Shown here in pieces: positions 1 through 64,000 of a stretch of DNA of 64,000 nt. The position numbers and the translations under genes are program-made. Numbering within the stretch: position 1 is the first letter of the stretch; each line of letters starts with the position of its first letter. Location of the stretch: assembly GCA_037176885.1 (NCBI GenBank), contig JAWWNJ010000215.1, positions 124,001 through 188,000 of the forward strand, written 5' to 3'. Below the pieces are notes generated by a model. That model searched no databases. It worked only from the letters and a program-made list of their open reading frames with translations, and was not told where the DNA came from. The stretch is from Favolaschia claudopus. Lineage: Eukaryota > Basidiomycota > Agaricomycetes > Agaricales > Mycenaceae.

Positions 1-465
1 GTGCGGCCAAAGAGCCGATGAAATAAAGCTTTTGATTACCGCTGCTCTTTCTTGTGTGAAATCTTTAAGTTCTCCTAAGTTCCTAAGTCAAGATCCCGCC
101 AGAAGCCCTCTTAAGTATTGAGTTAAGAGTTCAAGCTAAGGAATTTTGAAGAAGTACCACGCCCGTCGGCTGAGTACGACTTAGGGAGCGGTTTGAACAA
201 TGAACGTCAAGTTTTTCAACATGCCGAGCGGCATCAACACTTATCACCGTGCTCATCAGTTAGCGGGGATTGCCCGCGGCTTCTCATCTTTCTGACAGCG
301 GCTGTCCTCGGACTCCACCGGGTGTCTAGTTCCTCATTCCTCCCGCTAGTCTCGTAAGAGTGATAACGTAGAGTAGGACTGGCCCGGCGGATCGAGCTAC
401 CCGCTACCGTACTTGTATTCGATAGGGGTAGGTAGCCAATCAAACCATCTTTTTCCTTCATTATC
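1..465. other. Leading part of decayed retrotransposon block, no clear gene
   Basis: No convincing coding sequence is visible in this stretch. It already carries the CCCGCT/AGCGGG hexamer that marks the whole 1-14,060 block (for example near 253, 325 and 394), so it probably belongs to the same element. Just before 466 there is a pyrimidine-rich run leading into an ATG, the usual look of a fungal translation start. I could not find a long terminal repeat partner for this stretch at the right end of the block, so the element may extend beyond the window. Confidence 0.35.
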
Positions 466-3400
466 ATGCCTCAGCCCGTAGGTGAAGTCTTAATCGACTA
501 CCATTTCTTCCCGGTGGTCAGTCAAGACTTCGTGCGCAAGATCTATACTGTGGTAGGCTGTCCTCAACACATTTCTGCGCCAAGTCCAACCAGCCGCTAG
601 CCGAATCTCGTCTGCACACCTTGCAGTGACGCCGGCGAAGACTGTGAATTCCTTCACTGGGGGTCAAGTGCACTCGGTGCCGGGAGGCGAAGGTCCCCAT
701 ATGCTTGTTCGCCGGGGTGGATTGGTTCAAATATACCTATCCGTCTTCAACCTTCCGACACTTTTCATCTATCGCAGCGGTAAGTCCTGCCGCTCTTTCG
801 AACTCTCATCTTTCTTATTCTATTCAGGCGGCACTTTATACGACCTTGCATTCCTCGAACTCTGGTACCACCTGGCGCCTCGGCGGCTTAAGCCCCGATA
901 TGTTTATAGGTTCGTGGACGGCGAGCCCGCTGACTTCTTGCGTCGGCGGGAGGAATTTGCTGGCGACCTTCGTGACTGGGACATTGTTCACGACCTAAAC
1001 CACGCCGCCCACTCCAGCCGGCGGCTGTATTTCTACAACATCCTGTCTCGAGTTATTACGCGAGTGGCGTACCCAGGATCGCTCGATCCATGCCCAGTGC
1101 GACGTCGACGCAGCTATCTTGCTCCATGATATCAGGCGACGGGACTCTAATGTTCCGACCGTCGTGCCCTTGGCCCAAGGCACGCGCCGCCAGACCTTCG
1201 AGCGGTAACCCAGGCTAGTAGCTTTTCCCCGTTAGGGTCAAATAAATCTCTTTGCCCGGTCGCAAGCCGTTATCGTGATGTCTGATTCCTCCTGAGGCCT
1301 TTGGTCCGGCAGCCGGTGGTACTCACCCGTCGGCTACAAGTTTTACTTATAGCGGCCGGTGCCTAGTGAGTCCTTCGAGCGATGCCCGCCTTTTCTTTGG
1401 CAGCGACTTTTTACTCAGAACGCTTTAGGAGCTTCACCGGTCCCTCAGAGTACCAGCTCGTACTTCAGGCTCAGTTTGTGGGTCTTTCTTTCTTTCCTGG
1501 TACTCTCCCGCTGACGGGTGCCTCTTCTTAGCCGGAGTACGAATGCCAATGCCTGCCTCAAGAACTACCGCCATTGCATCTGGATTCAGTGGGGTGAAGC
1601 CTGCCTCAGCTGCATGTTCATAGGCCGCGCCGCCTTGTGCTGCTACACCAAGAAGTCCGTCTGGCAGGCCGAGAACAGCCGTCGTCGCGACACTCTCCCT
1701 AGCCTCTCGGCCAGGTAAGTCTGCTTTCTGTCTTTATACCTCTCAGCGGGGGCCTTAGTGAATTTTAGCTCCCTCCGCCGGACGGATCGCTCAGTTTGAC
1801 TGGTACGCCCGGGCTGCCGGTGCCCGACTCGACGAGAAGAGGTACATTGACGTGCGTACTTGCACCATCCTCGCCGCCAGGTCCATGCTCGGCACCCTTG
1901 GGTTTGGCCAGCTACGCTTCTTGTACGGACTGTGGTTGACGCGAGGGGGCGGGCGTACGAAAGGAAATTGTAGATCTCCTCCGGGATAGGTTAGACGCTG
2001 TAGCCCTCCAGTCCGGCGCAAGGCTCCCGCCCGTTTATGTTCATCGGGCCGTAAGCGTAGTAGGAAATATATTCCCACTGTCAAACGAACTTGCATCTTT
2101 AAAACTCTGTTTCAAGCTGCCCGATTAGGGAAAGCTTCTTAGAAACCAAAGCTTCCTCGTGTTTTTGCCCAGCGGGAGCTCAGCACCTCGTTGGATATTC
2201 CACATGTATTGCGGATCTTCCGGGAGCCATCGGGTGCAATGAGTCCCGCTGTCGATCTTTCTGTTTCTGGGTCTCCCCGCCAGGTCTCAGAGAGATATTT
2301 AAGCTGGCGGGAAGGTCCCATTTGCTTCAGTCGTCTACTCATGTCTTTGCTGGAACATCCACTCTTCCCGAATGACCCCGTCGGCCCGCTCAGGGAGTAC
2401 TATGTACGTTCCTGAACATTTTGCCTCGGGTAATTCCTCATCATTCGGCAGCCTGGCCGGGTATGCTCTGCGTGCCTCAACGCCCGTTCTCATTGCGAGT
2501 TTACTGAGTGGGGAGCGCCGTGCACCCCGCTGTTACTTGCTGAAGCACAACTGCTCGTACACCCAGACCGCTGAGCTGGCCGATGAAATTGCTGCCCGCC
2601 GGCACCCGTTTCAAAGAGGGTCCCGATCGTAAGTGACGACTTCTTTCTTATCTGTTGCGCCACAACTGATTCCCCGCTCGCTTCTAGCGGCTACGAAGGA
2701 ACAGCTAGCTGCTTGGGACGTCCTTCATGAGGGGACCCTGGCGCAGTTCCCCATTCTGGCAACAATACCATTCTGTAATCGTCGGGCGGAACGTCGCAGA
2801 GGCAGCCAACGGCTGTCTTTTTACTTCGAGGCCCGCTTGGTTTTCCATCTTCTTCAGGAGGCCAAAACGGCTAATCTCCCGGCTGCGTATGTTGCTGTTA
2901 TCCGCGAGCGGTTAGACGTTCTCGCCAATAATCTTTTCCTGGATCTCCGGCTAGGATGCGGGCAGTGTAGATACAGGCACATGTACTTTCGGATAGTTCG
3001 TTCCGATAACACACGCTCCCGCCCCATGTGAGGCCTTGGAAACATTTATTTCTTGGTAAAGATGTGCCCGCTGCCCTCAAATGACGTGCTAGGTGACCCA
3101 CCTCTCCCCCTTTCAGAATCTCAACTGTCCCCAGTTGATCGATCAGAGGAAATTCAGGGTCCCCGGCAGCAAATTTTCGTGCCACGGAACGATCGGGTGC
3201 GTTGAAATAATTTTCTGCGCCACCGGCGGGTGCATCTACCATAAATGGTAATCCAAGTTCGGCCGTTGACCAAATTTCGTCCAAATTATCCTTACGGCGT
3301 TAATTACGGCCGCTCGAGTATAAGAAGCAGCGGGCGGACAGGTATACCCCCCAGCCTCGTCTACTGGTCTTTACTCTGCTTCCTCCAAAATGTCTCAAAA

Positions 3401-4636
3401 CGATTACAACACCGTCAAAGCCGATTTCCTCAAGGCCTATGGACGTTGCCGCCAACCTCGTCAAGTATTCGCCGCCCGAGTCTCGTAAAAACCAGCTCAA
3501 GGACGTCGCCGAGATTCTCGTAAGAGCCGCCGGCTACATTGACCAGTCTCGGTTTTGTTAACATTATTCTTTCGTTCGTAGGCGCGCCTTCCCCCGCTCA
3601 TGCCTTTCATTTTGGAAGACCAGAGCGCGGTTCTTCGTGAGGCAATCTCACCTCGCGTGAATATTACCACTCTTGTACGACCCGGATGGTAAACGGGACG
3701 TGACCTTCCCCGCTGGGTACGATGCCCTGCGGCGGATCACCAAGGCCATTCACGAAGACCGTTCCAAGAAGGCGATCCCGCCCGTCTCCAACCGTTTCTT
3801 CTTCCAAGGGGACCCGGGTCGGTTTCACTAACTTTTTATTGTCGTGCTCACCATTGACTCACAATCATCCCCGCTAGAAGAGTACTCGCGGGCGGTCCCA
3901 GGGTGAACCTGAGTCTGAGGACGAGGACGAAGGCACCGTTCGTGCCCCATCGCCCGCTCTCACCACCCTTGGTGCTGACGAAGGTTCGTTCTTCTTCGTT
4001 TAACAGCTGGCCTGTGTAGAGCTGACGATTGACACTTCTATCATCGCCGTTGGGTGTTTGTTCACCCAATGCTCGTTGACGATGAGCATCTCCCCGCTCC
4101 CAAGGCTCCCCCCTACCGGTCCCCAAGGCTAAATCAGCCATGGCGGGCCAAGAAGGGTGCGCGCGCTGTAAGTTGCACGTTATTCTTGCTTTAGCTTCTG
4201 TCATTCATTTCAATCTTTCAGCATAGCCCAGCCCCCGCTAAGAAGGGCAAAGGCAACAAGCGCGCTCGCATCGACAATGTCCCGTTCCACGAGGACTCCT
4301 TCCTCACCAACGGTGAGTTTCCCGTCCATTGTCCAGTGGTTTCCCGCTGAATGTTATTACAGCAACGGCTGAGTTTTACGCTTCGGCACCCGCTTCAGGG
4401 GCTGTTGTCGATGAGGCCGCTAGCGTCGTCGAGATGGTACCGAGTTCATGAGCAACCACCTTGCCTTGCGCAAGCGGATGTATTTCATCATGGTCCGAGC
4501 TGGCGGTCACCACGAGAACCTTCGTAGCTCTCTGGCCCGGCGCGAGCAGCTCCTCGACGAAGGAGAGAAGATCTCGGCTCGCCTTCGCGACTTCCCCGAG
4601 TCCTCCTCTGCCGGCGTCGATGCTCATGTTCCCTGA
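466..4636 (+). pseudogene. Decayed intron-containing plus-strand gene tract, convergent to gypsy pol
   Basis: Several plus-strand stretches look like exons of a lost gene rather than shadows of pol. An ATG at 466 follows a CT-rich leader. Open segments lie at about 830-1130, 1090-1210, 1520-1716, 1800-1955, 1950-2125, 2190-2415, 2640-2960, 3440-3840, 4220-4310 and 4450-4636. One carries a Cys-rich motif (C-x5-C, then C-x2-C, about 1555-1650). Intron-like GT...AG gaps are visible, for example from 1717 to about 1745 and a 50-nt one at about 4311-4362. Frames shift repeatedly and stops interrupt, so it is not translatable as it stands. I do not recognise the product. It may be an accessory gene carried by the gypsy element between integrase and 3' LTR, or a host gene fragment trapped in it. 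It shares the hexamer bias of the flanking element. Confidence 0.4.
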
Positions 4637-4800
4637 CTCGTTCCTAAAGAGCTCCCCCAGCGGGTCCCCTTTCTTCAGATCCTCGGTACTGGCTCAATCG
4701 TTTCGGACACCTCACGGCTCATCCTTCTGCTGGCCGCCACACACTCCCCGGTGCGCAAACCCTGTTCGCAGCGCACTGGCGGGAGATGCAGACAATACAA

Positions 4801-6606
4801 TTACTCAAGGACTTCGAATCCCGTTTCAAAATGTATCGTATATCGTAGCAGTAATTCATTTCCGCGCAGCGGCTTTCGTGGCAGAACGAGTCTTCCGTTG
4901 AAAGGCAGCGGCTCATCCGTGTCAGGTTCCTCTTCCTCTTCTTCTTCCTCGGGCAAGGCCTCCTGCAGAGCCGGCTCTTCGTCAGCCGTCCCGCTGGGGG
5001 TTAACCTCACATTCCCGAATTGGAAGTCATCTCCAGAATAACCGTCTTCCTCCTGGACCATCTTTTCTAGCGTCCCTCTGCCGAGAGGTCGATAAGTCGT
5101 GAATGTCAGCGGGCAGCTTGATAGAGCGCCGCTGCTCGAAGGGGACCACTCTGAACTGAGCAATCTTCGATTGAAAGACAGAGCCGTCCATCTCCGCTAC
5201 GATATAACTTCCACCTTTCGTAAGCCGGATGATAATTACTGGTCCCAGGTATCTGGCGGCCATCTTCGTATTCAGCGATTTCTCAACGGTCGTATTCCTG
5301 ATGAGCACCAAGTCTCCCGGCTCGAAATGGTAATCTTCGATAGTATGTTTATGCGCTATCTCGTACCGGCGCAGATTCGCTCGTTTCTCGTCGGTGGACC
5401 CGTTCCCTCATCTGTTCGACGTGAGTGGCGTGCTTAGCCAGAGCCTGGGCTCGATAGCCGATTAACTCAGCGGTCGTTAGAGTCCTGCCGGGCAGATGCA
5501 CTAGCCAAGTCGCTTCTTCTATATCCAGCGGGAGGATTGGATGTGCGCCCCGTTACCATAAAGTAGGGGTGAACAACCCGTTCCTCGTCGAATAGTGACC
5601 CGGTCAGCCCACAACATCTGCGGGAAGAACCAGTACCACTTGCTGGGATTCCCGCCAGTGGCTTTCCATAAGGATTGCCTCATCGAGAAGTGCCCATTTT
5701 CGACTTTCCGTTGGCTTGAGAATTATACGGCGAAACTCTAATATTTCTTACTGCCGTATTTAGACTCAAGGTAGGCCACGGCCGCTAGGAAGGCCGGCGC
5801 ATTATCTGTCACCAGTTCCTCCGGCAACCCCACCTACAAATCACAATCTTCAAGTAAGAACAAGGCCAGCGTTCTGGCATTCTCGTTCTTTATCGGACCG
5901 CGCTTCTATGTAGCTGCTGAGAGAGCAGCGGGCGTCGACAATTTTATGAAGCCGTTGGAAGGAGTACCAACGACCATCACGTCGACGTGTACCACTTGGA
6001 TGAGCGAAGGGGTATGAGTGACAACGGGCGGGATCTTTAATAGAGTCCTTTGCCTCAATTGACACAATTCGCAAGTCTTAATGTACCAAGTGACATCCCG
6101 CTCCATCTCAGGCCACCAGAAGCGCATTTCTATCAAGGGATTGGTAGCAAAGACGCCGCGATGAGCTAGGCTATCATGAGCCGCCCGCATCATATACATT
6201 CGGTGTTCTTTGTCCACCACCACTGATGTGCGCTCCCGTTGTGGATTTATGATAGAGTTTTCCATCTGCATTCCTCGAAGAAGCCGGTGGCGAATCGCAG
6301 GAGGCTTTTATATTCTTTGTCGTTCATGCCATCCGGGCGAGCCAGGGTGTTCCGCCGCCATTCCTTCATGAGGAGCAGCCGCTCGTCCGCTAGCTTCGCC
6401 GCTACCGATCGTTGGTCTTCAGAATACGGTTCCCGCTTCGTCGGGTCGTACTTCAATTCGAGGTCAGGGATCAGCGGCTCGCCTGCTGGCTTGTCGTCCC
6501 CCTTTGACTGAGAGAAGACCTCGAAAATGTATTCTTTACTAAGGTCGGGTGTAAGCCCACGCCTGTTCAGCGTCGTTTTCGAAGTCAGAGGCTGACTGAG
6601 CCTCAT
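4801..6606 (-). pseudogene. Gypsy integrase, zinc region, core start and C-terminal domain
   Basis: The fragment 5,906-6,271 has the HHCC zinc region (HDSLAHRG, then TCELCQLRQR) followed by the first Asp of the DDE core (VVHVDVMVVGTP). The rest of the core is scrambled between 5,850 and 5,330. The fragment 5,027-5,311 carries the C-terminal strand-rich domain (KMAARYLGPVIIIR, then YIVAEMDGSVFQ) known from agaricomycete gypsy integrases. A Glu-rich tail follows in another frame to about 4,801. No chromodomain was recognised. The integrase is inactive in this copy. Confidence 0.8.
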
Positions 6607-6824
6607 CTCCCGCCAATTCAGCTACCATATATCCACCTCGGGTGTCAACATCGTGCTTGAAATCCTCGAAATTCTTGAGAGGCGGCCAAGCACTACTTTC
6701 AGGATGAAGACCCGGCGGTCGTTATTATCGAACTCGTCTTCTGGGTGATCATACTCTGGATCCCCCGGCTGAATACGCCGGCGGGAGAGTCCATCTGGCC
6801 CGAAAGTCTTGCCCGGTACATGCT

Positions 6825-7554
6825 TCAGAGTGAATGAAACATTAAGATCTCCTCGATCCAGCGGTTGATCGTAGCGTTGGGTCCCATTCCCGGGTGATCC
6901 AACATGCCTTTGAGGTACTGAGCGTCGGTCTCGACGACCAGCTTGCGGCAGCCCAACAGCCAGTATTGCATGTGTCTAGCGCCCTCTTCAAGCCAAACAA
7001 TTCCGCTTGGGCTGAGAATACCTCGACTCCCGTTCATTCAAAGGTATGGAGCTGAAGCGGGCATAGTACCGCTTATTTAGGTCCAAAGGATCCCGCTGGT
7101 ACACATGCACTCCAACTCCAAGGTACGACGTATCAACCGCCAGCACCACTTCGGTGTCCCATTCATATCTTATAGGTCTAAGCGCGGGACATTCTCGCAA
7201 AGCCTTCTTCAAAACTTTCATGCAGGCGTCTTGGGGCGGGCCCCACTCGAATATGACTTCTTTCCGGGTGAGCTTCTGAATTGGTTCAGCTTTGACCGTG
7301 TAGTCTTGGATGAACATCCTCATAACGCCCACAGTTCCCAGAAAGGCTTTCACATCGTGGAAATCCTTCAGCGGGCCCCAACGCTCAATGACGCCGATTC
7401 TATCTTCATCCGGGCGCATGCCCTCGTATGAGCAGACATGGCCGACCACCTTAAAGGTTCCCCGGCAAATCTGCAACTTCTTCCCGCTTACAGTCGCCCC
7501 AGAATAGGCTAGCCGGTAAGTACCTCGGTTGCAGTCTACCAAGTGTAACCACAC
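6825..7554 (-). pseudogene. Gypsy connection and RNase H domain
   Basis: The fragment 6,988-7,554 begins in the thumb/connection (SGKKLQICR, then VKAFLGTVGVMRMFI, a typical gypsy block) and runs into the RNase H start (EVVLAVDTSYLGVGVHVYQ) with the substrate-strand motif PLNERESRYSQPKR. The fragment 6,825-7,037 continues with WLLGCRKLVVETDAQYLKGML, where TDAQYLKG is the conserved RNase H segment. A frame change separates them near 7,030. Confidence 0.8.
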
Positions 7555-8187
7555 AAAGGACCCTTATCAGCGGGTTCTCAGGGATGGTCTCGTACGTCCC
7601 GTCAGGCTTTGTATCGTACGTGAAGCCGCCGGCGACAGGCACGTCATCTATATACGGCCGGGTAACCGCAGGAATTTCGTCTCGCAGGATGTAGGTTACG
7701 TCTTCGTGGAAGATCGGCACAGAGTTGGTCCAACCCTGCGGCAATCTTACCAATCGAAGCGCCCCAAACGGAGTTTGGAAGGTCGTGTAATCTCGAGATT
7801 CGGGTCAATCAGCCGGTGGTTGTACCCAGAATAAAGATCAACGTGGGACCCACAAGCCCTTCCTGCGAAATGTTCGGCTAGATCCGCGGCGCCGGGAGGC
7901 ACCCCAGAGTGCGCGATGGTTACCGCGTTCAGCGGCTCCAACGAATGCACTAACCGAATTGACTTCTTATCACTCTTCAGAACTCCAAAGTAATCCGTGC
8001 GGTACGAGCCGTTGGATGGTTCGTAGATATTGGCGTCGATACTCGCCCTAAGCACCTTGCAGACTTCTTCCAGTTGTCCCGGCGGGATGGGAATATTTCT
8101 TTCCACCCAGACCTTATGGTCTGCTTTCCACCGGGAACTTGACTGGCGGGAAGAAATCCGTCCTGAAAGTTCCTCGTTCACTGTCAT
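7451..8187 (-). pseudogene. Gypsy reverse transcriptase domain
   Basis: Two overlapping minus-strand fragments carry the polymerase. 7,747-8,187 has the fingers/palm start (WVERNIPIPPGQLEEV, then LVHSLEPLNAVTI) and an SHVDLYSGYNHR block corresponding to the first catalytic Asp. 7,451-7,753 has LPQGWTNSVPIFHEDVTYIL and the catalytic YIDD box. The frame changes between the two fragments near 7,750 and again at about 7,540, where a single base appears to have been gained before the WLHLVDCNR segment. The family is Ty3/gypsy reverse transcriptase. Confidence 0.85.
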
Positions 8188-8569
8188 CCCATGCTACTGT
8201 ATTTTCGTGTATAGATAACATGTGATGAACCAGCTTCATCTCTTCATCATTCAGGAACCCATCATTATGCAGTTCGTCCACTACCGCTTTCCTTTCCGCT
8301 GTGTACCTCCCTACGGGAACGAACTCTGGCGGGTGAGGGTCTAGCGGGACGAGATTCTGCAGCGGATCCCCAATGATATTTCTTTCTATCCTGAACTCGG
8401 GAGGGAGCGGCTCGAGGACCGGCTTACTTTCAGCGCTACCGGCTTATATTTCTTCGAGAACACCTCCTTCACCTCGACTTCAAGGCGGTGATCCTCGGGA
8501 ACGATTTCCTCCATCAACACCACTTTCGTTTCGTTGTGTTCGAACCCGGGCACCACCCAGTCGGCGTAG

Positions 8570-9740
8570 TCACAGCACTGACAGCGCTCCCCCGCTGAAT
8601 GCCGAGACCGCTCCTGTTTGAGGCGACTCAACATCGGCACCGGCTGTCATGAACACAGCGGCTGGGTCCTTCAGTTTCTCTCTGACTTTATCCGTTATAT
8701 TAGCTACGATGGCTACATAGGATTCGCCGACGTTCTTTCCTTCTGTCAGCTGCTCATTATATTCCTGAAATAGCTGAGCAGCGGGTTTGTCATCAACTTC
8801 TGGCATGGCAGCCGCTAGGTAGGCCATTTTCGTCTCGGCCATCGAAAACCCCTCTTCTCCAGATTTCATCAAAGCGCAAATTCTAGGAACATTATTCTCG
8901 TCCAGTTCTATCTGAACCGCTAACTCTCCTTGATGGTTAATCAACTCCTCGGAATTCTGAAAATTTTGTTCCTCTTCGCCGCTCGTCTGCGCAGCCGGTG
9001 GCGCATCGTTTTGTACGCGCCGCACCTGCCGCCGCTGACCCCTGGGGAAGGTAGGGACGACCACCCGCTTCGAAGTGGAGGGGTCGGTCAGAGTCAGGAA
9101 CTGGTTCCCGTCAGAAGTATTTTTGATACCGCTGGCGGTCAGAATTTCGAAGGGCCCGCCCCAGCAGCACTTTGTATGCCGGGTTCCGTATAACATGCAC
9201 TTGTAGGTACACTGTCATATCGCCGAACCTGAAGGGGACGTTCCTCGCTAACCCGACTGACTTTTCGGTTTGCCCGTTGGCGCTCATCTGTGGATACAGT
9301 TATCGGGGTCCCAGCTGACTCCTAGCTCGGTGGCTACCGACAGGGCCATGGACACGATCTGTGATCCACCATCCAGAATGCATTCTACTTCGGCGGCTCC
9401 ATGAATGAGCGGGAAGACCACTCCTCAGGGCCGCTGATTCTCCTGCAGAAGCTTCGGAGATCGCGACGAAGATTTCTCTTACCGGCTCACCATCGGCTAC
9501 CGACTGCCAATATTGCACTGCCCGGGTCGACAGTGATGAGAGCTCCCGCTGGCATGAGTCCATCGGCCACAGTTGAGACCTGAACTAATGCTTCGTAAGG
9601 GAGGTCCTCCAAGGCTACGCTGGAGGACTCATCATCTTCGTCGGCTTCTTTCTCTGCGTGGCTAATCAATTGCTCGAGGGTGACTCGAACAGCGGGCGAG
9701 ACTCTCTTCTTCGAGAGCAACGCCTTAGCCTGACGCAGCA
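8570..9740 (-). pseudogene. Gypsy aspartic protease region of Pol
   Basis: On the minus strand the bases around 9,385-9,300 encode a retropepsin-like active-site motif in which the usual D-S/T-G reads D-G-G, followed by SQIVSM. The aspartate codon is at 9,371-9,373. Downstream the fragment 8,570-9,196 holds a conserved block (WGGPFEILTASG, then LTLTDPST) that in related fungal gypsy polyproteins closes the protease. The region is broken by frame changes between 9,200 and 9,560, so no intact protease can be made. The D-G-G variant may be a mutation of this dead copy. Confidence 0.65.
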
Positions 9741-10203
9741 ACTTCGGGCTGAGGCGACAACCTCCCCAGCGGGAGCGCTATTTCCAGGCTTCCAAAGATC
9801 TCCTTTATCAAGGATTCGACCTCCTCATCTTCTGGTCCTCTACGGGCGCCTTCAACTCGTAGTTCTTTTCGTTGGCCGCTGGCGGCGCATTTCCCGCCGG
9901 CCCGAACTCTGGGTTCGTTGGGCCTTTTAGCTGGCTTGACCGGGGGAACGTTCCTATACGGAAGTTCCGGCGGCTGAGTGCCATTTTGTTCTTCAGTCTC
10001 CCTCCCGCTCCTTTTCCTTGGTTTCCACGATCGCCGGCTGTGCTTCGACGGCGGGCTTTCGTATCGTCCTCGGTTTATTAGGGCAACTTCGGCATCACAA
10101 CTTCCATTTTCTTTCCTGCGGGCGGGCGTGCTTGTCGGTTCTCCGGGGGCTTATCCGCAGTGGGTTTCCCCTTGGCCCCCTTCCTCGAACTCTCTAAAAA
10201 TGC

Positions 10204-11845
10204 TCACCTTCGACGCTGTTCCCCGTTCGGGAAGGACCAGCCCCGTTGGAAGAGCGAGAGTTCGCTGAGACAGCCGCCAGCAGAATCGCAACAGCGTTGG
10301 CGTCGAATTGCGGCGGGGGAGATTGGCTTTGATGAGCCACAAGGGGTGGTTGAACACCCCCTTGAACCATGCGACTGGAGTTGCGTCACTTGCCGCTGGA
10401 GGTTTACTTGCTCAGCTCGCAAGGAAACCAATTCTTCTTCTCTCGGGTCATAGTAGAATTCCTCGTTCTGGCTGAACGCGGCTTGCGCGGCTTCCAGCTC
10501 CTGCTCGTCCATGTCAAGAACGGAGAGCTGAGCGAAGACAGACTGGTAGTTTTGCGCAGCGGCCGTGGGTTGGGCGGCCGGGCGGTCTCCTCTACCTGCT
10601 GCTTCTTGGACTTGTGCCCGTCTTTCGGATTGGTATCCCATCGGGGAAACAGTCTCTGAACCCTACGACCTTCATTCTTTCCACTCCCTATGTGGGCTTG
10701 CCGAATGAGCACACTTATCTCTAAAGTGCCCGAACTTGTCGCAATAAAGACACCCCTGATCCGCCAGGTTTCCCTTGAATTGCACGGTTGGCAATCGCGG
10801 GAAAGACTGGGAGTCAGCGGCGCCTGGGACTCTGCCCGGTAGGGACTTATAGAAGGACTCCAACTCGGCCATCCTCTTCTTGGTCGCGGCGTCGATCTCT
10901 TTTAATTGGGAGGTCTGGTTATCCAGCCGCTCCATCATAGTGACGACCGACACCTTAATCGTCTCAAGAAGGGACTTGTTAGGGTCCTCCTCTTCTTTCT
11001 TTACCGTCACGTTTGGGTGAGGTAGTATGGATCGCCCGCTCGACGCCTTTCCAGACCCGCTGGAGGTCTTGGACTTGCTCGAGTAACCCCGGTCAGAGGC
11101 GCCAAAGAACTCAGAGTTAGCGGTCGAGCGTTTTGCGATCCTTTTGGCTTCAGTCATGACCTCGGCCAGCGTCCATGTGCGGACCTCTGGCTCGTCAGCA
11201 TCATCCCCGGCAGCGGAGGTTCCGCTCGAGGTTCTCCAGAATCCGTTCCTTGAACTCAGGACTCAACTTGGAGAAGAACATCGGGAGAGCCTCCGGTGCG
11301 AAATTAATTTCGAATCGAGAAGCTTGTTCGCCTCGACGTTCATGACGCGCATTAGGCGCATGAGTTTCGTCTTCATCGTCCCGGTCGATCCCCTCTTCCG
11401 TGAACTTACGAAGCTGCCGGTGCAATTTCTGCACAGAGCCCTTCTTTTGGTCGACTACGGACGGGTAATTTTCCCAGGATTTCTTTCTTAAAGTCGTCGA
11501 ACTTCTTAGAATACGAGGCGAATTGCCGCCACTCCTCGGCGGTTGCCTGTGCAGTATAGCGGCAGACAAACTCGTTCTTCTTATCATCCGGCGTCTCATC
11601 TAATTCCATCATACGCTCCACATGGTCCAGGAAACGAACAAGCTCCTCCGGCTCTTCCTCTTTGAAGAGCGGGGCGTTCCTGTCCCATGGTTCCGGCGCG
11701 CGCTTCTTTCCTCGAACGACAGGGTGTTGTTGCCGTCGTCAGCCATCGGATTATTTGAAGGGGTTGGTGAAGTGTTGAGTAGTGGTGAAGAGACAGACGA
11801 AAGAGTCGTTGACGACTGGGTAGCTGCACCAGTCGGGCGTAACAA
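10204..11845 (-). pseudogene. gag: Gypsy Gag remnant with CCHC zinc knuckle
   Basis: Minus-strand fragments (11,609-11,845, 11,406-11,621, 11,201-11,599, 10,672-11,157 and 10,204-10,641) join into one Gag-like protein when frameshifts are ignored. The upstream part is acidic and helical, with a Trp-containing motif like other agaricomycete gypsy Gag proteins. The fragment at 10,672-11,157 has a nucleic-acid-binding zinc knuckle of the form C-x2-C-x4-H-x4-C at residues 136-149 of that fragment (10,711-10,752). Gag would form the virus-like particle in the cytoplasm and bind element RNA. Multiple frame changes make this copy inactive. Confidence 0.75.
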
Positions 11846-12099
11846 GTCTTGTGCCGGGCGGTTGAGTTGAGGTTTGTTGTTCCAGCGGAGCAGAGGGGCT
11901 CAACGACTGGGTTTGGCGGGTACGATAAGCGTGAGCTTGGGTTCGTCCGCGCAGAGAATAGAGTTCCCGGCAAGAGCAACAGGCGGGCGGGAAGGATTGT
12001 CAGTCTCGAGATCGAGAGCAGCGGCAGCGGCACGTAGGCTAGTGTTGGTTGACCGAGGTTTTGGTGGTGGTGCTCTAGCGGATCGTCCTTCTGAAGCCA

Positions 12100-14060
12100 C
12101 GTCTCCTCCGAAACTAAATGGCAAAATCTTCTATAGCGGGCCTGGAGCTAACGGCTCACGGGCGGGTGTATATTCTATTCTCGAGTCAACCGGCGGATGG
12201 TTCGTGCTAGGTTATAGCAGCGTCCACAAGCGATTTCTTTCGACTTGACACAAATAATCTGTCACCCCTCGCGGTGGGCTCCAGATGAAACGGTGCGTGT
12301 AGGTGTAGGCGTGAAATATACCGAAAATATAAAATCACAAAATCAATCCAATGCGGACGTGTGTGTGTGTTCGGGGTGGCGGGAGCACGTATCGTCCCTC
12401 AGAATACTTGTGCAAAGCTTCAATCAATCAAGGTCGCTACGTTTGAGCGGGACGAACTACTAGATTGTCTAGCGAGAACGTAGCGGGCAAAACGATTCGC
12501 AGCGGGAGAAGCGAAGAGTCACTCTTTCTGAGACTTCGAAATGAGAAATTCTGAGTCTAGCGGGGAGGGTCTCCGTGCCAATAGAAAAGCGTCGCCCGGT
12601 AGTGGATCGTCAACCGGCAAGAAGCTTTCTGGATGACAACCGGCGGGCAGAAGGCGCGGCTCAGCGGGACGGGGTTCTTATACGACCGGCGCGGCTCTGG
12701 CGAGAAGCGGGGCTCTTATGTCGATGGCGCGGACACTAACAGTGACCCGGGCAGTTACACCACTACGCGGCGGCGAGCTCGAACGGGGGTCTGGTTATAC
12801 CGCGGAACGGCTGGCACACGGGGCGTCAACGGCGCGGAATCAAGCTCGAACGGGGGTCTTGGTTATACCGCGGAACGGCGAGAAACGGGGCTTCGTATTT
12901 CAGGAGGGCTCGGGCTCAAAGGCTGGCGGGGCTCTCAAAGTTCTGGCGGCTCGGTATGCCACAAGTCTTTCCGTATCACTCGAGTCTCTCTCAGATATCA
13001 AGTCTAGTCCTCTTTCAAAGTTCAATTCAAATTCTAGAGTCCGCTACAAACTGCCCTTGTCTACGGGTAGTAATTGACTGAGTAACCAAAAGTACACCAG
13101 GAGATTAAATACATGCAGCGGGAGCAGAAACAACCAAATAAAATCATGATGAGAGAGTGTCCAAGTTTGATGCCGCGCCCGCTGGGAACCAATGGTATAT
13201 TCAGGATTGCGAGTCGTGAGTGAAAAGACTGCCTCCGGAGAAAGTCCATGCGGGCGGGAGGGTATTGCGCCTTATTGCAGTGCAATGGCGGCTGGTTGCC
13301 ATGTCTTCAAGGAGAGACACGAATATCTTCTTCATAATGGCTGCTTGCCGCTGGTCGAGTAAAGGTCAAGGCCACCTCCCGCTGTCCGTTCAGGCGGCGG
13401 CTCGAGGGCGGTCAAGTTCTTCTATGTTCTTCTGTCATCAGGAAAGAGGCTCCCGCTAGAAGCAGGGCAAGCCGATATAATCCAAGGGTTCGCCACTCGC
13501 CGAGAGACTCCCCGATATCAACGGTATTTGATACCGGCGTCGTCGGTTGGTCTCTCCGCTAGTGAATCCGAGGCAGCCGATGCTCCCCGCTTGATCCAGT
13601 CCACCCGCCGCCCTAGTCGGGTCCTCGGCGATAAGCCCGCTGCTCGAGTAGGATCAAGTCTTCCTTGATCTAGCCCTCCCGCTAGGTCTTAGTCGACCCG
13701 CCGAAAGTGATGTTCCCGGCGGCATGTCCCCGCCAGTACTAATGAGTTCGTCCGTCCGCCCCGTCCGATTCGTCTATGGTGGGTCGGCGGTTTAACGCCT
13801 AACTTCAGGGTTTTGGTAATCCCTCTTGGTGGCCTCCGGCACCTTAAGGCAACGGTTTCCCGCTACGCCTCTTGGCCCAACAGTAGTAGTAGTTGAAGTC
13901 AGAGTCCCGTTCCCATATTTAGGGAAAACGTCGCTAAGCTCCCGCTACTAATTGATGATGTCCCGCTGGCTTATCGGCCATCCTAAGCGATAAGATACTA
14001 CCCTCGAGGTAGAGTATATCTTCTGTAATCCTAGCCTCACTTCCTCCCGCTGATAGGTAC
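12100..14060. other. Gypsy 5' region, non-coding
   Basis: Between the start of Gag and the copia junction no gene is visible. The stretch is GC-rich and contains the minisatellite at 12.65-12.9 kb. It carries AGCGGG in one orientation only from about 12.1 to 13.1 kb, then CCCGCT in the other orientation from 13.15 to 14.05 kb. A 5' LTR and primer-binding site would be expected here, but I could not delimit them. Confidence 0.4.
12776..12879 (+). repeat. 36-bp direct repeat, two copies
   Basis: A 36-bp unit starting AGCTCGAACGGGGGTCT is present at 12,776-12,811 and again at 12,843-12,879, the second with one extra T. The period is 67. A looser similarity (GGCGAGAAGCGGGGCTC near 12,699 against GGCGAGAAACGGGGCTTC near 12,875) suggests a larger degenerate minisatellite over 12.65-12.9 kb. 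It lies upstream of gag, where the gypsy 5' untranslated region would be. Confidence 0.8.
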
Positions 14061-14081
14061 AGAAATCGATAAATTTCTGTC
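14060..14081. repeat. Short inverted repeat at gypsy/copia junction
   Basis: Arms ACAGAAAT (14,060-14,067) and ATTTCTGT (14,074-14,081) flank a six-base loop. The palindrome sits exactly where the CCCGCT-rich gypsy block ends and the copia RNase H sequence begins, so it may mark an insertion or deletion breakpoint. Confidence 0.55.
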
Positions 14082-14084
14082 GTT

Positions 14085-15890
14085 TCACGCGTAGCCGCTG
14101 AGCGGCCCTATCAACCGCGAAGATGTTGCGGAACCAGAGGACGTCTTTGGCGCAATGAGTGGTTGCGGATATTCAGCCTCGCAAGATGAGAGCGCGACGA
14201 CGGCTTGCTGCTTGGAGCTCCATGACAAGGGCGAGTTCCCCATGAGAATCACGAATCCCGAAACGGATTTACGCGTGTCGCCCATTCCCCAAGTCGGAGT
14301 CACTGAGCGCAGTGAGGATTGGTGTTCCTGAGTCGCGACCTCCAAGCGTGATGCCGTGCGCTGTGGTTCCGCGAAGATAACGCAGTAGGTGTTTGGCAGC
14401 GGTGATGTGGGCTGGACCGTAGCTTGCCATGAAATGAGCTAGTTCACGTACAGCGTACGCGATGTCGGGACGCGTGCAGGTCGCCAAGTACATACATTTC
14501 CCAACGATCGCGGTGTATGGGTAGTCCTTGGCCTTTGCGATGTCTTCGGCGGCAGCAGGCGTCAAGCGGGCGCTTGATCCATTGGGTCAGCACCGTGTTG
14601 CTCTTGTCAAACCCAAGTCACGGAGAATGGACTCCGTGTACGACTTTTGGTGAAGGCGGATGGTGCGTTGTTCCCTGTCGCGTTCGATGGTACAGCCAAG
14701 ATGTAGCTGCGGCTCAGCCGTTATCGGTGATTTCGAATTGAGCGGCCAGTGCCGCAACCACGGGCTCGGATTCAGCTTGCGAAGATGAGGCTATCAGCAT
14801 GTCGTCGACGCTTGTAGTAATGATGGAGTACTCGTTACCCGAGTCTCCGTTGGTATACACTCCAGTCGGACTCGATTCGTTTAAAACCGATGGATTCGAG
14901 TCGCGAATTTAGCTCCAGGTACCACTGCCGGCCTGCCTGCTTGAGTCCGTAGAGACCCTTCAGGAGCCTCCAATAACCCGGTCCCGCAATGGCAGGTTTC
15001 CGCATGTAAATCTCCTCCTCGAGGGGACCGTTGAGGAAAGCAGTTTTGACGTCGACTTGTCGTAGTGTCATGTCTTGGGCAGCTGCGAGTGCGAGTACAA
15101 AGCGAATCGATTCCCATCGAGCGACGGGTGCGAAAGTAAAGTTGTAATCTTGTCCAGGGATCTGAGTGAAGCCCTTTGCGACGAGTCTGGCTTTGAATCG
15201 TGATATCAGCCCATCGCGGTCGCGTTTAATGTGAAGAACCCATTTAGACGCAACGGCTTTACGGCCAGGTGGTAGATCCTCGACTTCTTCGTAGACGCCC
15301 TTCGCCTTCAGCGACTCGAGCTCTTCATGAATGGCGACCAACCACTGCGGCCAGTACATAGACGACTCTGCCTCGTGAACAGTCGCTGGGTCTTTAGCGT
15401 CTGGGTCATCGATGGGGTCGGAGAGAGCTGCAAAAGCGGTCTCTGTTTGCTCGAACGCCTGCGCGAGATCCACGAACTCCTCCGTTTCGCATTCAATCTC
15501 CAGCTCGTCACCCGACACTAGGACGGACATGAGGTAGTCCTCAGAGATGAGGAAATCGTTCCCCCCCTCGTCCAGTGTCGCGTGGTCGATGATGTATTTC
15601 GCTGGGACTTGGCGAACACGGGGTACACGGCGGTCAGCAATTGACCTGTCGTCGAGTTGGGCGTCAGGCATGGGGACGTCAGCGTCAGGTTGTCTGTTAA
15701 TGGACATTAGGCTTCGTTTACAAGCCGTGTTTGCGTTAACGCACGGAGTGACTGCTCGAGGCTGTATGCTCTGCGAGATCTCGTCTAGAATCTGTTGTAC
15801 AGCCCTGGTTAAACAGGTTAGATGGACGTTAACATCCAGACGCGTTAACACGTACTCAGGAGACGCGTCAGCACGCTCCGAGGTTTGCAT
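14085..15890 (-). pseudogene. Copia reverse transcriptase and RNase H
   Basis: The fragment 14,835-15,890 has the hallmark copia motifs ASKWVLHIKRDRDG, RFKARLVAKGFTQ, QVDVKTAFLNGPLEEEIYM and LLKGLYGLKQAGRQW. The catalytic box is read as SVDD just upstream of 14,790. After further frame changes the fragment 14,269-14,565 carries KCMYLATCTRPDIAYAV and HLLRYLRGTTAHGI, and 14,085-14,345 carries SWSSKQQAVVALSSCEAEY, the RNase H core. The sequence stops at about 14,081 where the gypsy block begins. Confidence 0.9.
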
Positions 15891-15946
15891 TTCAATGTCC
15901 TCAGAGGGACGCCTGGTTAAACAGGTGAGTACGATTTACGCTATCG

Positions 15947-16953
15947 TTAACGATAGAACGTACGGGTTTCGCTCAATGGCAGGGTTTGGCTCAATGGCCG
16001 GGTTTCGCTCGATGGCAGGGTTTGGCTCGATGGCCGGGTTTGGCTCGGTGGCCGGGCGCGCGGAGGTGGGGCCCGACGGGCGCCGCGATCTCTGAAGTGT
16101 TCCTCGAGATCACACGGCACGTCTTCCCATAGAATGTCGGAGAGTGGAGGTGATGGAAGGAAGTCAGGAAAACCATGGAATTGGACGTCGCGTCGCGAGC
16201 GGACAGATCTGGCCTCTGTAAGCCAGATCAAATATCCCTTGGAGTCGCGCGCATATCCAACAAAACGGCCTTCTTCCCCTCGCGGTGTCAATTTCGGTTG
16301 CTCCGTCGAGTTGGTTTTTCCCGCGCCCGTGACGAGAGCACCGAAGGGGCGCAGGTGCGAGAGGTCAGGTTTGCGCTTGAACCAGCTCTCGAAAGGTGTC
16401 GAACCGTCCTCGTTTGCTGAATGCGGCACTCGATTCTTAATGTGGATCGAGGCTTGGGGGCGAGCGGCCAAAACCAGAACGTGAGCGAGGCGTCGACCAG
16501 CATCGCCCTGATCATATGCTCAATCGTCTGGTTCAGCCGCTCCGCAACGCCGTTCTGAGGAGACGCGTCTGGCACCGTTTTCTCGTAGGTGATGCCGTTC
16601 TCGGTGCAGTAGTCCTTGAATTGACCGTACACGAGTTCAGGCGCATTGTCGATTCGTAGGTAGACAATCTTGGCACCCAGGAGATTCTCAGCTGAAGCGC
16701 GGAATTCGCGGAAGCACGTGAGGGAGTCGGATTTGGATTTTAGGAAGTAGATTGTAGTGAAACGTCGAAAATCGTCGGTAAAAGTGATGAAGTGTCTGTA
16801 GCCCCCATACCCCAGAGGTAGAGGACCACAGATGTCGGTGTGGATACGAAACAAGACGCGGTCGGCGCGGTTTAGAGCTTTGTTAGGGAACGGTAGTCGT
16901 TTGATATTGGCAAGAGCGCAAATGCGGCAGTTCTTGATGTTGACTGAGTCCAC
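15947..16953 (-). pseudogene. Copia integrase core and C-terminal linker
   Basis: The fragment 16,288-16,953 carries the DDE core: HTDICGPL (first Asp), RIDNAPE (second Asp) and NGVAERLNQT (Glu), in correct order and spacing for Ty1/copia. The fragment 15,947-16,471 continues with STPFESWFKRKPDLSHLRPF, a standard copia integrase block, and GRFVGYARDSKGYLIW. It ends in a repeated Pro-Ser-Gln/Glu-Thr tail encoded by an 18-bp minisatellite. A frame change near 16,470 separates the two. Confidence 0.85.
15964..16056 (+). repeat. 18-bp minisatellite in copia Pol linker
   Basis: Five units close to GGGTTTCGCTCAATGGCA lie head to tail. Variants differ at a few sites (TTCGCTC or TTGGCTC; AATGGC, GATGGC or GGTGGC). 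On the minus strand they encode a six-residue Ser/Thr/Pro repeat between integrase and reverse transcriptase. Confidence 0.9.
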
Positions 16954-17507
16954 CGGAAAGCCGAGGTGGCGCTATTGAGCCCTTTAACGTCTAGATGGCC
17001 CATTAGACGGTGGTAAAAACCAAGTCCTTGTTGGTATCGGCGTCGGCATCGGGTCCAAGGAGAGCAAGAACAGAGGGAGTTGTCGCATTGATGAGGTCGG
17101 TAGCCGAAAACGGAAGCAAATTTGCTTCCGTGGAGGTTCCCACGATCTTCACGCCCATCTTGTACAATCCACCAACTATCTCCCCAGACGCAAACTGGAT
17201 ACCATCCGCATTGAAGTATCGGATCTTCCCCCCCCCAGTGTCCGTCTGCACTCCCTTCAAGTCCAATCAGCGAAAACTTGGGGTCACCTTCGTGAGTGCC
17301 TTCAAGAATGACTTGTCCCTTCCCTAAGGCTTGGGTGGTTAGATTTGTTCCAAATCCATGAACACTCAACGGCTGGCTGAAGGTCTTGTATTCCTTGAAG
17401 GACACTTTGTTATTGAAGACGTGGCGCGACGCGCCTGTATCGTGGTAGACGTTCTCTGTTTGCTCCACCGCTCTGCGTTCAGCACAACATCCACCGCATT
17501 CACCCAC
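16872..17507 (-). pseudogene. Copia protease and GAG-pre-integrase region
   Basis: The fragment contains the retropepsin motif as HDTGASRHVF, then SVHGFG and an upstream part of the GAG-pre-integrase region. A run of eight or nine C on the plus strand near 17,229-17,237 coincides with a frame change; the original frame continues in 17,003-17,266. The later YHRLMGHLDVKGL block is the HxxxGHL zinc-binding signature of copia pre-integrase, and NCRICALANIKRLPF in the next fragment gives the paired cysteines. Confidence 0.8.
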
Positions 17508-17808
17508 ACCTCCTCCATTTCGTCCTCATCTTCTCCGTCTATCTCAAGTCTCCCGACCATGAACACGAAGTTCGCATCTACCGTTTCGTTCCCCAGCGCA
17601 TCCTGAATATCTTCTTCACTGTCTTCTGTGGCATCCACCATCCCAGCAAAGCGGTCTCCTGCGCTCCGAAGCGCCTGGCGCCGCCTCTCCGTTACACGCT
17701 CGGCCGGCGGCAGGTGAATGTCCCGCTGTCCTCGGTAGCTATCGGGATACTGACCCGCTTTTCCTCCCCCGTAAGAAAAACAATCCGCCTTTACATGACC
17801 GTACGGTG

Positions 17809-18820
17809 TCATGCAGAAATCATTGTGCAGATTATGCGTTCGCGCTGCGGCCTGTTGTCGCGATTATCGCGATTGTCGCGATTGTCTCGATTGTCTCGAT
17901 TGTTGGAAGATGCTGAAGATCGGTGGTCGTAAGGGCCTGCGCGACGGTCGTTCCGTTGGTGAGTACGTTCCATCTTTCTCCCTCCTGGTGTACCCGGCTG
18001 AACGAACGACGCGCTTGCTACAGCATCACCATCGTCGTTGTGTGCTCGAGCCTTCGAAGACGAGGAGGAGGAGGAGGTAGCAGCGGTGAACAGACCTTTG
18101 GAGAATTCCTCCCGTTGGAGGCGAGCAAGCACGAATGCCGATTTCAGTGGTTCTCCTCCCTGTTCGCTCTTCGCCATCTCCTCAAGCAGAATATCGCGGC
18201 AATACTGCCACTTGTCGCTCGGGGACATGTTCGTGATGAGACACTTTGCAAACTCGTGGTCAGGCAGCATCCCAGCATCGGCACGACGCAGCCTCTGGTA
18301 CTTCTCCATTATCTCGACCCTCCACGCGACAGGATTGGCGCCACACATGAAGGATGTTATCTGGCTCTTGAGGGTGATAGCCATAAGCGCATTTGTAGGT
18401 TCGTACGTCTCCTTGAGAGCTTCCCAGGCCTCGTGCGCTGACTTGCAGTCTTCGACGACGTAGAGTTTCGGTCCGGGAACGGCTTCGACGATAATTGCGA
18501 GCGCTTTCTTGTCTTGCGCGAGCCACGACTCCGCGTTCTTCTTTGCAACGTTCACTTCCACCTCGTTCCCGCGCGTTGTAATCGTAACTTCGTTGCCCTC
18601 GCCGTCGAAACCAGTGTGCGTCAAACTCTCCACCAGCTTCGGGATGACTGGTGGCTTATACTCAATCGCCTGCGACATATTTCCAGTACCCCGCAGCGTC
18701 AAGTTTGCGCTTCGCTTTGGATTGGAATTCTGCGTAGTTGTTGCTGCCGTCGCTGTTTTCTACAATAGGGGCAAGTGTGATTGGACGCCATTCTTTGTCG
18801 TTCGAGTTGGCTGACGCCAT
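17809..18820 (-). pseudogene. gag: Copia Gag, frameshifted
   Basis: The likely start is the ATG at 18,820 (MASANSNDKEW). A one-base frame change near 18,670 joins this N-terminus to the long fragment ending at 17,809, which carries the UBN2-like Gag core (ESWLAQDKKALAIIVEAV, then AWEALKETYEPTN). Near the C-terminus is an Arg-Asp-Asn repeat encoded by a 9-bp tandem repeat (about 17,857-17,905). The zinc knuckle that should follow survives only in part as GHVKADC in another frame (about 17,770-17,790). Gag would package element RNA; this copy cannot make an intact protein. Confidence 0.8.
17857..17905 (-). repeat. 9-bp tandem repeat in copia Gag
   Basis: About five units close to CGCGATTGT (plus strand) are arranged in tandem. 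On the minus strand they encode a short Arg-Asp-Asn repeat in the basic C-terminal tail of Gag. The length is a multiple of three, so the repeat keeps the frame. Confidence 0.85.
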
Positions 18821-18997
18821 TGTGAGATAGCGATATGGAAACGTTGGGTTGGACAATCAAGGGTGGGAGATGTGGAGGTATGTTGACCAGGATGAGCAAG
18901 GATGAGCAAGATGTGTTCTAGCAGCTTTGTCGAGCAGTATAGTGCAGATGGTTCACAAACGGAGGCCCATAACCTATCAAGTAAATATATATTTGGT

Positions 18998-19080
18998 CTG
19001 GTACGAAGAGAGAACCGTTAGTTAATACATAGGCGAGTAGAATATACGAGCCATACCTGGTACGAAGAGAGAACCGTTAG
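18998..19080 (+). repeat. 24-bp direct repeat near copia 5' end
   Basis: A 24-bp string beginning CTGGTACGAAGAGAGAACC occurs identically at 18,998-19,021 and 19,057-19,080 (period 59). It lies about 180 bp upstream of the copia Gag start, where remains of the 5' LTR or leader are expected. Confidence 0.85.
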
Positions 19081-19895
19081 GGGTCCGTCTCTTCGTCCAG
19101 GATCAATATGTTACAGAGTGATCGAGTAAGTAGATTGATTAGGAAATGTTTAGGTCAGCGACTAAGCGCTGCGTCAATGTCCAACATTTCGACCTTGAAT
19201 CGCTGGCTCTCGAGTCTCATCTGGTGACTCTTCCGTATTCAATTGCAGCTTGCCGCGATCCGGGTGTGAGTCAAGAATCAAGTACCAGAACATTTTCTTC
19301 TGAGTAGTAAGTATGCTCGTAGCGGAACTGTAGGTCAGTGGCAAAGATACATGTTATCTTGCTTTACGATGAACGACGATAACTCTGAAAATTTGAAACA
19401 TGGTATGAGCGCCCGTCAACTTTAATTCTTGAGCGCTCAACCGTGTGCCCTTGCAGGAATCCAAGCGCCTGTGGAATATTGACCGAAAGTTCCGCTATGG
19501 ATCCGCGTCTCTTTGTTCTCTTCGATCTTACACGCAATCTCCTGCTAAGTTCGCAACTTGCGGTGGAGACAGACAAAAATAATCGAGTTGTGCTCATGCT
19601 AAAGGCTCAATTCACATCGCGTTCCTACGAGCCTCAGCCTGACGCTTGCAGCAGTACACTGCCTCTTCATGAGGATCCGCCGCCACTCGATCGAATGCCG
19701 AAACGAGCTTCTCAAGTGTCAAGAAGTTCGGCTGACAATCGCTGAAAGGGAAGGAGGTAACAATAAATACTTAAAACGTGTCAGGCACGCTGCAAAAACC
19801 GAATTTTCTCGACCCTATGCTTTGTCTTTGCTGCGCCACACCGTAAGTCTATAAATTGTCCCCTTGACTCGTTCGTATGCCTCCAGTACTCACTC
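19081..19895. other. Intergenic, upstream of the P-loop ATPase gene
   Basis: Only short ORFs without family resemblance are present. A possible RT-poor spacer between the copia remnant and the gene at 19,896; no clear TATA element was found near the start. Confidence 0.4.
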
Positions 19896-21665
19896 ATGTC
19901 TCTACAACTAGACGACGAACTTACGTTCCTGGCGACTGCTGCTGCAGTCGACAAAGATGTTGATATTCTTCATCATCAGCTTATTACTTCTCCGCTCTTA
20001 ACGTACTCCGCGCTGGAACGACACCCGCTGGATTTCCCGTCTCGGGCACTGCTTGGGACGATCGCCGGAGACTCGGAGTCTGAAAGGCTGTATGTTAACA
20101 CCAACTCACCTAGCAGCGTCATCATTTGCGGGGTTCAGGTCAGTCAGTCTCTCGAATCACCTGTTGATTCTGTTTACCAATTCAGAGTCTTTCAGGGAGC
20201 GGGAAAGAGTCATACAGTCTCCTGCCTTTTGGAATCCGCTCTCATCCAGGATCCTCGCATCGGAACGTTGCCCGAACCGTTAAGCGCCCTGGTGTACGCC
20301 AGTTTATGCTTATGCTGCCTCGCAACGTATACTACTAGAACTAATATTGCACAGTTTCCATTTCGACACTCAGGACGCGAACCGGCCTTGCGAGGCAGCC
20401 TTCCTCTCGTCGCCGGCGGCTCATCTGAACAATGTTGTCCTGCCTCAAGTCACCGTTTTGTGCTCGTACGTGTTGAGTATGTTCCACGTCGCTACTTTTG
20501 AACTGACTTTTCTCCCAATCCTCGAAGGCCGAGCAATATTACTCGTCGACGCAGGGCATATGCTTCTCAGCCTCAAGTCCGGGTTGAGCCCTTATATCTT
20601 TCCGAACAAGATCTTACCGCCGAGCGAATGCTTACCTTGATGGCTTGCGATAATATGGATGTATGGCAGCTATTCACGGACAATGTATTTGTCTCATGAA
20701 TCATATTTCACAGAAAATGCCTTTATATATGCACACCGCTCTCCGCCTCATTCGGAATATGGGTGTCGATGCCTTCAGTTACTCGGGTGCGCTTTTATAG
20801 CTGTTTTCGACTTCAGAGGTTCACATGTGCTGCATAGAATTCAAGCGTCAGATATCCCTCGAGAATCTCGACGTGAAGCAGAGGATGATGATTGAACTTC
20901 GGCTTAGCTTGTTGGATGCGTTCATCGGTTTGACAGCCCGCAAAGTCAACTCCTATTTTTCTGCGGGGGACGTTGTCCTTGTGGACTTGACTGACCCTTT
21001 CCTTGACGGTGAGCCACTGGCACGCAACCGCATTTCTTGGACTCACACTTATTTGCGGAAACCCAGGTCTTACGGCCTCAGTCCTATTCGACATCGTGCT
21101 GGGAACGTTTACGCAGTGGGAAACGCCATGCGGAAAGCTTGTTGGTGGGTCCAAAACATACGGCCTCCATTCCCTCTGGATCTGATGCCTATTTATACAT
21201 CATGATGCAGTCTTGGATGAAGCTCACAAGTACCTCGTCAACAGCGATTCGACGAAGCTCGCGCAGTCGGTCAGCGATATCATACGGCTCCAGCGTCATT
21301 TGGGCACTCGGATGGTCATCGCTACCCAAGAACCAACAGTTATCCCGGCAACGATTCTGGATCTTGCGTCGACAATCATCTGTCATCGTTTCTCCTCGCC
21401 GGCTTGGTGCGCGCACCTCGCGCGGCATGTTTCTACGGGAGCTGAGTTGGATGCTGCTGGCTGGTTCCAGCAGGTGATGACGCTTCCCACCGGGCACGCC
21501 TTGGTGTTCTCGCCCGCAGCCGCGATCGCGGCTGATGAGCGCGGTGCCGTCCTGCTGGGTCGAGGACACCTGCGAGTGAGGATTCGCCCGAGGCTCACAT
21601 TGGATGGAGGGGCTTCGCTCCTCGCTGTTGGGCGCACCGTGCAGGCCACCCGGAACCAGCTTTAG
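19896..21665 (+). CDS. HerA/FtsK-superfamily P-loop ATPase, eight exons
   Basis: Exons that keep phase are 19,896-20,138, 20,196-20,293, 20,355-20,465, 20,528-20,660, 20,714-20,786, 20,838-21,008, 21,067-21,144 and 21,211-21,665, giving 453 residues to the first stop. The Walker A motif GVQGAGKSHT is assembled across the first intron (residues about 79-88). Walker B, LVVLDEAHKYL, is assembled across the seventh intron (about residue 300). It is followed by RMVIATQEPTVIP and a block ending in an Arg-containing HRFSSP, the arrangement of HerA/FtsK-type pumping ATPases. Agaricomycetes have many such uncharacterised proteins; substrate and location are unknown. Possible C-terminal coding continues past the stop in other frames (to 22,155), so this copy may be shortened by mutation. 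Confidence 0.75.
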
Positions 21666-22155
21666 TGCCTTCGCCAATGTCGCTGCCAACACCTCTGTCG
21701 CAGCAAATGGACTTCCCAATGTCACCCGACACCTATGTTTCGCCCTCCTTCGCCGCATTAGCAAATTCGACGGAAAGAAGCTCTGTACTACCTGCTTCCC
21801 CGTTGACCCGCGTCGCTGCAACTGGCTCTAGGGGGGAAACCTCCACCGCCGCAGCGACAACGGCAACAGCGCTTGCAGTGCCCGCTCGACTGAAGCATTT
21901 CATGGGTTGGCTGTCTCGCAATACGACGCCGGACTCGCCTGCAGCAAAGTTCAACGACGCTCAATCTGCCTTGTTTTGGATTGGGAAGAAAAATTACCCT
22001 GGCGTGAAGAAGTGGTGGCTCAGATGATTGACGAAGCAACTGAGATTGGACTGATTGAGTTTCCCAATAATGGTTTGACAAAGAAACAGTTGAAAGCAAG
22101 CGGGGAGGAAAAGATGATACGTATGCTCCGACGAGGACCGTTCGTTTATGTATGA
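21666..22155 (+). pseudogene. Possible detached C-terminal part of the P-loop ATPase gene
   Basis: Directly after the TAG at 21,663 another frame is open from 21,665 to 22,027 (Ser/Pro/Thr-rich, then VPARLKHFMGWLSR). A third frame then carries LDWEEKLPWREEVVAQM and EIGLIEFPNNGLTKKQL to 22,155. The second frame change falls at a T run near 21,970. The pieces look like a low-complexity linker and a small helical C-terminal domain that would join the ATPase if two single-base changes or unrecognised introns are allowed. Confidence 0.4.
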
Positions 22156-22802
22156 TTCAGTTCATACCGTCGTTTATTTTATTTTTCTGTCCACCTGCGG
22201 ACGGCTCAATTCTTCTTCATTGGCGTCCTGCTGCTTCTGTAGGTTCTGTTGTTGGTTCTCCAACAGTCAACATCCAGCTGATCGATTGCCACTTTTTGCA
22301 TTCATTTCCTTGAAAACTGAACGATAATAATAATTCGAGAGAGATAAGTCTCGGTAGTTAGAATGGGCGTTGAACGCTTTGTCTCACTCTTCAGGAAGGT
22401 CCGTGGAGCAAAGTTGAACTTGGCAAATAGTAGTAAATACGCGAATGTTTCAGGTTAAACGAAAATTCCGCATACGTCGCAAGATCTACAGCTTTCTGGG
22501 CAAGTTTGGGGCAAGTTCCAGTTGACAAAAATCTGAAAATCCTTACTCCTTTATTCAGTGGATTTTCTTTGACGAAGCGCAGCAAAGGACTCCGAATTTC
22601 CAGACGTGCCGAACGCATGCCGAAGCTGTCGCACAGCCTTCGGCAACCCTAGGCCGGTTTGACCCGACTGCCGAGTGTGCCGGGGTGTGAGCATCGTTGC
22701 CCACGACGTCTTCGACAGCTTTTTGGACATCTTCTGGACAAACCTCGTGAGCATCGGCAACCTATTTACAGTCTTTATTGGCTGCGGAGCGCGGTAACGT
22801 CG
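22156..22802. other. Intergenic spacer
   Basis: AT-richer at its left half and without recognisable coding sequence. The right end contains the promoter of the stomatin-like gene. Confidence 0.4.
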
Positions 22803-22810
22803 TATATAAG
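22803..22810 (+). promoter_or_regulatory. TATA box of stomatin-like gene
   Basis: TATATAAG lies 45 bp upstream of the ATG at 22,855 and is followed by a CT-rich leader. This spacing is usual for fungal promoters with a short 5' UTR. Confidence 0.55.
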
Positions 22811-22854
22811 GTCTCTCCACTTCCCACCGCATTGCGTCCAGAGTCAATCCTCCC

Positions 22855-24278
22855 ATGTCCTCTAACGCCGCCCCCACCTTTGAGCTCGACAACCGCTCCC
22901 CGGTCAACTCTGAATTCCGGGGGAAAGCCTCGGCGGATCAACCCGCAGCCCCGGGTGAGTCATTTGAGTCTTCTGCGTTGACGAAAAGTGCTGAGATGAG
23001 TGTGGGGTAACAGCGACGGATGGTGAAGGAAATGGGCCTCGTAGAGCAATGGGGAGCCACCCTACGCAGCATTTGATCAAGGTGCAGCCGTTGAAGAGGG
23101 AGGAGATGCAGGTGAGTTGGCTTTTGAGTGTCTGAAGAATGAGATTCTCACTACTTGAAAGCCGTCGTATGCGCAGGATCTTGGATCAGGTCAGGTTAGT
23201 TTTTGACGAATCCGAACTATGTACTGCAGTGGTGTGCTCACTCATACGTTGCCAGGTCACGCACGGCCTCTATGGCACAATGCTTCAAGCATTCGGTTCG
23301 TGCCTCGGAATCTGCGGTATGGTGCCATGCTGCCCGGTGCCTAATCCTTTCAGGGAGGTGCAACAGGGTGAGTAACAGCTATACCAAGTACATGCAACTC
23401 AGAGATAACTGACGCCGCACAGGCTCCGTCGGCCTCGTCTCCCGCTTTGGCCAATTCTACAAGTCCGTCGACCCAGGCCTCGTCCAAGTTAACATCTGCA
23501 CCGAATCCCTCCGCGTCGTCGACGTCAAGATCCAAATCATTCCCATCGGTCGTCAAAGCGTCATCACCCGCGACAACGTCAACGTCGAAATGTACGTCCG
23601 TCTTCCCGCCGTTCCCTATATTGTACATTAATTGCTGAATTCACTTCCTTACTCACTAACAGCGACTCCGTCATCTACTATCAAATCAACAACCCCTACC
23701 GCTCCGCCTTCGGGATCTCCGACCTGCGCAAAGCCCTTGTCGAACGCGCCCAAACAACCCTCCGCCAAGTCGTCGGCGCCCGCGCCGTCCAATCCGTCGT
23801 CACAGAACGCGAGAACATCGCGTTCGAAATAGCCGAAATCGTCGCAGACGTCGCGGATAACTGGGGTGTCGCAATCGAGGGGATTCTTATTAAGGATATC
23901 ATCTTCGGCGCGGACGTGCAAGCGAGTTTGAGTAGCGCGGCGCAGCAGAAGAGGTTGGGAGAGAGTAAGGTTATTGCGGCGAGGGCGGAGGTGGATGCGG
24001 CCAAGTTAATGAGGCAGGCGGCGGATATTTTGGCCAGTCCGGCGGCGATGCAGATTAGGCAGTTGGAAGCGCGTATGTGTTGCTTTCTTTCTTTCTCTTG
24101 CTCTCTCTATCTTGATGCTTACCGGTTTGCAGTCCAAGCAATGGCCAAATCCGGCCAAAGCAAAGTCATCTTCGTCCCCATGCAACTACAATCCGACATT
24201 GCTGGGCAGCTGGCGGGGAATACCGCTGCGACCAATGCATTGATTACCGATACTGGGGAGGGGTCGTCGACTTCGTGA
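22855..24278 (+). CDS. Stomatin-like SPFH/Band 7 membrane protein
   Basis: Seven exons close in phase: 22,855-22,954, 23,014-23,111, 23,162-23,194, 23,256-23,367, 23,423-23,591, 23,663-24,072 and 24,133-24,278, coding 355 residues. After a polar N-terminus comes a hydrophobic hairpin segment rich in Cys and Pro (about residues 80-113, GTMLQAFGSCLGICGMVPCC), fitting a monotopic membrane insertion with possible acylation. Then follows the SPFH/PHB domain (GSVGLVSRFGQFYKSVDPG, DSVIYYQINNPYRSAF, LRQVVGARAV, WGVAIEGILIKDI) and the Ala/Glu-rich coiled coil (AAQQKRLGESKVIAARAEVDA). Such proteins oligomerise as scaffolds in plasma-membrane or mitochondrial microdomains. All key stomatin blocks are present and no frame damage is seen. 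Confidence 0.9.
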
Positions 24279-24567
24279 GTGCAAAAGCGAACGTGATTAT
24301 GAATTTCGCCAAAGCTGGAGGCGCATACGAGAGGAATGGATATTCGTTTTCCATCTATTCGACCATGTACTTATGTCGATATCCGTTATCGTGGCTCACC
24401 GTTACCTACTTACTGTACCCCCCTTGTACTTACCTACGAATACCCTGTTCGTTTTATGCCATCCGTTGTGTAACTGTACTTGTACATGTTCTCCCTCTCG
24501 GTCAAGCCCGGTGGATTATACGAAAAACGGCTACAATAACATTGGCGAACGAAACCCACGAGCATTG

Positions 24568-25534
24568 TTAGTCTCTCGTAGACAGACGCTACAACAATAT
24601 GGTCCTCGTACCTGCGGTTGTTGTACATATTATAAACTGTGAAGAACACACGCGTTAGCAAGTTCGCTCCCTGAGTCAAGCGTAGAAAGTAAAGATATGC
24701 TGCATACCTCTTCCCGGGAATCGTCTCATCCGCCAAATCCTCCTTCGTCTCACCCTGGCTACCCTCCTTCAGACACGTCAACCCGCGGGCGTACAGCGCG
24801 AACCGCTCAGCGCGGGGCACGCGACGGCTCATACGGCGATGTGCAAACCCAGAGTTGAGGAGCGGACGACGCCGGCGTCGGGTTCCTCCTTCAGAGTCAT
24901 CCGAATCGCCAAAGGATTTCTGGAAAAGCTGGAAACTCTTCTTGAACAGACTCAACTTCTTCGACGCGTCGAATAATCCGAAGAAGTTGCCTGTGGCGCT
25001 GGCGCTGGGGTCCAGCCCGGCAGAGATGGTGAAGCTGCCGCCGAAGCTGGCGGAGGCGGTGGAAGTGGTTTTGACGAGAGGGGCGGTGGTGGATTCCGTT
25101 GGTGTTGCCGGTGCTGATGAGGAGCTGGAGGGCGCCGAATCGATTGAATCTGAGCCGTGGCCTGCGTCGGAGGAGGAGGTGTCAGTTGAAGTTCTATCAC
25201 AAGCACATGCAGTGAATTCCAAAAAAACATTGGATGAATGTGCCACTCACGAGTTGTTTCCTTGATCAAATTCTCCTGTGTCTGCGTCCCCGTTAGCAAC
25301 GTTCTCCTCGTCGTCATGCTCGTCATTCGATCCGGGATCTGTGGACGTCCTGATGAACGACTTGAGTATGTTGAATTTGAGTGTGGTATGGACAACGTAG
25401 GAGTTATTTGCAGAGTTGAGGCTATCCTCCGATTCATCCTCTTCATCATGATAAGCGAGCCGCTGTCCCTATAGTCTCTTGTAAACAGACGGAACAACAC
25501 AAAGGTCCTCGTACCTACTACCTGCGGTGTGTTG
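24568..25534. repeat. Imperfect direct repeat flanking the acidic gene
   Basis: About 56 bp at 24,568-24,623 (TAGTCTCTCGTAGACAGACG, then GGTCCTCGTACCTGCGG) resemble about 64 bp at 25,471-25,534 (TAGTCTCTTGTAAACAGACG, then GGTCCTCGTACCTACTACC). Both are followed within about 100 bp by GAACACAC(G/C)C(G/C/A)TTA. The intervening 0.9 kb holds the acidic gene, so the repeats may come from a partial tandem duplication of its 3' end. Confidence 0.6.
24630..25465 (-). CDS. Acidic Ser-rich hypothetical protein (5' end uncertain)
   Basis: Reading on the minus strand, one frame is kept across an intron (donor near 25,249, acceptor near 25,191). Upstream of it is an acidic stretch (YHDEEDESEDSLNSANNS, then EHDDEENVANGDADTGEF). 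Downstream come a Ser/Thr/Ala-rich stretch, a Lys/Phe-rich segment (KLSLFKKSFQLFQKSF) and an Arg-rich end. A last intron (about 24,637-24,709) leads to a TAA at 24,630-24,632. The 5' start is unclear; an acceptor-like CAG precedes the first acidic codons near 25,465. No known domain is recognised. The low complexity and the acidic start followed by a basic C-terminus give no safe function. Confidence 0.4.
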
Positions 25535-25747
25535 TGCTGTCCCTAGCAGTTCAGTGAATTTGCTAAGGCCGTGACTGGATATGTATGTATATAGAGGAAC
25601 ACACCCATTAACCGAGGCGGATTCGTCTGCGTCTGAATCATCGTCGACGTTGACGCTTGACGCGTTTTGGACGCGTTGCCAATTAGGGTGTGTTTGGCTC
25701 GCGTCGTGATTTTACTTCTGAAATTTCGCGCGTAGCTCAGTCAAAGA

Positions 25748-25900
25748 TTAGTCTAGTCCTACATCTATGGGAGAAGATCCCTCGAATGCTCTGAACCCCA
25801 ACCTCTCGTAGAATTTCGCTGCGTCACTGTTCCTCGGATCTCTCCCCAACCACAGCTTGTCAGAAATTAAGGAAATTTTCGATACAGTGAAATTCAATGA
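25748..25900 (-). pseudogene. C-terminal fragment resembling a GNAT acetyltransferase
   Basis: On the minus strand about 50 codons end with a TAA at 25,748-25,750 and include KLWLGRDPRNSDAAKFYERL followed by GFRAFEG. The pattern N-x-x-A-x-x-F-Y-x-x-L-G-F is the C-terminal hallmark of GNAT N-acetyltransferases. An upstream in-frame stop and the lack of an acetyl-CoA-binding motif nearby suggest a fragment, or the last exon of a gene whose other exons I cannot see. Confidence 0.45.
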
Positions 25901-25974
25901 GCACTAATGTACAAGGGGGAGAAACTGAGAAGAAGGATACAAAGAAAGTCTAAGCTGTATGTATATATATATCG

Positions 25975-28900
25975 TCAACCACTACCGCCCCATCTGTTAT
26001 CCCCCTGAGTGATCTCACTAAAATTATTAAAGTACGTTCCCCAATCGTCGATCCTACAAACAAACCATCAGCAATGAGGGAAATCAAGAAGAAGAAGAGC
26101 AACATACTCTAAACTCATCGGCGCATTCGTCCACATCGCAATCGTATCATTATCTATCAAATTCATCATATCCCCCAGCTCCCTGCTCGCCTGCGCCGGG
26201 TCGGGATACGCCTCTGGGAACGGATCGTGCGCAGGGAACCAATCCTCCGGTGCCGGCGTCGGAGCGAAGGCACTAGGCGCCATCGGCGTAGGACCAAGCG
26301 TTCCGGGCTGCACACCGAGCCCGCCGGCGAACGACGAGGAGGCGGCGGCCTGTGGCACGGGCGCATACGGCGCACGGAAGTCTGGATCGGATATAGGCCT
26401 ATCGAAAGTCTGTCGGAGCCCCCGCGAGCCAAGCTTGATGCGGGCACGAGACTCGTCGGGCAGAGGTGTGTTACACCGAGGATAGTGACCGTCCCGGACA
26501 GGCGGGAGCGTGACGAACTGTCTCCGTTCACCCCGCGTGCCCAGGTCGATTTAAATCCAAAGTCGATTCCGGAAGGGAAAGTTGCCCGACGGAAGCTAAT
26601 TCTGCGAGAACATCCCTGTGTGCTGGTGTTAGCGGACTGCTCACATACACTGGAGAGGTCGTACCAGAATAATCCAGCAGCGTGCCATCTGAGTAGCCCA
26701 ACTGAGCATCGCATGTGCGAGATGAGTAGAAATGGATCTTACCGGTCCTCGCACAGCCGCACGACCTCCATACACTTATGCACATTAGCCATCTCGCGAC
26801 TCGGATCCGAAACCAACCCCGTCCGCTTCCCACTCCAGACATTCAGCAACAACACAATCGCAGCGGTGAACGTCGCGGGCTAAATAAACGACACATGAAG
26901 GAAAATTCAACCCCACTTGATCTAGCAAGCAAGCAACAAAATACCCACCAGATTAATCACAGCCGGAAAGCTCCTATTCCTCTGCTTCTGAATATCGACG
27001 ATATTCGCGCATGCCCGTGCGGCATTCGTACAAATCGCAAGCGACGGAAGCGCCTACATCCGAAATAATCAGAACATGAGTGATGCGCAGGGAGGGAAGA
27101 ACTCGAGCAAGCAAAAGAAAAAAAGCTCACCGTCGGCGCAGACTTCCTCAACATCGGAATAAACGGCCGATGAATCAAAATCTGCAAATGATAATACGCG
27201 CAATGCAGCGCGACCGACTGGTCGAAAAACACCTGCTCCTTGCGGTTCGGGTCCCAGCGCACTATAACATTAATACGAGGTAATTTTAGCAGTCCGTGGC
27301 TGCTTTCACGTAGGTACTCACAATGCTCAGCCATCCGATCCCTCCAATTATTCAACGACGAATCCAACTCCGCGACAGCCGACTCCTCCCAGGCGTCCGT
27401 CACCGAGAAGAAGACGCGTACTTTGTTGAGGGAGTACTGCATTCATAAATTCATATATGCACGCACATCAGCCCACATACATCATGCAAAGAGAAGCCAA
27501 AACAAAAGCAACTCACCAATATCTTCAAACTAAACGCCAGGATATGATTCAACCGCATCAACGTATTGAAAAACGTCACAGTCGACGGAACACCCGGCGG
27601 CTGCTGGAACGGATGTATGGGATCCTCCCAGTATTCGTCATCCACCTCAATTGGTGGATCGATGTCGAAGCTGGATTGATTTTTCCGGTACGCCGATCAG
27701 TTATGTGAGAAACGGAAGGAAGGAACGAAGAAGGTTATAAACGGATAATAACGAAGAGATATATCCGGAATAACGGAAGACCGCGTAATTCAAATTGACT
27801 TACTCATCGTAGTTCACCGCGCATGTACGGCCCATGCCTGAGCTGACCATTCGATCGAGATAGCAGAGGATCCAGAACGCTCGCTGAGATGTGTCAGTGG
27901 GAGAACATGTCACGTCAACATTGAATGGGTGGATGGATTTCACATACCCGGTACAATTCGCCCTCGACTGTAGGAATTTCGATTCTGGCTTTCCGTCTAT
28001 GCACACCGATGTCCTGTAAAAGTCTTGTCGACTTGCGAGTCTCGGCTTGGCAATATGATCAACTCACCTGTGCCAACCGTAATCCAACCCCAATGAGTGT
28101 CCAACACGCTTGCGGCGCGGAAGAGCCGTCGAGGAACATTACGGCCAGCTGCAATCCCCGGTGAGTCGGGCAATAAATCAACGACGGTGGATGGAAAACT
28201 TACACAGTAATATTGCAAATCATACAGTGTCGCCTGTCCGAACAAATGATTCCCCACCAAAGGCACCTACAAAGTCGAATCATAAGCCACATCCGCAAAA
28301 ACTCATCACAAGAAAACAAAACAAAACTTACCTGATCAAACCAATCCCACCCCCTCGCCAATCCCGCCGCCACAATCCCCGGATCCCCACTCCACCTCGA
28401 CCCAATAGCGCACACAAGCAACACCGTCGCCGCGAACCCGTCATCCCTGGTCAGTTATATCGTCCACGGTAAGTTACTCTATATCTATACGGAAAAGTAA
28501 AAGTGAATGGGGATTGACCTTAGATGCAGCCCCTCCGAGACGTTCCTCTCGAACGTCGGGCGGTGGAGGAGGGGGAGGTAGATATTCTGGTGTGTGAAGT
28601 ACAGCCCGATGAGCTCTGCCATGAGGTCCGTGGGGGGGAATTTGAAGTCGTGCGTTCGGCGGGTGGTGTTTTCCCACTTAGACGAGTTCAAGTTAAGTTG
28701 AGAACTAATATAGAAGTGAAGGATAGAAGAATCGAACTCACAGGCTTCCACTGCCAATACTGCAACCTCCTCGAAGTCCACGCGACCCCGTCGTCTTCCG
28801 AGCCACTTTTGTCTTCGATGATAGACGGGACGGGAGACTGCGCCAACGCCTCCTCGCGTTCTTCTCTCTTGACATCCGCTTTGAGATCGATGGCAGCCTT

Positions 28901-29935
28901 CACGAGCATCGCTCCCGAACTCTTCCCAATGAACCGATGTTCCCGCATCATACCGACGGAAAGTTTCTCGAGCTGTCAATAATAGAAGAGATCAGCGCTG
29001 TTAGTCAAACCCCGCACTCGATGCACTATGTAAGCGCAATTAGACGGAAGGAAACATACCTTGCGCACAAGATCGATATGCTCCAAATCATCCGCATGTG
29101 GCGGCGGAGGCGGCGCAGCCAGACTCCTCAACGCCGTCCGCATGATGAAGAGCGAGGCGGTGGATCCGTCGAGGGGTTGGGAGCTTGTGCTCAGGGTGGG
29201 TGAGGTATCGCTGGTACCTGTGGTGTCGGGAGGGGAGTTGGAGGAACGCGCGGAATCGGGGGTGGAATATGGTGTACTTGCGAGCTCGGCGCGGAGTTGT
29301 CTGACGAGGGCTTCGGAGTGTTGGAGGCGCGACTCGAGGGAGTCGACGTAGCTGTTGTATTGAAGTTAGAATCGGTGCGGGAAGGGAGCATGAATAGAAG
29401 ACACGCCTTTTGGGCGGGGGACGTTTCTGTTGAGTTAGCGATGGATGAAATTTCCTCTTATCAATATTGAATGAGGAAGAAAACGAAGCGTACCGTGGTG
29501 CTCTCGATGTAAGTGCATTCTAGGTTCGCATCGGTACAAGTTGTGCATCGATCACCAGCAACTTGCGAGCCATCACCTACAAAAAAAATTGAGATCACGA
29601 GAACCAGAATGATTGGGGTAGTGGTCGAGAACATACATCGACCTGGAATTCACGTGTCAGTGAGGATTCACAACCGCGAATGAGAAGAAGAAAGTCGTTG
29701 ACTGGTTTAGCAAGCAGAATAAAAGTCGTGAGACGCGAGATTCCGGCTGGACCGTCGAATGACTCCATTGTACGACAATCGGTCCCGCGCGCCGTCTCCC
29801 TCATCTTTTTTGACAAAGAATTTCGAAAATTCGAGACTCACTTTTGCGACGACGACAAACATCACATGCGCGTTGAAGACGACGCTTCTTCCCCCGATGT
29901 GCTTCATGGCCGTAGTCCTCCTCGTTCGATGACAT
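25975..29935 (-). CDS. Zn2Cys6 fungal-specific transcription factor
   Basis: The ATG at 29,935 starts MSSNEEDYGHEAHRGKKRR and a Gal4-type cluster. First exons: 29,935-29,842, a 6-nt exon 29,642-29,637, 29,576-29,494, a 20-nt exon 29,426-29,407 and 29,351-29,060. With these the cluster reads C-x2-C-x6-C-x9-C-x2-C-x6-C, followed by the usual basic PPK linker and a coiled-coil YVDSLESRLQHSEALVRQL. Later exons carry the fungal_trans domain (RFIGKSSGAMLVKAAIDL, LIGLYFTHQNIYLPLLHRPT, LAQDIGVHRRK, RRAFWILCYLDRMVSSGMGR). The C-terminus is Pro/Ala-rich and ends GDNRWGGSG with TGA at 25,975-25,977. It would act as a nuclear DNA-binding regulator; targets cannot be deduced. Roughly 15 introns are implied; exons after 29,060 were not all fixed. 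Confidence 0.85.
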
Positions 29936-31402
29936 AGACATATTCAGCTAGCAGCAGGTGAGCTGTCGATCACCGAGTTTGAGAGGCCACCAGATAGGTG
30001 TTAGAATATGGACAGAATTCGGGGGAGAATGAGCCTAGCGGTCCAGCGGGGCACCAGAAAGAGAGAATCGGTGGTGAAAGTAGAAGGAAAGCAGGAGAAC
30101 GTCTGAGAGCTATCGCCGAGAGGCTCACGTCACTCTGCCGAATTCCGAATCCTCGATCAATTGCCTTCCATCACAACAGCACCAAATACTACTTTGCCGA
30201 TCTGTCTGCTTCCGCTCTGTCTTGGCTTCTGTCACTTCCCCCGTTGTTGTTTCCCTACTCCTCGACTTTCTCCAACCCTTGACCGGAAGAATGAAATTCA
30301 TCTGGATATTTCCTGGCACAGAGGGCCAGGGCCACCCCAATTTGGAAACAGCGAGGTCCTCATCGATTCTAATTCCATAACCTATCGGCTTCAGGGTCTG
30401 CCCGTGATTCTGCTACGGACTTGCCAAAAAATCCATTGAGGCTATGCACTGGCTGCGGTGTTCCTGATCACCAGCGGAAAACCCGACGGCTACAAATTTA
30501 CACTTCGGACATGTCTTCGGGACTTGCCCGGATCACCCCGCCTGCAATGCCCAAATTGAAGATCGACAACCGTCGGGCGTCAGCATAACGTCGCAGTGGA
30601 GCTCAACGAACGTACTTACATACTGTAAGTATTACAGGTCGCCCACTGCATTACACAAATTACTTACTATACAACAAATAGAAAATCGCGACGTGTTTCG
30701 ACGTGTTCGGTCCGACTTCAACCCTCCGCGTCACCGCGGCATGGGCATGGATGTCAACTTCATTAGGTTATGTCCGTTGACAATCGCGGTCCGGCGTTCA
30801 ACCTCGCCTTTTATCCTTTTATCCTTTATCTGTAAGTGTGATTGGCCAATTTCTTGAATGCTGAGATCTGAGATTTGAGCAAGATTTGAGAACTTATCCT
30901 GATTCCATCCCGCACGATTGCAGAGATTCTGATAAGTACCGCAAAAGTCGCGAACTGGAAAAATCTAACGACTCGGAGGTACTACAGTACTTACTCTGAG
31001 CTCTTGCCATGACTGACTCTCCCGACTATATTCACTGGCAATCGAGCAACTTGGCTCTGGTGAGATACAAGGAGCGTCCCGACCCCAAATATAGTCTCCC
31101 CTCTTCCTCTCGCACGATTGACAGAAATTTGACTGTTGCGGTCAAGACCGACACAACCTCCGCAGCTAGAAATTCGCCGACAAGATTCGAGGATGGCCTG
31201 GATTTTGACAGGTTCGAGTGTCTCGCAGCATTAGGATAAATGCTGTTGACTTAGACCCGCAGTTCTATTGACCCAGTTCTTGGGAATGTTAACGCTGAAC
31301 TGTTCGTGCCTGTTGCGTTCAACAGAGCCAATGATAAGGCAAAAGACACTCGAAAACGGTAACCGATTATCTTTCATGATCACTCTTCTGTATATGCTCA
31401 AT
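29936..31402. other. Intergenic, upstream of the transcription factor
   Basis: No gene could be supported. A 76-codon ORF at 31,009-31,239 starts in a reasonable context but shows no family resemblance and has a GTGAG donor-like sequence early in it, so it could be a first exon or chance. Confidence 0.35.
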
Positions 31403-31493
31403 GCGCTCATGGTGAACTCGCAGCACCGGCACGTAGCTGAACTGCAATTTAGTTCCAGGAGAAATACAACCCCGTTCGACTCGAGGTGGGCGC
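31403..31493 (+). ncRNA. tRNA-like unit 1 (divergent)
   Basis: Acceptor strands GCGCTCA (31,403-31,409) and TGGGCGC (31,487-31,493) pair over seven positions with one G-U. A D-type stem GGTG/CACC is possible. The T arm CCCCG-TTCGACT-CGAGG has one mismatch. A T11 or longer run follows near 31,516. The standard D-arm core is not present, so this is the least typical copy. Confidence 0.4.
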
Positions 31494-31596
31494 CTTGGCA
31501 TGTTTCAACTCCATTTTTTTTTTTTGCATTGGTTCAAATGCGCATCTACGCATTTCTGTATTGACTACCTGGGCTATACTTTCGAGATTGAATAAA

Positions 31597-31690
31597 GACC
31601 CGTCGCGCTGGTGCGCATCTGCGATATGTCGGTACAAATGGTTTAGGTTCTAATCCGTGGAAATGCCTCCGTTCGATTCGGGGACGGGTT
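31597..31690 (+). ncRNA. tRNA-like unit 2
   Basis: Seven-pair acceptor stem GACCCGT/ACGGGTT. D stem GCGC/GCGC with loop TGGT. Anticodon-type stem TCTGC (31,618-31,622)/GTGGA (31,657-31,661). Five-base variable loop. T arm CTCCG-TTCGATT-CGGGG. T6 at 31,714-31,719. Confidence 0.6.
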
Positions 31691-31929
31691 ATTGGGAGGG
31701 ATTGGTTCTCGAATTTTTTATTATTGGTTGGTGAATCTCGAGATGGATTTTGTGCATGCAATAGCAGTCTGCAACTTCAAGTTCTCTTCTTCTTGAAATC
31801 GGAAACATAGAGATCTCACCTTTTTGGTTGTGGGCGGCGAAACAATTTTCAGTTTCAGGGTGAGCTTTCCTTTAGGTATTTGAATGTGCACTGTGTTCTG
31901 TGTTCTGACGCTTTCGACTCGACTCTGAA

Positions 31930-32019
31930 GACCTGTTGCGTTGGAATGCATCTGCAATCATTGGATGCGATGATAAGTGATCTTGGCAGATATCAACCCG
32001 TTCGATTCGGGAAAGGGTC
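31930..32019 (+). ncRNA. tRNA-like unit 3
   Basis: Acceptor GACCTGT/AAGGGTC pairs at six of seven. D stem GCGT/ATGC, loop TGGA. Anticodon-type stem TCTGC (31,951-31,955)/GCAGA (31,986-31,990), perfect. Variable loop TATCA. T arm core CCCG-TTCGATT-CGGG. T5 at 32,046-32,050. Confidence 0.6.
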
Positions 32020-32304
32020 CTACGCTGGTTTTGTAACAGTGACTATTTTTCTCTTGCTTCTGCTAATTTATTGTCTAGGTGAGTTCAATTGTCGAAATTG
32101 GGGTTCCGTTGAGGCGTTTCTTTTCACTGGAGAAACGTTTGAAGGCAAGTAAATTTACATCTGCGGTCCTAAATCATTAAATCTTCCCTACTTTGTCTGA
32201 ATCAGCATGGTATGAATGTTGAATCTCTTTCTGAATCACGCATCCTCCGCTGATACTAGTACTAATACTAGTGTGGTTGCAATTAGGAAGTTTCCATCCA
32301 CCAA

Positions 32305-32390
32305 TGCCTGTAGCGCTGGTGCGCATCCGCGCCAATTCAAGTTGTGCCTGTCTAACAGCAGATTAACCTCGTTCGATTCATGGTCAGGCT
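32305..32390 (+). ncRNA. tRNA-like unit 4
   Basis: Acceptor core GCCTG/CAGGC. D stem GCGC/GCGC, loop TGGT. Anticodon-type stem TCCGC/GCAGA (four of five). Variable loop TTAA. T loop TTCGATT intact, but the T stem CCTCG/CATGG is decayed. T5 at 32,423-32,427. Confidence 0.5.
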
Positions 32391-32543
32391 ATGCCACGAA
32401 ATGGAGTGCTTTGATTCGTTTCTTTTTCCCTGCCTGCCTCACTCTTGTCCCACTTCGTAATTTTTGAGAGGGTTTTAGTTCAAGAGTGTTTGTGGCAGTA
32501 GTAATGTATCCTGAAATCAGCCAACTTCGTGTGGTTGAACAAA

Positions 32544-32636
32544 GGCTCGTAGCGCTGGTGCGCGTCCGCGATATACATATTCAAGGTCTTCAAGCGTATT
32601 ATGGCGGAAGATCCCTGTTCGATTCGGGGACGAGCC
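32544..32636 (+). ncRNA. tRNA-like unit 5 (best preserved)
   Basis: Acceptor GGCTCGT/ACGAGCC is perfect and extends to nine pairs with flanking AA/TT. D stem GCGC/GCGC, loop TGGT. One linker base. Anticodon-type stem TCCGC (32,565-32,569)/GCGGA (32,604-32,608). Variable loop AGAT. T arm CCCTG-TTCGATT-CGGGG. T6 at 32,666-32,671. The anticodon-type loop is 34 bases instead of seven, as if it held an intron. Confidence 0.65.
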
Positions 32637-32877
32637 TTGCGTACGCCGTAAAGCGTATTGGACTGTTTTTTAAAATTCCCTTTTCTTTTTCTTTTTGCTT
32701 CGGCCCTGTTCATGAGTTCCAAGGCTTGTTGAATGTTTATTGTCAGTGGATGGCAAGTGGATCTTGTATTCTTATACTATGCCGGGAAGACAACCTTACA
32801 AGGTTCAAGTTGAATTCTCACGGGTAATTCTGTAGATTCCAAGCATTAGAAGTAAAGGACTACTTCATTCGAACAAA

Positions 32878-32970
32878 GGCTCATAGCGCTGGCGTGCATC
32901 CGTGAAGTATGGTTTAACGAGTTCTCAGTACATCACAGCGGCAGGCCCCCGTTCAATGCGGGGATGAACC
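32878..32970 (+). ncRNA. tRNA-like unit 6
   Basis: Acceptor GGCTCAT/ATGAACC pairs at six of seven. D stem GCGC/GTGC with loop TGGC keeps pairing through a G-U. Anticodon-type stem TCCGT/GCGGC pairs at four of five. T arm CCCCG-TTCAATG-CGGGG. T7 at 32,995-33,001. Confidence 0.55.
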
Positions 32971-33229
32971 GTAGTCCATCGATACGACTCATGCTTTTTT
33001 TCCTCTTCGTGCCTGCTCAGCGAAGCGCTCAGTCTTGTTGGATGCTTTGATCTGGGTGCTAAGCGACTTTTGAATTCGTTTCCTGCCGGGAGGACAGTTA
33101 GAGACTCAAGTTTGATTCTACATATTGAACCTCTATTATGATTCTGGGAATATTCGCGTATGGTTGGGTTGGGATCCAGGTCAGCGGAGCCCCAGTGGAG
33201 GAAGGTTGGAATGCACCCCCAATTCAGAA

Positions 33230-33350
33230 AGCTTGTAGCACCGGCGATGCGCCTGTGCAAAGTATTACCTGTGATGTGATATCTGAATATGAGAGTATCT
33301 GAATATAGTACCAGTGGATCCAATAACCCCGTTCGATTCGGGGGCAGGCT
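33230..33350 (+). ncRNA. tRNA-like unit 7, expanded middle
   Basis: Acceptor AGCTTGT/GCAGGCT pairs at all seven (two G-U). T arm CCCCG-TTCGATT-CGGGG is perfect. The D arm is altered to GCA/TGC and the middle part is about 30 bases longer than in other copies. T7 at 33,373-33,379. Confidence 0.5.
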
Positions 33351-33605
33351 ATTGAACGAGAATTCACTTTCCTTTTTTTCTTCGTCCTTACTGAGTTTTC
33401 TTCGCTTCCTGAGTACCATGGCTAGTAGGTGTCGAATTCAATTGAGTTTTACACATCAATGGATCCGGGTCGAGATCTCGAAAATATCTGTTGGCAGGAA
33501 TTGGCGGAATCTGGGCTGAATTGAGTTGTCGTGAGTCGACTAAGGTCAGTGTTCTTTCGAAGATATTCGCAGGCATTTGTTACTTGGAGTCTCGAAGTAT
33601 GTGCA

Positions 33606-33685
33606 GTCCTGCAACGACATCCCTGCAAACATTAAGAAATGGGGCGATGTCGTGCGGATCGTCCCGTTCGATTCGGGTGCAGGTT
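33606..33685 (+). ncRNA. tRNA-like unit 8, D arm lost
   Basis: Acceptor GTCCTGC/GCAGGTT pairs at six of seven. The T arm core CCCG-TTCGATT-CGGG is intact. The D arm is not recognisable; instead a long hairpin CGACATC/GATGTCG occupies the middle. T6 at 33,704-33,709. Confidence 0.45.
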
Positions 33686-33781
33686 TTAATCTGGCGGCGC
33701 CGATTTTTTATTTCTTCTGCGCCTTTTAACTTACTATAGTGTTCGTCGGATCCCTCAGCGCTCCAGTATCCAAATGACCAA

Positions 33782-33883
33782 GGCTTCGTAGCGCTGGTGC
33801 GCATCCGTGCAACGTATCTGCCTAGGAGTCAATGCGGCATCTCAACGGAAGTATGATCATACCCGTTCGATTCGGGGCGGGCC
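33782..33883 (+). ncRNA. tRNA-like unit 9
   Basis: D stem GCGC/GCGC, loop TGGT. Anticodon-type stem TCCGT (33,804-33,808)/ACGGA (33,845-33,849), perfect. T arm core CCCG-TTCGATT-CGGG. The acceptor stem is weak (about five pairs) and the variable region is 11 bases. T6 at 33,906-33,911. Confidence 0.5.
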
Positions 33884-34099
33884 GCTTCGAACGTGTTGTC
33901 TAGTCTTTTTTGAAATGATGTGTTCGTGCGTGCAGTAGGCAGTTTTGATTTAGGTTTGCGAGGCGGGTGGACGGGACGATACTAGATTTGCCGGGCACCG
34001 TCACTTCAGTCTTCGAGTTTGACATTGAATTTCGTACTCGCGCTGGTGATGTTTTACATAAGTTAGTGAGCCTCTCAGGAAACCAAGGAGGCGAATGGA

Positions 34100-34194
34100 T
34101 GCCTACGCGGGAAGTGCAGAATGCACGCAAAGATCCATGAGGCGTCATTATTCAACGAATCCAGACAGTGGCCCGTTCGATTCGGGAAAGGGCA
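34100..34194 (+). ncRNA. tRNA-like unit 10 (decayed 5' half)
   Basis: The T arm core CCCG-TTCGATT-CGGG is intact and the 3' acceptor strand AAGGGCA can pair at five of seven with TGCCTAC. The D arm is unclear. A T11 run lies at 34,215-34,225. Confidence 0.4.
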
Positions 34195-34293
34195 ATATAC
34201 ACGGTGCGGCTTTGTTTTTTTTTTTGTTTTTTACTAGTGCGCAGCGGGGATTGCCCAAGGACCTGGTTTGCTTATTGCTCATACAAGAACAGA

Positions 34294-34394
34294 GGTCCGT
34301 AGCGTCGGTACGCGTCTGCTTCGATTGCGGAGTACTCAATTGCTAGAGCACCAGCGAAAAGCCTGTTCGATTCGGGTACGGGCCTTCAATGGAT
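34294..34394 (+). ncRNA. tRNA-like unit 11, compact anticodon-type arm
   Basis: Acceptor GGTCCGT/ACGGGCC, all seven paired. D stem GCGT/ACGC with loop CGGT, a compensatory change against the usual GCGC/GCGC. Anticodon-type stem TCTGC (34,315-34,319)/GCGGA (34,327-34,331) closes a seven-base loop. The variable region is 39 bases. T arm GCCTG-TTCGATT-CGGGT. T6 at 34,416-34,421. Confidence 0.55.
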
Positions 34395-34644
34395 ATATAC
34401 GAAAGAATTGTGGAATTTTTTGTTACGTCGCTGAGTCGAATCCAGACCCAGGGCAGGGTGGTGCCTTAAAATGCAGGTTTATCCGTTGAAATCATTACGA
34501 ACAGGGTCGACGACGAGAAGAAACAAGAACCAAGGTGGTGGTTGGGAGCAAAGAGCTGTGACGTGATTTGATGTGATGTCACGGCTGTGATGCGCCGCAC
34601 GATGTCCGACGCAGATGCGTCTGAGTCGGTCTGATGGTGGCAAG

Positions 34645-34682
34645 CCTTCAAGCTTCAAGCTTCAAGCTTCAAGCTTCAGGTC
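34645..34682 (+). repeat. 8-bp tandem repeat AGCTTCAA
   Basis: About four units of AGCTTCAA in tandem, a simple satellite in the gene-poor region after the tRNA-like array. Confidence 0.85.
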
Positions 34683-34999
34683 CTTTGTCTAAGTCACCAT
34701 ATGCGCTCACTGTATCCTTTTATCCTCTCAAAATCCCACCTCGACCGCGGGGACTCGCAAGTTAACGATACAAGTCTGAGACAAATAATTTTGGAAACGA
34801 ATTGGAAACGAATGGCACGGCTACGGGGAAGAGCGAGCTATGTACGGTGAATGCCTTGAATGGGACTGAGCTGAAGGTAAAGTGGGTCTACACAGTGCAT
34901 TGCGTAATTTTTTTTCTCTACTAATCGACATTTCTTTTCTTTGCAGACTCTCCTCCCCATTTTCAAGCACAATGAAAGGCTGACCGGTTTACTTGGAGC

Positions 35000-35320
35000 C
35001 GTCTTTGTTGACTGCGACGTTCCTGCTCGGCAGCACTCTCATTCTACACCCCTAACCCCACTCAGTAGCCCGCCTTTCCCATATACACGCACTTCCCGCT
35101 CTCCGAGCTGGCTATCTTACACGATCGTTCTACGATCCACCTCTTTGCAAGATGAACCGCGGCATGGTCGACTCATTCTGTTGGCAATAGCAAAGCTACA
35201 GCAGACGACATACTCTAGTTCGCTATCCTTTGTCATCCACCTCACTACCCTCGCACGAGTCCATGGATGTCCTTTCCCTTTCCCAAGCCTGACGCTCCAC
35301 CTTGTCAAGAATCATGTCTC
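35000..35320 (-). repeat. Dispersed repeat, copy A (inverted relative to copy at 50.8 kb)
   Basis: On the minus strand this stretch aligns by eye over about 300 bp with 50,770-51,070 on the plus strand. Shared blocks include GAGGTGGATGAC, ATTGCCAACAG, AGAGCGGGAAGTG and CGTGCGAGGGT or its near equivalent, in the same order. A shorter related piece is at 51,620-51,720. The unit has no recognised coding content. Confidence 0.6.
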
Positions 35321-38173
35321 ATCTCAAAGTACGGAAGGTAACGAAAATACTCGGTAGCCGCTGGTCGAGAACCCTCCGCAAGCGTGGTCCCCGCCCGCAA
35401 ATACGAAGATAGACGGGCTGGGTCAGGTGGCGGTCGATGTCGAGACGGAGTTGGAGCGTCACTCGAAACGCAGTCGGATTTCTCTATCGCGGTATGTACC
35501 TCCACGCCTTGCCATATCTCGCTAAATTCTACGGCTGACACTCTGCAGTAGACGTACATGCCATGCTTTAAGCTACGCACATCCACCCTGTGCCCCCTAC
35601 ACAGAACATCACCACGCCGCTGCTGCCTATTCCCTCTGCGCCACGCTCGCTCACCCGGGTCATGCATGCCCTCGAGCTCTCCCGTGCTCGTGCTGGTCGG
35701 CGCACGTCATCTTGATATGTCCTGCGGTTCGTGGCCAGAGGCGACTCGGCAGGGGGCCATCTCTTTCCCTCTGGTTCAACGCCATCTCTCAACCGTATCA
35801 TATCCCCTCTGCTTCACCTTCACTTCCGCCCCCGCCTCGACCCCCACACCGACATACGCACCTCAAACTGGCCCGGCAGGAAGATACGTATACGTGTACA
35901 TGCATGCATGCATACCTCATCTTCAGCTATGATCTCGCCGCCGCCATGCATCCTCCTTCCTCCCTCCTCCTTTCCCCCCTGCCTCCTTCCTCAACCCACT
36001 ATGTATGATCTTTGAAAAAACGAAGCTGTTGTTTCCGTCGATATACATCCTGCTGCGGATCCAAAAAGAGGGTGATTCGCGTGGAGGAGGAGGAGGAGAA
36101 GATGCAGAGATGCAGCCAGATGCCGAAACGGTCTGCATTCCGTGCTGGCGGAGCTGGGGTCGACTACTGCGCGCGCGCCAGGGTGTGTAGGTCGTCGGCG
36201 GCGCTTCCTTCGGTCTCAGACTCGAGAGGTCGGGACTCATTGATGTGGATGGACTGGAGCTGGGAGGACGCAAATCAGGTGCGGGATAGAGGGAGAACAT
36301 GCGTGGTACCGTACGCTGCGTCTTGGAGGCGACGAGCGTCGGTCGGCATCGGTATCGTTGGGCTCAGATGTATTCCCCTTCCCCTTCTCTACACAGGGCA
36401 CCTTCTATTCATCATCGGAATCGCAATCGCAGTCGAGGCTTTTATGTCAAGTCTGTTTCCCCGATATCTATGTACACCGACAGCTTGTTCGCATTCTCGC
36501 TCGTCGACCGCATGGGTGTGTCATACATCACGAAGAGGGTGGTTGGGAGATGACGAAGAGCTTGACGCCTGTCGGGTGATGAACGCGCGCGTGCATCTCT
36601 TTCGCGGAACGAGCGGAGAGAAGTGGATGGTGGCGACAAGACTCTTGTCACCGTGGTATCAGTGGCGCGTGGTGATACAATTCGGACAGCAGGAACTTGA
36701 TGGATGGTGTACGGCGCGCGTGAGGAATCATGAATCGAGACGGAGACAAAGGGAGGCCGAAGTGGGCTGGTGTCGCGCGTACGTGTAAGCACCCTCACTC
36801 CTATATTCGTGAATTATCTTTGACGCGCCTTAGATAGATGGATGCTGCATTCATCTGTTTTGTGCCTCCAAGACCGGTGCGGCTTGCGCTCCCTTCGTAT
36901 GAGCGCTGGGAAAGACTTGTATCCGTCGCGGCTTGTTTGAGTTCTTCATGTCGAGAAGAGGAGAGGAGAGGCAAGCGGATGGGAAGGTGACTTGGTTCGT
37001 TTGCGTGCGTTGGGGGTACGGGATCCAGCGTGCGCTATGTGCGTCGGAGTCTGCGCCTGTGGTAGCTCGATGATTGGGTGGTATGGAGCATGAAGGGGAG
37101 CGAGGGGCGATTGAGAGGATGAAGTGCGACTCGGTTGCGTGAAGAGCGGTCTGAGAAAGGCGGAGGTGGTGCGAAAGGGTGGTACAGCCCACCCCCAGGC
37201 TTCAAGCGAAGGTCGAACGACCTGCGGCCACCGTCGCCCTGGATTTCATTCCACGGACCTGAAGCAGCCAGGAAGTTTCAGACGAGGATACGACCACCCA
37301 TTGCGCTTACCGCGATGACTCTTCGTCTGTTCGAAGAGCTCAGGGATTGGGGGCGTGGCGGCCGCGGGACGCCTTCGCCACTTTCGTTCCTCGTTCTCAT
37401 TGGCTATGTCTTCCATGCACGCATGGCAATGGGCGAATAGAGGATGTGAAGGAGGACCGGTCACCGCGCACGTACATACGCATGACAACGGTTGGGTTCG
37501 CTTGTCTTTTGATCAGAGCCAGGGCTTCACCGAGTTGTCGACTGGGGGATGTGCGAAACCGATCTCCCGTCTCTCCCAAGTCTGCGATGAAGAGACGTAC
37601 CTTGTCGCGTTTTTGGCGCGGGTGAAGATGTGGACGCATGAGCCTGGATGGACAGGAGACCGGAATTGTGGAGAGTGGAGCGAAGGAAGAGTGGCAAAAC
37701 ACTGGCAAGAGCAGGTAAGTGTCATACGCCGCTCTCGACCAGTTACATGGCTCACCCATAACATAGCATGCGGTGGAGATTGCGGCCTTGACCCACCCTT
37801 CATGTACCTTACCCTGTACCTGCGCGCCGTTGTCGAAACTCTTCACCCCACATCTATGAGAGCTGAAGGGGTGGGCAAGTGCCTCTGTACCGCGTGCCTA
37901 CGTCGTCCTGTCCTGTTTTTTTTTTCCAATCCTCCAAGCTCATTGTGAATCTGATCATCATCTCGGCATTCGGTCGGCAAGTGAACTGATTTGATGAACA
38001 TTTTCCTTGTTCTCAGTCGTCAACGACGACATGAACCTGCAGAAGACAATAGGAAGAACAAATGCGTAAACAAGGCCGTGTTATTGTCTGGTCGAACATA
38101 AAAGCCCGCCGTCTCGGCGTTTCCAACCCAAGTTCGCACCCCATTCTCATTCTCTCTCCATCGCCGACTCGCT
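35321..38173. other. Gene-poor region
   Basis: Many ORFs of 60-260 codons are open here on both strands because of biased base composition, but none shows domain features, splice logic or consistent frame. No gene is called. 35.9-36.0 kb is CT-rich. The region lies between dispersed repeat copy A and the F-box gene. Confidence 0.4.
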
Positions 38174-39694
38174 ATGCGTGTCTTATCTACCCCTCTACGA
38201 TTTCTGCATCACGTCCGTGGCCCGTCATTCTGGACAGTGAAGAAAATATTTCGACAGAAAGGACCACGCGAAGCAACGTGCGAAGATGGACGCCTGATCG
38301 TACCAATGGAACTCTGGGAGCAGATATTCCTCCACGTCGACGAGGAAGCATTAGTTGCTCTGGCCACTCTTTGCCGCTCGTTCAACGAGTGCTGCACCCA
38401 GCGCCTTCTTCTCCAAATGGGCATGATACGTACTGATATTGCTAAAGGAGAACTTGCCGGTATCCCTGCTCGTATACTCCCCGCTCTTCGTCGAGCGTTA
38501 TTTTTACCGCCAATAACGCACATCTCTTGCTCATTTGCGAAGGTGGATCTTCCTTCACGCCTCGGAACACTTCACGCTCTTGTCTCGCGCTCCCCTGGCC
38601 TGAAATCGTTAAGAATCAACTTCCCTCCCTTCGACGACGCCGACCCGCAGTTTGCGTCTCGCGTCCTGTGCGCTATGCTGTCGAAATCTGCCCCTACCGC
38701 CGATCTCCTCATGCTTTACCCTGACGATTGTTGTCACACGTGGGCGAGGAAGTTTCACAAAGACCTCAGCAAGCTCATAGGCCGAGACGAAACAAATGTG
38801 GCCGTTGTCCCGCGCTCACGTCTGTGGCCAATATCCCAACTCACCTCCGGAAAATCTCGCGGGTTCCGCCCCTCCATTACCATCGTCGTTCATGAGGACT
38901 TCCTCACTCGCGTCTCCATGCACACTTGGCACCCCTGGGTTCCAATGTCTTCTATTCCAATGATATCTCTATACCGCAACCTTCCGAAGCACAAACTCAC
39001 GGTTGGTATCGTCATATCTTGGGAGGCCAGACGACCTATCATCCACAACCGGAGGGGCGACCCGATACTCGGCCCCATGAGTCTACCCATCCGCCTTCCC
39101 AAAGTAACCTCGATCAGCTCCGCGACATTTCAACACCTAATTGAATTAATGGACAATACAGATCCGTATGTCGTGCGTTCATTCGGGTTTTCTCCTCGTT
39201 GCCTCCAGTACGACCGCGAAGGGTTTACGACCTTTCTACAAAAACTTTCAGAGCGCGATCCCAACATCCCAAGTGCACTCGCAATCGGTGATCCATCCTA
39301 TCACATACAGCCTTTTTCCGAGGCAGAGCTGGCACTCACAAGATCCCTTCATTGTATCCGGACTGTTCAGGTCTGTCTGTCTGTTCTTCTATCATAAATT
39401 GAATTTGGAAACTGACTACCGCTGTGTCAGTTACGGTATTCGGTCGAATACGCTTGCAGATACGAAAGTGCCGATCACTCTCGTCTTGACCGCATCCTCG
39501 AATGGCTGGCCAATTTTCCCGCTCTTTCCCGTGTGGCATTTGCTGACAGAGAATATGTCACTGGGGTTTCCGGTACTACTGAGGACGAAAGAAATCTTCT
39601 CGATCATGCCCGTTCGGTGGTCAAACAACCTGGAGTGGAGGTTTGGCTTCAGAAGATGGAACTTAGCAATATTTTTGAACGTTTTGGGGTGTAA
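38174..39694 (+). CDS. F-box protein
   Basis: Two exons close in phase: 38,174-39,370 and 39,431-39,694, coding 486 residues. Near the N-terminus (about residues 42-75) is an F-box (LIVPMELWEQIFLHVDEEAL, then ALATLCRSFNECC), the segment that in fungi binds Skp1 in SCF ubiquitin ligases. The rest has scattered Leu-rich helices without a recognised repeat and ends SNIFERFGV. Agaricomycetes have large, variable families of such F-box proteins, probably substrate receptors. An alternative reading of the first exon into the intron ends soon after at a stop, which supports the splice. Confidence 0.75.
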
Positions 39695-40525
39695 TATCTT
39701 CCTGGCTATCGATACTTTCAGATCTCGAGCACCGTCTTTCTCAACTTTTTTTTCTATCCGTGCCATGTTGGTCAACGAATTTCCGTATACCCAATCTTCT
39801 TATTGTTTTTTGCTCTTGTTCTCCATTGCTTCTTGCAGTAAATAAAAAGGTCCATGTGCGATATTTTGCAGGTGGTCGAGTGCGGCCGACATCCTGTAAC
39901 GAATTAAATGCGAGTTCTACGATTGCCATCAAGCCACGATGGGAGATTTGAAGGTGCGACGGGATCCCCATGTTGAATATAGATATTCATTCCTCTCCGC
40001 CATGACGTCCAATCCGTCATACATTATATCTACCATCTATCCAACCGCGCAATTTCCCTGCAAGGCCTGATGCCGCTCGGATATTCAAGCACGGCTCAAT
40101 CCCTTAGGCTTCAAGATTCTGAAAGAAGTGCACTGGCATTCAGTGCCATTCACTGCTCTGTACCTTGATGCTGCCTTCTGTGCGCCGAGGTTAATACGGG
40201 AAAGTTAGTCAACGACGACTTCCGGCAGCAGTATCGCGCCTCGGGTGTCTTGGAGCTCGAGCCCCTTCAACTGACAAGTGCAGACTTTGCAGGGAGATCG
40301 TGAGCCAAGACAAAAGGCGGTCACGCCGCATGATGCGTTCATCAAACCATCAGGCCGATGTTGTGCCGCGGTGCTTTTAGAACTCAACAACCGCCTGCCA
40401 AGCCATTTGCTATTTCCGAAAAACAAGCGTCTCATGCTCATTTTTGTTTCCGACAAATATCCTTGCGCTGCTACCCGTCGTCTGCTCGTCGCTCACGAGT
40501 TACACCCTGTTGATTGTCGATGAAC
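39695..40525. other. Intergenic spacer between F-box and GH7 genes
   Basis: No supported gene. It contains the downstream region of the F-box gene and the promoter of the cellulase. Confidence 0.4.
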
Positions 40526-40533
40526 TATAAAAT
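40526..40533 (+). promoter_or_regulatory. TATA box of GH7 gene
   Basis: TATAAAAT lies 161 bp upstream of the GH7 start codon at 40,694, consistent with a TATA-driven, regulated secretory enzyme gene with a leader of roughly 130 nt. The ATG at 40,532 is out of the main frame context and probably not used. Confidence 0.5.
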
Positions 40534-40693
40534 GGACCCATTATCTTCGACATTTGCTCAGTCCTCGCTCTCTCGCTGTTCTCTCCAGCTTCGCAGCAGG
40601 ATCCACGGCTTTCATCGAAAGCTTTCGGTAAGCACACACTCTTCGAAATCCTCACCTCTCCATGCCATAGTTTCGCTGATTCAAATACTAGCA

Positions 40694-42657
40694 ATGTTCC
40701 CCGCCGCATCTTTGATCTCCTTCTGCCTCCTCGCCGTCGCATACGGTCAGCAGGCCGGCACTCTGCAGGCCGAAAACCACCCTTCCCTGCCCTCGCAAAA
40801 GTGCACCGGCAGCGGATCTTGCACGACGCTGCAGACCTCCGTTGTTCTCGACGGTAACTGGCGCTGGCTCCACTCCGTTAATGGCTCCACCAACTGCTAC
40901 ACTGGCAACACCTGGGACAAGACGCTCTGCCCCGACGCCGCAACCTGCACGGCTAACTGCGCTCTCGACGGTGCGGACTACAGTGGCGTCTATGGTATCA
41001 CCACTAGCGGCAACTCTTTGACTCTCAAGTTCGTTACTGGTGTGTCGCAATTCACCTGTGTGAATCCATTCATAATAGCTGACTCGAAATCTTCAGGCGC
41101 GAACATCGGATCCCGCGTCTACCTCTTGGCGGACCAAACGCACTACCAGATGCTTCAGCTCCTTAACCAGGAGTTCACCTTCGACGTCGACATGTCCAAC
41201 CTGGGCTGCGGTCTCAACGGTGCTCTCTACCTCTCCGAGATGCCCGCGGACGGTGGTATCTCGTCGACCAACAAGGCCGGCGCTAAGTACGGAACTGGCT
41301 ACTGCGACTCCCAGTGCCCCCACGACTTGAAGTTTATTGACGGTCTGGTGAGTTTCTTCTGTCATCTGTTCGTTCGTCATTCGATTCCAATGATTTTGCA
41401 AGGCGAACAACGTCAACTGGACCGGGTCTGCGAACGATCCCAACTCTGGAGCTGGCAGTAAGTGCATCCAGTCATCGCAGTACACTCCTGAGCTAAATCA
41501 AAACTTTGAAAGCTTTCGGCACCTGCTGTAACGAGATGGATATCTGGGAAGCTAACAAGAACGCTGCGGCTGTACGAATCTCTTCACTTCCTCTGATTAT
41601 CTTAGCTCAATTGACTCTAGTACACTCCCCACGTTTGCACTTCCAACGGAAAGTGCAGCGGCAATGACTGCGGCGACGGTTCCAACCGTTACGGTGGTCT
41701 CTGCGATAAGGACGGGTGCGATTTCAACTCGTGAGTTAGATGCTTCTTTCTCCAATGGCGCCGCTTACACTCTCGGTTCTAGTTACCGCATGGGCGACCA
41801 GACTTTCCTCGGCCCCGGCAAGACCGTCGACACCAACTCCAAATTCACCGTCGTAACCCAAGTGAGCATTTTCGTCTCATCATTATCTGAGCTGTTACTG
41901 ATTCTATCTCATCATAGTTCATCACCAATAACAACAGTTCCTCCGGCACCCTCACTGAAATCCGACGCCTCTACGTTCAAAACGGCAAAGTCATCCAAAA
42001 TTCTGCCAGCAAAATCAGCGGCGTCTCCGGCAACTCCATCACCGACAGCTTCTGCAATGCGCAAAAGACGACCTTTGGCGACACCAACAGCTTCGAATCG
42101 CGCGGTGGACTCTCTGCTATGGGCAAGGCACTGGGCCGGGGCATGGTTTTGGCGTTGAGCATTTGGGACGACCATGAGGCGGGGATGTATTGGCTTGATA
42201 GCTCGTACCCGCTCAATGCTAGCATCTCAAGTCCTGGTGTTCTCCGTGGTCCGTGCTCAACGACTTCGGGTGATCCGAAGACGGTCGAGGCCAACCAGGG
42301 AAGCAACTCGGTTACTTTCTCGAACATCAAGTTTGGCGATATTGGTTCGACCTTCAGCAGCACTGGTGGCGGTGGAACTTCCAACCCTGGAAGCCCGTCT
42401 TCTACTTCAAGCTCTCCTGGTAACACTGGTTCGGTAAGTTTCCTTCCATTCCACCTTTCTTTGAAACACGACTGACGATCTTGTTTTTAGTGCGCGGCTC
42501 AGTGGGCTCAGTGTGGTGGCCAAGGATGGGTGAGTCCATCTTCGTCAGATCGCTGCTCGAACTTTCTCTGATCTTCATTCAAAAGTCGGGCGCGACGTGT
42601 TGTGCTAGCCCCTACAAGTGCACAGTCTCCAACCCCTTCTACTCCCAATGTCTTTAA
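40694..42657 (+). CDS. GH7 cellobiohydrolase with C-terminal CBM1
   Basis: Nine exons close in phase: 40,694-41,039, 41,097-41,347, 41,403-41,457, 41,513-41,571, 41,621-41,730, 41,783-41,861, 41,918-42,433, 42,491-42,529 and 42,586-42,657, coding 508 residues. A signal peptide ([18 protein letters not shown]) leads into the mature start [15 protein letters not shown]. The catalytic motif EMDIWEAN carries nucleophile Glu, assisting Asp and acid/base Glu. Many paired Cys and Trp residues match family 7. After a Gly/Ser/Thr linker a cellulose-binding module of family 1 is split over the last two introns (QCGGQGW, then CCASPYKC and YSQCL). The enzyme is secreted and releases cellobiose processively from cellulose chain ends. 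Length and architecture match CBH I. Confidence 0.95.
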
Positions 42658-43454
42658 ATTCCTCAATTTCTTTGGTACAATACATCGGGCGAAGGGGGAC
42701 TATGGCTGTCACTGAGTAGAATTGTTTAGGCGCACGCTGTCTGTTTGTAAAAATACTCCATGTTGTAGTATATAAAACATGTCTTTCACTACGTTTATCC
42801 ACGATTTCTTGTCGCATCCCTTGTTTGGCTTCTTTTGCCCTTGAGGTTCGATGGAAGCGGCCTGTTAAGTACTTATCTGTAAGCGCTCCCACGCATCCGT
42901 GTAATCTGACATGTTTCTGATTTTTTTGGCAGTACTCATTCTTGTTTTTTTTTCACTTCTTGGGTCGTGAATAGCCTGTCTGCGTATTGCAACGGATTTA
43001 CATTGAGGGACGCTTTCTTGGAGTTTGAAGTTTGCCGTCGGCATCAGCTTTCCCACGTTACTTCCATGACGTCGCGCACTGGCTTTTCACCTCCACGCTC
43101 GACGCGTCGTTCTCGCTCTTGCTAGCACCTTCTTGCTCTCGAACCACTAAGGAAGCATTGTATCTGCTTATCGTCGCGTTTTGGACAGCTTTCTCACCCG
43201 ATTCTATGAATTTCCTTGGCTGTTTCCCGGCTTTGGCTGAACTCACTGGCTCGCAAACCTCTCCCTCCTGTCGCCGTCCTTTGCGTCTGGAGCTTGTGTT
43301 CTCCCACCTGGTACATTCTACTTTTTTGATTTCTGTATAAGTCACACTCAGTCGAACAGAAATCAGGACTCGCACATGTCGAAATCTTCACTTTCTATTC
43401 AATGTACCATAGATCTCTCAACGGCGCCTCTCCCACCATCTCTGTTCGCCTTGA
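42658..43454. other. Intergenic, downstream of GH7
   Basis: No gene recognised. Several short ORFs only. Confidence 0.4.
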
Positions 43455-43698
43455 ATGCACTCTAAGAACTTCCATCATCCTCTCGGTTCAACCTTACCGT
43501 CCACCCTTACTGCCAACGAACGGCTCATCGCACTCGAGGCATTCCTGCCCACACTTCTCAAGGCACAATTCCCCTCCACGAACTACAAATTCAGAGTGCG
43601 ATTGCTATCCGTCAGGCCAAAGACCTCATCGTGCGCTCCGGGAAGCGGCAAGACTCCGGCGATGATTTTACCTGTCCTCACATATGCTTAGTGTTTTC

Positions 43699-43830
43699 CT
43701 GGCTTGGCTTGGCCCGAAAGCCATGGCTTTGGCCTGGCTTTATCTGGCTTTGGCCCAGAAATTTTGAAGCCAGAGCCGTAGGCCAACGAAAGCCAGGGCC
43801 AAGCCAAAGCCGCTGGCTTGGGCCATGGCT
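43699..43830 (+). repeat. GGCTT/AAGCC-rich hairpin element, copy 1
   Basis: About 130 bp composed almost only of GGCTTGGC, AAGCCATGGCTT and AAGCCAGAGCC variants, able to fold on itself because GGCTT and AAGCC are complementary. It contains GGCCCGAAAGCC and CCAGAAATTTTGAAGCCAGAG, closely matched in copy 2 at 44,151-44,293. It interrupts the helicase remnant. Confidence 0.75.
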
Positions 43831-44150
43831 CGCAACTAAATTTTACTTTGCTTTATTTTGTTGTGCCATGTAGGTTAACTAGCCTTATTAAAGCCCGGAG
43901 ATACAATACTCACATTATTGAGACTCGCAGAGCTCTCTGCTGATGCTCTCGCAGCAACTTTCCCTCGCCGACCGTCAGTATGACCTTCCTAATTTGGAAG
44001 TGGTACTGACTTTGTTGTCGAAATTTGTAGTTTTCCTCGGAAAATTGGCAGAAGAATGTTGGGAAAGAATTCTGTGCAGGTAATCTTTGCCTCAAAGTGT
44101 CCTCCCTTCATTAGATATGAGTTGATTTCACGTGTCAAAAGGAATACCCA

Positions 44151-44293
44151 AAGCCATGGCTTACCTGGCTTGGCTTGGCCCGGAAAATTTCAAGCCAGGA
44201 GCCAGAGCCAGACGAAGCCAGAGAAATGGCTTGGCCTGGCTTGCTCAAGCCATGGCTTGGCTTGGCTGGCTTCTGGCTTTGAGCCAGGGCCGG
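44151..44293 (+). repeat. GGCTT/AAGCC-rich hairpin element, copy 2
   Basis: About 140 bp of the same composition as copy 1, with two AAGCCATGGCTT palindromes (near 44,151 and 44,249). Shared order with copy 1: GGCTTGGCCCGG-A, then ATTTCAAGCCAGGAGCCAGAG. It could be a small foldback or MITE-like element. Confidence 0.75.
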
Positions 44294-44728
44294 CAAAACA
44301 CATGATATGCTTCCCAAAGACGCCGTTGTGATTACTATTGTCCCACTTCGATCGATTCAGAATCACCAGGCAGGTTTTTGTATTGAATTTTGGCTGCCTG
44401 ATTGAAGAGTGCAGGTATCGAAAATCTGTAAACATATCGCTTGTCGCCATTAATTCTCGCACTCCCGCGCTTTGGAAGGTAAATTTTCATTCCATTCCTG
44501 CACTTCCATTTTCATGTTACGCAAATCATAGTCCATCAAAGAACATAAGACATTTTACAAAGGTGGTATTCCGAAATTTGCAAGGCCACTGCACCGGCGA
44601 ATAAACTTCGACTGCTCCGCGATGAAGCTCATTTTATAGTGACGGCTGGGCAAGAGAATGGTGTTGACTCTTTTGAACAATCGTTCCGAGCGACGGTGAG
44701 GTTTTTCGACACCACTGTTGCGGGTCGT

Positions 44729-44904
44729 ACTAAATTCGAGGCGAATCGCAAAAAAGCTGACGCCCTTCATTCATAAAAACAACGTATTCAAAGGCCTTGA
44801 GCGCTGGAGCGCATCCACGAAGGCTGGTGGCCTTGAAGTTTGCGTTTGCTTGGCGTTTGCAGGCCAACTAGGTGGAGTGGCCGCGTTCGATTCGTGGTTG
44901 GCCG
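44729..44904 (+). ncRNA. tRNA-like unit 12 with extended flanks
   Basis: Core 44,793-44,904: D stem GCGC/GCGC with loop TGGA. Anticodon-type stem TCCAC (44,814-44,818)/GTGGA (44,872-44,876). Variable loop GTGG. T arm CCGCG-TTCGATT-CGTGG. Acceptor GGCC/GGCC. Flanks match the minus-strand copies at 52.0 and 52.4 kb, for example TAAATTCGAGGCGA upstream and GTTATACAGTCGGTTAGG downstream. Confidence 0.6.
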
Positions 44905-45133
44905 TTATACAGTCGGTTAGGTTTTCCTTGTTTTGCATATTAGTTCCATCTTCAACGTGTATTTTTAGGAAGGTTCACCGTTGGTTTAAGGTTCAATTTT
45001 CAGCGTTGCCATGGGGAGTTGCGTGGGAGCTGAGAGGAAACTCAGGCGTGACGATGTGACGCGCTCTGTTGATGCGCTCAACATCTGTATCTCTACCTTG
45101 TTGGCGCCGTCGTCGTCGACATCGAACACGGCG

Positions 45134-47331
45134 ATGCCCACCTTCAAGGTCGTCGTCATTGGGCCCTCCGGCGTAGGCAAAACCAGCCTACGAGGCCAGG
45201 TAGGCGGCTTCCAAACCCCTCTATCCTTTGCTCAGTATTCTAGTATATCTCCTCGCGCTTCTCGACGTCTTACAGAGCCACCATCGGCGCCGACTTCATC
45301 ACCAAAACCATCCCAGTCCCCACCAACCCTGACGCGGAACCTATAACTCTGCAAATATGGGACACCGCAGGTCAAGAACGCTTCTCCTCTCTCGCGTCGG
45401 CCTTCTTCCGTGGCGCGGACGCTGCGATTCTCATATACGACGTGACGGCGCCGGATACGCTGTACGGCCTGCGCAAGTGGTGGGATGAGTTCCGGGATAA
45501 GGCCCCGGTGAGGGACGGGGAGGAGTTTTGCGTGTGTGTGGTGGGGAATAAGGTCGATTTGCTGGAAGAAGGAAATGAAGCAGATGTAGTGAGTCCCGCA
45601 CAAGGTGCGCGCTTTGTACGTGCGTTGGTGCCGAGACCCGACACGCCGCCGCCGTCGCCGAAACCTGCGCCGCTCACGGTGTCTACCGACTTGGACGACG
45701 ATCTGGACGACAACACCACCCGTCCCGCCTTCGCACGCACCCCGCCCTCACCCATCTCCATCCTCCGCCACCCGCACCTCGCACACCGCACTTCCCCCTC
45801 AGCCGCCCAGCTCGCATTCTCTCACCCTCATGCCCGTCTCTCAAAAGGCAGCGGCAGGCCCCTCTCCCGCACACGAAATCATTCGACGTCCCGTGCCTCG
45901 ACTATGACTGCCACCTCCACCCTGACGATATACCACACGCCCTCCTCGTCCGTCTTCAGCGCCGGACCGAGCGAGTATCATCCTCCGCATCTGCAGCCTT
46001 CCTCGCATACCGCGGGATACTCTGAATCCTGGCACAGCGCGCAGGAAAGCTTCCATACGGCGTATTCAAACGCGAATTCGAGGAGGGAGTCTCTTGCGAA
46101 TACAGACACCACGCCCGACTCGCCCTCACCTACCACTCCCGTCCGGCGCCGCCTGCAAGGCCACGGCTTTCCGTCCACATCGGCAAACGCAAACGGGAAT
46201 GGAGGCTCGGACACACGTAGCGTCTCCGAAGCCACAATCACCCCTGAACGCGCACGCCAACGCGCCGACTCGGCTTCCTCTCTCGCTTCTTCTTCATCTT
46301 CCTCCGTGCCGGGAGACTCTTCCTCATCTTCCTCCTCGAAACACGATCCCCACTCTGACGAAGGCGAAGTCGTCCCCCTTGGCTACCACAGTAGAAAATC
46401 CACCTCCACCTCCGCGCTCTCGCCCACTGCGATGAAATTGAAATTCAAGTCGCCCTCCGTGCCCGCGCTGGACACCTCGTCTGCGGGCGAGGTGGAGGCG
46501 AATGCGCTGTCGCCGCTGCCGTATCCGGAGCATTTCCCTGCGGGTGCGCGGGCGTTGAATTTGGAGGGCGTACGGGGGTGGTGGGGTGTTTCCGGTGGTT
46601 CTGGTGCTGTTAATGGAAATGGCGCTGCTAATGGAAATGTGAATGATAGCGGGGATGCGGACGCGCACAACACGAAGGCGGGGACGCAGGCGGAGGCGGA
46701 TAGGACGAGCGCGTATTATGTGCTTCCGGGCGGGTGGGGGTCGTTTCGCGGGAGTCCGCTTGCGGGTGGGAGTGTGGGGGCGAAGGGGAAGGGGAGAGAG
46801 ACGTCGCCGTTGGGGGCAGCGGCGCATATTAATGGGGTGAATGGGAACGGGATGAATGGAAATGGCTCTCCGTCCTCGCTTTCGGGTTCCCCGCTGCGGC
46901 AGACGACGACGGTTAGCTGGAATGGGAATGGGGAAGGAAAGGCGGCGTTGTCTTCTCCCCTTTCTTCTTCCTCTTCTTCACCTGCGCCACAACAGTCTCA
47001 AGCCCAATCTCTCCTCGCTCAACAACAACCTCCACCCCCTCCTCCCACAAGATGGCTAACCGAACCCGACCTCCCCTCCTCCGGCGTCGGCGCGGCGCAT
47101 TTCAGGGTGTCCGCGCGGACGGGGGAGGGCGTGGGGGATGTGTTTGGGTGGGTGGCGGGGAGGGTGTATGAGGGGCACTTGAGGGGGCAGATGCATGGGG
47201 AGGGGGAGGGTGGTGTGTGGGGCAGCAGGAACGGGAGGAGAGGCGGGGGGAGAGGACAGGGTGGGGCGGAGGCGAGGTTGAGGGTTAGTATTTTGGGAGG
47301 GGAGGAGGGGAGGGAGGCGGGGTGTTGTTAG
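45134..47331 (+). CDS. Rab-like small GTPase with very large internal insertion
   Basis: Two exons close in phase: 45,134-45,199 and 45,244-47,331, coding 717 residues. GTPase motifs are G1 GPSGVGKT (10-17), switch I region RATIGADF, G3 WDTAGQE (61-67), G4 NKVD (124-127) and G5 SART (645-648). The protein ends in GCC, a Rab-type dicysteine geranylgeranylation site. Between G4 and G5, normally about 30 residues apart, lie about 515 residues rich in Ser, Pro, Gly, Asn and Ala with no recognised domain. The core is closest to Ypt7/Rab7-type endosome or vacuole regulators, but that assignment is inferred. The long insertion is in frame throughout and without stops, which argues that it is translated. 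Confidence 0.8.
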
Positions 47332-47674
47332 CTGGGTGGTTGTGAGATGCGGAATACTCGCTCGTCCGTTCATCATTCATTCATTTACTTCGGTACCCAA
47401 CTACTCACCTTGGAGGAAGGTGCATCATTCATTCATTCATCGCATTGGAGTTGCCTACTACTTACTTATCGTCTATCTATGTATGTCTACCTATCTCACA
47501 TCCAGGATCTGGTCGTTGCGTGTCAATGTATACTTACATTTAGTCATTGGTATTCTTTGCTTGCTTATACCATCTTCGTGTCTCGGTTATTTCGCTTTGT
47601 TCGCGCAATGTGTTATGATACTGGAGTTGGTGCCCCGCAGGAAAAGATCAATAAAAAGGCATCGTGCAACTCAC
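47332..47674. other. Intergenic, downstream of Rab-like gene
   Basis: Contains CATTCATTCATT-type simple repeats near 47,370-47,445 and no supported gene. Confidence 0.5.
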
Positions 47675-47760
47675 GGCCCGTCCCTGAGTCGAACAGGGAA
47701 TCACCCAATGAGCCTGAACTCAGGAATAACGGAGGCTGGGGGAGCTCCGAGCTACGGGCC
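47675..47760 (-). ncRNA. tRNA-like unit 13
   Basis: On the minus strand the acceptor GGCCCGT/ACGGGCC (47,760-47,754 and 47,681-47,675) is perfect. T arm CCCTG-TTCGACT-CAGGG is perfect. The middle arm can pair CCCA/TGGG with an inner GCCT/AGGC. The D arm is changed to AGCT/AGCT. T5 follows at 47,657-47,653. Confidence 0.6.
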
Positions 47761-47895
47761 TTTCCTGTCTATGTCTTCATTGTCAATGACAATGTGTGAA
47801 CGCTTGGTTGTAAGAATATTGAACACCTCTGGAGTACAGCATGGTTTGTTGAGAATCACCGAATAATGCAAAAAAGGCGGCAGAACAGAAAGACA

Positions 47896-47990
47896 AGGCT
47901 CCCCCCGAATCGAACCGGGAGTTCCGCTAAGAAGTGGTGCACAGAAAAGATTTAAGATGAGCCGCAGATGCGCTCCAGCGCGACAAGCCT
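47896..47990 (-). ncRNA. tRNA-like unit 14
   Basis: Minus strand: D stem GCGC/GCGC with loop TGGA (47,981-47,970). T loop TTCGATT with stem CCCGG/CGGGG (one mismatch). Acceptor about five pairs (AGGCT/AGCCT). T6 downstream at 47,875-47,870. About 85 bp around its 3' half match 54,780-54,870. Confidence 0.55.
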
Positions 47991-48264
47991 CTCCGACTCC
48001 CCGAGAGTTGGAATTGGCCGCGGTTATCAAAGCAAGTATTGAAGTCAGATTGAAGTCTTCAGAAATGCATCACTGTAAAAAGTTCGAATTGAATGTTGGC
48101 GTCAATATCGCAAGTTGAATGAGGGGAGACCATGCCGTGACACTGGCGACCTTGCGTGCTCCTTGCTCCCAAGCAAAGGAATTTCTGGCAACGAAAGCAG
48201 CAAAATTCTCAAGACTGTCAGGAAACAAGATTACAGAACAAAAATACCCAATTATGCCAACCCA

Positions 48265-48362
48265 ATGCCAGCCCCCGAATCGAACAGGGTAGATACCCGC
48301 CCATTTACTCCCAGTGTCATTCCACACGCCGAGACGCAGATTGCGCACCAGCGCAGCAAGCC
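48265..48362 (-). ncRNA. tRNA-like unit 15
   Basis: Minus strand: D stem GCGC/GCGC, loop TGGT (48,354-48,343). Anticodon-type TCTGC (48,340-48,336) can pair with GCGGG. T arm CCCTG-TTCGATT-CGGGG (48,289-48,273). The acceptor stem is poor. T5 downstream near 48,240. Confidence 0.5.
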
Positions 48363-49666
48363 CTTGGATTCTGGTCAGGGACTGGCATGCGAATAGCTTC
48401 TCTGCACATTCAAGTTCAAAGGAAGTAACATAGATGCTTCCACTCACTCCGCGCCAAAAACGCGACACGGTACGAATCTGCTTGTCCCAGACTCAGAGAC
48501 AGTAAATCGCTTTCGTACATTCATTCCCTCGTCGATAGCTCGGTAACCCTTATTCTCTGATGAAAACACAAGCGAGCCTCAGGCTCTTAGACTCGATTGA
48601 CACCGTCAACACATGTACGTGCACACCGATCCTCCTCCACATCCTCTATTCATTGACACCCATTCCCGTTCGAATACAGGAAGACACGGTGAATGAAAAC
48701 ACAGAAACGAAAGTGAAGGAGTGCGTCGGGGCAAAAGTGGTCGCGATGAAAGCGATGGGAGGCAGGCGTCCTCGTCTCTGACTTTGTCACTGTTTCGAGT
48801 GACCACAGAACGATTCGACGAAGCCCAGGGCGACGCCGCCTTCACCGAGTGTGGGCCATACCACCCTCCGCTTTCGCAGATCCTTCTTCACGCAATCCGC
48901 TCATCCCCACGCTCCCACCCACGCTTCATACTCACTATGCCCAATCATCAATTGTGGTGCGGGCTGTATCCCGCCCCCAAACGCACAAAGAATCAAATCA
49001 TCTTGAATCTTCCCACCTGCCCTACCCCTCCTCTCCCCGACATAGAAAACGAGAAGAACACACACCACCATCAGCCGCGACCAAGACGACTTTTTCCTGG
49101 CGTTCTTACTCTCACGAAGGGAGCACAAGCCAACGAGTCGGATATCGCTGGCCACCGACGCTCGTGCGGCGTGCTAGTTATGACACTCGTTCTCGCACCA
49201 TCCCGCATGCTCGCGACGAGATGCATGCAACGGGGGATATTGAATGCTCGGCGCGGGGCATCCGACCTGCGAAAACGAGCATAGCCCCCCGACGAGCGAA
49301 CGGACGGCGGGTATGGAGAATGGTATTCTATCGCGCGCAACGGACGGCGCCCAGTGAGCAACCCGGTGGAGGAAGCCCACGACCACCACGCGAGGGATAG
49401 GGATATCTTAGATATCCAGCCCCGCCACCTTTCGCGGCCGCTTCCTCGTTCCGCATTCAAGAGCACGTCCTGACTCCCCTCCTCCCCATCACCATCACCA
49501 CCCAAACATTCAAGTATCCAAATATGCATCCATGCACGCACGCTCCCTCTATCCTCTGCCCTCTCCCCTCGTCCTCGTCACCGTCATCGTCACCACCATC
49601 TATACCATACCACCAACGCCTACCCGCACTCTCCCGCACTCCTCACGTCCACCCCATCCATACCAC

Positions 49667-49826
49667 ACCAACAACTCTCAAGCTAAGCTCTCGAGACTAA
49701 GCCGTCGAGGATGCACGACCTCAGCTCCCCCAGCCGCGGCTCCACCCCATCCACACCAACAACTCGCGAGCTCTCGAGACTAAGCCGCCGAGGATGCACG
49801 CACGCACTAGCCGACCCCAGCTCCGC
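49667..49826 (+). repeat. Imperfect tandem duplication, about 65 bp unit
   Basis: ACCAACAACTC...CTCTCGAGACTAAGCC(G)...GAGGATGCACG occurs at about 49,667-49,730 and 49,757-49,826. The core CTCTCGAGACTAAGCCG is identical in both. Confidence 0.75.
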
Positions 49827-49998
49827 CACCCCCACCTTCCTCGTCGTCCCTCCGTTCGTCATCCCCCGGCTCCTCCTCCCCCTTCACCGCATCGATCTCG
49901 CAGAACGGTTTTGTGGAGATGGCAGCTGCGGCGATAGAGGTATACCAGTATATACGCATATTGGCGAAGAGAGCGTCATTTTCGCGAAGACTAGACAT

Positions 49999-50089
49999 GG
50001 TGAGTTGGGCACGAGGAACGGGTGCGAGGACGGAGGGAGGATGGAGGGAGGAGGAGGGAGTTGGGCGCGAGGAACGGGCGCGAGGAAGG
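49999..50089 (+). repeat. Short direct repeat in purine-rich tract
   Basis: GAGTTGGGC-A/G-CGAGGAACGGG-T/C-GCGAGGA is present at about 50,002-50,033 and 50,058-50,089, separated by GGAGGGAGGA-type sequence. Confidence 0.7.
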
Positions 50090-50769
50090 AGTGAGTTGGC
50101 ATGGGGAAGGGAGCGAGGCAGGAGGTAGGACGCAAGGCGTCGGCGTCAGCTCCACAACCCGGCTTTCAAATTCGTTTTGAAAAGCAGATCAAACGACACG
50201 CACACACAGGTGTACGTATCCAGCTTGAGGTCGGCGTGGTGGGGGCGGAGGACGGAGGGTGTCGGCGACACAATAGGTGAAAATTATGCATACGTGCCAC
50301 TCCTCCTCCCTCTCGAGAGCGTGGGGTGGGGGTCGAGGTGGGGGCGGAGGGGACATGATATGGCGGGGAGCGAGGGAGAGTGAGGGCGAGAGAGCCTGAG
50401 ATTATCCCGAGCGTGCGCGTGCTGCCTCGCACCGCATATGGATCAGGAGATCGAGATGACGTCCAGTGTCCACAGGCCGAGACCAGAAGACGAGGGGGTT
50501 GATGACCCGGGCGGGCGATGCGCGGTCGTGGTCGGTGTCGGGGGGAAGAAGGGCACCGCAGCTGCAGGGTGGTTGATCAGCTATATAATTCATCGAGATA
50601 AAGCGCGTGTGTGTATGTACATACCACGATAGAAAATTCCGTGAGGCTCCCCCTCCCTTCTGCATAACCAGTGCTTTGCAATTGTATGGGCGGACGTAGA
50701 CGTGTTCTCTAATAGCGGGTGCTTGATCATGATATTCTCGTTACATTCCATACTTTGAGCTGAGTCGCC

Positions 50770-51070
50770 GTCGAGCGTCAGGCCTAGAGACAGAGAAAGG
50801 GAAAGGGAAAGAGGGAAAGCGGTGGGTGGACTCGTGGTGCGATCGCGAGGGTGGTGAGGTGGATGACTACGAGTAAGGAAAGCGGACGACGTCGTTCGCG
50901 ATGATCATTGCCAACAGTGCAAGATCGTAGACTGAGAATAATCGTGCAGTAGAGCGGGAAGTGGGTGTAGCATATGGGGAGGCGAGCTCCTTGGACCTTG
51001 GTGGACGGGTGTGGATAAAGTGTAGGATGAGAGGGCCAACGAGCAGGGTGAGGGACGTTGCAGTCACCTG
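50770..51070 (+). repeat. Dispersed repeat, copy B
   Basis: Plus-strand copy of the unit present inverted at 35.0-35.3 kb. Blocks GAGGTGGATGAC, ATTGCCAACAG and AGAGCGGGAAGTG follow in the same order and spacing. A third, shorter related stretch starts near 51,620. Confidence 0.6.
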
Positions 51071-51945
51071 AAAAGGCTTCATCCAGTAAACTGGCCATCC
51101 AGCTTTTCGCTGTGCTTGAAGATGGTGAGGAGAGTATTAGTCTGCGACGAAAAGAGATCTCGATCAGTCGAGACTCGAGAAGAAGATTATGCAATGCACT
51201 GTGCAGACCCACTAGTCCTCTGGTCAAGCTTCAGCTCAGTCTCGAACGTGTCACTTGCTTGCAATTGTACCGTTAGGAGGCACGGAGGAAGCAGACGACG
51301 GCAGCGTGGTCATGGTCGGTGTTGTGGGCACATGGGGCGGAATAGCGTAGCTTGCAGGACGAAGCGTCGTACGTCTGCTGCAGAGCGGTCTATTAGCCAT
51401 AAAATTCAGCGAGCGATGGCAAAGGGCATACATACTCAGACGCCGATAGAAAAATCCGGCTGCGTTCCCGTGTGACGCTCTAACTCTGTCTCGCCGTCGA
51501 CCTTCACCTTCACCTTCACCTTCACCTAACCCGTCCGTCCTAGTATGAACGGACGGAACCTCGTTGGCGGAGGGAATCTCGGCCATGGTACTTTCGTTCC
51601 ATACTCTAATTTGAATCGCGGTCCTTGACGAGGCGGAGCGTCCGACTTGAAAAAGGAAAGGTCGAAGGAGCAGCGGCGAACTCGTACGAGGGTGTGAGGT
51701 GGAGCTTTATGATGGGCGACGAACGGAGCGGCGTCGCTGCGTCCGCTGCGTCAGAGTCGGTCAGCGTTTGGCGCATCAACAAAGCGTCACATCGTTCCGT
51801 CACGTCACACCCAGGCTTGCAACTTGCCACTAACTGCGGCGGCAATTGTACGTTGAAACCAGACACGTCTACTTTCCTGAAATCCACGTAGGAGATGGGA
51901 TTACTTACCGTAACAAAAAATGCAAAGCGTCGCTTGATCTTTAAA

Positions 51946-52118
51946 GGCCAACCGCGAATCGAACGCGGCCACTCCACCAGTATTGTATTCAGCAAACTTC
52001 AGAGGGCACCAGCCTTCGTGGATGCGCTCTGGCGCTCCAGCCTTTGAATATGTTCGGAAGTTCCTCTATTCGACTCAAGGGTGTCAGCTTCTTTTGCAAC
52101 TCGCCTCGAATTTAGCAC
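51946..52118 (-). ncRNA. tRNA-like unit 16 with extended flank
   Basis: Minus strand: acceptor GGCTGG/TTGGCC pairs with three G-U. D stem GCGC/GCGC with loop CAGA. Anticodon-type stem TCCAC (52,022-52,018)/GTGGA (51,977-51,973). Variable loop of four. T arm CCGCG-TTCGATT-CGCGG perfect (51,968-51,952). T6 at 51,920-51,915. The upstream flank to 52,118 matches that of unit 12. Confidence 0.6.
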
Positions 52119-52406
52119 CTGCACGCCCATAAAATTCATTGAAACGATTGTTGGTGGCCAGAATAATCAAGACAGCCAGACTCCTCTGGTCGCCGAATCG
52201 ATCACATCTCCTACTGACAAAACTATGGACTATATCCGACCCCAAGGGTACGACGCTGCGAACCGCTTGTCAATTCTCAACAAATATCCCGGTGTCGCTC
52301 GAATGCTGAACCAACCTTGAACATTACACTGCTACATTCCTGAAAATTTACGCTGAGGATGGAATTAATAGGCAAAAGAACTTCAAAACCTAACCGACTG
52401 TATAAC

Positions 52407-52560
52407 GGCCAACCACGAATCGAACGCGGCACTCCACCATTGTTATATTTAGCGAATTTTGAAGCCATCAGCCTTCGTGGATGCGCTTCAGCGCTCAAGG
52501 CCTTCGAATACGTTGTTTTTATTCACAATGACGGTGTTTGATTTTTTCTTGGGTTCACCT
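52407..52560 (-). ncRNA. tRNA-like unit 17 with extended flank
   Basis: Minus strand: acceptor GGCC/GGCC. D stem GCGC/GCGC, loop TGAA (52,494-52,483). Anticodon-type stem TCCAC/GTGGA. T arm CCGCG-TTCGATT-CGTGG (52,429-52,413). The 5' flank AAAACAACGTATTC and 3' flank GTTATACAGTCGGTTAGG are the same as in unit 12 at 44.8 kb. Confidence 0.6.
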
Positions 52561-53166
52561 CGCGATGGATCGCCGAAAAACGTACTCGAAACGTTTCAAA
52601 CGAGTGTTCAGCAAATTCAAGACAGCCAGACTCCAGAGAAATTGTGGTCGCCGAATCAAATAGATCTCCTGCCCACAAACTACAACCAACTTTGGCAAAG
52701 GTACGAGGCCAAGGACCAGCACGACAGGTGTCTCTATTTCTACGTTTCTCGTCAATCTCGCAACAAATTTCCGGCTATCGATTTAGCTCTCATAAAACTC
52801 CGTTCAAAATTCTGAGCCGCAGTCTCTTTCAGGTATGGAGTACGCCGGAACTTCCTTCCTACGAAGAAATCACCTTCTTTTCTACACAAGTGCACATCAC
52901 CTCCCTTCGAAGCGAACGGGTTAACGATATCCGCTTGAATCTAGCTGGTAGCATCTGATTCAGAAACAGATTCGTGAGCGCTACAGGCGTTCAAGTTTCC
53001 TCCCTACAACTTTCCTTTCATTCGATTATGCTTACTCTGCTGAATCTTGCAACAATCATCAATCTCCGATTCTTGTCGTGTTTCCTCATCTCCCCCACAT
53101 GCAGTATGCAACTCAATGACTTTTTTGCTCACACCGAACAAAAACCACCAAAGAAGACTTTCCATA

Positions 53167-53259
53167 GACCACCACCCGAATCGAACGAGCCCTCCGCCGC
53201 TCGTGCAGATTATGGGAAGAAGAGATAAATGTCGCGGATGGGCACCAGCGCTACAGGCG
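53167..53259 (-). ncRNA. tRNA-like unit 18
   Basis: Minus strand: D core GCGC-TGGT-GCCC (one mismatch). Anticodon-type TCCGC (53,238-53,234)/GCGGA (53,197-53,193). T arm GCTCG-TTCGATT-CGGGT paired throughout. T5 downstream near 53,145. Confidence 0.5.
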
Positions 53260-53371
53260 GTCAATATTTCAATACTGAACTTCTAGTGCTCATTTTATAT
53301 CGCAAAGGAGCTCTGAATCCAAGCAACAACGGCAAGCGATATAACAAAAAAGGTGACATTGGGCGTCGAAT

Positions 53372-53470
53372 GCCGGTTTCCCGAATCAAACAGGCCATCC
53401 GCTGAGATAGACTTCATCAAGATCCAATCGAGACAACATTGTCTACGGATGCGCGCCAGCACTACAGGCG
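53372..53470 (-). repeat. tRNA-like unit 19 (decayed)
   Basis: Minus strand: T loop changed to TTTGATT with stem GCCTG/CGGGA, and a D-arm relic reading GTAGTGCTGGCGCGCATCCG. A6 on the plus strand near 53,347 gives the downstream T run. Confidence 0.45.
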
Positions 53471-53683
53471 CTGCATTTCTGCCATCTAGACCCTGGCTTT
53501 CCTCACGGCATGATTATGCTCGATGTAAACCGCTGATGCTTTTACGCTCTTGCCTTACTGCTCGACTTCCTCAAATAAAACTCGAACTCACCCCGCCTCT
53601 CCACACTTCCAATCGCTGCACCGGCGTCCTCTTGTTCGGATTCACAGAGATGCCAAAAAACAGGACAAATCCTTTCATTTTAA

Positions 53684-53778
53684 GACCGCCGCCCAAATCG
53701 AACGGGCCTCAGTTCATGTCATAACCTCGTTCGAAATCTTCGAGATTCCGCAGATGCGCACTGGTGCTACAGGCAGTC
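53684..53778 (-). ncRNA. tRNA-like unit 20
   Basis: Minus strand: acceptor GACTGCC (53,778-53,772)/GGCGGTC (53,690-53,684), all seven paired with one G-U. D stem GCAC/GTGC, a compensatory variant of GCGC/GCGC. T arm GCCCG-TTCGATT-TGGGC. T6 downstream near 53,655. Confidence 0.6.
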
Positions 53779-53954
53779 AACATCTTACATCTAGTATACT
53801 CCTTCAAGCTGGTAGAGCCCAGTGCCATTTGAGTATTATAGCCTTTGACTCTCCTTCCTAGCTGAACCTTTCGACGAGTCTTCAAGTTCGAATTATCCGC
53901 AAATACGGTTATGGCTCTCGTACTAAATGGAATAGTCAGCAACGAACCATTTCC

Positions 53955-54045
53955 CATCCTCAAATCGATCAAGCCATCCACTGAGTTGTCAGAATTTCGG
54001 AAATATGGGTCGGATGCGCGCTGCGCCACAGCGACTGGGGTTTCA
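53955..54045 (-). repeat. tRNA-like relic 21
   Basis: Minus strand retains a D-like GCGCAGCGCGCATCCGAC segment and a damaged T arm (GATCGATTTGAGG). Pairing of the acceptor is not convincing. Confidence 0.35.
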
Positions 54046-54609
54046 TAGATCGAGCTATGGCTATTGAACAGAGAAACATCTTTCCGGCAAACGCCGAGAA
54101 TTTGAACCAAGATCACATGATATCTTCGCACGGTTCGATTCCGCAGATTTGAACGGAGTTTGGTTTTCCCATCCAGCCCTCGTATAAGCACTGTATATAA
54201 TTATAACCGCATATAGCCGTATAGATCGGGAATAGAGTTACTCAAATCCGATTCACATCAATGAAATGCTCTCAGATTTCTTTCGTACACTGGTGCTTGC
54301 CAATTGCAAATTCTCTGACATGCTCTAAAGATTCCGTCCCTAATTCGTTGGCGTCAAGCACATGTGCCCGTGAGCTCCGAGATACAATATTTACGGGTTT
54401 CCATCTTCATTGTCAATTACCACATGTTCACTTGAACGTCGACAAATTCGTAGTTCATTACTGAAACTGTAACATGTTGAGTTCTTCTGCCAGAGTATAC
54501 GTATACTTAGTCTGACCTGAGCTACCAGGAGCCGGAGCGAGAAAGAAGAAGGTTGGACGAGTGTTCATGGGAAAGAACCAAAAAACAAGAAAAAACCGAA
54601 AATTTACGA

Positions 54610-54705
54610 TCTAGCAGCCTGACCCCGAGTCGAGCGGGAGCGTCCGGATAGATCTTACCCCAGGTCGGAAACAAGATTCCGGGCAGCGTCCGAGCAGGCC
54701 TAGGA
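54610..54705 (-). repeat. tRNA-like relic 22
   Basis: Minus strand: T arm TCCCG-CTCGACT-CGGGG and acceptor core GCCTG/CAGGC, with a D-like GACGCTGCC segment between. A T6 run lies downstream near 54,575. Confidence 0.4.
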
Positions 54706-54779
54706 TATATCATGTTGGCTTTGAGTAAATTCGAGTTCTTGTGTTTTGATGCTTCTCCTGAGGGCCGGAATTTATTCTG

Positions 54780-54870
54780 TCGAGAATCACCAAACAATGC
54801 AACAAAAAGACGGCTCGACAGAGAAATAAGGCTCACCCCGAATCAGACGGAAAGTTCCGCTAAGAAGCGT
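54780..54870 (-). repeat. tRNA-like relic 23, homologous to unit 14 flank
   Basis: Matches 47,850-47,945 over about 85 bp, including GAGAATCACC, an A-rich run, AAGGCTC-CCCCGAATC and GTTCCGCTAAGAAG. The T loop is mutated. This shows copying of a unit larger than the cloverleaf. Confidence 0.55.
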
Positions 54871-55256
54871 GCCACGGTTTGGCTCAGCAATGGCTCAGAG
54901 CTCGAAGACAATGCGTTCCAGCTCAAGGGGACGGTGAGGAGTTCGGTTCGAGAGGTGCATAGCGAGTGCTCGCTCGTGGTGAAAGTCAAGCCGCACGTCA
55001 CACCAGCTGCCAGGCCGATATATATAGTGGCTGAATACTGCCCCGCCGCGGCCAAAGATCATGAATTCTAGGAAAAATCTACATGTTCAGGATCGAAGAA
55101 GTGAAAGGAAGGTATCGTGAATTATTTTCGAGCTTGACGTTCAGTGCTTTGGATACCCGGAAATCCAAGGGCGAGTATTTCGCTGCCATCTGCGTAGATT
55201 TCCTGGGGAATCAAGGCATCAATGCCTGACGACCATGAAGAAAGGATTCAGGAATC

Positions 55257-57021
55257 TCACAGATGGCTGGCTGCCGAGAGTATGGGCCTCGGCGTCTTCA
55301 TTAGCAATAGAGAAAGAGTTGCATTGGGTGTGCACTGGCGTCGCTGTGGACTGGGAAGCCGATCAGCACCATGGCAGAGCAGAAAAGAAAAACTGAAACA
55401 TACTCCGCTCCCCATCTCAACGAAGACTATACCGTGTCTCGTCACCGAAGTAGTGGCGCCGTCCAAATCCAATGGTACAATCGCTTTCCGGGAATTGAGA
55501 GTGAAAATAAGCGAGTTGCTGTATAATTTCGGGAGCGCAAAGTCGAAGAAAAATGACCTGCAAAGCAGACTCAGCATGCAGTTGAGGTGATCGATATGAG
55601 GACGCACAAAGAGCTGCTATCAACCGCAAGGAACAGGGTAACGTCGAGGACTGCAAATGTGAGGGTCAAGAACCCTGTCTGAATTGCATCTAATCGTACA
55701 CGCATTGAAGCCACTTAAGTGGCCCGTCGAGGAGGAAATTTCACAGGCACTCACTTTTAACCAGATTATTGATGACATCCTGCGTGTGTTTGAAATCAGC
55801 CTTTCTCCGAGCCTGTGAATACGGCAGTTGATCACAGCTATAGATGGAGACCGAAGGTGAACACACCAGAGTCCAGACGAAGGAAACGGTTATCAAGACG
55901 TCCGCGACTGAAACGCAAAAACATTAAATGAACCTCTGCAAAAGATCTACGTACTTGAAGCACCGGGAGACCAAAGGAGGGAGGGTATAAGGAGCTTGTC
56001 TTTATGTGTGTAGCTGTTAATCTCGTGTACGGCGATTCCAACCCATACGGCTCCAACTTGGAATTCAGGTCAGATCAATATCTCGAAGGCAAAGGGTCCG
56101 AACACACCCATAGATGTCAAAGAGGCCATTATGATGAAGAATGGGATGATATAAGATTGAGCAATCCGGCTGAGGCGCCATGCATAGAACAGTTGCACGG
56201 GAACTGAAATCGCTATCTGGGGTACCACAGCTCAAGCTCAGGCCTAGGTATGAAGGAATCAAGAACATAGACTTGCCTCCAAGAATGGTTCTCCCGGTGA
56301 ATGTCAGCAAACTAATAGGTAAAAGGAAACGAGGCCCGAACTAACGAGACGGGAGTACTAGTGACACGAAAACAGTCAATTATAATTATCGACAGACAAT
56401 TGGGCTCCGGAAGATGACCCACATGAGGGAAACCGTTGCCGAGGGTCGTCTGTGCCTGGAGCAATAAATTTTGAGCCTAAGTTGAGCAATGATTAATGGA
56501 CTTGGTTCCACACCGAATTGGCCCACGAGGGGTTCGTAGATCATTGCAACGCAAAACGCCGAGTTCAGAGATTCGATGATCGTGAGATAAAGCACCTTGA
56601 ATTCCATGAAACTCTTTCAGTATGGCGACTCGCGGTCACTCACAAAGAGACGGAGCCACGCATTGTCCCTAAATTCCAACATTTACTGACCACTTTTTAC
56701 AAGTCAATCAATTCACACACCTCTTGAATCGTTGATAGTAGGTAATTGCCTGTTGTAAAGGAACGCAAGTTAAATGGCAAGAGTGCAGCATAAGGAATTG
56801 AGGGACCTGGAGTACGAAGATCTAGGACCGAGGAGCTGTCACATTCACGGAAGAAAAAGTCTAAGATGATCACATACGCCATATAGAAACGAGTTGAAAA
56901 GAACGCCAAAGTAAAAGGGCCCAAGTCTGTAGTGAGAAAAATTTGAGCCCGTTGTGCAGGTGCTTCGCCGTCCCTTCGAAGAACGCGTCTCTAAGACTCA
57001 CAGCTCTTGAGGGGCTCCCAT
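55257..57021 (-). CDS. DUF6534-type multi-pass membrane protein
   Basis: The first exons on the minus strand are a 20-nt exon 57,021-57,002 and 56,926-56,878, giving MGAPQELLGPFYFGVLFNSF then LYG, the typical first helix of this agaricomycete family. Later exons give ITYYQRFK, VLYLTIIESLNSAFCVAMIY, VQLFYAWRLSRIAQSYII, SLTSMGVFGPFAFEIL, VADVLITVSFVWTL, KADFKHTQDVINNLVK, NAIQTGFLTLTFAVLDVTLF and FFFDFALPKLYSNSLIFTLN. The last block plus NSRK is the conserved DUF6534 signature. About seven transmembrane helices are implied. The function of the family is unknown. The end at 55,257 is the first stop after the conserved block; a further intron there is possible. Confidence 0.8.
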
Positions 57022-57677
57022 CCAACTGCGCGTAGATGTTCACGGATGACTTGCTGGCATTGAGAATCTAGCGAGGGTGAGGGGGTCGAGGAAGAGAGGG
57101 AGACTGAGCGTCGTCTGTGCGCTGGAGAGTCGAGACGCGCTTGAAAGAAAAGGAGAGAAACGAGTTTATAACCGAAAATCATGACAACCCGCGGACTTCA
57201 AATTTGCCCCTTGGAGGAAAGTTGGAAACCTATTCCACCTTCCTTCCTTCCGAAATCTTCCACTCGGAACTTGCGCTGGAAGGATGGAATATTTGGCCGA
57301 TTTTGAATGGATTCGGGAGAATACCGACGACGAAGAATATAGTTGCCGACGACTGCCGACAGGGTTTTGCAGTGATGATGCATCACTAGCCGGCCCACTT
57401 CCGAGTGATCCACCGCCTACCATGCCGGCTGCCATTCACAGGAGATCAGATGGATCAGATGAGTCCCCAGTTGACACTGTGAACTTGAGCACGAATATTC
57501 AACCACTCGCATTTGAGCTCGTTAAGGTAATCGCCGTTGTTCCCCTAGATGTGAGTCAAGCTGGTTCAAAGCGAAAACTGATACTTTGAACGAATAAGAA
57601 AAAAAAATACAAAGTTCATGCCAGTGCGCCTACTTCTCAATCTACGCTTGGTATACATTCCCACTCCATCCGCACAC
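57022..57677. other. Intergenic spacer
   Basis: A plus-strand ORF of 101 codons at 57,284-57,589 is open but shows no family features. It probably lies in the promoter and 3' regions of the flanking minus-strand genes. Confidence 0.35.
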
Positions 57678-58985
57678 TCAGTTGAACTTCACTTTGCTAA
57701 CGATGTTGTAGAACGCCTTGCCCTGGATACCCGCAACCTCAAGCTCGAGGGGAGTGGGCTGGCGGGAGCCATCGGAGGCAGCGTAAGTGCCGGCGCCCCA
57801 GGGAGATCCTAGCAGAAGAAGTGAGTACATGATAGTTTTTATCATAGGAAAAATAGAAATATCAATGCTGCATGGAAAGTCGTGAACACGCGTGAAGGTG
57901 CATGGTCTTCAAAGCACCATATTGGATAAGGACACGCGGAAATCCGTGCCGCACCGTGCAGCTACAAGACCCATAATTGCGCCGTTTCCGTATAACCGTG
58001 CGAACAGGGTACACATTTAGCCACAAGAGCGCGGGAAGCTCTGCGTCCGACGTACCCCAATCGGAAAGTCCGCTCGGACCAGGTGTATATGCGTGGTAAA
58101 TTTGGGACGGATTACGACGAAAGAAGATCATGGTGGGAAGATGAGGAAGGAAAGAATGAAGGGTTGTATTGAGGAAGAAAGAAGCGAAAGGAAGTTCAAG
58201 AAGAGCGCGACCCCCGGATGAAAGATTGAAGTGCGGGTAAAAAGAGCGAAAGGGTGGGAGAAGATCGCGACAATCGGGGTAGTAATGACGATATGGATTA
58301 ACAAGGACAAAAGCTACTCACCGCCGTGAACTTCGCTCAAATTCGTCAACTGGCCGAAAGCGGGGGCGTATCCAAGGGGAACAAAGAGAACCCCGTGGTG
58401 GGTGAGTGTGGAAATGGCGTTCTGGATGGTGACTTCTTGTCCTCCACCGGGGCCAGCAGTCGAGACGAAGGCACCAGCGTACTTCCCTGCGAGAGCACCG
58501 GTAGCCCAGAGCGAGGAGGTGGTATCCCAGAAGGCCTGTTAGAGGCGCCATGCATCTAGCAATCGAGACAAGAGAGATAGCAAAAGCGTACCTTCCACTG
58601 CCCGGGGAAGTTACCATAACGCGTCGGGATGCCCATGATGAAGGCGTCGAAGGTGGCGAGAGTCGCGGCGTCCATGAGGGGGTAATCTGGCTTTGCGGGC
58701 GCGTGCATCTTGGTGAGGACTTCCTGGGGCAAGGTTTCGGGGATCCTTTTGAGGTACAATCAGTCAGTCAGTCAGTCAGGTCAGGTCAAATAAAGCACCA
58801 GAGATGCGTACTGGTAGATAGTCGCGCTGCCGCCGGCACCCTCAATACCTCCCTTAACGGCCTCTGCCACTGAGAAAATCGTTGATGGTCAACATTGAAG
58901 CAGCAAGCGAGGAGAAGGATCACAAACTCTTTACGATGTGGCCGTACATGCTGTAGATTACGATGGCGATTTTGGGGCCAGACAT
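57678..58985 (-). CDS. WrbA-type NAD(P)H:quinone oxidoreductase
   Basis: Five exons close in phase on the minus strand: 58,985-58,928, 58,869-58,812, 58,745-58,592, 58,535-58,322 and 57,808-57,678, coding 204 residues, the usual WrbA length. The FMN-binding flavodoxin fold is seen in [49 protein letters not shown] and [14 protein letters not shown]. The enzyme reduces quinones by two electrons with NAD(P)H, and in wood-decay fungi such reductases protect against or recycle lignin-derived quinones. It is cytosolic by prediction (no signal peptide). The last intron (58,321-57,809, 513 nt) is unusually long for this window. The intron after exon 2 carries a CAGT tandem repeat near 58,762. Confidence 0.9.
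58762..58790 (+). repeat. CAGT microsatellite in wrbA intron
   Basis: Four CAGT units followed by two CAGGT units lie within the intron between exons 2 and 3 of the quinone reductase gene. Confidence 0.85.
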
Positions 58986-60472
58986 TGTCGAGGATGGTTG
59001 GTTATCGATGCGATGGTGGTAAGAGACGAAGAGCGGGGGTTGACAGGAGGATAGAACGCTAGGCTTAAGTACCCCCGGAGTGGGAACAGATGAGAAGCAG
59101 ATGCCAAATTGGGAAAGGCAGTTGAAATCACCGCACGTGATGCCAAATCTCTTGTCTTTTGCTTCTTCTTCTCATATTCAGCTCTTCTCGAATTTTCGTG
59201 CAGCTGGTCCCAAAATCGCTGGTCTTCTCAGATATGTTCCCTGCCTTCGTATCTACAAAGAATCTCTCCTCCACGGCGCTCGCTCCGGGTCTCCTGAGCC
59301 TTCGTGGAACCACAAGTGAAAAAACAACCTAAAGCGTCTCGAGAATCAAATAAACGCATGTTGAAGAATTGCAATTCAACACTCCGATCGCGCACTCCAT
59401 CCTGCATGTCGATGCCTACCGTCAATCGTCGCCGCAATCGTCGCCATCATGCTCCGGATATGATGATAACAGTGCTAACTTCAAGCTTGGCGGCGGGGCG
59501 GGTCTCGGAAAAACCTTTTTCTTTCGTCCCTGGTCTATTGTGAGCTTCTGTACGCCCCGTATAGGCAAGCTGAGACACTGATTATGTTTTTATAGTCGTT
59601 CTTATGGTGACACGAGTCGGCGACTCGGTTTATTTCGAGGCTGCGAGGCATGATACTCATCCTTCGACTGTCGAACTGTCTCTGGCTTACCCCTGCCAGC
59701 CTTGCCAATGCCATGCTTGTAAATCCATCTGATCGGTCTTTCGCCCAGAAGACGGGCCCCGATGCGGTAGATTCTAGAATCGTCGGGAACAACGTGCTCT
59801 CTGCTCGATTCCCCTAATAGCACTATCGATTTCGAAAGGTAAATACCACCATTTAAGATAATCTCTCAAACATCGTTCGATGATCAAGCTCATAGGTCGA
59901 TTCGTGAGAGGGAAGCTCAATTGCTTAGCTTCGTTTGCGCCGCCAAGAATTTCTTTCGTTGGTCGTGCACAATTTACCGAAGCGATTTGGCTCTTCGGCG
60001 GGCATGACATTGCTGCTGCGATTGAGAACTTTTTTTGATTCATCCTTCAAGTTTTCATTTTTCACAGACAAACACCATGAGGCTTGAGCTATCCTCTCAC
60101 TATATAGCTCCTCGATGCGAACCCGTTCTCGCTCGCCCATATCCGATTTCCCGCATTTTCAGTTCGAGTATGTATGTGAGTACAATGTAACGTAGTGCCC
60201 CGAGGACAGGACCGTCGAATAATAGCTATAGTAGTAACTCGTAACAGCACCCAGTAAGTGAGTAATAAGTGAGGGTGTATTCTCTATGTACATACTGTAA
60301 GTAATCTATTCTCCCATCTCACCCAACCCTCATGATCAGACCTCAGATCAGCAATTATATCACAGCAGATCAACATGTTCCCGCCACAACACCACAGACC
60401 GAATTCCTCGAAGAAATCCCACTCGACAACAAACATCCCTCGGATCATCATCCCACTCGGCCAGCAAACAAC
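58986..60472. other. Intergenic region
   Basis: No gene could be supported. A basic 73-codon minus ORF (59,602-59,823) and neighbouring fragments may be a decayed coding sequence, but no family is recognised. Confidence 0.35.
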
Positions 60473-62197
60473 TCAACAAACGAAATGAACCAACCTTACC
60501 TCCACCCTCGCACCCACGACTCCCTGATACGGCGCGCCAGCCTTTGGCTGCGGAAGCAGCTGCACCGCGAGGGTTAGAGTGTGTTCGCAGCGCCGGCAGG
60601 GCTTCGATATTATCGTCGCCGTCGCGATTGGTTCTGAGGGGTTCCTTTCTCCCCGTCCACCTCCACCTCCTCCTTTTCCATCGATATGGGCATCAAGTCC
60701 TCCCTCGTTAGCATCAGCATCAACCTCGTCGTCTCCGTCTTCGAACGTCGCAGTGAAAGGCGAGTCAATGACTTCGGCTTTGGCGGCTGCCTTGGCTTTG
60801 ATGTTTTTCGTGCGTTTCGGAGGCAAAGGCTCGGTCGTATTGGTGGTGCTATTAGCTTTGTCTTTGTTTCTGTCCCGTTTCTTCCGAAGTGCCTCCTTGC
60901 CCCCGCCCATCCAAATGGCGGCGCTTCGAGTTTCGGTCGAAGCCACCGCCCCCCCGCGGCATTCACATGCACCTCCACCCACCCCATCCTTCTCCGATTT
61001 TCCATCCTTCGACACGGACCCCGCCCCCGCCGCGATACACACCACAAGATTATGCACATCAAACGCCAACACCGTCCGATCCAAAACCTGCCATGCAATA
61101 GCCTCCAATAACGGCTTCAAGAACCTCCCGTCGTAGCTCGTTACTTCCCCGTTCACACCGCTTGGATTTTGGCTTTGACTTTCCGGCGGCACGACCCCGA
61201 CGATCTGCGTATACGTCCCGCGGAAATCGAACGCCTTGCCGACGTGGGGCGTGCAGAGGAGGCGGTTGAGATCGGTGAGGAGGAGGGGGAGGGTTTGGTA
61301 GGGTATTGATTTGGGTGGGGAGGCGGGGTCGGATAGGGCGGAGTGGGTGAGGTGTATGCGGCGGCCGACGAGTGGCGCGGTTGGCGGGTCGGCTGGTGTT
61401 GGGATGGGTTGTTTGCGGGGAGCTGGTTTTGGTTTGGGTGGAGGGACTGTTGGGGGGATGGGGGCGGAGACAGGATGGGAGGAGATGGGATGGAGGGAAG
61501 GTGCGGGGAGGTAGGGGGACCGCCACGCGCCGACTGCAGCTGCGGTTGGCGTCGGCTGATGGCTCGAGTTCAAAATCATGAAAGACAAAAAAAGAAAATA
61601 CACCCGACGCACCGTATCAGCAGGAACAGCTTGCCCATCCGGTCCAAACTTCAACTTCTTGAAAGGGGGTGGGCGTGATTGCGACACATTTGTTACTGGC
61701 ACGGTGTAGGTTTGATAGTAGTCCCACTGCGCTTTGCAGCTATACCGGCAGTGGTCGCACGTGGCGTCTCCGATGTAGGGCGCCGTGTGTAGCAGTGGCG
61801 CACATCGCGCGCAGAGATGCGTCGGTTTCAATGGCATTTGTAGTACAGAGAAACTGGGGGTCTGTATCCTTGTGGGCCGGTAGTTCGCGCTCAAATGAGA
61901 TGCAGTAGCGCACCTGAGAAGTAGAAGCCATGAGTTGAGGCCGTCGGCGTCGTGAGCATTGACCTCCGGGAAAGCGTCGTCGCCGTACAAGACAGAGAGC
62001 AAGAATTGCCTGATTTGGTCGGGCACACGTGAGGTTCGTTACAAATAGCAGTACAGATGTACAAGCAACGACAAAGTTCAATGTTGAAAAATCATTTTCC
62101 GTCTCTTCATTGTTCAAGCCGATTTGCGATGAATTGAGTCTGAGAGCAGCTAGAAATTTGCATAGATTACTTACGTGCAAAAGTTCTTTTGCCGCAT
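60473..62197 (-). CDS. Hypothetical protein with CxxC motifs
   Basis: On the minus strand a probable start ATG at 62,197 gives MRQKNFCT, with introns of about 50 nt visible downstream. One removes the VYFLFLSFMILN read-through near 61,610-61,560; another separates LNSWLLLL from TPSFSVLQMPLK near 61,920-61,860. The middle exon has CARCAPLL and CDHCRYSC (a likely zinc-binding pair) and a Pro-rich stretch. A folded-looking segment follows (LTDLNRLLCTPHVGKAFDF, then PLLEAIAWQVLDRTVLAFDV). Acidic and Gly-rich low complexity follow, and near the end is CRRCEHTL. The family is not recognised. The C-terminal limit (60,473) is the first stop in frame. No signal peptide. Confidence 0.5.
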
Positions 62198-62396
62198 AGC
62201 TCTTGAGCTATGCATGTGTGTTCAATTGAGACTCCAGCCCTGCGTCATGATTATGATAACTCTGGATATTATATTCGCCGCCGCAAATTGAAACTACTAC
62301 TACGTTATTCGATACTCCATGTTGGCATCCAACAAATGCTACCCGTCCTACTAATCACCAACAGGCTTGAAACCATCAAACCGCGCCGCGCAACCC

Positions 62397-62958
62397 TTAA
62401 AGGGTAATAGGGAGGCAGTTGATGGCGATCAGGGAGCCTAAAGAAACGAGCCTCAGTTTGAGACGCGATACAAGAGGAGAGGAAAGAAAAATAAAATGAA
62501 GACATACCATACTGCTCCTTAGGCGCCTCGCACACAACGGTGGTGCCCCCGCTACAGATCCAATTCAATCAACCCCTGCACGCATACGAAGAAAAAATTG
62601 AAACGCACCAGTTGTTCCCGAGCACAGTAATAGGCGAGCAGCCCAAACCAACTGGGACGTTCAGTCCGTTAAGGTTGAGCCCAAGGAGGGCAGAGACCGC
62701 GGAAACGGCGGCGTCGGTGGAGGAGAGGACGCTGTGGCAGCACTGGTTGGAGTCCGGGACGGTGACCGGGGGAACGGAGGGGCCGGAGGGCGGGGTGGAG
62801 GGAGGGTAGTAGCCGTTGGGGAGGGCGGCGGCGAGGGTCTACAGAGCAATGAATGAGTTGAGTTAGTGTTATGACCAATTGTGCAATGTGCGGAGTGGGG
62901 GGAGGGGGGGAGAGAGACGCACGATGAAGGCGGTAATGATAGTGAGCTTAGAGAACAT
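62397..62958 (-). CDS. Class I-type hydrophobin lacking Cys1 and Cys6
   Basis: Four exons close in phase: 62,958-62,923, 62,838-62,609, 62,551-62,508 and 62,437-62,397, coding 116 residues. A signal peptide (MFSKLTIITAFI, then TLAAALP) is followed by a Pro-rich segment. The hydrophobin core has QCCHSV (Cys2-Cys3), GLGCSPITVLG (Cys4), NNCGG (Cys5), VVCEAP (Val at the Cys6 place, then Cys7) and LIAINCLPITL at the end (Cys8). No Cys occurs before the QCC doublet, so the first of the eight canonical cysteines is absent as well. Hydrophobins are secreted and assemble at air-water interfaces on hyphae and fruit bodies. Introns sit at places usual for agaricomycete class I genes. Confidence 0.85.
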
Positions 62959-63060
62959 TATGATAATGAGGATTGGGGGTTAAGTGGTTGAGTGAGTTGG
63001 GTTAAGAGAGTGTGGTATCGAACGAAGGATTCGAATGAGGGATTGAAGCCCACGCAGCGG

Positions 63061-63070
63061 GTTTTTATAT
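63061..63070 (-). promoter_or_regulatory. TATA box of hydrophobin gene
   Basis: On the minus strand ATATAAAAAC lies about 105 bp upstream of the hydrophobin ATG (62,958), a usual distance. Confidence 0.55.
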
Positions 63071-63813
63071 GTTTTCGGGATTCTTGGCAGTCTCCGTAAT
63101 GCCAGCAGCGTGGTTGCGGCGACTTCAGAGACTTCCAGCCCGTTGATGGAAAATGGGCCGGAAATTAAATTCATTGTGTCTGTCAAAGGAGAAGCGGCAG
63201 GGTTGTGAATTCCTGAACATCGGTTAAGTTACGGAGATGTCAGAAATAGCTGGGCCTACATTCCGAATTGAAGACGGTGACCAGTGGGGTTCGCTGGGCT
63301 GGGCTGGGAGACACTAAAGACGAAATTCAATGCTCGTTGCAGCGTTGGCTAGAGTGGCATTTTTTTTTTCTTGCAGCGTACCGGTTGAGTGATTCCAGGA
63401 TCCAGCGGTCTCGACTGTTCGCAAGCGACACCCATCAAACCCTGCGGTACGGGAAGAATGCAATGAGTCAGTGACAGAGTTCTAAGTATATTGCATGCCG
63501 AAACAGGGTTCCCGCTCACCCTGATTGACATGATTTCCCTCGCCAAACCATGAATTGACCGAGTAAGTCGCAAAGAAACCGTGTCCGTCGTCGGCAGATA
63601 TCTTCTTGCTTATAGATTGGGATTGGATTGATAGGCCTCGAGGTACCTGAGCCTTGAAGCTTAAAGCAGTCAAAACGATCCAGTCTACAGCTTATTTGCA
63701 TTTTGAGCGAGGTGACGATTATACACATTACACGGGGCTAGAATCTGAGTGCTCAACTGTATGTATTTCATTAGCATCAAGTATCAAGAAGCAGCATCAA
63801 GAAAGGTAGCGAC
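63071..63813. other. Intergenic region
   Basis: No gene supported between the hydrophobin promoter and the minus-strand gene at the right edge. Confidence 0.4.
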
Positions 63814-64000
63814 TCAGAAGAAGCCCATATCGTCGTCGTCGTCGTCGAAAAAGCCGCCTTCACCGACAAAGCTGAGCGCCCGATCCATCGCCAACGTCTC
63901 CTTCGGCCATTTCGTGATATCCCACGGCCGGGTGCGGGACTCAGGGCGGCCAGCACTCTTCAACGCCTTCATCGCCTTACTCCATTTCCATGTTTTCGCC
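63814..64000 (-). CDS. 3' end of an unidentified gene (partial)
   Basis: On the minus strand about 61 codons run in from beyond the right edge and end at TGA 63,814-63,816. They read KTWKWSKAMKALKSAGRP, then TRPWDITKWPKETLAMDRAL and a C-terminal run of six Asp followed by MGFF. The acidic tail is encoded by a GTC/GAC trinucleotide repeat. No family is recognised from this end alone. Confidence 0.6.
   Translation of the reverse strand, partial: AKTWKWSKAMKALKSAGRPESRTRPWDITKWPKETLAMDRALSFVGEGGFFDDDDDDMGFF

Follow-up and report, generated by a model that had tools for sequence, protein, structure and literature searches.

The question raised by this locus is whether a dense series of tRNA-like units, lying at 31403-34394 of the window (the whole 64,000-nt stretch of DNA analysed here), is a genuine array and, if so, what kind of gene its members might be. 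An earlier note had described eleven plus-strand copies in this segment, all fitting one fold. A loose regular-expression descriptor of that fold gave 20 plus-strand matches in the window and 6-19 in 30 Markov-shuffled windows, with a best score of 21 in the window and 20 in the shuffled windows. Since the descriptor was about as frequent in shuffled windows, it was replaced by a covariance model (R1) which, unlike the descriptor, separated the array from chance. With this model nine units passed E<=0.001 within 31403-34394, all on the plus strand, so that nine of the eleven copies stand and the other two are weak (E 0.95 and E 0.098). R1 was trained on ten window copies including eight of the nine passing array units, whose scores are therefore partly by construction, whereas units on other contigs are independent of the training. 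The window holds 18 passing copies in total: besides the nine of the array there are nine more at 44.8-53.8 kb, a second cluster that lies mostly on the minus strand. The units are as follows.

31423..31493, plus strand: weak or divergent unit (11.2 bits, E 0.95); ARAGORN calls tRNA-Ser(gct) at 31403-31494
31597..31690, plus strand: tRNA-like unit with an allele on contig C7 and a near-identical copy on contig C294 (76.0 bits)
31930..32019, plus strand: tRNA-like unit (67.6 bits)
32305..32390, plus strand: tRNA-like unit (69.3 bits)
32544..32636, plus strand: tRNA-like unit with the top score (88.5 bits)
32878..32970, plus strand: tRNA-like unit (78.3 bits)
33230..33350, plus strand: tRNA-like unit with a long insert of 57 nt (59.6 bits)
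33606..33685, plus strand: tRNA-like unit, decayed or divergent (24.1 bits, E 0.0002)
33783..33883, plus strand: tRNA-like unit (64.6 bits)
34172..34186, plus strand: T-arm of a weak unit, model positions 72-86 only (14.6 bits, E 0.098)
34294..34384, plus strand: tRNA-like unit (64.6 bits)
44793..44903, plus strand: tRNA-like unit, second cluster (52.4 bits)
47675..47760, minus strand: tRNA-like unit, second cluster (38.1 bits)
47897..47989, minus strand: tRNA-like unit, second cluster (63.4 bits)
48266..48362, minus strand: tRNA-like unit, second cluster (44.8 bits)
51945..52043, minus strand: tRNA-like unit, second cluster (73.5 bits)
52407..52502, minus strand: tRNA-like unit, second cluster (52.9 bits)
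53167..53259, minus strand: tRNA-like unit, second cluster (40.4 bits)
53371..53470, minus strand: tRNA-like unit, second cluster (38.0 bits)
53683..53775, minus strand: tRNA-like unit, second cluster (30.1 bits); ARAGORN calls tRNA-Ser(cga) at 53683-53778

The array at 31403-34394 is genuine, and this was confirmed. The family is wider than the 31.4-34.4 kb segment to which it had been assigned, with the second cluster in the window and related clusters, biased toward contig ends, on many contigs of the 264.6 Mb genome, whose nearest protein matches are in Favolaschia and Mycena. A search for a 13-base marker of the T arm gave 337 occurrences genome-wide and, for its reversal, one, and the covariance model found no match at E<=0.01 in six of eleven further genome stretches searched. 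The unit at 31597..31690 has a T6 run 23 nt downstream and counterparts in stretches L031/L017 and L018; that at 32544..32636 has alleles at C7:2752242-2752334 and on contig C422 (96%) and a putative intron at about 32576-32602 with first base C instead of the usual T. If expressed, the family may rival the tRNA genes themselves in size, both totals being rough (63 of 8,616 tRNA candidates were scored). Five viral-contig matches to a D-arm 20-mer were dismissed as chance: all five reached only 18.5 bits, ARAGORN called no tRNA in any of them, and no matching T arm lay near the one match inspected (L009).

The cloverleaf anatomy described earlier holds across the 106 units collected. Each has an acceptor stem of 7 bp, a D stem of 4 bp and an anticodon stem of 5 bp, with a single linker base in 98/106, a D loop mostly of 4-5 nt containing GG (TGGT in 36, TGGA in 15 and TGGC in 9 of 106), the T loop TTCGATT in 83/106, and an insert mostly 27-43 nt long. 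The D-loop GG and the T loop are strongly conserved and overlap putative A and B boxes, which together with a downstream T-run resemble the layout of a Pol III type 2 gene. Such a D loop would be too short for canonical D-loop contacts beyond the GG. Base 73 is unconserved among units, and extension of acceptor pairing from -1/+1 to -5/+5 showed no clear excess (40 versus 34.4 at -1/+1, for example). Selenocysteine-tRNA also has a 4-nt D loop, a resemblance that was dropped because the D stem here has 4 pairs.

It had been suggested that the fold be judged by whether pairing exceeds that in shuffled alignments, and it does. In an alignment of 106 rows (A3; 105 distinct, 2,108 stem cells), which was fitted to the model so that structure is favoured, 92.1% of stem cells are paired versus 76.2% after shuffling, and changes on both sides of a pair number 384 versus 113.9; none of 500 shuffles reached either value. 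Pairs with at least one both-side change number 20 versus 15.6 (1/500 shuffles) and occur in each of the acceptor, D, anticodon and T stems. When partners were slid by 1-3 columns, pairing was only 38-42%. The retained acceptor closure described in the earlier note is borne out by stem pairing and covariation in the 106 copies.

Comparison of haplotypes, available for eight of the window's 18 units, points the same way. The arms differ at 32/432 sites (7.4%) and have no gaps, whereas the spacers differ at 328/1,855 sites (17.7%) with a further 248 gapped, so the arms change at under half the spacer rate. Inserts differ at 50/256 sites (19.5%, plus 22 gapped) and trailers, the segments between acceptor stem and T-run, at 33/191 (17.3%). 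On this pattern the tRNA-like shape seems to be kept by selection. Among 12 pairs of close copies (10 window/C7 and 2 C101/C8), 36/247 stem pairs differ; 14 of these are one-side changes after which the bases still pair, where random replacement would be expected to give 6.0, one is a double change with pairing kept, and 20 are paired in one copy only. Some copies, by this last count, are decaying.

Features outside the model used for searching are also regular. A run of at least four T lies within 80 nt downstream in 105/105 testable units (one of the 106 was dropped for too little sequence) versus a fraction of 0.316 of random windows, and a run of at least five in 99/105 versus 0.154. The T-run noted before is present throughout, at a distance tighter than the 20-50 bp first given: the median is 22 nt, the 10-90% range 17-30, and trailer length averages 22.8 (sd 5.1). 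In the real tRNA genes of the same genome (n=32) the median is about 6 nt, with 6/32 at 17-21. Within units, T-runs are scarce: five or more T occur in 1/105, against fractions of 0.175 for random windows and 0.058 for shuffled units, and four or more in 5/105, against 0.358 and 0.237 respectively. The second base after the acceptor stem is T in 82% of units versus 17/34 real tRNA genes, several of which look shifted in stem register.

The long variable insert described by the earlier note is present, and its most plausible reading is a tRNA-type intron lying where such introns canonically occur, one base 3' of the anticodon and six bases after the anticodon stem. Insert statistics were taken on 91 units, 15 of the 106 having been excluded because the insert was short or the stems irregular. 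Insert position 7, the expected intron start, is T in 79/91; in real introns of this genome the first base is T in 19/28 (counted by eye, repeated isodecoders included). Bases 1-7 of the insert are more conserved than the following bases in two subfamilies. Insert position 1 (base 32) and position -4 have the highest mutual information of 144 pairs tested (z 9.9) and are Watson-Crick partners in 35/91 units versus 22.0 after permutation (p 0.0005); pairing with -4 or -5 occurs in 56/91 versus 39.5 (0/2,000), the permutations in both cases ignoring relatedness. With GU allowed the excess at 1/-4 is small (49 versus 40.9, p 0.039), and an unpredicted offset, -7/-8, is likewise in excess (53 versus 41.8, p 0.006). 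This anticodon-intron pairing is imperfect, with G-A in 15, T-T in 10 and A-C in 7 of 91, and many copies lack a pair. In subfamily C15/C1, C at insert 1 and G at -4 are each found in 9/9 members.

Most copies probably do not decode, because U33 is present in only 24/91 units, base 73 is unconserved and the anticodon loop drifts (9/48 differences between haplotypes, by eye, over the six bases of the loop that precede the putative intron). Subfamily C15/C1 is an exception, with T at the U33 position in 9/9 members counted. ARAGORN called a tRNA in 3/106 units at default settings and in 8/106 with introns allowed. With a relaxed threshold and introns allowed it found a plus-strand tRNA in 105/106, though 36/106 shuffled units were also called, so that some units may be remote true tRNAs. 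Rfam gave no match in the window at gathering thresholds; with the cut-off relaxed to E<=10, the segment 31000-34600 gave a single weak, unrelated match and none to a tRNA. The default ARAGORN calls and the lack of Rfam matches suggest that standard searches can pass over such families.

In our view the units probably make up a large family of Pol III genes, arranged in clusters, whose tRNA-like RNAs are mostly non-decoding. This proposal builds on what can be read from the DNA: the fold, its covariation, the constraint on the arms, the candidate terminators and the conserved bases at presumed processing sites. Transcription, trimming, splicing and function are predicted for the units on that basis. 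TFIIIC would recognise an A box (TAGCGC-TGGT-GCGC) and a B box (GTTCGATTC) inside the unit; Pol III would start just upstream and terminate in the T-run that lies about 22 nt beyond the acceptor stem. The precursor would then adopt a cloverleaf fold in which the D loop is very short, with tRNase Z cleaving 3' of the unpaired base that follows the acceptor stem. Once the variable insert had been excised by the tRNA splicing endonuclease, about 65-70 nt would remain as a body whose anticodon loop is free to drift. As only the body is conserved, we propose that this remaining part may be the functional one, acting as a ligand of tRNA-handling proteins. A function of the body only does not explain why trailers are longer and more regular here than those of real tRNA genes, and this counts against it.

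The trailer also speaks for a payload reading, in which the tRNA-like part serves as a handle and what matters are small RNAs, either the trailer (about 17-30 nt plus a U-tail, released by tRNase Z) or the insert after its excision. Its confined length, the common T after the discriminator and the unrelated inserts in copies with nearly the same arms fit such products. Inserts and trailers nevertheless drift like spacer, three variable segments had no genome match at <=3 mismatches apart from alleles or haplotigs, and the inserts and trailers tested showed neither hairpins beyond shuffles nor insert-trailer complementarity, so we consider this reading unlikely. A broader version holds that in a mushroom lineage intron-containing tRNA genes became a chassis at perhaps a thousand loci, each yielding a constant tRNA-like body together with two fast-diversifying short RNAs (the intron and the ~22-nt trailer) released through tRNA splicing and tRNase Z, with the repertoire concentrated toward contig ends; we would put this marginally lower still. 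Tandemly amplified, decaying tRNA pseudogenes of no present function would account for the clusters and their bias to contig ends, for the decayed members at 33606, 31423 and 34172, and for the 20 stem pairs seen in one close copy but not in the other. They would not be expected to keep gap-free arms, covarying stems, terminators in all 105 testable units and few internal T5 runs, and we think this explanation distinctly improbable.

Retroposed SINEs, which the earlier note had set apart from these units, share with them a tRNA-like sequence, A and B boxes and many copies, and 8-base direct repeats flank 8/106 units versus 3.3 expected (3/200 permutations reach it). Repeats of 6, 7 or 9 bases are not in excess, no common non-tRNA body or tail was seen, inserts are not shared and the acceptor stem is kept. 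Among 48 similar pairs, window/C7 alleles being excluded, the resemblance breaks off no more than 20 bp from each unit edge in 20 and is mixed in 24; in the remaining 4/48 it extends more than 50 bp on both sides, fitting segmental duplication. With its tests mostly failed, a SINE origin is very unlikely, and we rate as equally so the view that the units are DNA-level TFIIIC sites (insulators or clamps) whose RNA is irrelevant. The conserved D-loop GG and T loop suit such sites, but the acceptor and anticodon stems, which lie outside the boxes, covary, and the units retain their T-run as well as the T that follows base 73. Least probable of all are remnants of Helenus-type TRIM LTRs, reported (PMC10886601) from Agaricus, Coprinopsis and Amylostereum. 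There is no direct-repeat family above 40 nt in 30.0-35.5 kb, paralogue flanks in two subfamilies are near shuffled (0.45-0.50 versus 0.41-0.42), and the predicted structures of Helenus, according to that text, do not support tRNA function, whereas the fold is kept here.

Non-decoding Pol III genes thus remain our preferred reading, and the fold, acceptor closure, Pol III-type terminator and difference from SINEs claimed in the earlier note are supported. The note knew of no described fungal family of this kind, and a literature search likewise found none among the top-ranked open-licence matches. Should the units be expressed, they would form a Pol III family that keeps the tRNA fold but has mostly lost anticodon function. 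It would provide a system for studying the tRNA body apart from decoding (enzyme competition, non-ribosomal uses, small RNAs) and for learning what the splicing endonuclease and tRNase Z do with substrates that are not tRNAs.

Several known systems resemble these units in part. Helenus TRIMs share a tRNA-like sequence and occurrence in Basidiomycota; according to Kojima 2024 (PMC10886601) they carry that sequence, with promoter motifs kept, in LTRs of some Agaricomycetes alongside a primer-binding site and polypurine tract, whereas no shared LTR was seen here. AfuSINE2 likewise has Pol III promoter boxes in tRNA-related sequence, and AfuSINEs are said to be enriched in subtelomeric regions; target-site duplications and an extended region unrelated to tRNA are described for AfuSINE2 (PMC5063351), while the units here showed no common body and, for the most part, no excess of flanking duplications. 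Intron-containing nuclear tRNA genes have in common the 7-bp acceptor stem, T arm, A and B boxes, T-run and insert at the intron position, but the units here differ in a D loop of mostly 4-5 nt, one linker base, the usual lack of U33, a drifting anticodon loop, a terminator at 22 rather than about 6 nt and no Rfam tRNA match in the array. Finally, the gammaherpesvirus MHV68 has in its TMERs a cluster of tRNA-like Pol III genes extended at the 3' end, an arrangement that the present units appear to share as judged from sequence; their trailers, unlike the TMER extensions, give no hairpin signal, and their tRNA-like part carries an intron-like insert.

We identified a plus-strand run of tRNA-like units at 31.4-34.4 kb of the window that have a cloverleaf in common and little else. 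A covariance model, taken from an alignment of ten window copies with the structure set from their stems, gave 106 matches at E<=0.001 (31 sources, 194 kb), 18 of them in the window. The earlier note had counted eleven copies in the array; nine of these pass the threshold, and the other two are weak. Since a loose stem descriptor did not separate the window from shuffles by number of hits, the evidence lies in the covariance model and in features outside that model. The relevant parts of the window are:

14835-18759, minus strand: Copia-type LTR retrotransposon fragments with RVT_2 and gag domains
15963-16056: tandem repeat, 18-base period, 5.2 copies
31403-34394, plus strand: array with nine model matches
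40514-41461: glycoside hydrolase family 7 exon, closest to Favolaschia and Mycena proteins
44.8-53.8 kb: second cluster of nine model matches, eight on the minus strand

The cellulase exon has its best match in Favolaschia claudopus (80%), with Mycena next, and the host is therefore a basidiomycete.

The proposed cloverleaf held up in the 106-copy alignment (105 distinct rows). Of 2,108 stem cells, 92.1% were paired, against 76.2% with shuffled partners; double-sided changes numbered 384 against 113.9, and the covariation score was 0.520 against 0.235, values that none of 500 shuffles reached in any of the three measures. Twenty pairs carried a double change (15.6 when shuffled; reached by 1 of 500), and sliding the partners by 1-3 columns lowered pairing to 38-42%. 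Because this alignment is fitted to the covariance model and its copies are related, we also compared haplotypes. The window lies on contig C215, which runs colinear with contig C7, for the most part in inverted orientation, with aligned blocks 72-96% identical. Between them, in the 8 of 18 window units covered (10 left out), the four arms differ at 32/432 sites with no gaps, the inserts within the anticodon-type loop at 50/256 (22 gapped), the trailers leading to the downstream T-run at 33/191 (13 gapped) and the spacers between units at 328/1,855 (248 gapped). The arms are under constraint; insert and trailer drift. Counter to this, 36/247 stem pairs had changed among 12 pairs of close copies: 14 were one-side changes that still pair (6.0 expected if random), one was a double change, and 20 were formed in one copy only, which implies that some members are decaying. 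Window positions 22516-64000 and G000:C7:2704-2762 kb represent divergent haplotypes in mostly inverted orientation, contigs C294 and C422 are near-identical duplicates beside them, and both nuclei seem to be present in the assembly.

Most members look incapable of decoding. U33 occurs in 24/91 units, base 73 is mixed, and the six loop bases ahead of the presumed intron differ between haplotypes at 9/48 positions in 8 pairs and 11/60 over all 10 (both by eye). An Rfam search returned no tRNA match at the array. ARAGORN called a tRNA in 3/106 units by default and in 8/106 with introns allowed (none in shuffled units under either setting); at a relaxed threshold it made a correct-strand call in 105/106, against 36/106 shuffled. 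Members on contigs C15 and C1 might be exceptions. This subfamily (G000:C15:240900-243200 and C1:5032000-5034000) has normal-looking tRNA loops, CTTNAA in most, and a clean anticodon-intron pair, yet its anticodons vary; it may stand closest to the ancestor, or may decode in part.

We read the insert as a probable intron. One account of tRNA precursors (PMC8479045) places the intron start one base past the anticodon, that is, six bases past the stem, and pairs base 32 with the intron's third-last base. The sole strongly conserved insert base is position 7 (1.05 bits), which is T in 79 of 91 units (15 of the 106 left out); the first base of real introns in this genome is T in 19/28, C in 6 and A in 3, counted by eye with one unclear gene left out and repeated isodecoders retained. 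The base 32 pair, expected in advance of the computation, corresponds to insert position 1 with -4 (counted back from the insert's 3' end). It had the top mutual information of 144 (z 9.9) and was Watson-Crick in 35/91 units against 22.0 permuted (p 0.0005), or 49 against 40.9 with GU included (p 0.039), figures that kinship among copies inflates, as it does all the insert pairing tests. Position 1 with -4 or -5 gave 56 Watson-Crick pairs against 39.5 (reached by 0/2,000), pairing with -3 or -6 did not exceed the permuted level in the 91 units, and -7/-8 showed an excess too (53 against 41.8, p 0.006); many combinations in the 1/-4 base table do not pair. Each of the nine C15/C1 members counted begins its insert with C and T and carries T at position 7 and G at -4.

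The oligo-T tail described for nearly every copy, which resembles a Pol III terminator, proved general: a run of T>=4 lies within 80 nt downstream in 105/105 testable units (0.316 of random windows) and T>=5 in 99/105 (0.154), while T>=5 falls inside 1/105 units (random windows 0.175, shuffled units 0.058). The median distance to the first run is 22 nt (17-30 for the 10-90% range). For this genome's real tRNA genes, drawn from 58 scored Rfam matches (38 loci, 34 of them distinct), the median is 6 nt over the 32 that have a T-run, 6 of which fall at 17-21; a count on 36 gives a median of 5. tRNase Z, which prefers U at its cleavage site, would cut around the second base past the acceptor. That base is T in 82% of units and in 17/34 real tRNA genes, several of these with a doubtful stem register.

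How the units spread bears on whether they are SINEs, which we regard as very improbable. Leaving out window/C7 alleles reduces the 65 similar unit pairs to 48; similarity was gone within 20 bp beyond both unit edges in 20 of these, 24 were mixed, and 4 remained similar for more than 50 bp past either edge. Unit similarities are 0.76 and 0.73 in two subfamilies, of 10 and 8 units, with flanks at 0.45-0.50 against 0.41-0.42 shuffled. In the C101/C8 subfamily the arms are nearly identical and the inserts unrelated. In favor of SINEs, flanking direct repeats show a small excess, at 8 bases only (8/106 against 3.3). Given the edge-limited similarity, the flank scores and the unrelated inserts, a history of tandem and segmental duplications long ago, with the arms under selection, fits better than retroposition.

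We counted 337 occurrences of the T-arm 13-mer CCGTTCGATTCGG across the genome (264.6 Mb) and one of its reversal. Around 20 mostly isolated sites, 16 stretches gave 30 model matches at E<=0.05 and four gave none; ARAGORN made one tRNA call in the 20, located at a unit. As 11/40 units in the window and C7 stretches (partly mutual alleles) carry the exact 13-mer, we extrapolate to around a thousand units across two haplotypes, with at least twofold uncertainty. Of the first 100 places listed, the 95 on contigs whose length is known (5 dropped) fall into 27 clusters. These lie closer to contig ends, not necessarily telomeres, at a mean relative distance of 0.160, than do 30 real tRNA places taken from the 58 (0.284, p 0.0008).

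We consider it fairly likely that the duplicated units would be transcribed by Pol III, their precursor ends trimmed as in tRNA, and the product spliced in tRNA fashion, leaving a constant body that for the most part does not decode; the relaxed ARAGORN and mixed flank results slightly lower this confidence. Because the arms are constrained, the body would be the functional part. Trailer and insert by-products may matter too, since the trailer is longer than in real tRNA genes; three variable segments searched against the genome had no matches beyond alleles and haplotigs. No such fungal family appeared in the open-licence literature searched. Among known kinds, those that come closest are genes for intron-containing tRNAs, tRNA-derived SINEs and Helenus TRIMs, the latter two as described in PMC5063351 and PMC10886601, and the units depart from each of the three in at least one tested feature.
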